From IMG/VR virus record IMGVR_UViG_3300029954_000068, positions 1-27,841 of that record: 27,841 bases of DNA, one strand, 5' to 3'. The notes beneath the pieces were generated by a model. The model ran no database searches and was not told the DNA's origin. It worked only from the letters and a program-made list of their open reading frames with translations. The DNA comes from a virus. Positions 1 to 27,841 of the stretch are shown piece by piece; the stretch's first letter is position 1, and each line of letters opens with the position of its first letter. The translations under genes and the position numbers were made by a program.

Positions 1-206
1 AGCAAATTCAAAATACCGTTCATGTCTTTGCCGAGCGGAGGCGTACCACCAGAAAGCGGACTGATCATCGTACTTGGCGGGAACCCATCATTCAGTGATG
101 CCGCGCCGGGCGTAATACTGATTTGGGATGTTTCTGGAATAATGTTCTTTGCGCCATTGGCCGCAAATGGCAACGGAATTGGCGATGGCGTTTGGTTAGC
201 TTGCAT
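1..206 (-). CDS. Tail fibre protein, N-terminal part (runs off window)
   Basis: This is an open frame from an ATG at 206 to the left edge of the window, 68 codons with no stop. It begins MQANQTPSPIPLPFAANGAK and continues with PETSQISITPGAASLNDGFPP and GGTPPLGKDMNGILNLL. This is a close paralogue of the first 70 residues of the complete fibre at 1054-2133. That region is the conserved phage-proximal anchor of many short fibres (PxGKDMNGIL motif), so the missing remainder is expected to be the fibre shaft and tip. The ATG lies inside the 3' end of the upstream gene (11-bp overlap). The arrangement is the same at the other fibre copy. The annotation as a tail fibre is by the shared anchor only. 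Confidence 0.8.
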   Translation of the reverse strand, partial: MQANQTPSPIPLPFAANGAKNIIPETSQISITPGAASLNDGFPPSTMISPLSGGTPPLGKDMNGILNL

Positions 207-507
207 TCGTCGATACCTTGAGTGTGGCGTTGGCTAGGCAATGCCCTTTGCCAAACATGAAATCGATAATTGGCGCTGCAATCTTTGCCCAGTTCTTGCC
301 TTCGATAAGCGCATTACCAGTACGCGTTGAAATAGTCTGATCTGCTGGGCCCCCAAAGAGCGCGTTGCCGCATTCATCTTGAGCGACCGCCATGCTCTTA
401 GCCCGCTCCTCCGAGCCAAATAACGCCTGCATCAGCATTGCAAGATTCAAAATCGGTGTGACCAGCGTCACCAAGGCCCACAGCATTACAAGTTGCAATC
501 TGTTCAT
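196..507 (-). CDS. Small membrane-anchored hypothetical protein
   Basis: The 103-residue protein starts MNRLQLVMLWALVTLVTP, giving one hydrophobic N-terminal segment (about residues 4-26) that could be a membrane anchor or uncleaved signal. A more polar C-terminal part follows with three cysteines and no motif I recognise. The ATG at 507 is one base after the TGA of the upstream DUF4376-like gene. That suggests translational coupling, because no clear Shine-Dalgarno is visible. A longer frame opens to 552 but would run into the upstream gene. The 3' end overlaps the next fibre gene by 11 bp. It could be a holin-like or lysis-accessory protein or a fibre-associated protein; nothing in the sequence decides this. 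Confidence 0.6.
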   Translation of the reverse strand: MNRLQLVMLWALVTLVTPILNLAMLMQALFGSEERAKSMAVAQDECGNALFGGPADQTISTRTGNALIEGKNWAKIAAPIIDFMFGKGHCLANATLKVSTNAS

Positions 508-508
508 A

Positions 509-1054
509 TCAATCAATCGTGATTTGGTTGGATGGGAACTGCGCGGCACCACCGCCGGATAGCGCTATAAATACCTGTTTGCAGGCAGACACATATTGCG
601 CAGCAGCTTTGGAGAACTGCATAAACACAGTCGTCGATGGGAACGTGTGAACTCCGCCAGCAGCATCAGCCCAAGGGAACGTCGTCAGCCCATTGGTAAA
701 TTCCTGATAGGTTGAAATGAACTGTGCCTCCGCACCGATATTGGCAGTATCCGCATCGGCAACGCCGTAGGTTGCATTGAGTGCTGGCGTGGATGCGCTC
801 GTTACCGCCAGGCCAGATGCAATAGCTGCCTTGTATAGCTGATAAGGCGTCGGCGGCAGTTCGACATACGCGCCAATTGCGCCATATTTTCCGGCGACAA
901 GATCGGCAAATATTTCCTGCCCATGGGCCACTGGATCAGAGTTCGATGCAATGAAAGGAAGGTAATCCTGGTACGCATCAAATTTCACCTGGCATCGGAT
1001 CGATGTGTTGTTTGCGTCAGCATAAATAGGGGTCTTCACATCTGTGTAATTCAT
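509..1054 (-). CDS. DUF4376-like protein, putative tail fibre assembly factor
   Basis: The 181-residue protein starts at an ATG that shares one base with the stop of the tail fibre gene (TAATG). The C-terminal half (about residues 90-165) has the pattern of DUF4376-type domains found next to phage tail fibres: an ATYGVADAD segment, an alternating aromatic/polar stretch, then W-DAAGGVHTFPSTTVF followed by a helix. A second protein with the same pattern is encoded at 10871-11407. The position directly downstream of the fibre gene is where fibre chaperones usually sit. The chaperone role is inferred from position and family, not shown by catalytic residues. The protein could instead be a minor fibre subunit. 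Confidence 0.6.
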   Translation of the reverse strand: MNYTDVKTPIYADANNTSIRCQVKFDAYQDYLPFIASNSDPVAHGQEIFADLVAGKYGAIGAYVELPPTPYQLYKAAIASGLAVTSASTPALNATYGVADADTANIGAEAQFISTYQEFTNGLTTFPWADAAGGVHTFPSTTVFMQFSKAAAQYVSACKQVFIALSGGGAAQFPSNQITID

Positions 1055-2133
1055 TAGGCAACCCTCACATAAAGCATGGTGAAATTATCGCCATTACCAT
1101 TGATTGATCCGTAGTCGTAAACCCAGGACTCAAGCACCCACGAGCCAGGCAGGTTGCACGGGTCTGTCGCTGGATTCGGCCCGGCATTAACATCGGCATG
1201 TACTGTTTTTTGCAAATGATAGGCACCAATGCCGCCTGGCTGCCCTGTCGTGACAGCGCCCGCCATACCGTTGACCGAAGTCACACCACCATTGGCAGCA
1301 GTATCAGCCGTCGATGCGTGGGCCACGCTGAGAGCGGATGGCTCATACACGTACATCGTGTCATTAGGGTAGTTCCCTCCCCACAGAAATTCAGGCTGGC
1401 CGGGCTGCGCCACAAAGTCGAAAGTGAGCGGCTGACCGAGGTTGCCGCCGCTGCCAAGCGTAGCAGCCGCTCCAGAAATGCTGATCGGCCACACGTTCGA
1501 AAAATTCGTGCTGTCTACCTCCAGCAACAATTGTCCGCTGCCACCCCATCCTATGTAAATTTTGTTAGCCCCCTGCCCCCCACCACCGCCCTGTTGAACG
1601 GGAGTAAAACCCAAGGCTGGCTGTAGTGAGGGAACCCCGTTCAGATCGCTATAATTGCCCGATGTTGCTACGACAGCAAGAACGGGCTTATTAAGAATCT
1701 CAGTCGGCCCACTGGTCGCATTCCAGTCAGGGCTGAGCGATAGCCAACCCGCTCCGCCAGCGTCCGGGTCGGACTGGTTATTGTCTACCGTGTTGAACCA
1801 AAAGCCAGTGCCGCTGGATTGCAGTAGCACAGCGCCGCGTGGATAACCACTCACGTTCGGATCGGTTGCAAAGGCCGCGTTGTATGTGAAGGAACCACCG
1901 GCCTGCGACCACCGCGCCGTCGCAGACAATAGGTACAGGATTCCGTTCATGTCTTTGCCGGATGGCGGCACGCCACCTGCGGTCGGCGCTTCCATCGTCA
2001 CAACAGGGAAGCCGTCGTTAAGCGATGCCGCGCCAGGTGTGATGGTGATCTGAGACGCTTCTGGAATGGCGTTCTTTACGCCATTCGCCGCAAAGGGTAA
2101 TGGAATCAGGATAGGGGGCTGGTTAATTTGCAT
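1054..2133 (-). CDS. Tail fibre protein
   Basis: The 359-residue protein begins MQINQPPILIPLPFAANGVK. Its first 75 residues match the partial fibre at the left edge (ITPGAASLNDGFP, GGVPPSGKDMNGIL) and form the presumed baseplate-proximal anchor. The middle is rich in Gly, Asn and Ser with a GGGGGQG hinge near residue 182, typical of fibre shafts. The C-terminal region contains GVTSVNGMAGAV (about 281-292), a motif common in trimeric phage fibres, and an aromatic tip. The ATG overlaps the end of the DUF2612 gene by 11 bp. It is followed by the DUF4376-like gene. It probably trimerises and contacts the host surface; the receptor cannot be read from the sequence. Confidence 0.85.
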   Translation of the reverse strand: MQINQPPILIPLPFAANGVKNAIPEASQITITPGAASLNDGFPVVTMEAPTAGGVPPSGKDMNGILYLLSATARWSQAGGSFTYNAAFATDPNVSGYPRGAVLLQSSGTGFWFNTVDNNQSDPDAGGAGWLSLSPDWNATSGPTEILNKPVLAVVATSGNYSDLNGVPSLQPALGFTPVQQGGGGGQGANKIYIGWGGSGQLLLEVDSTNFSNVWPISISGAAATLGSGGNLGQPLTFDFVAQPGQPEFLWGGNYPNDTMYVYEPSALSVAHASTADTAANGGVTSVNGMAGAVTTGQPGGIGAYHLQKTVHADVNAGPNPATDPCNLPGSWVLESWVYDYGSINGNGDNFTMLYVRVA

Positions 2134-2803
2134 TGATTACACCACTGAAAAATACACCTTGATTAAACGGAACATAGACCGACGAATTTGCTTCTGAAAA
2201 ACCGAAAATGTTAGTCGGAATTTGAATAATATTGGCAAGAACTCCGGTCGGACGAGGCAGTACACCTGACTGCGTGAGAATCGCCACCTCGATTGGCGAA
2301 AGGTAAAACTCGAACGTGTATTGCATCGTCATCTTCCCCGTGTCGAGGACATAGCACCTGCCGCGATCCGCGAATAAATAATTAAGCAAAGTGTTTAACG
2401 ATGATGCCGTGCAATTCGTAATGTTCGCCATTGCCTTAGTCATGATCAACGTGCGATAGGTATCATCGTCAAGCGCCACATTGCGCAATACCGGAGGCCC
2501 TCCATCATTGAAGGTGCCCTCGTTGAATGGCTGTACGCCGGTCGCTGCCGTCAGTGGTGAAAACGCCTCCCCAAATCCGAAGTACGTTGGCGGTATGGCG
2601 GCATTGACTGAGCGTTCGACATTGACAATTTTCCCCCACACGTCAAGGCCATAACCAACTGCTGACTGAACATTCCAAATCGTGTTGTAAAAATTATCGA
2701 TGTCCGCGCCTGGATCGATGTCCTCGTTAAGGTATTCGATTAGCGCCGTGATGGTTGGACTGGTCGCATATTGCGCCAGGAGTGTTTCCTGCCAGTTTTG
2801 CAT
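2123..2803 (-). CDS. DUF2612 baseplate protein (gpI-like)
   Basis: The 226-residue protein fits the DUF2612 family, the distal baseplate protein that in this phage type lies between baseplate J and the fibre and plays the role of P2 gpI. Visible hallmarks are the N-terminal WQETLLAQYATSPTI, the GLDVWGKIV segment (about residues 53-61) and the C-terminal FGFSEAN...PFNQGVFFS. The FGFGEA...PFNEGTF and FGFSEAN...PFNQGVF segments are internal repeats of a Phe-rich turn. It starts three bases after the baseplate J stop and overlaps the fibre gene. It likely bridges baseplate wedge and tail fibre. Confidence 0.85.
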   Translation of the reverse strand: MQNWQETLLAQYATSPTITALIEYLNEDIDPGADIDNFYNTIWNVQSAVGYGLDVWGKIVNVERSVNAAIPPTYFGFGEAFSPLTAATGVQPFNEGTFNDGGPPVLRNVALDDDTYRTLIMTKAMANITNCTASSLNTLLNYLFADRGRCYVLDTGKMTMQYTFEFYLSPIEVAILTQSGVLPRPTGVLANIIQIPTNIFGFSEANSSVYVPFNQGVFFSGVINAN

Positions 2804-2805
2804 CT

Positions 2806-4020
2806 TCAGACCTGCGTGACGTTGATATTCGATATGTCGAGCGTCGGATATTGATCAATGCCAAATGTGATCGAATTTTGGTTGATCGTCGTCGGACTCG
2901 TGCTAAGCATGATCGACAGAATATTGACGTTCTCATTGGTCGCTGACACGCCTGCGTAATACCTCCCAGCGTAGATACTTGAACCAATGCGGGCACTTGT
3001 GCCACCATCCGCGCCGGTAAACGAAGCGAGTACTGCCTGCGCAATGAGTTGCGCGACATTAGATGGCAGCAGATTGCTCGCCTGAATCTGCACGGCGACA
3101 TAACATTGCACCGGGGCCGGTGTTTCCCAAGTGACGGTGTACTGTGGCTGCGGCTGGTTGTAACTCGTGTCATAAACTACATAGGAGGTATTTCCGTTGT
3201 AATCACAACCAACGGCTTTCTTGCTCCATATCGCAGCTGCAATCGACGCCGCGTCACCACCGACTGCGGACACAAAAAGGGAATGCGGCAGCAGTGGGTA
3301 ATTTGTTGCGCCGTACAGCACCGTCGCACCGGTCGGGTTATCAATGACAAACGCATCCAGCACATTTGGAACTGACAGCACAGCGCCATAGACAGCCTGC
3401 ACGCTATTGACGGCGTTAACGGCGACAGACAACCTACGCCGCGCCTCGAATTCGGCGCGAGTCTCAACATTCTGTCCTGGCGCTCCTGCGGTCGAATTAG
3501 CAATGCGATCCCAGCCCTGCACCGCCGTATAAATCGTCGAAAGCGCGCCAATCTGACACGTCACCGGCCCCATCGTCTGGCATTGAAACTGCACCGTTAC
3601 CTGTCCTGATGCGGGAATCGTTGCCGATGCCGTTGAGTTATACAGATAACCATTCGCATCCTGCGCGACAGAGCCTGCTGGAATGACAGTGCCAACCAAC
3701 CCGATACATGTAGCGGCAACGACCGTTCCCGACGCCGCAATGCGGTTAAGAAAGTAAATTCGCCCGATAGCATCCTGCCAACGTCCATCAGCCACATCTG
3801 GATTTACTTGATTCGAGATCGCGAGAACTTGATTATTTTTGTCTCCGATAATCGCCGTTAGAGATTGCGCCAATTGCCCCTGCGGCGTTGTCAGACCTGG
3901 ATTGACGCCCCCGCCGAATGCAGCATTAATGTCTGCCTGAACGCCGGCGAGAACAGCTGATTCAAGAGGCAATACAGGGCCGTTGGTTGTGAGCTGGATA
4001 GCTGGTACGTTTGTTTGCAT
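2806..4020 (-). CDS. Baseplate J/gp47 family protein
   Basis: The 404-residue protein shows features of the baseplate J family (P2 gpJ, Mu gp47, T4 gp6): an N-terminal segment on initiation of the wedge (LESAVLAGVQADINAAFGGG), WQDAIGRIYFLNR near residues 80-92, the TVIPAGSVAQDANGYLY strand region near 110-126, and ETRAEFEARRRLSV near 186-199. The ExRxEFxARR helix is characteristic. It lies one base downstream of the gp25-like wedge gene and directly upstream of DUF2612, the usual W-J-I order. It forms the wedge ring that reorganises on sheath contraction. Family assignment is firm. Confidence 0.92.
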   Translation of the reverse strand: MQTNVPAIQLTTNGPVLPLESAVLAGVQADINAAFGGGVNPGLTTPQGQLAQSLTAIIGDKNNQVLAISNQVNPDVADGRWQDAIGRIYFLNRIAASGTVVAATCIGLVGTVIPAGSVAQDANGYLYNSTASATIPASGQVTVQFQCQTMGPVTCQIGALSTIYTAVQGWDRIANSTAGAPGQNVETRAEFEARRRLSVAVNAVNSVQAVYGAVLSVPNVLDAFVIDNPTGATVLYGATNYPLLPHSLFVSAVGGDAASIAAAIWSKKAVGCDYNGNTSYVVYDTSYNQPQPQYTVTWETPAPVQCYVAVQIQASNLLPSNVAQLIAQAVLASFTGADGGTSARIGSSIYAGRYYAGVSATNENVNILSIMLSTSPTTINQNSITFGIDQYPTLDISNINVTQV

Positions 4021-4021
4021 G

Positions 4022-4372
4022 TTAGAAAGTCACCGTGCTAGTGTTGCCAGTAATGTCCGTCACTTCAATATCCCCACTCAGCACACGATTGCTAAAACCA
4101 AGATTCGTAACGCTCGCGCTCGCAACGTTCTGAACACTCATCGCTGCGGTGACAATTTTCGCTTGCACAAAAGATGCGGGAGGTAGTTGGCCTAAAATGC
4201 TCTGCCAGTAAGGAAGCCCTTGCGTGGCGTCATACCAGCACTCCCCAAGAAATGTTTTGACGGCACTTGCCACATCTTGGGCGATAGAATAAGGATCGGA
4301 TGCGCAAGCAATATTGCCATTCGTATCCAATACCAAATCCCACGCCGTGCGGTCTAGCAAAAGTGTTTTCAC
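4022..4372 (-). CDS. gp25-like baseplate wedge protein
   Basis: The 116-residue protein carries the gp25/gpW-type pattern: LDTNGNIACASDPYSIAQDVASAV followed by FLGECWYDATQGLPY and ILG (about residues 16-62), then a C-terminal strand pair with a ITGNTSTVTF end. In T4, P2 and type VI systems this protein nucleates the sheath on the baseplate. It is followed after one base by baseplate J. Its length is normal for the family. The intergenic region upstream (4373-4476) carries terminator-like hairpins, so it may be transcribed by read-through or from an unrecognised start. Confidence 0.85.
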   Translation of the reverse strand: MKTLLLDRTAWDLVLDTNGNIACASDPYSIAQDVASAVKTFLGECWYDATQGLPYWQSILGQLPPASFVQAKIVTAAMSVQNVASASVTNLGFSNRVLSGDIEVTDITGNTSTVTF

Positions 4373-4398
4373 TTCAATTCCCGTTCAGAGGTGTAAAG

Positions 4399-4440
4399 CA
4401 AGAAAGCCCCAGACTTTTCGCATCGTCCGGAGCTTTCTTG
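4399..4440 (-). terminator. Terminator-like hairpin between spike and wedge genes
   Basis: A long imperfect inverted repeat: CAAGAAAGC at 4399-4407 pairs with GCTTTCTTG at 4432-4440, and the stem continues inward to GAC/GTC with two mismatches. The apex is TTTTCGCATC. On the minus strand the stem is followed by T-rich sequence. A second A-rich/T-rich pair (AAAAAAC at 4443-4449 against GTTTTTT nearby) lies just upstream in transcription, so two tandem weak terminators are possible. The stem is symmetrical and may act in both directions. Confidence 0.6.
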
Positions 4441-4476
4441 TTAAAAAACGCCCGAAGGCAGAGTTTTTTGAAAATG

Positions 4477-5211
4477 CTAAATCGGGGGACTTGTCGTTCC
4501 GTTGCGTGAATCGATATGCTCATGCCCGTGGACGCTAGTCCCGCTTGCCGTTACATCCTGATTTACCGTCAGCGGCCCCTGCATGGAAGCGTTGCCGCCG
4601 AGCGGACCTTGGCCTTGCGCCAGCTGACCATCAATCTCAACGATAGGCGCTGATTGGGTCACCTGATTTCCAGCCGTCAGGCCGATGGTCTGCTGCGCCT
4701 GGAGAACGATGACCGGTGCAGCAAGGCTGATTTGCTGCGGCGATACGATGGTGATTCCATCCGATGCGAAGGCAATGTATTGGGCGGGAAGACTAGACAG
4801 TATTGTCATGACATAGATGGAGTCCGACATATCATGTTTGCGCAAACTACCTGGCCCAGCCTGCCCCTTGTTCGAGACGGCTGTCGAGTTGTCCCGGTCA
4901 CATACCGCAACCAGGCCGATGTCGCCAACCTGCGGGTCAATAATCACCGCGTTCGCGCCACCCTGCAAACGCATGTACGGCACGCCATGAATGATGCCGT
5001 GCGGGATAACGTTACCTTCCCCATCAAGCTGTCCGACCAATGGCAAAATATCTACCTTGCCACTGCCCGCGATTGTGCCGTCCTGCGTTACGGCCACGAC
5101 AGTGGCAATAAAAGATGTTCGAAGCCGCGAAATAAGCTGCTCCGCAATACTGCGATGACGCTGGTATTCGTTGAATAGCGCGCCAGCTGTAATGCTAGTT
5201 GCTGCGGACAT
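4477..5211 (-). CDS. Baseplate spike protein (gp138/gpV-like)
   Basis: The 244-residue protein has an OB-fold N-terminal region of the Gp138/gpV type (about residues 30-120: FIATVVAV, DILPLVGQ, GVPYM, VGDIGLVAVCDRD), then a short beta-helix-like stretch rich in Ile/Val/Gln/Gly (about 145-220). It ends VHGHEHIDSRNGTTSPP. The HGHEH motif at about 228-232 resembles the HxH iron site that caps P2 and phi92 spikes. It sits just after the hub gene and overlaps it by 17 bp. It is the trimeric membrane-puncturing tip at the distal end of the tail tube. Confidence 0.9.
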   Translation of the reverse strand: MSAATSITAGALFNEYQRHRSIAEQLISRLRTSFIATVVAVTQDGTIAGSGKVDILPLVGQLDGEGNVIPHGIIHGVPYMRLQGGANAVIIDPQVGDIGLVAVCDRDNSTAVSNKGQAGPGSLRKHDMSDSIYVMTILSSLPAQYIAFASDGITIVSPQQISLAAPVIVLQAQQTIGLTAGNQVTQSAPIVEIDGQLAQGQGPLGGNASMQGPLTVNQDVTASGTSVHGHEHIDSRNGTTSPPI

Positions 5212-6073
5212 TTGAAAATCCCAGAGAAAACAGATGTAATTCGCTAAACCATGGGCCGTCAGGCATCAGTGTCGATAGATCATGAGTCACCTGCGTTAGC
5301 TGCCATGCACCAGAGGCTCTAGGGATGGAGGACGTGATATTTACAACAGTCCCATACAAAAAAAGAGGATTCCACTCAGCCCTAACGCAAATTCCGCATT
5401 CTTCAAATTTCGGATAGCTAGCCATCCCCGATGCAGATGATAAATTTATCTCAGGAAAATTTGGCGCATCACGATTCGGCCAGATATGAAATACATTATT
5501 GTCCAACAGCACAACGGTCTGCGCCGCCGTTGCAACTCGCTCAATCTGATCCATCAATGTGCCGCTCAAATACTGCCCAGAAAGCTTTGCTGTGACGCCG
5601 TGGTTCTGGAACCCCATCCCCATTTGTGCCGCAAGCCCCCCGATGATGCTTGCCACATCTTGTGTACCGGGATAGGTGTTGGCAGCCGCAGAATTAGCGC
5701 GCTCAAACAATCCACCCTGCGCCGACACAACAAATGACGCTTCAGCACTATCCGAAATATCAATGAATGCGCCATAAATCGTGCCAGCGAAAACAGTATG
5801 CTGAAGGCCGCCAACATCGCCCGCAAAGACCTGCACCTGATTGGTGCGGAAAACAACGCCTTTACTATACGCCAACGATAGGAGATTCATGTCTGCCATC
5901 TTCATGCCGAATATTCTCAAACTGAGCGAATACGTTGCTAGCGGCCCCTGAATGGATGTGGCGATGGTCGCCAGTATGCGATAGCCGTTTAACGCAAGCG
6001 TCTTGCTGCCACCAGGAAAACTATCTTGTGCAAGGTCAAATTGAACATTGATCTGTCTCTGCGTAAAGCTCAT
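5195..6073 (-). CDS. Baseplate hub protein (gpD/gp27-like)
   Basis: The 292-residue protein is encoded directly upstream of the spike gene, where the hub subunit is expected. It begins with a conserved beta-strand region (QRQINVQFDL, TLALNGYRI) and contains a VQVFAGDVGGLQHTVFAGTIYGAF segment near residues 78-101, typical of hub proteins of DUF3383/DUF3277 phages. AASIIGGLAAQMGMGF-like and IERVATAAQ helices follow. The start has a good ribosome site (AGGG, six bases before the ATG). It connects the tail tube to the spike. The fold assignment is by position and general pattern, not by a single diagnostic motif. Confidence 0.8.
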   Translation of the reverse strand: MSFTQRQINVQFDLAQDSFPGGSKTLALNGYRILATIATSIQGPLATYSLSLRIFGMKMADMNLLSLAYSKGVVFRTNQVQVFAGDVGGLQHTVFAGTIYGAFIDISDSAEASFVVSAQGGLFERANSAAANTYPGTQDVASIIGGLAAQMGMGFQNHGVTAKLSGQYLSGTLMDQIERVATAAQTVVLLDNNVFHIWPNRDAPNFPEINLSSASGMASYPKFEECGICVRAEWNPLFLYGTVVNITSSIPRASGAWQLTQVTHDLSTLMPDGPWFSELHLFSLGFSNVRSN

Positions 6074-6140
6074 TTAATTCCCTGCAAAAAAAATGTCGAA
6101 GTTGCCTTGGGCTGGCTGGATAGAGCTTCAAGCGCGCCCC

Positions 6141-6266
6141 TTACAAAGATAGAAACGCTAGCACCACGCCAAGCCAAAGAAAACCGCCGCTTCCGCCGTG
6201 CGTCTCAAGGTAAGCAGCAACCGACGCAAGGCCAACCATCCCGATGCTGATGGCAATTTTTTTCAT
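6141..6266 (-). CDS. Very small membrane protein (41 aa)
   Basis: I read this short frame directly: ATG at 6266, GGAG eight bases upstream, TAA at 6143-6141. The product starts MKKIAISIGMVGLASVAAYL, followed by a Gly/Ser hinge (ETHGGSGG) and FLWLGVVLAFLSL. Two hydrophobic stretches flank the hinge, so a helical membrane hairpin is likely. It lies between two baseplate genes and follows another tiny membrane-protein gene. Function is unknown; holin, antiholin or superinfection exclusion are possibilities. The good ribosome site and clean hydrophobic pattern argue that it is translated, but a search for conservation is lacking. Confidence 0.6.
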   Translation of the reverse strand: MKKIAISIGMVGLASVAAYLETHGGSGGFLWLGVVLAFLSL

Positions 6267-6284
6267 CAGATTTGCTCCAAGAAA

Positions 6285-6304
6285 CCTCGCCCTTCAGGGC
6301 GGGG
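6285..6304. repeat. GC-rich hairpin between two small membrane genes
   Basis: An 8-bp stem (one G-T pair) with a TTCA apex: CCTCGCCC at 6285-6292 pairs with GGGCGGGG at 6297-6304. No strong T-run follows on either strand, so it is a weak terminator candidate. On the plus strand the hairpin followed by AGGATGTCC resembles the right-end hairpins of IS200/IS605-family elements. No transposase is present in the window. Confidence 0.5.
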
Positions 6305-6329
6305 AGGATGTCCCTTGATGAATTTGTAC

Positions 6330-6476
6330 TTAGATAAAATGTTTTGCGATGGCGTAAGCAAAACCGCTGCAAACAATCCATGCTAAAGGAGTCAAGATGT
6401 GGCGAATCCCACGACACCACGCTACAACGAGCGCTGCGCGATCTGCTCCCCGGGTTGAAGTCTGTGCTTGTATCAT
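6330..6476 (-). CDS. Small membrane protein (48 aa)
   Basis: The 48-residue protein has a polar N-terminus (MIQAQTSTRGADRAAL) and a C-terminal hydrophobic segment HILTPLAWIVCSGFAYAIA ending in KHF-I, consistent with one transmembrane helix. I chose the ATG at 6476 because it has GGAG eight bases upstream. An in-frame ATG at 6521 would add 15 residues but has only a weak site. It is the first gene after the repeated terminator at 6554-6591 and is followed by the 41-residue membrane protein. The pair sits out of place among baseplate genes, like a moron. Function unknown; holin-like is possible. Confidence 0.6.
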   Translation of the reverse strand: MIQAQTSTRGADRAALVVAWCRGIRHILTPLAWIVCSGFAYAIAKHFI

Positions 6477-6553
6477 TAAATCATCTCCAAATTTGTCTTT
6501 GGGTATGTTAGGATTTTCCATGTTTTCACTTCTAGGGAATTAGTTGTGGAAAT

Positions 6554-6591
6554 AAAAAGCCCCTGAACGCGACCAACGTCAGGGGCTTTTG
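6554..6591 (-). terminator. Strong bidirectional terminator, copy 1 of a 38-nt repeat
   Basis: A perfect 12-bp stem AAAAGCCCCTGA/TCAGGGGCTTTT with a 12-nt apex, T-run on the minus strand and a T-rich tail on the plus strand. It lies just after the baseplate plug gene (ends at 6615). It is identical in 37 of 38 positions to 10812-10849; the only difference (6573) is in the loop. Confidence 0.9.
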
Positions 6592-6614
6592 CTTTTGTTC
6601 GGTACTGCTATTTT

Positions 6615-6908
6615 TCAGCTTTGTTCAATATAGATAAGTTGCCAGCGCGCTCCTAGCCCCGTGTACCGAGGATCGTCATCGCCTTCGGTGTCAATGAAGG
6701 TCAAGTCGCCGATGAAATCCAGATATTCTTGCCGCACAAGATAGACCCGGTCGCGGCACAGTACTCCGGTCATCACGGCATTCCCATTCACATACAGGTC
6801 GAGATAGAGGCCCGTGTTTTTCTGATACAGGTTGATGCCGCAATACTGCTGCGCCAGATTAACGCTCAAATTTTGCGATGCAACAGCGGCCAGTGGAATG
6901 TTCAGCAT
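6615..6908 (-). CDS. Baseplate plug protein (DUF6983-type)
   Basis: The 97-residue protein matches the phage baseplate plug family. The conserved pattern is an N-terminal VNLAQQYCGINLYQK, LDLYVNG, and near the C-terminus GDLTFIDTEGDDDPRYTGLGARWQLIY (residues about 67-93), of which the D-T-x-G-x-x-D-P-x-Y-x-G-L-G-x-R-W segment is diagnostic. It starts one base after the stop of the Dit-like gene and is followed by a strong terminator. The family lies between the Dit-like protein and hub in related phages. It probably seals the inner tube at the baseplate before infection. Confidence 0.85.
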   Translation of the reverse strand: MLNIPLAAVASQNLSVNLAQQYCGINLYQKNTGLYLDLYVNGNAVMTGVLCRDRVYLVRQEYLDFIGDLTFIDTEGDDDPRYTGLGARWQLIYIEQS

Positions 6909-6909
6909 C

Positions 6910-7689
6910 TCATGTCACCAGTCCTGCCACAGCCGTTTCAAGCGTTTTCCCGACGCCAGACATCACTTGCGTCGCCTGCGTCGTGATACTGGTCACAATC
7001 GAGGAAACAGACTGTACCGCTCCCTGGAAACTGCTTTTCACAGTATTCACATCAAGCTGTAGTGGCGTTTGTTGGTTCGTCGGCGTCGGCGTGTTTTCTG
7101 CTGTGCAGACCCATCCCTGATTTTGCGGATCACTCCCCGATGCCGTCGCCGTGCTCGAATAAGACGCTTGCGCACTCACTCGAATCTCTGTCAAGTGAAC
7201 CTCGGCTATTAGCAAGCTCAAGCCAGACGAACTCTTGCGTTGATAGTCGAGCCGGTCAATATTGTAATTGCTGTATGTTTGATCCGGCGTAACCACCGTA
7301 ACAAGCGTGAGCGATTCATATAAGCCGGTAAGCACCGCAAGAAAAGTATCGCGCGGCATATTTTTCCCACCACATGCCAACCGCAAAGTCAGCTCCTGCG
7401 GCATCGCCACTTTGTTGTAGGAGGAAAATCCGCCCTCTTCAACAGGGTACGACGCGACGTGCTGCTCACCACGATAGCTCAACTCCACTACGGAATCCGG
7501 CGTAATCAGAGCATTACCTTGAGCGTCTGCGATGATCCATTGCGGCGCATCGCTAGGCAAGAATCCGAAATAATCCAGCCCTTGGAGTTGCTGAACGATG
7601 CCTGTGCGCACGCCAATGGCAAGAGGCAACTGGTTGAGATCGGGAACTCCGGCAACCAGCGGCACATTTGGAAATTGAATCAAGCTCAT
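6910..7689 (-). CDS. Dit-like baseplate protein
   Basis: The 259-residue protein follows the tape measure with a 4-bp ATGA overlap. It opens MSLIQFPNVPLVAGVPDLNQ and has the strand-rich pattern of the Dit-like phage tail N-terminal domain (residues about 60-175: VVELSYRGEQHVASYPVEEGGFSSYNKV, then LTLRLACGG, RLDYQR). The V-x-x-Y-P-V-E-x-G-x-F-x-S-Y-N-K-V segment is the clearest hallmark. The C-terminal 60 residues are Ser/Thr/Val-rich and helical, possibly pairing with tape measure or hub. It likely forms the ring joining tube to baseplate. Confidence 0.82.
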   Translation of the reverse strand: MSLIQFPNVPLVAGVPDLNQLPLAIGVRTGIVQQLQGLDYFGFLPSDAPQWIIADAQGNALITPDSVVELSYRGEQHVASYPVEEGGFSSYNKVAMPQELTLRLACGGKNMPRDTFLAVLTGLYESLTLVTVVTPDQTYSNYNIDRLDYQRKSSSGLSLLIAEVHLTEIRVSAQASYSSTATASGSDPQNQGWVCTAENTPTPTNQQTPLQLDVNTVKSSFQGAVQSVSSIVTSITTQATQVMSGVGKTLETAVAGLVT

Positions 7690-9485
7690 GTCATGCCCGT
7701 CATTGCGCCCGTAATTAAGCCGTTATTGTTCAGCGCCGTCTTCATTGAAGCGGCAATTGCCGTACCATCTTTGGCGTTATTCGCGTACACGTTCAGAGTG
7801 TTAATTGTCGTGTCAATTTTGTTCGATGCCGAAGCCTGCTTATCGGGACGCCCATACATGGCACGATTCGCGGCAGCAATCATCGGAGCCAAAGAAGGAA
7901 CCTTCCCGGAATTCATGATTGATTTCAACTTCGATCCGTACTGCGGATCGGTAGCATATTTCCCTGTGAGAGCATCGGCAAAAGCATTTGGGTCATCGGC
8001 ATGCGCACGCGCACCCGCGTATGCAGGACTTGTCGCCAATAATTTTGCATGCGCCTCAAATGCTTCCGCGATGGTGTCAAATTTTGCGAATTTTTGAACT
8101 ACTCTCTGCATGCGTCCGTCGATAAATTCATTCGTTTCCGCTTCGACATACGCCTGTCCTGACTTGGCTTTAATTCCAAAAGGATTATTGCTGCCTACTG
8201 GCATCCGCTTTCCGGAATTGCTTTCAAGCTTATATTGCGCTAGCTGTACGGATGCGGGAACATGATATTTATCTTGTAACCGCTTGGCTATTGCAGCCAC
8301 GTCTTCGGTGTCGCCCGATTTTGCAGATTTATCTCGTGCGGCCCACATCTTGTTCATTTTTTCATCTTCGCCAGCGTTAAGTTCGCCAGAGTGAAGCATG
8401 AGCGCTGCCGGGCCAATCCATCGCATCAATCCAGTAGCAGCGACACCTAGTAACGATGTTTCTCCGACCGCTGCGGCACCGGCACCAGCCTCCGCTGCAC
8501 CGCCACCAACTGCTGATACTGCTTTTCCGAATACTGCCTTTGCAGCGGCCTTCGCAGCCACAACTCCACCAACCCCAGCAACAACGGTTCCTGCCGCAGT
8601 CTCAGCGGGATGGCTTGCCATAGCATCGTTGAAGTCTTTCAGAAGTTTCGTTCCCTCAGTCAATGCAGGTGAGAGCTTTGTGAAGATGGTGGCACCAGTC
8701 TGGCCGATAGTGCTTTTGAATTGATTCCATGCTTGATCGGCTTTTTGCGCCTCATCCACATTCTTTTGCGTCACCTGGGAAAGTTTATCGGCCTCATCAT
8801 AAAGTCCCTCAAATCCTTTTTTGCCATCCTGCAACATCTGGATCATCGTAGGGCCGAGATGCAGAAAAGTTTGAAGATCGTTGAATATATCGCTCTTATT
8901 CTTTCCCTCTTGCGACTTGGCGATAGCAGAGAGAATATTTTTCATATTGCCACTGGCAAGATCATCCTTATTAACGCCGAATTTTTGCAACTCTGTCGCA
9001 AATATCGAGTCTTCCTTATCTGGATGCCTCTCTTTAAGATCCGTCTTTAATTTTGAAACCTTTGCGGCAAAAGCATCAAATTCCGCAGGATCGCCACCCA
9101 TTTTTTTCACCGACATATGCCACGCATCAAGCTCATGCGCATCCATACCAAGGTTATGCGATGCAGCACTCAATTGCGACAGACCGCCGATTGTAGCTGC
9201 AAGTCCTGCACCGGCAATGGTAGCAATACCAGCCGCCATGCCCATGATTTCGAAGCGGACGCTACTGTACTGATCCGCTAATTTCTTTGCGGCTTCCTGC
9301 TCCTTCTTGCGTTGAACAAGTTGCTCATTACTGGCTTTTTTCGTTGCTTCAGCAGATTTTTTCGCGTTAGCTTCCTGCCCGTCTGCCAGCTTCTTTCCAA
9401 CCTTGTCCGCCTCAGATACGCCTCGCGTGTAGCCGGACGTATCAAGGCCAAGCGTCACAATTAATGCATCAAGTATTGTTGCCAT
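7686..9485 (-). CDS. Tape measure protein with GH73-like muramidase domain
   Basis: The 599-residue protein starts directly after the tail chaperone extension. Residues about 20-75 are a charged coiled coil (KKSAEATKKASNEQLVQRKK), then a hydrophobic stretch near 80-105 and a long helical part. An Ala/Gly-rich membrane-like region lies near 295-370. Residues about 395-530 look like a FlgJ/GH73 glucosaminidase: VPASVQLAQYKLESNSG with candidate catalytic Glu421, NNPFGIKAKSG, and ALTGKYATDPQYGSKL near 505-520. This domain probably opens peptidoglycan when the tape is ejected. The length predicts a fairly short contractile tail. The start has no strong ribosome site, fitting coupling to the chaperone extension that ends at 9469. 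Confidence 0.92.
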   Translation of the reverse strand: MATILDALIVTLGLDTSGYTRGVSEADKVGKKLADGQEANAKKSAEATKKASNEQLVQRKKEQEAAKKLADQYSSVRFEIMGMAAGIATIAGAGLAATIGGLSQLSAASHNLGMDAHELDAWHMSVKKMGGDPAEFDAFAAKVSKLKTDLKERHPDKEDSIFATELQKFGVNKDDLASGNMKNILSAIAKSQEGKNKSDIFNDLQTFLHLGPTMIQMLQDGKKGFEGLYDEADKLSQVTQKNVDEAQKADQAWNQFKSTIGQTGATIFTKLSPALTEGTKLLKDFNDAMASHPAETAAGTVVAGVGGVVAAKAAAKAVFGKAVSAVGGGAAEAGAGAAAVGETSLLGVAATGLMRWIGPAALMLHSGELNAGEDEKMNKMWAARDKSAKSGDTEDVAAIAKRLQDKYHVPASVQLAQYKLESNSGKRMPVGSNNPFGIKAKSGQAYVEAETNEFIDGRMQRVVQKFAKFDTIAEAFEAHAKLLATSPAYAGARAHADDPNAFADALTGKYATDPQYGSKLKSIMNSGKVPSLAPMIAAANRAMYGRPDKQASASNKIDTTINTLNVYANNAKDGTAIAASMKTALNNNGLITGAMTGMT

Positions 9486-9696
9486 GTGATTGAGTATTTC
9501 TGTTATGGATATTTACGGAATGCACTTCGATAATGTCCCACATATCCTCGGCACCATAAACCGTCTGCAATTCATGCAAGGTACATAGCTCGCTGCTTAA
9601 CGCAAAACCGATAGCTGTGGAAACATTCGCGTATGCCATATGTGGCGCGGCATGACCATCAGGGATGCCAAAATCAAGCCCCTGACGGCCGTCTAA
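9469..9696 (-). CDS. -1 frameshift extension of the tail assembly chaperone
   Basis: After the slippery heptamer at 9702-9696, the -1 frame is open for 75 codons and stops at TGA 9471-9469, 17 bases inside the tape measure gene. It begins LDGRQGLDFGIPDGHAAPHM and includes TLHELQTVYGAEDMWDIIEV, the sort of acidic amphipathic helix seen in the second part of tail chaperones. The only internal ATG (9639) has no ribosome site, so independent initiation is unlikely. The fused product would be 202 residues (127 + 75), analogous to lambda gpGT. The region would otherwise be an unexplained 207-bp gap in a tightly packed operon. Confidence 0.82.
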   Translation of the reverse strand, partial: LDGRQGLDFGIPDGHAAPHMAYANVSTAIGFALSSELCTLHELQTVYGAEDMWDIIEVHSVNIHNRNTQSHGNNT

Positions 9697-9702
9697 AAAC
9701 CC
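9656..9702 (-). promoter_or_regulatory. Programmed -1 ribosomal frameshift signal
   Basis: Slippery heptamer G-GGT-TTT (GGGTTTT, 9702-9696) ends in the 0 frame directly before the TAG stop (9695-9693). After a 7-nt spacer (9695-9689), CCGTCAGGG (9688-9680) pairs with CCCTGATGG (9664-9656) in a 9-bp stem with one G-U pair and a 15-nt loop. Heptamer type, spacer length and stem fit a canonical stimulator. Confidence 0.82.
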
Positions 9703-10076
9703 GCGTGCAGGCGAAATATCTCACGCCGAAGCTTGAACAGTGTCGCCACTTCTTCGATGTCACCATCAGAGATGCCGCGAATGATGTTCGGCTGTGATGC
9801 CGAAGGTATAAAGCTGACGCAGCGCATCATTTCGTCAAGCAGCGGCTCTGCATCCATTGGATCGAGCTTCAATAACGACACCAGCAAGATTTTCTTGAGT
9901 CCCGCAATGCCATCATTTTCGATACCAGGAGGTATATCAGCACCAGAGCGACCGGCTGCCAATAGTAGTCGAACTGCAAATTTCTCTGCATGGGCGGCAG
10001 GCATCTCCGTGAGTTGGTAAGTTTTACCTTTATCGCGGCCCTCGTCCGTTACCGTGTAGGTAATTTGCTTTCTCAT
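9693..10076 (-). CDS. Tail assembly chaperone, short (0-frame) form
   Basis: The 127-residue protein starts at an ATG (10076) that overlaps the tube stop as ATGA, with GAGG seven bases upstream. The product begins MRKQITYTVTDEGRDKGKTY, then QLTEMPAAHAEKFAVRLLLA, LLVSLLKLDP and a C-terminal IEEVATLFKLRREIFRLHAGF. The T-D-E-G-R-D-x-G-K-x-Y-x-L-x-E-M-P-A segment is typical of phage chaperones next to DUF3277 tubes. It coats the tape measure before tube polymerisation. The 0-frame stop comes immediately after a slippery heptamer, so most ribosomes make this form and a fraction make the 202-residue fusion. A longer open frame to 10106 overlaps the tube gene and has no better ribosome site. Confidence 0.88.
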   Translation of the reverse strand: MRKQITYTVTDEGRDKGKTYQLTEMPAAHAEKFAVRLLLAAGRSGADIPPGIENDGIAGLKKILLVSLLKLDPMDAEPLLDEMMRCVSFIPSASQPNIIRGISDGDIEEVATLFKLRREIFRLHAGF

Positions 10077-10507
10077 GCTGTCGCCTCGCCGATAACCTGT
10101 TCCCAAGCAATAACGAAACTCACTGCTTCCAGCACTTTCTTGGCATTCACGATCTTGTTGCCGGACTTGAGGATGCCGTTAATCAGCGAGTATTTACGAT
10201 TGATCGACGGGACGATGATTGTTGCATTCGCGTAGTATACTTCTCGCGCAGTGCGTTGTGCCGTCATCCAATTTTCAAATATCGGCAACGATGGCGAGTC
10301 AGGCATGATTGCAATTTTTAGATTTGTCGGATTGAAGATAAAGCCTCCGCTCATATGTCCATCCACGCCCATGACGATCTCAGCCATCTCGACCGCTTCC
10401 GCGCTAAATGCATCGTCTGCCGCGTATCCCTGAACGTTTTGCGGGGAATCGTACAGATTCAACACCGCGATACTGAAAGCCGAGTTGGCCGAAGTGATTG
10501 TTGCCAT
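10073..10507 (-). CDS. Tail tube protein (DUF3277)
   Basis: The 144-residue protein starts MATITSANSAFSIAVLNLYD, with GGAG five bases before the ATG at 10507. The upstream in-frame ATG at 10567 would start inside the terminator and is rejected. DUF3277 hallmarks are the opening strand, VQGYAADDAFSAEAVEMAEIVMGVDGHMSGGF and NPTNLKIAIMPDSPSLPIFENW. The protein is the tube that runs inside the sheath. Unusually, the sheath gene is about 4.9 kb away rather than adjacent. It overlaps the chaperone by 4 bp. Confidence 0.93.
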   Translation of the reverse strand: MATITSANSAFSIAVLNLYDSPQNVQGYAADDAFSAEAVEMAEIVMGVDGHMSGGFIFNPTNLKIAIMPDSPSLPIFENWMTAQRTAREVYYANATIIVPSINRKYSLINGILKSGNKIVNAKKVLEAVSFVIAWEQVIGEATA

Positions 10508-10521
10508 GAGTGCTCCAAAAT

Positions 10522-10545
10522 AAAAAAGCCGCCAAAAAGGCAGCC
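10522..10545 (-). terminator. Intrinsic terminator upstream of tube gene
   Basis: On the minus strand GCTGCC-TTTTT-GGCGGC (one mismatch) is followed by TTTTTTATTTT. It stands between the small membrane gene and the tube and is the second of two tandem hairpins. Confidence 0.8.
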
Positions 10546-10558
10546 TTATAAATGCGAA

Positions 10559-10577
10559 AACCGGCACTTGGCCGGTT
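10559..10577 (-). terminator. First hairpin of a tandem terminator
   Basis: AACCGGC at 10571-10577 on the minus strand pairs with GCCGGTT at 10559-10565, apex CAAGT, followed by TTCGCATTTAT. The T-run is weaker than in the neighbouring hairpin at 10522-10545. Confidence 0.65.
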
Positions 10578-10600
10578 CAATTGATTCAACGCATGTTGCG

Positions 10601-10732
10601 TTAATGCGAAATGAACAGCTTTAGAAAGTAGCCAATCCCGGCCCCACTTGAGCCAAGGGCCAAGCCAATCGCGGCGATAAGAGCAGCAGTCGCTAGGCGC
10701 TTGCCTACGATTCCAGCGTCCTTTTGCGTCAT
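10601..10732 (-). CDS. Small membrane protein (43 aa)
   Basis: I read this frame directly: ATG 10732, TAA 10603-10601, GGAGGG about five bases upstream. The product is MTQKDAGIVGKRLATAALIA followed by AIGLALGSSGAGIGYFLKLF-ISH. Residues about 14-38 are hydrophobic and glycine-rich, so one membrane helix is likely, with basic residues at both edges. The gene is isolated: the strong 38-nt terminator lies upstream, a promoter-like pair lies between, and two terminators lie downstream. That is the organisation of a moron. Function is unknown; a holin-like or exclusion role is possible. The strong ribosome site is the best reason to believe it. Confidence 0.68.
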   Translation of the reverse strand: MTQKDAGIVGKRLATAALIAAIGLALGSSGAGIGYFLKLFISH

Positions 10733-10762
10733 TTTTCCCTCCACCTTTACCTGATTTTTCGG

Positions 10763-10790
10763 GGTATACTTCACGAATATTCACTTTCAA
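10763..10790 (-). promoter_or_regulatory. Candidate sigma70 promoter for the 43-aa membrane protein
   Basis: TTGAAA (10790-10785) and TATACC (10768-10763) are separated by 16 bp on the minus strand. They lie between the terminator at 10812-10849 and the start at 10732. Matches are 5/6 and 4/6 to consensus. Plausible but not proven. Confidence 0.5.
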
Positions 10791-10811
10791 GTCGAGATTG
10801 AATGCTGAATT

Positions 10812-10849
10812 AAAAAGCCCCTGAACGCGATCAACGTCAGGGGCTTTTG
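10812..10849 (-). terminator. Strong bidirectional terminator, copy 2 of the 38-nt repeat
   Basis: Same perfect 12-bp stem as 6554-6591 with a single loop difference at 10831. It ends the DUF4376-like gene (stop at 10871). T-runs are present on both strands, longest on the plus strand (GTTTTTTTT). Confidence 0.9.
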
Positions 10850-10870
10850 TTTTTTTTCTTGCTTACTTGC

Positions 10871-11407
10871 CTACCAAGTAATGGCCTGTATTGCCGACAA
10901 GGACGTGGCCGCATTCACAGCGGCCTTTTTAGTTTGCAGATGCTGAAATGCCAGCGCGCCCTGCGCACCAAAAGCGAATGCCAGTCCTTGCATATCGCCA
11001 TAGGTGAACGGCACCTGTGTATTGTCGGCAGCTACCCAGTAAAAGCCGGGCTGAGTTGCACCCGCCAGCTGAAATGTCCATAGCATCGCTTCCAAATTCT
11101 CGACGCTCTTCTTATCGGCCTGATACATCTTCGTGATGCCGCCAGCACTGGTATAACTTACTGCCTGCTGTTTAGCTAGGTCGTAGGCCGAAACTAGTAG
11201 CGCAATCTGCCCAGCCTGCGCTGTGGCAATCTCTGACGAATTCAAGGGGCGAACGATCCATGCGTTATTCTCCACGTCAGCCACTATTATCGAGTCCGCA
11301 CTGCTGTTGGACGGCGGCGCTATGGTGAGACAATACGGGATAGTCACATCATCAGCCGCTTCGCCTGCGTATTGCAGTGATTCAGGGTAATAGAGATACT
11401 TTGTCAT
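10871..11407 (-). CDS. DUF4376-like protein, putative fibre assembly factor
   Basis: The 178-residue protein begins MTKYLYYPESLQYAGEAADD. The C-terminal half is DUF4376-like: KMYQADKKSVENLEAMLWTF, then FYWVAADNTQVPFTYGDMQGLAFAFG, then a helix ending LQTKKAAVNAATSLSAI. The N-terminal half carries VADVENNAWIVRPLNSSEIA. The W-x-A-A-D-N-x-x-V-P-F-T segment is the clearest match. It is the last gene of the island between sheath and tube and is closed by a strong terminator. A second copy of this domain is at 509-1054, so the phage may have one factor per fibre set. The assembly role is inferred. Confidence 0.65.
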   Translation of the reverse strand: MTKYLYYPESLQYAGEAADDVTIPYCLTIAPPSNSSADSIIVADVENNAWIVRPLNSSEIATAQAGQIALLVSAYDLAKQQAVSYTSAGGITKMYQADKKSVENLEAMLWTFQLAGATQPGFYWVAADNTQVPFTYGDMQGLAFAFGAQGALAFQHLQTKKAAVNAATSLSAIQAITW

Positions 11408-11429
11408 TGGCGACCGCCCATTCGTAAGT

Positions 11430-11451
11430 CTCCAGCCCGAAAGCTGGAGGC
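11430..11451. repeat. 7-bp perfect hairpin upstream of DUF4376-like gene
   Basis: CTCCAGC (11431-11437) pairs with GCTGGAG (11444-11450), apex CCGAAA, plus a closing G-T pair. There is no T-run on either strand, so it is not a convincing terminator. It lies in the 61-nt gap before the start at 11407 and could affect the mRNA leader. Confidence 0.5.
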
Positions 11452-11468
11452 ATTCTTAAAGCCCGTTA

Positions 11469-12128
11469 TTACTGGCCGAGCGATACGCTAACTTCTTCCC
11501 AAGACAGACTTGCCTTGACGACGTGCGTCGTACCGGCAGCTTGTGCAAAGATGCCCAGGATCGCACCTGGCGGAACGATCACATCGCCCGCGGTTTCCTC
11601 GTCCACCGTGTAGACGCCCGCGCCAGCCGCAACAGCTGCCGGGCCGCCGATCTGACGCAGCTCCGAAACAACAATAGACGTACCGGCCAGCGCCGCGTTA
11701 GCGATCACGCTCGCCTTGCTGACTGCCTGCAGTGTCGATGCTTGTACACCCTTGCTCGATGCGCCCGTGTAGCTGGCAGCCTGACCGTTCAGGTAGCCGA
11801 ACATGAAACCGCCGCCCGGCGTGCCCGACAGCGTCAGCACCTTGGTACGGTTGATCACAAGGTTCACGCCGGAATTGACCGGGTTCATCAGCGCAAGGAT
11901 CGGCGTAGCAGCACCTGCGGCAGGAACGGCAGCACCGATTGCGCTGGTCGTCGCTAATGTAATACCAACGCCAGCGATATTCGCATGGAAATTGTTGCCG
12001 TTGAGCGACGACTCAGCATATTTGCCGTGCAGCTCTGAGACGACGAGTTCGCCTTGGGCTGACATGCGCACCGTGGTGCTTGTACCTTTGGCTACTGCTT
12101 GCTGACCTACTTGACCTTGAAATTGCAT
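11469..12128 (-). CDS. Hypothetical virion protein, Ala/Gly/Val-rich
   Basis: The 219-residue protein is not assigned to a family. It begins MQFQGQVGQQAVAKGTSTTV and is rich in Ala, Gly, Val, Thr and Ser. A long hydrophobic stretch (GVGITLATTSAIGAAVPAAG, about 53-72) precedes ALMNPVNSGVNLVINRTKVL. The C-terminal third, with GDVIVPPGAILGIFAQAAGT followed by VVKASLSWEEV, has the look of a beta-sandwich head or fibre domain. There is no cleavable signal or catalytic motif. Its neighbours are the coiled-coil protein at 12159-13208 and a DUF4376-like gene, so it is probably a fibre or decoration protein of the inserted island. Confidence 0.6.
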   Translation of the reverse strand: MQFQGQVGQQAVAKGTSTTVRMSAQGELVVSELHGKYAESSLNGNNFHANIAGVGITLATTSAIGAAVPAAGAATPILALMNPVNSGVNLVINRTKVLTLSGTPGGGFMFGYLNGQAASYTGASSKGVQASTLQAVSKASVIANAALAGTSIVVSELRQIGGPAAVAAGAGVYTVDEETAGDVIVPPGAILGIFAQAAGTTHVVKASLSWEEVSVSLGQ

Positions 12129-12158
12129 GATTATTCTTTCGTTGAAAAATTAATTGAA

Positions 12159-13208
12159 TTACTGAACGGCGCTGAAATCGGCCCGTAGCGTCGCCGGGTC
12201 TTCCTTGATTCGAAGCTCATTCGCCCACATCGCATTCGACAGGGAAACTTCCTGCACGAGCTGAGAGAGAAGCTCAATCACCAAATTGAACTGCTCGTAG
12301 CTGATCGCGACCCCGGCGCTCGAATTGACCTGTGCCGAGCCGGTCGTCAGATTCGATACGGCAACCGTGCCGCTGACAGACTGCGTCGCCGGGAGGTTCG
12401 TCACATGCGTGAGCGCGCCACCATCCACATTTAGCGCAGGTTGCAACGCTGCGATGGCTGTCAATTGCGTCAGCTCATTGTTTTCTATCGTGCTGAGCGC
12501 TGACTGAAGCGCGCTGATGTTGGCGCTTGTAGCAATCGGATTGAGCGCTGCCACAATTTGCGCCAGCGTTGCGCCGCCGCCTAACGTGGTGCCGAGTGCC
12601 GTGATGTTTGTCGCAATTGTGCTGAGCGTCGAAAGCTCTGTCGTGGCAGCCGTGTTCAAGGAGGCCAGACTCGCAATGATCGTCGCCTGATTCGCGGCTG
12701 TTGCCCCCGCCTGAGTAGCTGACTGGATCGCGGCAAGTGCGGCATTACCTGTCGTGACCAGCCCTTGCAGGTTGATCCCATCCGTGTGCAGTGTTCCAAG
12801 TGCCGTGTTACCCGTCGAAATCAGTGACTGAATATTCGAAAGTGCGCCCGCTAACGATGCCGTCTGAGACGTGATCGTCGCCGCCGAAGCATCGCCGCTT
12901 GCGACACTCGACTGAACAACATTGACGGCGCTTGTTACGGCATTCACCGCTGTCGTGACGTTGCCCACCGCTGTGTTGATGCCGGTCAGCGTCGAATTCG
13001 AGCTAGTCAGGTCAGTATGAAGCTGAGCGACAGCAGTCTGAACGGCATTGACTGCCGAAGTTGTCGCATTCACGGCCGCCATGACATCCTGAACGGACGC
13101 GTCCAGCGCGAGCGATCCACCTGATCCCGCAGCCTGTACGACAAGCGGATTGCCAGATACACCGGTCGGATTATTGCTTTGGTCAAGCAGTTGTACCTGT
13201 GCGGTCAT
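12159..13208 (-). CDS. Long coiled-coil repeat virion protein
   Basis: The 349-residue protein begins MTAQVQLLDQSNNPTGVSGN and has AAGGA before the ATG. Residues about 35-265 are a long run of Ala/Thr/Ser/Gln/Leu/Val-rich heptad-like repeats such as VNAVTSAVNVVQSS, TGNTALGTLHTDGINLQGLV and TGNAALAAIQSATQAG. Nearly no charged residues occur in this stretch. The C-terminal 60 residues are more mixed (YEQFNLVIELLSQLVQEVSL, LRIKEDPATLRADFSAV). The composition suggests a rod-like trimeric coiled coil. The N-terminal domain could attach it to the virion. It belongs to the fibre-like island; I do not recognise a family. Confidence 0.65.
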   Translation of the reverse strand: MTAQVQLLDQSNNPTGVSGNPLVVQAAGSGGSLALDASVQDVMAAVNATTSAVNAVQTAVAQLHTDLTSSNSTLTGINTAVGNVTTAVNAVTSAVNVVQSSVASGDASAATITSQTASLAGALSNIQSLISTGNTALGTLHTDGINLQGLVTTGNAALAAIQSATQAGATAANQATIIASLASLNTAATTELSTLSTIATNITALGTTLGGGATLAQIVAALNPIATSANISALQSALSTIENNELTQLTAIAALQPALNVDGGALTHVTNLPATQSVSGTVAVSNLTTGSAQVNSSAGVAISYEQFNLVIELLSQLVQEVSLSNAMWANELRIKEDPATLRADFSAVQ

Positions 13209-13217
13209 TTTTATTCC

Positions 13218-13526
13218 TTATGAGAGTTGGTAGCCGACGACGAATTTGCCCATAAACTCCCCTCGCTTCGGTTGCAGATCAAAGCGGATTGTGCCGTTTC
13301 CAGGAGTGGCGAAGACATTCACCTGTTCGAGATAGGCTTCTTGAGTCGAGCGACCATTTGATGGAGATAGTCCAAGCACCTGGGCAACGACAATCGATGT
13401 CGGTTTAACTAGCGCATCCGTGATCGTGAATGTCGCATCTCCAACATATTCGCTACCTACGTCCAACTCGACCGCTTTGAAAGCGCCTGCGACCTGCTCC
13501 GCGGCGTTAAGAACCGTTTTTGGCAT
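13218..13526 (-). CDS. Small beta-rich virion protein
   Basis: The 102-residue protein begins MPKTVLNAAEQVAGAFKAVE and reads like a single beta-sandwich: YVGDATFTITDALVKPTSIV, VAQVLGLS, then QVNVFATPGNGTIRFDLQP and KFVVGYQLS at the end. It overlaps the preceding coiled-coil gene by 20 bp, which argues that both are real and coupled. No family is recognised. Its size and place next to fibre-like proteins suggest a decoration or fibre-tip cap protein. Confidence 0.55.
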   Translation of the reverse strand: MPKTVLNAAEQVAGAFKAVELDVGSEYVGDATFTITDALVKPTSIVVAQVLGLSPSNGRSTQEAYLEQVNVFATPGNGTIRFDLQPKRGEFMGKFVVGYQLS

Positions 13527-13755
13527 TCTTCACGACCTTCTTTGCGCGCACCTGATCGCGAAGAGTCGCGTTGTCAGATTCAGCAGTCTGCAATCGCTTT
13601 TTCAATGCATCGATCAATGCAACGTTCTCGGCATCTTTTTGCAGCAACTGATCGCGCTGGATTTCAAACAGCATCGCATTGGACGCATGCACACCAAGCT
13701 CGGTTTGCAAACGACCAAGCCACAGCATATTGAGATGTTGATGTTGATTGTTCAT
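13507..13755 (-). CDS. Small coiled-coil protein
   Basis: The 82-residue protein starts MNNQHQHLNMLWLGRLQTEL; the ATG at 13755 has GGAG eight bases upstream. The longer frame (ATG at 13800) would begin at the preceding gene's stop inside a terminator and is less likely. The central part (about residues 20-70: LFEIQRDQLLQKDAENVALI, ALKKRLQTAESDNATLRDQV) is a regular charged coiled coil, ending in a Lys-rich tail (AKKVVKNAKNGS). It may be a structural linker or scaffold for the fibres. No family is recognised. Confidence 0.6.
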   Translation of the reverse strand: MNNQHQHLNMLWLGRLQTELGVHASNAMLFEIQRDQLLQKDAENVALIDALKKRLQTAESDNATLRDQVRAKKVVKNAKNGS

Positions 13756-13768
13756 CCGTGTTTCTCCG

Positions 13769-13793
13769 AAAACCCCGACCAGAAGGCCGGGGG
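13769..13793 (-). terminator. Terminator-like hairpin after fibre-like gene
   Basis: On the minus strand CCCCGGCC-TTCT-GGTCGGGG (one mismatch) is followed by TTTTCGG. It sits between the gene ending at 13800 and the next start at 13755. Confidence 0.65.
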
Positions 13794-13799
13794 ATTGCA

Positions 13800-14837
13800 T
13801 TACTTGACGTAGTTGGCGCGCAACTTGTCGCTTGTTACCGGGGCAAACAGCATCGTGATGGCATTACCGGCCAATGTGTAGTCGTTACCAGCGCCCGGCT
13901 CCAGCAGCACACCGTTCAGATACAACTCCAATTGATAAGCGTTGGCATTGGCCAGTGTAAACGCAGTGTTCGTTCCGTCAATCGTGCCTGCCGGTGTTTC
14001 GTTCGACACCAGATCGCCATATTTCAGGAAACCGCTGCCCGAGGTGTTATCGACGGCAATGACGCCAGCACCAGACAATGTTGCATCGCCGGTTACGCCC
14101 GACCATGCTGGCTCACCAGAGCTGTTCGAAACGATGATCTGGCCAGCAGCGCTTGTACCGCCAATAGCGACACCTGCACCCGATACGGCCAGCAGGCCAG
14201 CAGGGTCAGCAACAACCGCGATGTCGCCAGACTTACTGTCGAGCCCAAGGCCATTCCCGATCAATGCCTGAATCTGGTTACCAGTCTTTGTCAGACCATT
14301 ACCTGCGGTGATTTGGTTGCCCGATGTGTCCTGAACCCATGTTGTTGTGGACGCATCGACAGTAATCAGTTCCCCAACATTAGTTGTGGTGCACAGGTAC
14401 TTAGTACTTTCGCCGACAGTGCCCTCATCAACGATGACGTACATGCCTTCGTTTTGAGTGCTGCCCGATGCGTAATCCGCAGTACGGGACCACGCACCTG
14501 AAGCTGCGGCAAACAGACCGTTTTGGGTAGCGTCAGTTTGGCCTACCAGCAGAACGCGATCACCGGCTACCAGTGTTACGCCGTCGATAGTCTGCAAACC
14601 GGTCAGAGCAACGTTGGCTGTCGAAACTACACGAGCCGGAGCCTTGAAAGTCAAGCCGTTCGCCAGACTATCAACATACGATTTGGTTGCTGCATCAGTT
14701 GCATTGACCGGTGCAGCCAGACCATTGATGGCAAAGTTCGCCATGTTCAGCGCGCCAGTCATCGGAACGCTGCCGTCCGACTTCAAGAGCAGCGCGTAGT
14801 CCTGAATCTGGGTACCGCGAATAAGAGTTTGTGCCAT
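13800..14837 (-). CDS. Tail fibre-like / virion appendage protein
   Basis: The 345-residue protein begins MAQTLIRGTQIQDYALLLKS with AGGA upstream. The N-terminal part has the fibre pattern GSVPMTGALNMANFAINGLA, then PVNATDAATKSYVDSLANGL (residues about 42-60) found in many phage fibres. The central part (VNATDAATKS to WVQDTSGNQI) resembles repeated beta-propeller-like or head-fibre modules. The later half is Gly/Ser/Thr-rich with VTGDATLSGAGVIAVDNTSG. The last 45 residues carry ELYLNGVLLEPGAGNDYTLA, a domain shared with the next protein (14850-15128). It is an appendage protein; whether it attaches to tail or head cannot be decided from this sequence. Confidence 0.8.
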   Translation of the reverse strand: MAQTLIRGTQIQDYALLLKSDGSVPMTGALNMANFAINGLAAPVNATDAATKSYVDSLANGLTFKAPARVVSTANVALTGLQTIDGVTLVAGDRVLLVGQTDATQNGLFAAASGAWSRTADYASGSTQNEGMYVIVDEGTVGESTKYLCTTTNVGELITVDASTTTWVQDTSGNQITAGNGLTKTGNQIQALIGNGLGLDSKSGDIAVVADPAGLLAVSGAGVAIGGTSAAGQIIVSNSSGEPAWSGVTGDATLSGAGVIAVDNTSGSGFLKYGDLVSNETPAGTIDGTNTAFTLANANAYQLELYLNGVLLEPGAGNDYTLAGNAITMLFAPVTSDKLRANYVK

Positions 14838-14849
14838 ATTTGTTCCTAG

Positions 14850-15128
14850 TTATATCCAATAAGTTATTGTCAACACATCGCCTAATACGATGTCCATTTC
14901 AACGGGGATGTTGACGAACCCCACTCCAACCTGAAAGCCGCTCGCGCTTTGCTTAACGCCATTCAGAAATACGAATACGCCACGTGCTGCTTGATTGATT
15001 GGGATGCTCTGTGCGCCGCCTGCTGAAGCGATGTAGTCAAACTCCTGCTGCGTTGACGCTTCAAGTTTCTTTAGCCTGCGCAATAGACCGAGCGCAACAG
15101 CATCGATGATTGTATTTGCGATGTTCAC
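14850..15128 (-). CDS. Small virion protein with a fibre-type C-terminal domain
   Basis: The 92-residue protein has a helical N-terminus (DAVALGLLRRLKKLEASTQQ, residues about 10-29) and a beta-rich C-terminal half (GVFVFLNGVKQSASGFQVGV ... DVLTITYWI). The C-terminal half resembles the end of the 345-residue protein encoded next to it (LNGV, then a D-x-L strand and a final Tyr). This suggests shared descent or a common partner. No ribosome site of good quality is seen; the start is 3 bases after the upstream stop, suggesting coupling. Role unknown. Confidence 0.6.
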   Translation of the reverse strand: MNIANTIIDAVALGLLRRLKKLEASTQQEFDYIASAGGAQSIPINQAARGVFVFLNGVKQSASGFQVGVGFVNIPVEMDIVLGDVLTITYWI

Positions 15129-15131
15129 AGA

Positions 15132-15401
15132 TTACGTCCATCCGCTGATAGAAAGCAGATTGCCGGACGCATCCCAAGTCATCGTTTGCGTCTGACTGCT
15201 ACCGCTTGCGGAACGTGTAATCGAAATCAGGTTGTCAGACGCGTCGTAGCTCAGTGCATAACCATAATTTATCGAATCAATCGCCGGGCTATTGACGCCA
15301 ATCGATAGAGGCAAACCTGTCGCCGGATCGATGATGACCACGCCTTCAGCAAATCGCTGATTAACATTTTCGTTTAGATTCGTTGAAACTTTGACTTCCA
15401 T
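15132..15401 (-). CDS. Small YD-repeat-like virion protein
   Basis: The 89-residue protein begins MEVKVSTNLNENVNQRFAEG with an AGGGAG ribosome site. Its C-terminal part contains two tandem repeats, YALSYDASDNLISITR (about 48-63) and TMTWDASGNLLSISGW (about 73-88). These resemble the YD (RHS) repeat consensus YDxxGNLxxIT. The family is normally a large carbohydrate-like wrapping shell, whereas here only two repeats are present, so the domain may act as a short beta strand cap or binding module. It lies at the boundary between sheath and island and is co-directional with both. Function unknown. Confidence 0.6.
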   Translation of the reverse strand: MEVKVSTNLNENVNQRFAEGVVIIDPATGLPLSIGVNSPAIDSINYGYALSYDASDNLISITRSASGSSQTQTMTWDASGNLLSISGWT

Positions 15402-15421
15402 AACAACTCCCTAAAGTCAAA

Positions 15422-16897
15422 TCACATCACCGCAATGCTGGCAAGCGTCAGTTGCTGAATGCTTCCTCCGTCGGTGTAGAACAGTGTCATCGATGGGCTG
15501 GCACGTGCGATGCGGATAGCAGCGGTAGCCGGTTGAATTTGGAGGTAATACCCCTTTGCCTCGATGGTTGCCGACACGTCAAAACCAAGCGCGTTCTGCA
15601 TCTCTGCGACTTGCGCGCTCGACAATGAGACTCCGGTGCGAATTGCGCCAAAATTTACTGCGCTAGAAATCGGATCCATGCAAGCAGCTTCGATCGTCGC
15701 GTATCCCTGCGAGTTGTAGGGCAACGATCCTACGCTTGTAAGCAGAGTGATCATGCTGAGTTGCAAATTCGCATTCAGCCAAATTTGATCAAGGAAGCTA
15801 TCAAGCCATACCCACTCACCAGAAACAGAGCCTGGGTACATGAAATTAAAATTGTTGATCGCCGTCGCATATGCGCCAAACCAGTTGTAGCCGTTTTGTT
15901 TTAAAGCAGCGGAATCTGATGCATTGGTAACTGATGGGGCAAGACCGCTTTGCGTCTTGAACGCAAGTGTTGCACGACCGTTGAGTCGGCTAAAATCAAG
16001 CGATGCTGCATAGCCGAGCACAAAAGCTGCGTGAGTGTAATCGCCAAAAATCGGTACTGATCCGTCTAATTGCAAAGATTGTAGTGTGTAACCCCATGGC
16101 TCCGTCGATCCGGCCACCTTTGCTTGCGCATCAGAGTCATAGCCCACATAACCAAATCTATTCTGGGTGCTATTGGCCCATGTAGAAAACGCAATTTTGT
16201 CAGTAATAACCGACTCCCATGCCGTGGAAAACAGCGCCCAATTCTGCGTAACACTCAGAATGATACTGTCCATGAAGGAGCCTGGCATCGCAGCATTAGC
16301 TCCTTGCGATACGATAGCGCCTGACGGCGTATCCATGCCAAGTGCTGTTGCTGCCGCACCGGTGGCCGCCAACGCGCTTGATGCTACTCCAGTAGCCACG
16401 TCAGTAATGACGAATGCTTGATGCAGCTCGTCAAACGCGACATTCACGCCAAGCTGCGTACTCATCAATTGAGCAGCATTCGAGAAGCTGGTAGCCGCCG
16501 ACAAGTTGATAGTAGCCTGGTGCGCCACTGCGTCAATGACGATGCTAAATGCCCCAGTGACCGCTTGAAGCTGCGCAAGTGTCATCGATGCAATAGACGC
16601 TCCGCGAACCCACGCAGGAACCGCAGCAGCATTGTATTGCGCGAAGTACAGCAGACCGGGCGTCTTGGTGCTGTTCTGGTATCCATTAAAGTAAATTTTT
16701 GCCATCGCCGCTTCAACGGACTGCGGACCAAAATAACTGGCAACGTCCGCAGAATCGGCAAACGGGATAGCTTGGCCCATCGGCGCATAGGTGGATTGCG
16801 TCAGGATCAATCCGTTCAGATTGACGGCATTTCCTGCGGCGCTTAGCACGCCAGGATTGACATTTACGATCTGCGAAATTGGAATGGCGTTTGTCAT
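15422..16897 (-). CDS. Tail sheath protein (DUF3383)
   Basis: The 491-residue protein fits the DUF3383 sheath family. Visible hallmarks are the N-terminal VNVNPGVLSAAGNAVNLNGL, FADSADVASYFGPQSVEAAM (residues about 45-64), MAKIYFNGYQNSTKTPGLLY near 64-83, a long central domain, YNWFGAYATAINNFNFMYPG near 327-346, and the C-terminal helix/strand ending in LASIAVM. It forms the contractile sleeve. The start is 13 bases after a strong terminator hairpin (16911-16931), so its expression may depend on read-through or antitermination. The gene normally lies next to the tube, but here a 4.9-kb island separates them. Confidence 0.93.
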   Translation of the reverse strand: MTNAIPISQIVNVNPGVLSAAGNAVNLNGLILTQSTYAPMGQAIPFADSADVASYFGPQSVEAAMAKIYFNGYQNSTKTPGLLYFAQYNAAAVPAWVRGASIASMTLAQLQAVTGAFSIVIDAVAHQATINLSAATSFSNAAQLMSTQLGVNVAFDELHQAFVITDVATGVASSALAATGAAATALGMDTPSGAIVSQGANAAMPGSFMDSIILSVTQNWALFSTAWESVITDKIAFSTWANSTQNRFGYVGYDSDAQAKVAGSTEPWGYTLQSLQLDGSVPIFGDYTHAAFVLGYAASLDFSRLNGRATLAFKTQSGLAPSVTNASDSAALKQNGYNWFGAYATAINNFNFMYPGSVSGEWVWLDSFLDQIWLNANLQLSMITLLTSVGSLPYNSQGYATIEAACMDPISSAVNFGAIRTGVSLSSAQVAEMQNALGFDVSATIEAKGYYLQIQPATAAIRIARASPSMTLFYTDGGSIQQLTLASIAVM

Positions 16898-16910
16898 GGG
16901 TACCCCAAAT

Positions 16911-16931
16911 AAAAAACCGCCCTAAGGCGGC
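16911..16931 (-). terminator. Intrinsic terminator just upstream of the sheath gene
   Basis: On the minus strand GCCGCC-TTAG-GGCGG is followed by TTTTTTATTT. The hairpin ends 13 bases before the sheath ATG, close to its weak GGGG ribosome site, so it could also act on translation. Confidence 0.85.
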
Positions 16932-16956
16932 ATTGTGCATTTAATGACGAATCCGA

Positions 16957-17538
16957 TCAGGCTGGAAAAGTCACGTCGATATTTTTTAAACCAGACCAAA
17001 TTTTCTGACTAGTGGTATTTGCCGTAACAGGGTTGCCTGCGTTGCCAATTTCAAGCTCTGCCGCAAAATACTGTGGCACGGTCGTGATCGGGTTGTACTG
17101 AAGATTGACCTGCAACTTCCACCGTGCAACGTATTGACTCTCGCCACTAATAAGCGGCATCTGAACTGGATCGTCGGCGTACAGCGGCACAATGTTCTGC
17201 GGAAGCGCATCGACTGCGTAGCTATCACGAAACAAGCTTTGCACCATCGCCGCCCAGTCACCTGACTGCTGCCCATAAAAATCAAGCTGGATCATGTGAT
17301 TAATGTGCGTCTCAATGAGCTTCGAGCCAGGATTACTTCCTATGTCGTCGTAGCTATCGATATTTGTAGACAGACGAATTTTACGAACGTCCGTCATCAC
17401 GACGAAATCACCGACAGGCATCGAAACCTGATTATCCTGCCCCTGAACCACCTCAATACCAGCAGGCAAAATCGACAGTAGAAACGTGCGTAGTGCCGTG
17501 TGAATATCGTCGCCGATAATTGAGATCGACACACTCAC
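16957..17538 (-). CDS. Phage neck terminator protein, gp12-like
   Basis: The 193-residue protein starts with GTG at 17538, overlapping the previous stop as GTGA. It reads SVSISIIGDDIHTALRTFLL at the start, then PAGIEVVQGQDNQVSMPVGD, VVMTDVRK and the strand-rich part through DFYGQQSGDWAAMVQSLFRD (about 88-107). The pattern is that of the LIC_12616/neck terminator family, present at this place in DUF3383 phages. It should form the terminator ring that caps tube and sheath and joins tail to head. Its neighbours (upstream connector genes, downstream sheath) support this. Confidence 0.82.
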   Translation of the reverse strand: MSVSISIIGDDIHTALRTFLLSILPAGIEVVQGQDNQVSMPVGDFVVMTDVRKIRLSTNIDSYDDIGSNPGSKLIETHINHMIQLDFYGQQSGDWAAMVQSLFRDSYAVDALPQNIVPLYADDPVQMPLISGESQYVARWKLQVNLQYNPITTVPQYFAAELEIGNAGNPVTANTTSQKIWSGLKNIDVTFPA

Positions 17539-17915
17539 GATTGCAGCCTCACCAACACGCTACACCAGTCAGGCCATGTTTCTAGTACGGCAATAACAAG
17601 CCAACTACGCGCCACGCCACCAGAGGTTTCCGGAAATTGCAAGGTATCGCCACCCTTACTATCTGCACGCACGACGCCCTGCGCATTCCCGTTTAGGTAA
17701 ACTTTGCGCATCACGCCCTCGATATTCAGACCATCGATATGCTGTAATTCCTGTGCAGTAACACCCTGGACTTGTCCTGAGCATTGAACTGCAACAACAT
17801 TCGGCGTCCGACTACCAGAATCTGATGTCGTATAGCCTTGGCTCTGCATCCACGTAATAGGTATATTCGCAGTGACGCGCTGGGTAGCTCTGTTCGCAAT
17901 CGCGCTCAAATTCAT
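17535..17915 (-). CDS. Hypothetical head-tail connector protein
   Basis: The 126-residue protein starts at an ATG sharing a TAATG with the upstream gene. It begins MNLSAIANRATQRVTANIPI. Positions of note are WMQSQGYTTSDSGSRTPN near 22-39, and a strand-rich middle GVMRKVYLNGNAQGVVRA. Its C-terminus (SWLVIAVLETWPDWCSVLVR) is a long strand with aromatic residues. No named family is recognised. It lies between an HK97 gp10-like protein and the neck terminator, the usual position of a stopper or neck protein. Confidence 0.7.
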   Translation of the reverse strand: MNLSAIANRATQRVTANIPITWMQSQGYTTSDSGSRTPNVVAVQCSGQVQGVTAQELQHIDGLNIEGVMRKVYLNGNAQGVVRADSKGGDTLQFPETSGGVARSWLVIAVLETWPDWCSVLVRLQS

Positions 17916-18397
17916 TACTTATCCTCAACGACCGAAGTCAGGGTAGCAAGCATGGTGCCTGTATCAACCAGCGGCTTTTCTATGGAATCAGTCCGATCTC
18001 CACTTGCCGTGCGACGCACTCTGGCGAGAATAGTTGATTCTTCCAACTCTGGGGAGGTAAGCTCACTGATCGTTTTTTTAATATCACCAGCGGCCCCATT
18101 ACCTACGATCTGCAACATGGCGTCAGCCGTCATTGCTCCTCGCATTACTTCGCGCACACCATCTTGAATATTTTTCGACCATTCACTTTTCTTTTCTTCG
18201 ATGGTAGGTCGAATAAAAGGACGCGCCGGAATAGTCGCAGTGCCAAATTCCTGAATAGCAGCAACCTCGCCAACCGGAGTGCCATTCTCGTACACGGCAG
18301 ATTCGAGCCAGCCGATCTTTATGACCTTGTGCTCAATATCCCGCTGCATGCGCGAGCGCAATTTCTCTGCAATGCCAGACATGTCGAGCTTGCTCAA
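17915..18397 (-). CDS. HK97 gp10-like tail completion protein
   Basis: The 160-residue protein has the segment VAAIQEFGTATIPARPFIRP (about residues 45-64), matching the conserved E-F-G-x-x-x-I-P-A-R-P-F motif of gp10/Mu gpG-like neck proteins. The rest is a helix-rich scaffold with KVIKIGWLES. The start is a TTG (18397), overlapping the DUF4054 stop as TTGA; an ATG at 18382 is the alternative. It likely bridges the connector to the tail. The partners are the DUF4054 protein upstream and a connector protein downstream. Confidence 0.78.
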   Translation of the reverse strand: MSKLDMSGIAEKLRSRMQRDIEHKVIKIGWLESAVYENGTPVGEVAAIQEFGTATIPARPFIRPTIEEKKSEWSKNIQDGVREVMRGAMTADAMLQIVGNGAAGDIKKTISELTSPELEESTILARVRRTASGDRTDSIEKPLVDTGTMLATLTSVVEDK

Positions 18398-18840
18398 AAT
18401 ATCCCGCCAAACTTCCTATAGGCGGATCGCTCAGGTAGTCCACCGATGTAGAGGCCGCCGGCAGATTGCGTGTCAAGCAAGGCCCGAAGTTGCATTCCAT
18501 ACGGCGTACTCGACAGCCACGATTGAAAAGCCGTTTTAATAGGCGGAATGGCGAAACCAACGCTGGTGCTACCCTGTGTTGCGTTCTGTATCGGCATCCC
18601 ACCTGCTATCGATGAATCTGCCGCGCTGGGGTCAGCTGCTAGTTGCAGCAACTGCGCCATCATCAAATAGATGGCGTATTGCAGCGTCGGCCCCGACAAC
18701 ATCAACGAATCGTTCGCGTTAATGTAGTTAGTCGCAACCTCCCACATCATCAAGAGTAACGCGTCTGGATATGTGCCCGGTATCGAAAAATCAGGGAAAA
18801 GAGCGCGAAACCCCGATAGGTCAAGCGTCTGAGTTGCCAT
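18394..18840 (-). CDS. Head-tail adaptor, DUF4054
   Basis: The 148-residue protein begins MATQTLDLSGFRALFPDFSI, with AAGG upstream of the ATG. The family features are the early F-R-A-L-F-P-D-F and the internal hydrophobic-helical region YPDALLLMMWEVATNYINAN (about 23-42), followed by LMMAQLLQLAADP. It overlaps the next gene by 4 bases. DUF4054 proteins are the first adaptor proteins below the portal. Assignment is firm by family pattern and position. Confidence 0.87.
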   Translation of the reverse strand: MATQTLDLSGFRALFPDFSIPGTYPDALLLMMWEVATNYINANDSLMLSGPTLQYAIYLMMAQLLQLAADPSAADSSIAGGMPIQNATQGSTSVGFAIPPIKTAFQSWLSSTPYGMQLRALLDTQSAGGLYIGGLPERSAYRKFGGIF

Positions 18841-18843
18841 TTT

Positions 18844-19227
18844 TTAACCTTTTTTCCCGCTCGTTGGCTCCACCAATTGATTGCCCTCGCGAGTATCGGT
18901 TCCAAGATAGTCAGAAGGCGTTTTCGGAGCTGATGGGTCTTTGGTGTTCATATTTGCAGCAACTTTTTCCGGCTCAGCTGCTTTTTTCTGAATCATAACA
19001 AAACCATTTTCCGCATGCTTCTTGAAAACTGGATTATCACCAAGAATCAGAGCATCCTCATCCGACACCTGCGTGGCAACGCCAAGAGGGGTCAGGATGT
19101 GTTTATTTGCCACACCCGTGCCGCCTTTGATGACTATCGAGCGGGCGCGCTGCGGCAGATCAGCGCCACCTTTGACCCACACGTTGTAAGAGACATCCGT
19201 TGCAAGCGTTGAAAATACTGTTGGCAT
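18844..19227 (-). CDS. Hypothetical protein next to the major capsid gene
   Basis: The 127-residue protein starts at an ATG (19227) with a strong AAGGAG. It begins MPTVFSTLATDVSYNVWVKG and has ARSIVIKGGTGVANKHILTP, with VATQVSDEDALILGDNPVFK further on. The C-terminal 50 residues are charged and Pro/Lys-rich (KAAEPEKVAANMNTKDPSAP), probably disordered. No named family. It lies just downstream of the capsid gene where decoration proteins are typical. I suggest an accessory capsid protein without further support. Confidence 0.65.
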   Translation of the reverse strand: MPTVFSTLATDVSYNVWVKGGADLPQRARSIVIKGGTGVANKHILTPLGVATQVSDEDALILGDNPVFKKHAENGFVMIQKKAAEPEKVAANMNTKDPSAPKTPSDYLGTDTREGNQLVEPTSGKKG

Positions 19228-19239
19228 ATCTTTATCTCC

Positions 19240-20340
19240 TTAGACGCCGGTTGCGCGAACCACTGCGTAAGGCCGCTTTAGCAACACACCGGCAGTCGCA
19301 TTGGAATAATCCTCGACGTATGCCTTGCTTTGTTTTTCTACGCCCAGCGCCTGGAATTTAGCTGGAACGATCTGCGTAAACGTCCGCTTATCGTCCGTTC
19401 CGCCATCCTCAACGCCTTCTGCGTACAGATACAGTACGTTCAGGCCGCCGTTCGCATTGTTTAGATGCGGAGCTGTAACAATGCGAATTTTTGGATAATT
19501 TCGTGTCAGCCAATCTTTGACAGAAATTCCGAAGTCGCTCACCACTGTCAGGTATTGGTAACAATCAGTCGAAAGTGCCAGAGTAATATTCGTATCCTCT
19601 GGGTTGATTGTGTCCATCGACTGTGTTTGCAACAGCTGCAAAAGAGTGCGCAGATCAGCAGTAATTTCCAGAAATACTTTCGAGGCCCACTGCGTACTAC
19701 CAGCAACGCCTGCCGCAACCGTCTGATAGGCCGGGAGACTAGGATCATTCAGAAATCCATAGGTACGATTCGTGCCATTGTTGTATCCGAAAAATCCAAG
19801 GGTGTTACGCTGAATTTCCAACGCCAATGCGGCGGCGGATCGTTTTTCAGCAGAAGTGGAAATCTTGATTTTTGATGCGCGCGCTTCTTCAAGCAGGCCG
19901 ATCTTCATACCCTTCTCAAAACGCACAATCGTGCGTCTCTCAAAATTGGTATTCCACGATGACAGCGGAACGTTCGTGAAGTCGCCATATGGCACGGCAT
20001 CGCCGATCACTTCCAGCATGCCCTGAACGACCTCCTCATCTTCCCATGAGCCAACCGTAGTAATGCCAACCAGATCATCGATCTTGCGTGCGGCGGTAAT
20101 GTTGCGAACAAATCCCGGCAACCAATTTTGCAGAAACTGAATCGGCGTAGTAATCGAGGGGCTGGTAATGCCGCCTTGCTGATCATCCATTGCCATCGCC
20201 TGCACCATACGATTCACTTGAGATTCAGTAATCGTGATGCCGATACCGGATAGCGCGCCAAAGTCAGCGACATCCTGGGCGGACATGTTTAATGGGCGAA
20301 CCTGACGCGGCCCGATATAACTTTTTTCCTGAGCGTACAT
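19240..20340 (-). CDS. Major capsid protein (DUF2184)
   Basis: The 366-residue protein belongs to the DUF2184 family, an HK97-fold major capsid protein. Hallmarks include LQNWLPGFVRNITAARKIDD (about 69-88), VGSWEDEEVVQGMLEVIGDA (about 96-115), YGDFTNVPLSSWNTNFERRT and RNTLGFFGYNNGTNRTYGFL. It ends KRPYAVVRATGV. It starts after an AGGGGA ribosome site, and its downstream neighbour is an accessory capsid protein. Length is normal for the family. Confidence 0.93.
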   Translation of the reverse strand: MYAQEKSYIGPRQVRPLNMSAQDVADFGALSGIGITITESQVNRMVQAMAMDDQQGGITSPSITTPIQFLQNWLPGFVRNITAARKIDDLVGITTVGSWEDEEVVQGMLEVIGDAVPYGDFTNVPLSSWNTNFERRTIVRFEKGMKIGLLEEARASKIKISTSAEKRSAAALALEIQRNTLGFFGYNNGTNRTYGFLNDPSLPAYQTVAAGVAGSTQWASKVFLEITADLRTLLQLLQTQSMDTINPEDTNITLALSTDCYQYLTVVSDFGISVKDWLTRNYPKIRIVTAPHLNNANGGLNVLYLYAEGVEDGGTDDKRTFTQIVPAKFQALGVEKQSKAYVEDYSNATAGVLLKRPYAVVRATGV

Positions 20341-20352
20341 TCAAGTATCCCC

Positions 20353-20859
20353 TTAGTTAGTGAGACGGATTGCAACTAGACCACTGTTGGTCGTTGGATA
20401 ATTAACGACAAATGCGTTCGGCACTAATGCAGAGCCAGCCGGAGCAGAAGCGCCCGGCGCTACCGCAGCCAATGCGCCAGTCGTCGTGTTATATGTCACC
20501 TGATCGCCAATATTGGCAGGGCCGACAATCTGCGCGGCAATCGTGCCCATCGTCAGAAATTCGCCCTGGGAGTTGTCGTGAATAGCCAGCGTTGGCGACA
20601 AGGTTCCAGAGATGCCACCGCTCGACGCGTAGACTTTTGGATTCACCAAAATACCCGCGAACACAGCGCCTGCGGCGATGATTCCGCCAACAGATGCGAC
20701 GTTAGTCAGATTATTTTTCGTGAACGCATAGCCCACAATATTTGGATTTGCCCCATTGCTATTGACCAGTAAAGGGTCAGCACGTTGCGGACCATCGAAC
20801 AGCAGTTCGCCAGTAATACCGAATGCCAGGGTGAATGGCACTACCGTTTGAAAACCCAT
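20353..20859 (-). CDS. Capsid cement / structural protein
   Basis: The 168-residue protein begins MGFQTVVPFTLAFGITGELL, with a GGGAG ribosome site. It has the pattern of the phage structural cement protein Gp24 type: GPQRADPLLVNSNGANPNIV, GYAFTKNN, GAVFAGILVNPKVYASSGG and a C-terminal hydrophobic strand region ending VAIRLTN. It lies between the DUF2213 protein and the capsid gene, the normal place for a cement protein. It probably binds the outside of the expanded capsid and stabilises it. Confidence 0.8.
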   Translation of the reverse strand: MGFQTVVPFTLAFGITGELLFDGPQRADPLLVNSNGANPNIVGYAFTKNNLTNVASVGGIIAAGAVFAGILVNPKVYASSGGISGTLSPTLAIHDNSQGEFLTMGTIAAQIVGPANIGDQVTYNTTTGALAAVAPGASAPAGSALVPNAFVVNYPTTNSGLVAIRLTN

Positions 20860-20860
20860 C

Positions 20861-21433
20861 TCATGCTCCCTTTACGTATTGACTGACGAAATTGTTGCCG
20901 CCAACGGCAGCATCCATCGCTTTAGCTATTGGCTGCTTGCGCGGGTCTGGACGGCCTTGAAGCCAGCCACTCAAAACAGAGACCTCAGTCCCGCTATCAG
21001 CTTTAATACCAAGCTTCTTGCAACCATATGCAGCAACTTGCAGCTCGCTCATCTCGGCATGATCGAACGTGCCAATGTGTGTTGAGAGTTTGTCGGCAAT
21101 CCGATTTTTTGCGGCAATGCGCGACATAAAATCTTTGTACAGAATGGCCGCATCCATACCCTCGGCAGGCTTGTCGCCTTTTTTGCTTTCGTCGCTGCCT
21201 GGCTTTTCGGCTTCTTTAGCCGCCTCAGCGTCCGCCACAGGAGGATTATTTTCATCCGGGTCGCCGCCAGACACGTCCTCATCTTCTTCAGAGGCGACCG
21301 GTGCGCCACCCGTTGCCGCTGCTTGCAGCGCGGCGATAGCTGGTAGCAATGAATTTATTGCAGATACAACCTGTTCCAGCGACATGCCGCTGTCTTTACT
21401 TCCTTCATCCTTGGCTTGAGTTTCTTCTGCCAT
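20861..21433 (-). CDS. Possible nested scaffold gene (internal in-frame start)
   Basis: Within the DUF2213 gene, ATG 21433-21431 is preceded by AGGAG at 21444-21440 with six bases between, one of the strongest ribosome sites in the window and unusual inside a coding frame. It would produce 190 residues starting MAEETQAKDEGSKDSGMSLE, exactly the acidic scaffold-like half without the protease. The arrangement matches lambda C/Nu3 and herpes UL26/UL26.5. Whether the start is used cannot be seen from the sequence. Confidence 0.6.
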   Translation of the reverse strand: MAEETQAKDEGSKDSGMSLEQVVSAINSLLPAIAALQAAATGGAPVASEEDEDVSGGDPDENNPPVADAEAAKEAEKPGSDESKKGDKPAEGMDAAILYKDFMSRIAAKNRIADKLSTHIGTFDHAEMSELQVAAYGCKKLGIKADSGTEVSVLSGWLQGRPDPRKQPIAKAMDAAVGGNNFVSQYVKGA

Positions 21434-22015
21434 TTCTTTCTCCTGATTAATCATTGCCGAGTCGAGTGTGAAAACCAAACTGTCCTGTGAATCCAGAACT
21501 GCTACATCAGCCCCCATGCGCCCCGACCCAACAAGCGCTAAATGGTTGCCACGAATATGACGTTGCACGTAGTCGTAAGACTGACCGTTCCACGAACCAG
21601 AGACGGCCTCATACCGGCATCGGTAGCCGCACGAAAGTTCCTTCTTTCCTGCGGCGATCAGATCAGCCATTGCCTCCGAAAACACCTTAATGTTTCCGTA
21701 CAATATGCCGTCCTGAAAATATACTTCCTCACCGATGACGCCCTGCACGCCCTTTTTTTCTGGCGGCGTCAGGCCATTCTCTTCGCTGCCCAGCATGGCG
21801 TGATCGTCAATCCACGGAACCAACTTGAACGATTCCAGGGTTTCTGGCGATCCAAGCTCTTCGGCTGATCGATAGACCAGATAAATAGCGTTGGGATCTG
21901 GTGCGCCAGGGATTTGCCTGCCCCTGTAGGGAAACACCCCTACCTTCGACAGCGGATTACCCTTGACCACAACCCAGCCGTTCACATCTTGATTGCGAGC
22001 GGATGATTCCTGCAT
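20861..22015 (-). CDS. DUF2213 capsid maturation protease-scaffold
   Basis: The 384-residue protein has two parts. Residues 1-190 are a DUF2213-type maturation protease: LVPWIDDHAMLG with His72, GKKELSCGYRCRYEA with Ser128, and RHIRGNHLALVGSGRMGADV with His158, consistent with a Ser/His herpes-type protease. Residues 195-384 are Ala/Glu/Asp/Lys-rich, with a disordered acidic stretch near 245-290 (EEDEDVSGGDPDENN) and a helical C-terminus, as expected for a scaffold. An internal ATG at residue 195 has a strong AGGAG and could produce the scaffold alone. The start is two bases from the MuF stop. Catalytic assignments are inferred. Confidence 0.85.
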   Translation of the reverse strand: MQESSARNQDVNGWVVVKGNPLSKVGVFPYRGRQIPGAPDPNAIYLVYRSAEELGSPETLESFKLVPWIDDHAMLGSEENGLTPPEKKGVQGVIGEEVYFQDGILYGNIKVFSEAMADLIAAGKKELSCGYRCRYEAVSGSWNGQSYDYVQRHIRGNHLALVGSGRMGADVAVLDSQDSLVFTLDSAMINQEKEMAEETQAKDEGSKDSGMSLEQVVSAINSLLPAIAALQAAATGGAPVASEEDEDVSGGDPDENNPPVADAEAAKEAEKPGSDESKKGDKPAEGMDAAILYKDFMSRIAAKNRIADKLSTHIGTFDHAEMSELQVAAYGCKKLGIKADSGTEVSVLSGWLQGRPDPRKQPIAKAMDAAVGGNNFVSQYVKGA

Positions 22016-22016
22016 G

Positions 22017-22847
22017 TCATGTCCCGAATTTCACAATAGGCCGCATTACACAGCGGCAATTTGGCGCTTGGCCTGGAATAACCGGCACACCCAGTCTTTC
22101 GTCAACAGGCGGACTATCCAGATCAAAAATCTTTCCACCCCATTGAACATGCTGCTGGCGCGGGTGCTGTCCTCCGCCGGAGTGAATCCACTCAAACTGC
22201 CTCACACCGAGTTCGCGCATACGCCCTGCATTGATATTGTTGTAAGCCTTGCGAGTCTGGTCTAGGGCCACGTTGCGTGCGTGCCTGACGTTTTCGCCAT
22301 ATTTCTTTTCAAGATAAGGAACCAAGTCCTTCAGTCCTCGCCCAGTAGAGATGGAGCGCATGACAGCGCCCTGCACATCCGCGATGTACTTTTGTGGAAT
22401 TACCCGAATCAGACTAACGCCCTCGTTCACCGCTGCTGTAGCAATTTCTTGCAGCCGCCCGTTGAACATGTCGGTCTTGAGCGTAAATCCTTTTGGACTG
22501 TCCTTGAAGAATTCGCGCAGGGACATTCCAAGCGTAACGCTGCTGTTTTTCAGCGTGCGCTTGACCATGCGTTGCGTTGCCATCTTTCCGAGTTTTGCGA
22601 ATTGCGGCATGTACTTGTTAAGCAACGCGTTCGTCAGAATGCGCGCTGCCGATGCGCTGTTGGCGTCATCCATCGCCACAGAGTCAAACGCATGCGCCGG
22701 ATCATTGAACATTTTTTCTATGTTACGGCGCGTCTCTGCGCACATCTTGCGGACGAGAAGCCCAATAGCTGCCTCGTAGTCCTGCGCAATGACGACAGCT
22801 GGCCGAAGAATCAGGCCGCTGACCACATTATTTTCCAGTTTCGCCAT
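22017..22847 (-). CDS. Phage head morphogenesis protein (MuF/SPP1 gp7-like)
   Basis: The 276-residue protein starts at ATG 22847 with GAGG six bases before it; longer frames starting further right lie wholly inside the portal gene. The C-terminal part carries the phage Mu F domain: RNVALDQTRKAYNNINAGRM, then GVRQFEWIHSGGGQHPRQQH (His at about 228 and 233), and a final APNCRCVMRP. Its N-terminal half is helical. The protein is packaged in small copy number next to the portal and helps head assembly or DNA ejection. It overlaps the portal by 20 bp. Confidence 0.9.
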   Translation of the reverse strand: MAKLENNVVSGLILRPAVVIAQDYEAAIGLLVRKMCAETRRNIEKMFNDPAHAFDSVAMDDANSASAARILTNALLNKYMPQFAKLGKMATQRMVKRTLKNSSVTLGMSLREFFKDSPKGFTLKTDMFNGRLQEIATAAVNEGVSLIRVIPQKYIADVQGAVMRSISTGRGLKDLVPYLEKKYGENVRHARNVALDQTRKAYNNINAGRMRELGVRQFEWIHSGGGQHPRQQHVQWGGKIFDLDSPPVDERLGVPVIPGQAPNCRCVMRPIVKFGT

Positions 22848-24339
22848 GACCATCCTCAAGCGGATTGCTAGGCTCATTGCCGGAATCTTCCAGCTCTGGC
22901 AATGGCTCATCCTCAAGCCCCAAAGAGCCATATCCAGACTCTGGGTCTTGCGCAATGCGGCGGCGCTCATCCTCGCTGCTGATTGCACCACTTTGGACGA
23001 GCGCCTGGCCCGTCTGAGCTTTCTTTAGATTAATATCAGACAACTCTTCCGCGCTCGGCGTATCAGTAGGATTCCAACTCACCGTCACGTCCGGCTGATT
23101 GCCAAGCTTTGGCATCACAAACGAAAGCATGACGAGCAAATGATGTCGCTCAACAAGCGGAGTCAAGTCGTGGGCCTGAATGCTTTCCAGCTCCTCGTGA
23201 TAGCTGCTTTCCTCGTACTCACCCGTCGAGCTAAATCCCTTCGGTTGCGTCCCTAAAATTTTTGTCGCTGGTACGTTTGCTGCCGCAGCCACGATCTGAT
23301 ACTGCGTCATGATGACCTGATCAAGTTCATTGAGCGCTGTATCGTGCTGCTCAAATAGATCTGATTCCTTGTCACCAAGCTTAATGCCAAAGTTGTCGCG
23401 GTAATGTATCCACTCGTTCAGACGTTGAACCGCCTTCTCACCTTGCCCGGTGACCGCTTCCATATCGGTGTACCAAACGTTCGTCCGCTTCGACTGCGCT
23501 AGGAGCGGCGCTTCATTTGCCACGCGCTCAGCTGCGTACACGCGCTCCATAATCCGTTGCGTGACCGGTATCCCACCATATTGATACATGGGCTTGAGAA
23601 TGTCCGGCAGCTCGGCGTTGCGAAAGATGACCAGGTGCGAACGATGATGTCGCTTGCCGTTAATCAGCCACCATGTAGGCTCGAAAAAATGCCCGGTATC
23701 CGGAGCTGCCGAAGCCCCTTGATTAAGCTCTGGCGCACACCAGTATGGGTCTACTTGAACGATGCCCTTGTAGCTACCAGGTGTTACGCCATCTGGATTG
23801 AACGGCTTCTCGTAATATTCTGGATCGGTGCTATCCACCTTGAACAAGGCAATGCGAATTCCGAATATGCGCCCCATGCGAATATACTGCTCAAGATTCC
23901 AGCTTAGCCTGTATGCCTTGTCGTAGCGCCTCAATAACCGCAGCGCCTCATCATTAAGCTGTTCGCCATCTACAGCGACAATCGTGTAGCCATTGCGAAT
24001 CGCGTCCCGGCCCGGCATTGAACAAGCTTTATCAATCAACCAATGTTGCGCCAGAATCGCACACATTGGATAGCCAATGAACGACTGCGAAACGTACCAA
24101 GCAGCCAGCGATTCCGGCATACCCTGCTGACCATACGGCCCGACCATTTTTAGAGTCGATGCGCCCGTCGAATCATCCTGTGCGCCGTCGAAAGACGGCT
24201 TCGGAAATAAAGCTGTTAACGCCGCAATGCGACTTGGAATGTTTACCCCATCCCGAGCAGCTACATGAGTGCTAAGGAATGGCGTACTCGATGACGGCGG
24301 CGCTGATGCTACGGATTTATCCTTGAGCCATCCAAACAT
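22828..24339 (-). CDS. Portal protein (DUF1073 family)
   Basis: The protein of about 503 residues begins MFGWLKDKSVASAPPSSSTP; a TTG four codons earlier could also start it. The family hallmarks are AWYVSQSFIGYPMCAILAQH, DKACSMPGRDAIRNGY, YDKAYRLSWNLEQYIRMGRI and, further on, GKRHHRSHLVIFRNAELPDI, AAAANVPATKILGTQPKGFS and STGEYEESSYHEELESIQ. These are the wing, stem and crown segments of portals of this kind. It forms the dodecameric ring at one vertex through which DNA enters. Databases sometimes label this family Acb1-like, but nothing in this protein supports an anti-CBASS role. Confidence 0.92.
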   Translation of the reverse strand: MFGWLKDKSVASAPPSSSTPFLSTHVAARDGVNIPSRIAALTALFPKPSFDGAQDDSTGASTLKMVGPYGQQGMPESLAAWYVSQSFIGYPMCAILAQHWLIDKACSMPGRDAIRNGYTIVAVDGEQLNDEALRLLRRYDKAYRLSWNLEQYIRMGRIFGIRIALFKVDSTDPEYYEKPFNPDGVTPGSYKGIVQVDPYWCAPELNQGASAAPDTGHFFEPTWWLINGKRHHRSHLVIFRNAELPDILKPMYQYGGIPVTQRIMERVYAAERVANEAPLLAQSKRTNVWYTDMEAVTGQGEKAVQRLNEWIHYRDNFGIKLGDKESDLFEQHDTALNELDQVIMTQYQIVAAAANVPATKILGTQPKGFSSTGEYEESSYHEELESIQAHDLTPLVERHHLLVMLSFVMPKLGNQPDVTVSWNPTDTPSAEELSDINLKKAQTGQALVQSGAISSEDERRRIAQDPESGYGSLGLEDEPLPELEDSGNEPSNPLEDGHGETGK

Positions 24340-24343
24340 GAAT

Positions 24344-25720
24344 TTATCCAAAAAATGACTGGCGCTTTACCATGAGTTCGTTAAACGCCCGACTCAGCGC
24401 GTCTACCTGATCATCGTGCTTACCATTAGGGAACATCCGCATTTCATCGAGAAGCTGGCGGTTCCATGAACCCTCCAGCATGACGACATTGCCGACGTTG
24501 ATCTGTGCTGCCAACGGCTCTGCCCGCGTTACTTTGTCGCCAGATTCGGGGGATGACTTTACTTTGTATCCAGCCAACTTGCGGGTGAGGTACAACACAA
24601 GAGATTTTCCAGCCTGCCCAGGGTCTTGCGGCATGCCTATTGTTACGCTATACCCATCAAGCGCCGAAGTATTCATCAGCAGGTTATCGCGCTCGTCTGT
24701 CGCTACCCGCTCACGCACCATGTCGCCGATAATGAAACGACCGTCTGGCAACTTGCCTAACTTTCCACCTGCCGTGTAATCGCCATCGACAGTTGCAGCA
24801 AAATCCCAGCCGCGCACCCACTTGATCGCACCAGCGGGGATCGCAGGAACAATCTCGATCTGCCCCGGTTTGATGATGCCGCCCTCTGCCGGAGCTGGAC
24901 GCTGCTGATATTGCCCAGCAAACGTATAGGGCGCTGCTGATTCCATGCGCCGAAGTTCATCAGCGCTATGCTTCTCAGGCCACAATGCCGTGCCATCCTC
25001 TTGCAATGCGGGCAAACAGACATGCTCCCACTTCTCACCGTTGCCACCATCGAGCAACCAGCCAGACAGATCACTCTCATGCAATCGCTGCATGACAAGA
25101 ATAATTGGGGTATCAGGAGAATTTTTTCGGCTCTCCAGCGTATTCTGAAACCAGTCAATGACGTTTTCTCGCATCACTTCTGACCGAGCCTCATCCGCCT
25201 TGTGCGGATCGTCGATAATGATTGCACCGCCGAATCCTGGCCGATGCTTACCAGCACCGTATCCAGTGATTGTGCCGCCAGCACCGACAGCATAGATGCA
25301 GCCGCCCAGCGAAGTGCGCCACTCGTCCTTAGCCTGGCTGTCGTCACGAAGAATGACCGATGGGAATATGGCCCGATATTCAGCCTCCTGAACCAGCCCT
25401 CGTATATCCCAAGAACTCGATGCCGCCAATCTGCCAGAGTAGGACGTATAGATGAATTCGCTATCGGGGAAGTGCCCAAGGCTCCATCCCATAAAATTCT
25501 TGACGATCTCCGTCTTCGAGTAACGCGGCGGGATGTTGATGATCAGCCGCTTACATTCGCCGTTGAAAACCCGAGTCAATGCCTCGCATATCAACGGATG
25601 GTGCGATGACTGCTGCCACGTGTATCCGCGCCGATTGACAAACATCCATCGGCTGAAATAGTAAAGGTCTGCCATCGCCATAGACCGCCATACACGGCGC
25701 TCCTGGTCATCAAATTCCAT
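24344..25720 (-). CDS. Terminase large subunit
   Basis: The 458-residue protein shows the complete TerL pattern. Walker A-like PPRYSKTE is at 64-71, Walker B IIIDDP is near 167-172, and the coupling motif region VMQRLHESDLSG starts near 209. The RNase H-type nuclease follows: Asp306 in RGWDFAAT and DDQVDALSRA near 436-445. The ATG has AAGG eight bases upstream. It pulls DNA into the procapsid with ATP and cuts concatemers. Upstream is the small subunit, downstream the portal. No inactivating change is seen. Confidence 0.96.
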   Translation of the reverse strand: MEFDDQERRVWRSMAMADLYYFSRWMFVNRRGYTWQQSSHHPLICEALTRVFNGECKRLIINIPPRYSKTEIVKNFMGWSLGHFPDSEFIYTSYSGRLAASSSWDIRGLVQEAEYRAIFPSVILRDDSQAKDEWRTSLGGCIYAVGAGGTITGYGAGKHRPGFGGAIIIDDPHKADEARSEVMRENVIDWFQNTLESRKNSPDTPIILVMQRLHESDLSGWLLDGGNGEKWEHVCLPALQEDGTALWPEKHSADELRRMESAAPYTFAGQYQQRPAPAEGGIIKPGQIEIVPAIPAGAIKWVRGWDFAATVDGDYTAGGKLGKLPDGRFIIGDMVRERVATDERDNLLMNTSALDGYSVTIGMPQDPGQAGKSLVLYLTRKLAGYKVKSSPESGDKVTRAEPLAAQINVGNVVMLEGSWNRQLLDEMRMFPNGKHDDQVDALSRAFNELMVKRQSFFG

Positions 25721-25722
25721 GG

Positions 25723-26241
25723 CTATACCTTCGGAGAAATCCTATTCTTTTCCAGCTCTCGCTGAATTTCATCAAGAGTAGCGGTGGGGCCGCCGTTGCT
25801 TACGGTAATGTTCGTTACCTGAGGCGTATGCTGGTCGATGGCCCAAGCCTTGCGCTCTGCCTCCTGCCGAATCTTCAGCGTCTCCGCCGTGATTTTCGCC
25901 AGCTTGGCCGCTTCAAAATCCTTCGTCCCAATAGCCGTGTCTACGATGTCCTTATGCTCTTCCCACTCATCTCGGTGCCGTTGAACAACGTCAGCTCGGC
26001 GTCCGGCCTCGGCATCCAGCGCAGCTGCCTTTTTTTTAGGGTTGCAACCTGCAACTATGCCTGCAACTTTCTCTGCAACTTTGCGCTGAATGACCGGCTC
26101 AACATCCTGTGACCAGCCTTCCGCCTCAATGTGCTTTTGGATCGCAGTGCGACTAACGCCATGTTGCCTAGAGAGCATGGATTGGGTTGCACCCGTCTCG
26201 TACTCGGCACGGATAGTTTCCCAGTCGATGCTACGTTTCAT
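25723..26241 (-). CDS. Terminase small subunit
   Basis: The 172-residue protein begins MKRSIDWETIRAEYETGATQ. Residues about 8-42 form a helix-turn-helix of the phage terminase kind (SMLSRQHGVSRTAIQKHIEA), followed by a coiled coil (VQRHRDEWEEHKDIVDTAIG, and AAKLAKITAETLKIRQEAER). The C-terminus carries NITVSNGGPTATLDEIQREL. It recognises the packaging site and recruits TerL. It is the first gene after the LexA-box promoter. The ribosome site is weak (ACGGA), which may matter for low expression. Confidence 0.88.
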   Translation of the reverse strand: MKRSIDWETIRAEYETGATQSMLSRQHGVSRTAIQKHIEAEGWSQDVEPVIQRKVAEKVAGIVAGCNPKKKAAALDAEAGRRADVVQRHRDEWEEHKDIVDTAIGTKDFEAAKLAKITAETLKIRQEAERKAWAIDQHTPQVTNITVSNGGPTATLDEIQRELEKNRISPKV

Positions 26242-26294
26242 TGGTAATCCGTAATTGAATGCTGTGTTGTTCCTGCGAGTAAAATGACAAACGC

Positions 26295-26330
26295 AAAAAA
26301 GCCCCGGACCAATTAAGGCACGAGGCTTTG
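26295..26330 (-). terminator. Terminator-like hairpin upstream of the packaging genes
   Basis: On the minus strand AAAGCC-x-CG ... CG-x-GGCTTT (one mismatch) closes a stem with an apex of about 14 nt and is followed by TTTTTT. It lies between the LexA-box promoter and terS, about 55 bases before the terS start. It ends the transcript from the toxin pair or the SOS promoter unless antitermination occurs. Confidence 0.75.
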
Positions 26331-26413
26331 TTTTACCAATACAGGAGAGGATTCCTACCGACCAGAGCTATCTGCAAAGTGCCAGCAGCGTGTTTGAATC
26401 AACTCTTGTATTG

Positions 26414-26429
26414 CCCCTCATGTGAGGGG
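26414..26429. repeat. 16-bp perfect palindrome (operator candidate)
   Basis: CCCCTCA (26414-26420) and TGAGGGG (26423-26429) form a perfect dyad with a two-base centre, about 40 bases downstream of the SOS promoter. A two-base centre is poor for a hairpin but ordinary for a dimeric DNA-binding protein. Confidence 0.5.
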
Positions 26430-26470
26430 TATTACTTTTCTTTAGGCGTGAAAAACCGCCACTGAGAAGA

Positions 26471-26499
26471 ATCATATACTGTATTTACAAACAGTGCAA
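26471..26499 (-). promoter_or_regulatory. Sigma70-like promoter facing the packaging genes
   Basis: TTGCAC (26499-26494) and TATGAT (26476-26471) are separated by exactly 17 bp. Matches are 4/6 and 5/6. The start of transcription would be near 26464, about 225 bases before terS. A LexA box fills the spacer. Confidence 0.68.
26479..26494. promoter_or_regulatory. LexA (SOS) box
   Basis: CTGT-N8-ACAG (CTGTATTTACAAACAG), with TA on the left flank and TG on the right, close to the proteobacterial consensus. It overlaps the promoter spacer, so LexA bound here would block RNA polymerase. Confidence 0.72.
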
Positions 26500-26506
26500 G
26501 GTTTTT

Positions 26507-26761
26507 TTAATAGTGGTACCGACATTGTGCAATTTGCAATCGACCATCCTGAATCGAATAAATCAGACGATGCTCATCATCTATGCGCCTAGACCAGAAC
26601 CCAGACAAATTGTGCTTTAATGGCTCCGGCTTACCGATACCATCGCAGGGGTCGCGCACTATGTCTTTAATTAGCGCGTTGATACGCTTCAGCATTATTT
26701 TATTATTCAACTGCCAATATAAATAATCTTCCCATGCCTCTGCCGACCATTCAATCGTCAT
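26507..26761 (-). CDS. yoeB: YoeB-type mRNA interferase toxin
   Basis: The 84-residue protein matches the YoeB family along its length: [51 protein letters not shown] and the terminal CRYHY. The catalytic residues are intact at the E. coli positions: Glu46, Arg65, His83 and Tyr84. It cuts mRNA at the ribosomal A site. It is coupled to yefM with an 11-bp overlap. No strong terminator lies directly after it; the LexA-box promoter begins eight bases downstream of its stop. A role in plasmid/prophage maintenance or phage defence is plausible. Confidence 0.96.
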
Positions 26762-27008
26762 TGCTCAGCTCATGCGCAACGCCATTGCCAGCCCGCAAAG
26801 ATTCCAGCGAGTCCATAAGTCGGCGCGCGTTACTGGGGCTACGCAAGAGATAGGCAGTTTCCTCAAGTGCGTTGTAATCAGCTAGTGACATAATGACAAC
26901 TGAATCACCCTTTTGCCGAGTAATCAAGATCGGAGCATGGTCTTGCCCCACCTTGTCCATTACTGCGGTCAAGTTCTGACGAGCATAGCTATAGTTTAAT
27001 GCGTACAT
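26751..27008 (-). CDS. yefM: YefM-type antitoxin
   Basis: The 85-residue protein starts at ATG 27008 with a good AAGGGG upstream; a frame running to 27149 overlaps the antirepressor and is rejected. The N-terminal [20 protein letters not shown] and [20 protein letters not shown] match the YefM/Phd fold that binds DNA. The C-terminal half ([16 protein letters not shown]) wraps YoeB. Its operator is the inverted repeat at 27016-27055, and it controls its own operon. It is neighboured by the toxin gene, which it overlaps by 11 bp. Confidence 0.94.
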
Positions 27009-27015
27009 TTTCTGC

Positions 27016-27055
27016 CCCTTTGTATATGTACAAATATTAGTACATATACAAAGGG
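27016..27055. promoter_or_regulatory. yefM operator: 16-bp perfect inverted repeat
   Basis: CCCTTTGTATATGTAC (27016-27031) is perfectly mirrored by GTACATATACAAAGGG (27040-27055) around eight central bases. It contains TGTACA, the core of the known E. coli yefM-yoeB operator. It covers the spacer and -10 of the promoter below and includes the ribosome site region of yefM. Confidence 0.85.
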
Positions 27056-27062
27056 ATGTCAA
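27034..27062 (-). promoter_or_regulatory. yefM-yoeB promoter
   Basis: TTGACA (27062-27057, perfect) and TAATAT (27039-27034) with a 17-bp spacer on the minus strand. The operator overlaps the spacer and most of the -10. Confidence 0.82.
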
Positions 27063-27067
27063 TTCAA

Positions 27068-27841
27068 CTAAGCAAACGTAACCGCCATACCCTGCTCCGC
27101 CTCGTAGCAGATTAGTTGCTCGGCTACGCTGTGAAGGTGATTCCGCCATGTGCGCATCTGCTTTCTTGCCATTTCGCCGAACCCGAGCGCCTCACGCATC
27201 GCCAGAATCCGCACCTTCGCGCCGGTCACATCGTGGCCGTCTTTTTCCAGCTGCTCGATTAGCTCCAGTTCTGGGGCGCGGTTCCTCGGGTCAAGTAGAG
27301 CTTTCGGCGTAAGGCTGGCATTGGCGCTCCATCGGTCGTGTGGGTCTGCTGCTGATAGTGGGTAGTGGTAGTGTTCTTTGGCAACTGCTGGCGGCGCGTC
27401 CGGCTCAACCAGTTCCCACTCATAAGATTCAACAAAAGACAGCGCATCAGCGAATTGCGACTCGCTCAGGTCTTTGTAGGTGCCGACTTGGAAGTGATTC
27501 TTGATGCCGCCCCACAGTGCCGGATAGGCTGCGCGTTGCTTGGCCTTTGGCAGTGACATGGCCTTTCTGGCAACTGCTTGCTGTAGCTGGCGTTGTTGCG
27601 ATGGCGCAAGACCATTCGGAAGCGCCTTGGTTGTCATTTGCGTCAACCGCTCAACTTCACGGTCAAGGATGTCCAGTACCCAAACGCGGAAAGCTTTGGC
27701 AACAGCAGTACGGGCAAACATCGCCAACAGATGAGCGCCACGTAGGCTGAAAATTCGCGTTTCTTTCTCTCCGGTAACGGTGGTCAACTTGACCACCGTT
27801 GTCATATTGACTGTGAACTCGTCGGTATGGCGGGCGTAAAT
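27068..27841 (-). CDS. Phage antirepressor, 3' part (runs off window)
   Basis: The frame is open to the right edge: 257 residues are seen, starting [20 protein letters not shown] without a stop upstream. The ATG at 27805 is therefore probably internal. The first 60 residues end with [20 protein letters not shown] and [17 protein letters not shown], the typical end of the P22_AR_N/BRO-type antirepressor domain. The middle ([40 protein letters not shown]) resembles the ORF6C C-terminal domain of such proteins. The C-terminus is helical. Such proteins block a phage repressor on induction. It lies upstream of the toxin pair and ends six bases before its promoter. Confidence 0.82.

Follow-up and report, generated by a model that had tools for sequence, protein, structure and literature searches.

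The slippery heptamer of phage lambda is GGGAAAG. In this phage the short gpG binds the tape measure and the tube protein is recruited by the T part of gpGT, at a ratio of about 30:1 (PMC5009743). Frameshifting of the lambda G/GT type, surveyed by Xu, Hendrix and Duda in 2004, is widespread in tailed phages (reviewed in PMC5009743); this agrees with the first-pass annotation of the locus considered here, which had noted that frameshifted chaperones are known in many tailed phages. For two phage TAC genes of another cluster, 6-7% frameshifting was observed in experiments (PMC3711429). A conserved TAC frameshift was recently argued for in Vandenendeviridae/Andersonviridae (phage Adele, genus Pakpunavirus; PMC12846349).

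A second group of described systems is formed by plant RNA viruses. In BYDV, RCNMV and GRV the slip site has a stop codon directly behind it, and G_GAU_UUU has been proven to act as a slip site in PEMV (PMC4737148). Replacement of the PEMV stop by a sense codon decreased frameshifting more than threefold, whereas the result for BYDV differed between contexts (PMC4737148).

The window, that is, the whole stretch of DNA analysed here (27,841 nt), is IMG/VR virus record IMGVR_UViG_3300029954_000068, positions 1 to 27,841. Its minus strand encodes terminase, portal, protease, major head protein, and contractile-tail and baseplate genes, the tail sheath being identified as DUF3383 by profile matches. 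The tail assembly chaperone gene lies between a tail-tube-like gene (upstream) and the tape measure gene (downstream), an order shared with related phages. As judged from sequence comparison, this one gene very probably yields two tail assembly chaperone isoforms by programmed -1 ribosomal frameshifting. The features of the locus are as follows.

10073..10567, minus strand: E217 gp32-like virion protein, directly upstream of the chaperone (Pfam PF22764, E 1.4e-20; PHROG 1964)
9693..10076, minus strand: tail assembly chaperone, short form (TAC-N, lambda gpG-like), 127 aa, ATG 10076, TAG 9695-9693
9696..9702, minus strand: slippery heptamer G_GGT_TTT, seen in the sequence, with position and codons kept in relatives
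9693..9695, minus strand: 0-frame stop TAG, directly 3' of the heptamer; TAG or TGA there in all close relatives
9654..9690, minus strand: putative stimulatory hairpin, starting 5 nt after the heptamer, consensus arms GGCCGUCAGG / CCUGACGGCC
9469..9696, minus strand: -1 frame extension (TAC-C, lambda T-like position), 75 codons plus TGA 9471-9469
7686..9485, minus strand: tape-measure-like protein with a glucosaminidase domain, 599 aa (PHROG 2013, E 5e-24; PHROG 2276, E 6e-13)

The position of the gene 10073..10567 equals that of the tail tube gene of phage Scipio, and its product is probably the tail tube. The glucosaminidase domain of the tape-measure-like protein is C-terminal (Pfam Glucosaminidase, E 5e-26), and thus this protein may also cut peptidoglycan during injection.

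The chaperone ORF ends with CAC GCG GGT TTT TAG, with GGGTTTT at 9702-9696 in phase; the region of the heptamer and the stop reads GGGTTTTTAG. After the heptamer the -1 frame has 75 sense codons, and its TGA (9471-9469) lies 15-17 nt inside the tape-measure ORF, which starts at ATG 9485. The predicted masses are 14.0 kDa for the short form and 22.2 kDa for the fusion. These data bear out the statements of the first-pass annotation that GGGTTTT stands in the right phase directly before the 0-frame TAG, that the -1 frame is open for 75 codons to 9469 and ends just inside the tape measure gene, and that the fusion should be of about 22 kDa. The 33 minus-strand ORFs of the window contain 24 in-phase X_XXY_YYZ heptamers; at each of the other 23 the -1 frame is open for at most 48 codons, compared to 75 at the chaperone site. 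The arrangement of the frameshift signal in the window is far above chance.

The locus can be compared with each of the described systems. Firstly, it resembles lambda G/GT in that the chaperone gene precedes the tape measure gene, the -1 slip is near its 3' end, a C-terminal domain is added, and the tube gene is nearby. It differs in that the window phage is contractile-tailed and has GGGTTTT, a stop-adjacent heptamer and a predicted hairpin; no sequence relation is claimed. Secondly, phage Adele and its relatives are also myoviruses in which the -1 frame is open in all genomes, the slip motif is poly-T (GTTTTT), and the downstream part was misannotated as a separate gene (PMC12846349). However, they belong to other phage families, and a stop-adjacent heptamer is not among the features described in the passages considered (PMC12846349). 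Finally, BYDV, RCNMV, GRV and PEMV have G_GGU_UUU (BYDV) or G_GAU_UUU, a stop immediately or 3 nt later, and then a stem-loop (PMC4737148). The window heptamer is identical to the GGGUUUU of BYDV, and GGATTTT variants occur among the relatives of the window phage. As far as the layout only is concerned, the window has the same BYDV/PEMV-type order of heptamer, stop within 0-3 nt, and stem-loop. However, the plant sites (luteo-, diantho- and umbraviruses) are read by eukaryotic ribosomes and yield a polymerase product, and the resemblance would be convergent. The first-pass annotation had considered the stop-adjacent layout undescribed for this lineage. Indeed, neither a joined gene model nor a description for the lineage was found in the public records inspected and in open-licence papers, but the layout itself has been published for plant viruses (PMC4737148).

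The short chaperone matches PHROG 1932 over its entire length (E 1e-40, residues 1-127 on profile positions 2-128 of 134). Its match to Pfam Phage_TAC_15 (PF21822) has 14.6 bits and E 0.048, below the gathering cut-off of 22. The AlphaFold2 model of the short form has pLDDT 87.5, and its top matches in the Foldseek viral library are AB1gp01 of Acinetobacter phage AB1 and the ctxpQ22 tail assembly chaperone; a fold search of PDB produced zero matches at E <= 0.001. No solved structures similar by sequence were found for the short chaperone or for the extension. A DNA-level search of the phage collection gave no matches.

At least 80 IMG/VR loci encode a related chaperone, and the 80 listed were compared. 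The -1 extension is open and homologous in all of these listed relatives, with a length of 70-84 codons (three end at a contig edge), and its homology can be aligned in the -1 frame from the slip site onward. The consensus of the extension is FxxRR...YxNVPxxIGxVVSSxxATLxELxTVYGxEDxYDLLEIxxVDxxNxR. The 0-frame tail past the site ranges from 0 to 53 codons in the listed relatives, whereas the site itself is fixed.

The heptamer classes were counted in 58 non-redundant loci among the matches listed. A canonical X_XXY_YYZ heptamer occurs at the site or one codon later in 47/58 of these loci: at the Gly-Phe site in 39, with GGGTTTT in 37, and one codon later (T_TTT_TTN) in eight. The other 11 listed loci have no canonical heptamer; five of them have GGATTTT or GGATTTC, and the possibility of A-site re-pairing (TTTT, TTTC or CCCT) is retained in ten. 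Glycine at the site is always encoded by GGT (42/42), as compared to 16% elsewhere in the gene (p 2e-34, which ignores shared ancestry), and phenylalanine is encoded by TTT in 52 of 55 cases versus 24% elsewhere (p 8e-29, again ignoring shared ancestry). The direction of this effect is unmistakable: the heptamer codons are retained against the codon bias.

In loci L065, L076, L077 and L079, GGGTTTT/GGATTTT is replaced by GGACCCT, so that the A-site codon TTT becomes CCT; the CCC_T re-pairing is kept, and the -1 extension is intact in the three loci without contig-end truncation. A Burkholderiales prophage (L124, around 1889) differs from the other loci: relative to its chaperone, the extension lies in the +1/-2 frame, which may be decay, a sequencing error or a different shift. 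A pattern search for the heptamer followed by a stop and Gly-Arg-Gln matched 16 contigs, but only five of them encode the chaperone; the remaining contigs do not, and were rejected as chance matches.

The extension matches PHROG 3976, a family with no assigned function (E 1.8e-17). A further match, that of the fusion, is to PHROG 18181 (E 1.9e-4 over residues 22-189). The dN/dS ratio (NG86) of the extension in three close pairs is 0.21, 0.22 and 0.31; the protein is thus under purifying selection. AlphaFold2 with 57 aligned extension sequences confidently predicts a three-helix domain (pLDDT 91.3). No match at E <= 0.001 was observed between the extension and the viral structure library; weak fold matches are to small uncharacterised proteins, including one from ctxpQ22 and proteins of Pseudomonas phages PaP1 and PAK_P1 (E 0.2-0.3), which we take to be members of Pakpunavirus. 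As no significant solved or viral-library relative was seen, the T-like role of the extension is assigned by position.

The closest relatives form a group of loci L002, L003, L004, L019 and L100 from IMG/VR and L103, L104, L105 and L106 from the genomes of Paraburkholderia adhaesiva and P. tuberum. In all of them GGGTTTT is immediately followed by TAG or TGA, and then, 5 nt after the heptamer, by a candidate hairpin of nine or ten pairs with a loop of approximately 17 nt. The first-pass annotation had described a 9-bp stem beginning seven bases after the heptamer. The stem is real, but it has ten consensus pairs and begins at 5 nt, the earlier figure corresponding to its inner part. In the window alone, the hairpin has 11 outer pairs and an energy of -22.4 kcal/mol (z -1.66 relative to dinucleotide shuffles).

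The arms of the hairpin are formed by the -1 frame codons GGC CGT CAG (Gly-Arg-Gln) and CCT GAC GGC (Pro-Asp-Gly). Codons CGT and CCT are used in 9/9 sequences of the close group, compared to 11% and 9.5% elsewhere in the same sequences, and this invariance points to selection on RNA. No compensatory (double) base changes are seen in the close group, where seven of the ten pairs never vary; one G-C pair is G-U in both the window and L002, and the window has G-U in place of G-C at one further pair. In the wider family, bases approximately 5-12 after the heptamer are paired with downstream bases more often than in synonymous-codon shuffles, by 0.094 (s.e. 0.027), and the same test at four control offsets showed no excess over such shuffles. 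The minimum free energy over the whole family is not distinctive, with mean z -0.38 at the site and about the same at two other offsets. The support for the hairpin thus comes from the anchored test of pairing and from the invariant codons of the close group.

The comparison of related phages suggested by the first-pass annotation therefore agrees with its interpretation of the locus as a chaperone frameshift: the -1 frame is open and conserved in all listed relatives, the heptamer codons are kept against the bias, and the close group retains the hairpin.

The same data bear on other explanations of the two frames. The records of phages vB_AsaM-56, PA-1, Edno5, Scipio and AB1 annotate the extension as a hypothetical protein of its own that starts internally, and the Orisa03 record leaves most of it unannotated. 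One possibility is that the extension is indeed encoded by a distinct small gene whose translation begins internally, for example at ATG 9639, with no frameshift, and the methionine at ATG 9639 is retained in the close group. However, it is replaced by other residues in the wider family, the homology of the extension begins at the slip site, ahead of any start, and the maintenance of the heptamer codons against the bias would be left unaccounted for. Further, the internal starts of the -1 frame in the window all lack a preceding Shine-Dalgarno-like sequence; as the tape-measure ATG has none either, the missing site is weak evidence alone. Internal initiation is unlikely, and a separate gene as the whole explanation deserves very little credence.

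Slightly less probable still is that, instead of ribosomal slippage, the transcript itself slips on the run of T, or that the stop is read through. Runs of five or more T in most loci could permit slippage of RNA polymerase. On the other hand, not only the T run but also GGG is kept, in the codon phase for tandem slippage, and the hairpin is at the distance proper for the ribosome; readthrough stays in frame 0, where the conserved extension is not encoded. Lastly, in a homopolymer such as this site, a continuous chaperone gene might have been broken by a recent one-base mutation, or might only seem broken through an error of sequencing or assembly in the T5 run. Both possibilities were rejected as next to impossible, since the same frame relation is observed in dozens of independent contigs, in isolated phages and in prophages of cultured genomes.

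For programmed ribosomal frameshifting, we infer the occurrence of slippage, its frequency and the binding partners of each isoform as follows. Most ribosomes would stop at TAG, producing the 127-aa short form (14 kDa). A minority would be slowed by the hairpin, and possibly also by the adjacent stop codon, so that both tRNAs may slip back by one base on G_GGU_UUU. The slipped ribosomes would then add the 75-aa helical domain to produce the rarer long form of 202 aa (22 kDa). If the division of roles follows that of lambda gpG/gpGT, the tape-measure protein would be coated by the short form, and the extra domain of the long form would bring in tail-tube subunits, allowing the tube to polymerise to its correct length. 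As the end of the extension overlaps the start of the tape measure gene, translation of the latter is possibly coupled to the frameshifting ribosomes.

A different arrangement of the same domains was found in Bcep781. Here the PHROG 1932 chaperone is gp46, and directly upstream of it an ordinary ORF encodes the 170-aa protein gp47, identified via the fold search; the two genes adjoin and are located upstream of the tape measure gene. The C-terminus of gp47 resembles PHROG 3976 (E 8e-9) and matches the extension profile (hhalign E 2.7e-10); residues 3-38 of the protein show a weak match to the chaperone profile (E 2.5e-4). The gp46 gene has no Gly-Phe site at its end and is followed by only 25 open -1 codons, and thus, given that the long form appears to have a gene of its own, frameshifting would not be needed there. 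Homologues of gp47 were found in 22 Burkholderia and Xanthomonas records, including 17 from Xanthomonas. Hence, by sequence, the Bcep781-like (Naesvirus) and Xanthomonas phages appear to have one gene for the long form and another for the short form. The likeness to the window phage is a short PHROG 1932 chaperone next to an extension-like domain upstream of the tape measure; the difference is that the long form appears to be made from a separate upstream gene, as opposed to a frameshift. In the Bcep781 genome (L125), gp47, which belongs to PHROG 18181, lies beside gp46 at 32215-33134.

A more tentative, and rather doubtful, suggestion is that the stop codon (TAG or TGA) behind the heptamer is itself a part of the signal, the Bcep781-like phages using two genes instead. 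In the Paraburkholderia-associated lineage, termination pausing or ribosome queueing would then set the long-to-short ratio. If the stop is a part of the signal, this would be a bacterial counterpart of the BYDV layout, and if the Bcep781-like phages use two genes, both solutions could be compared among relatives. The co-occurrence among relatives of the frameshift and the apparent two-gene solution would make the question why tails need two forms in a set ratio genetically testable.

On present sequence evidence, the locus is best read as a candidate case of lambda G/GT-type frameshifting, the main additions being the predicted role of PHROG 3976 and the contrast with the Bcep781-like phages. 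This provides a likely function and a corrected gene model for PHROG 3976. Several of the phage records checked, among them those of Obolenskvirus phages of Acinetobacter baumannii, give its members as stand-alone hypothetical proteins; the present reading indicates that the long form of the chaperone has escaped notice in such phages.

The genes for the tail sheath and the tail-tube-like protein adjoin in related phages, for example, Scipio and PA-1; in the window they are separated by approximately 4.5 kb of minus-strand genes (10871-15401). Among these genes are one for a DUF4376 protein that matches tail-fibre PHROGs (10871-11407) and one for a protein of 345 aa with matches to head-decoration and virion families (13800-14837); a short match to RHS repeats lies at 15132-15401.
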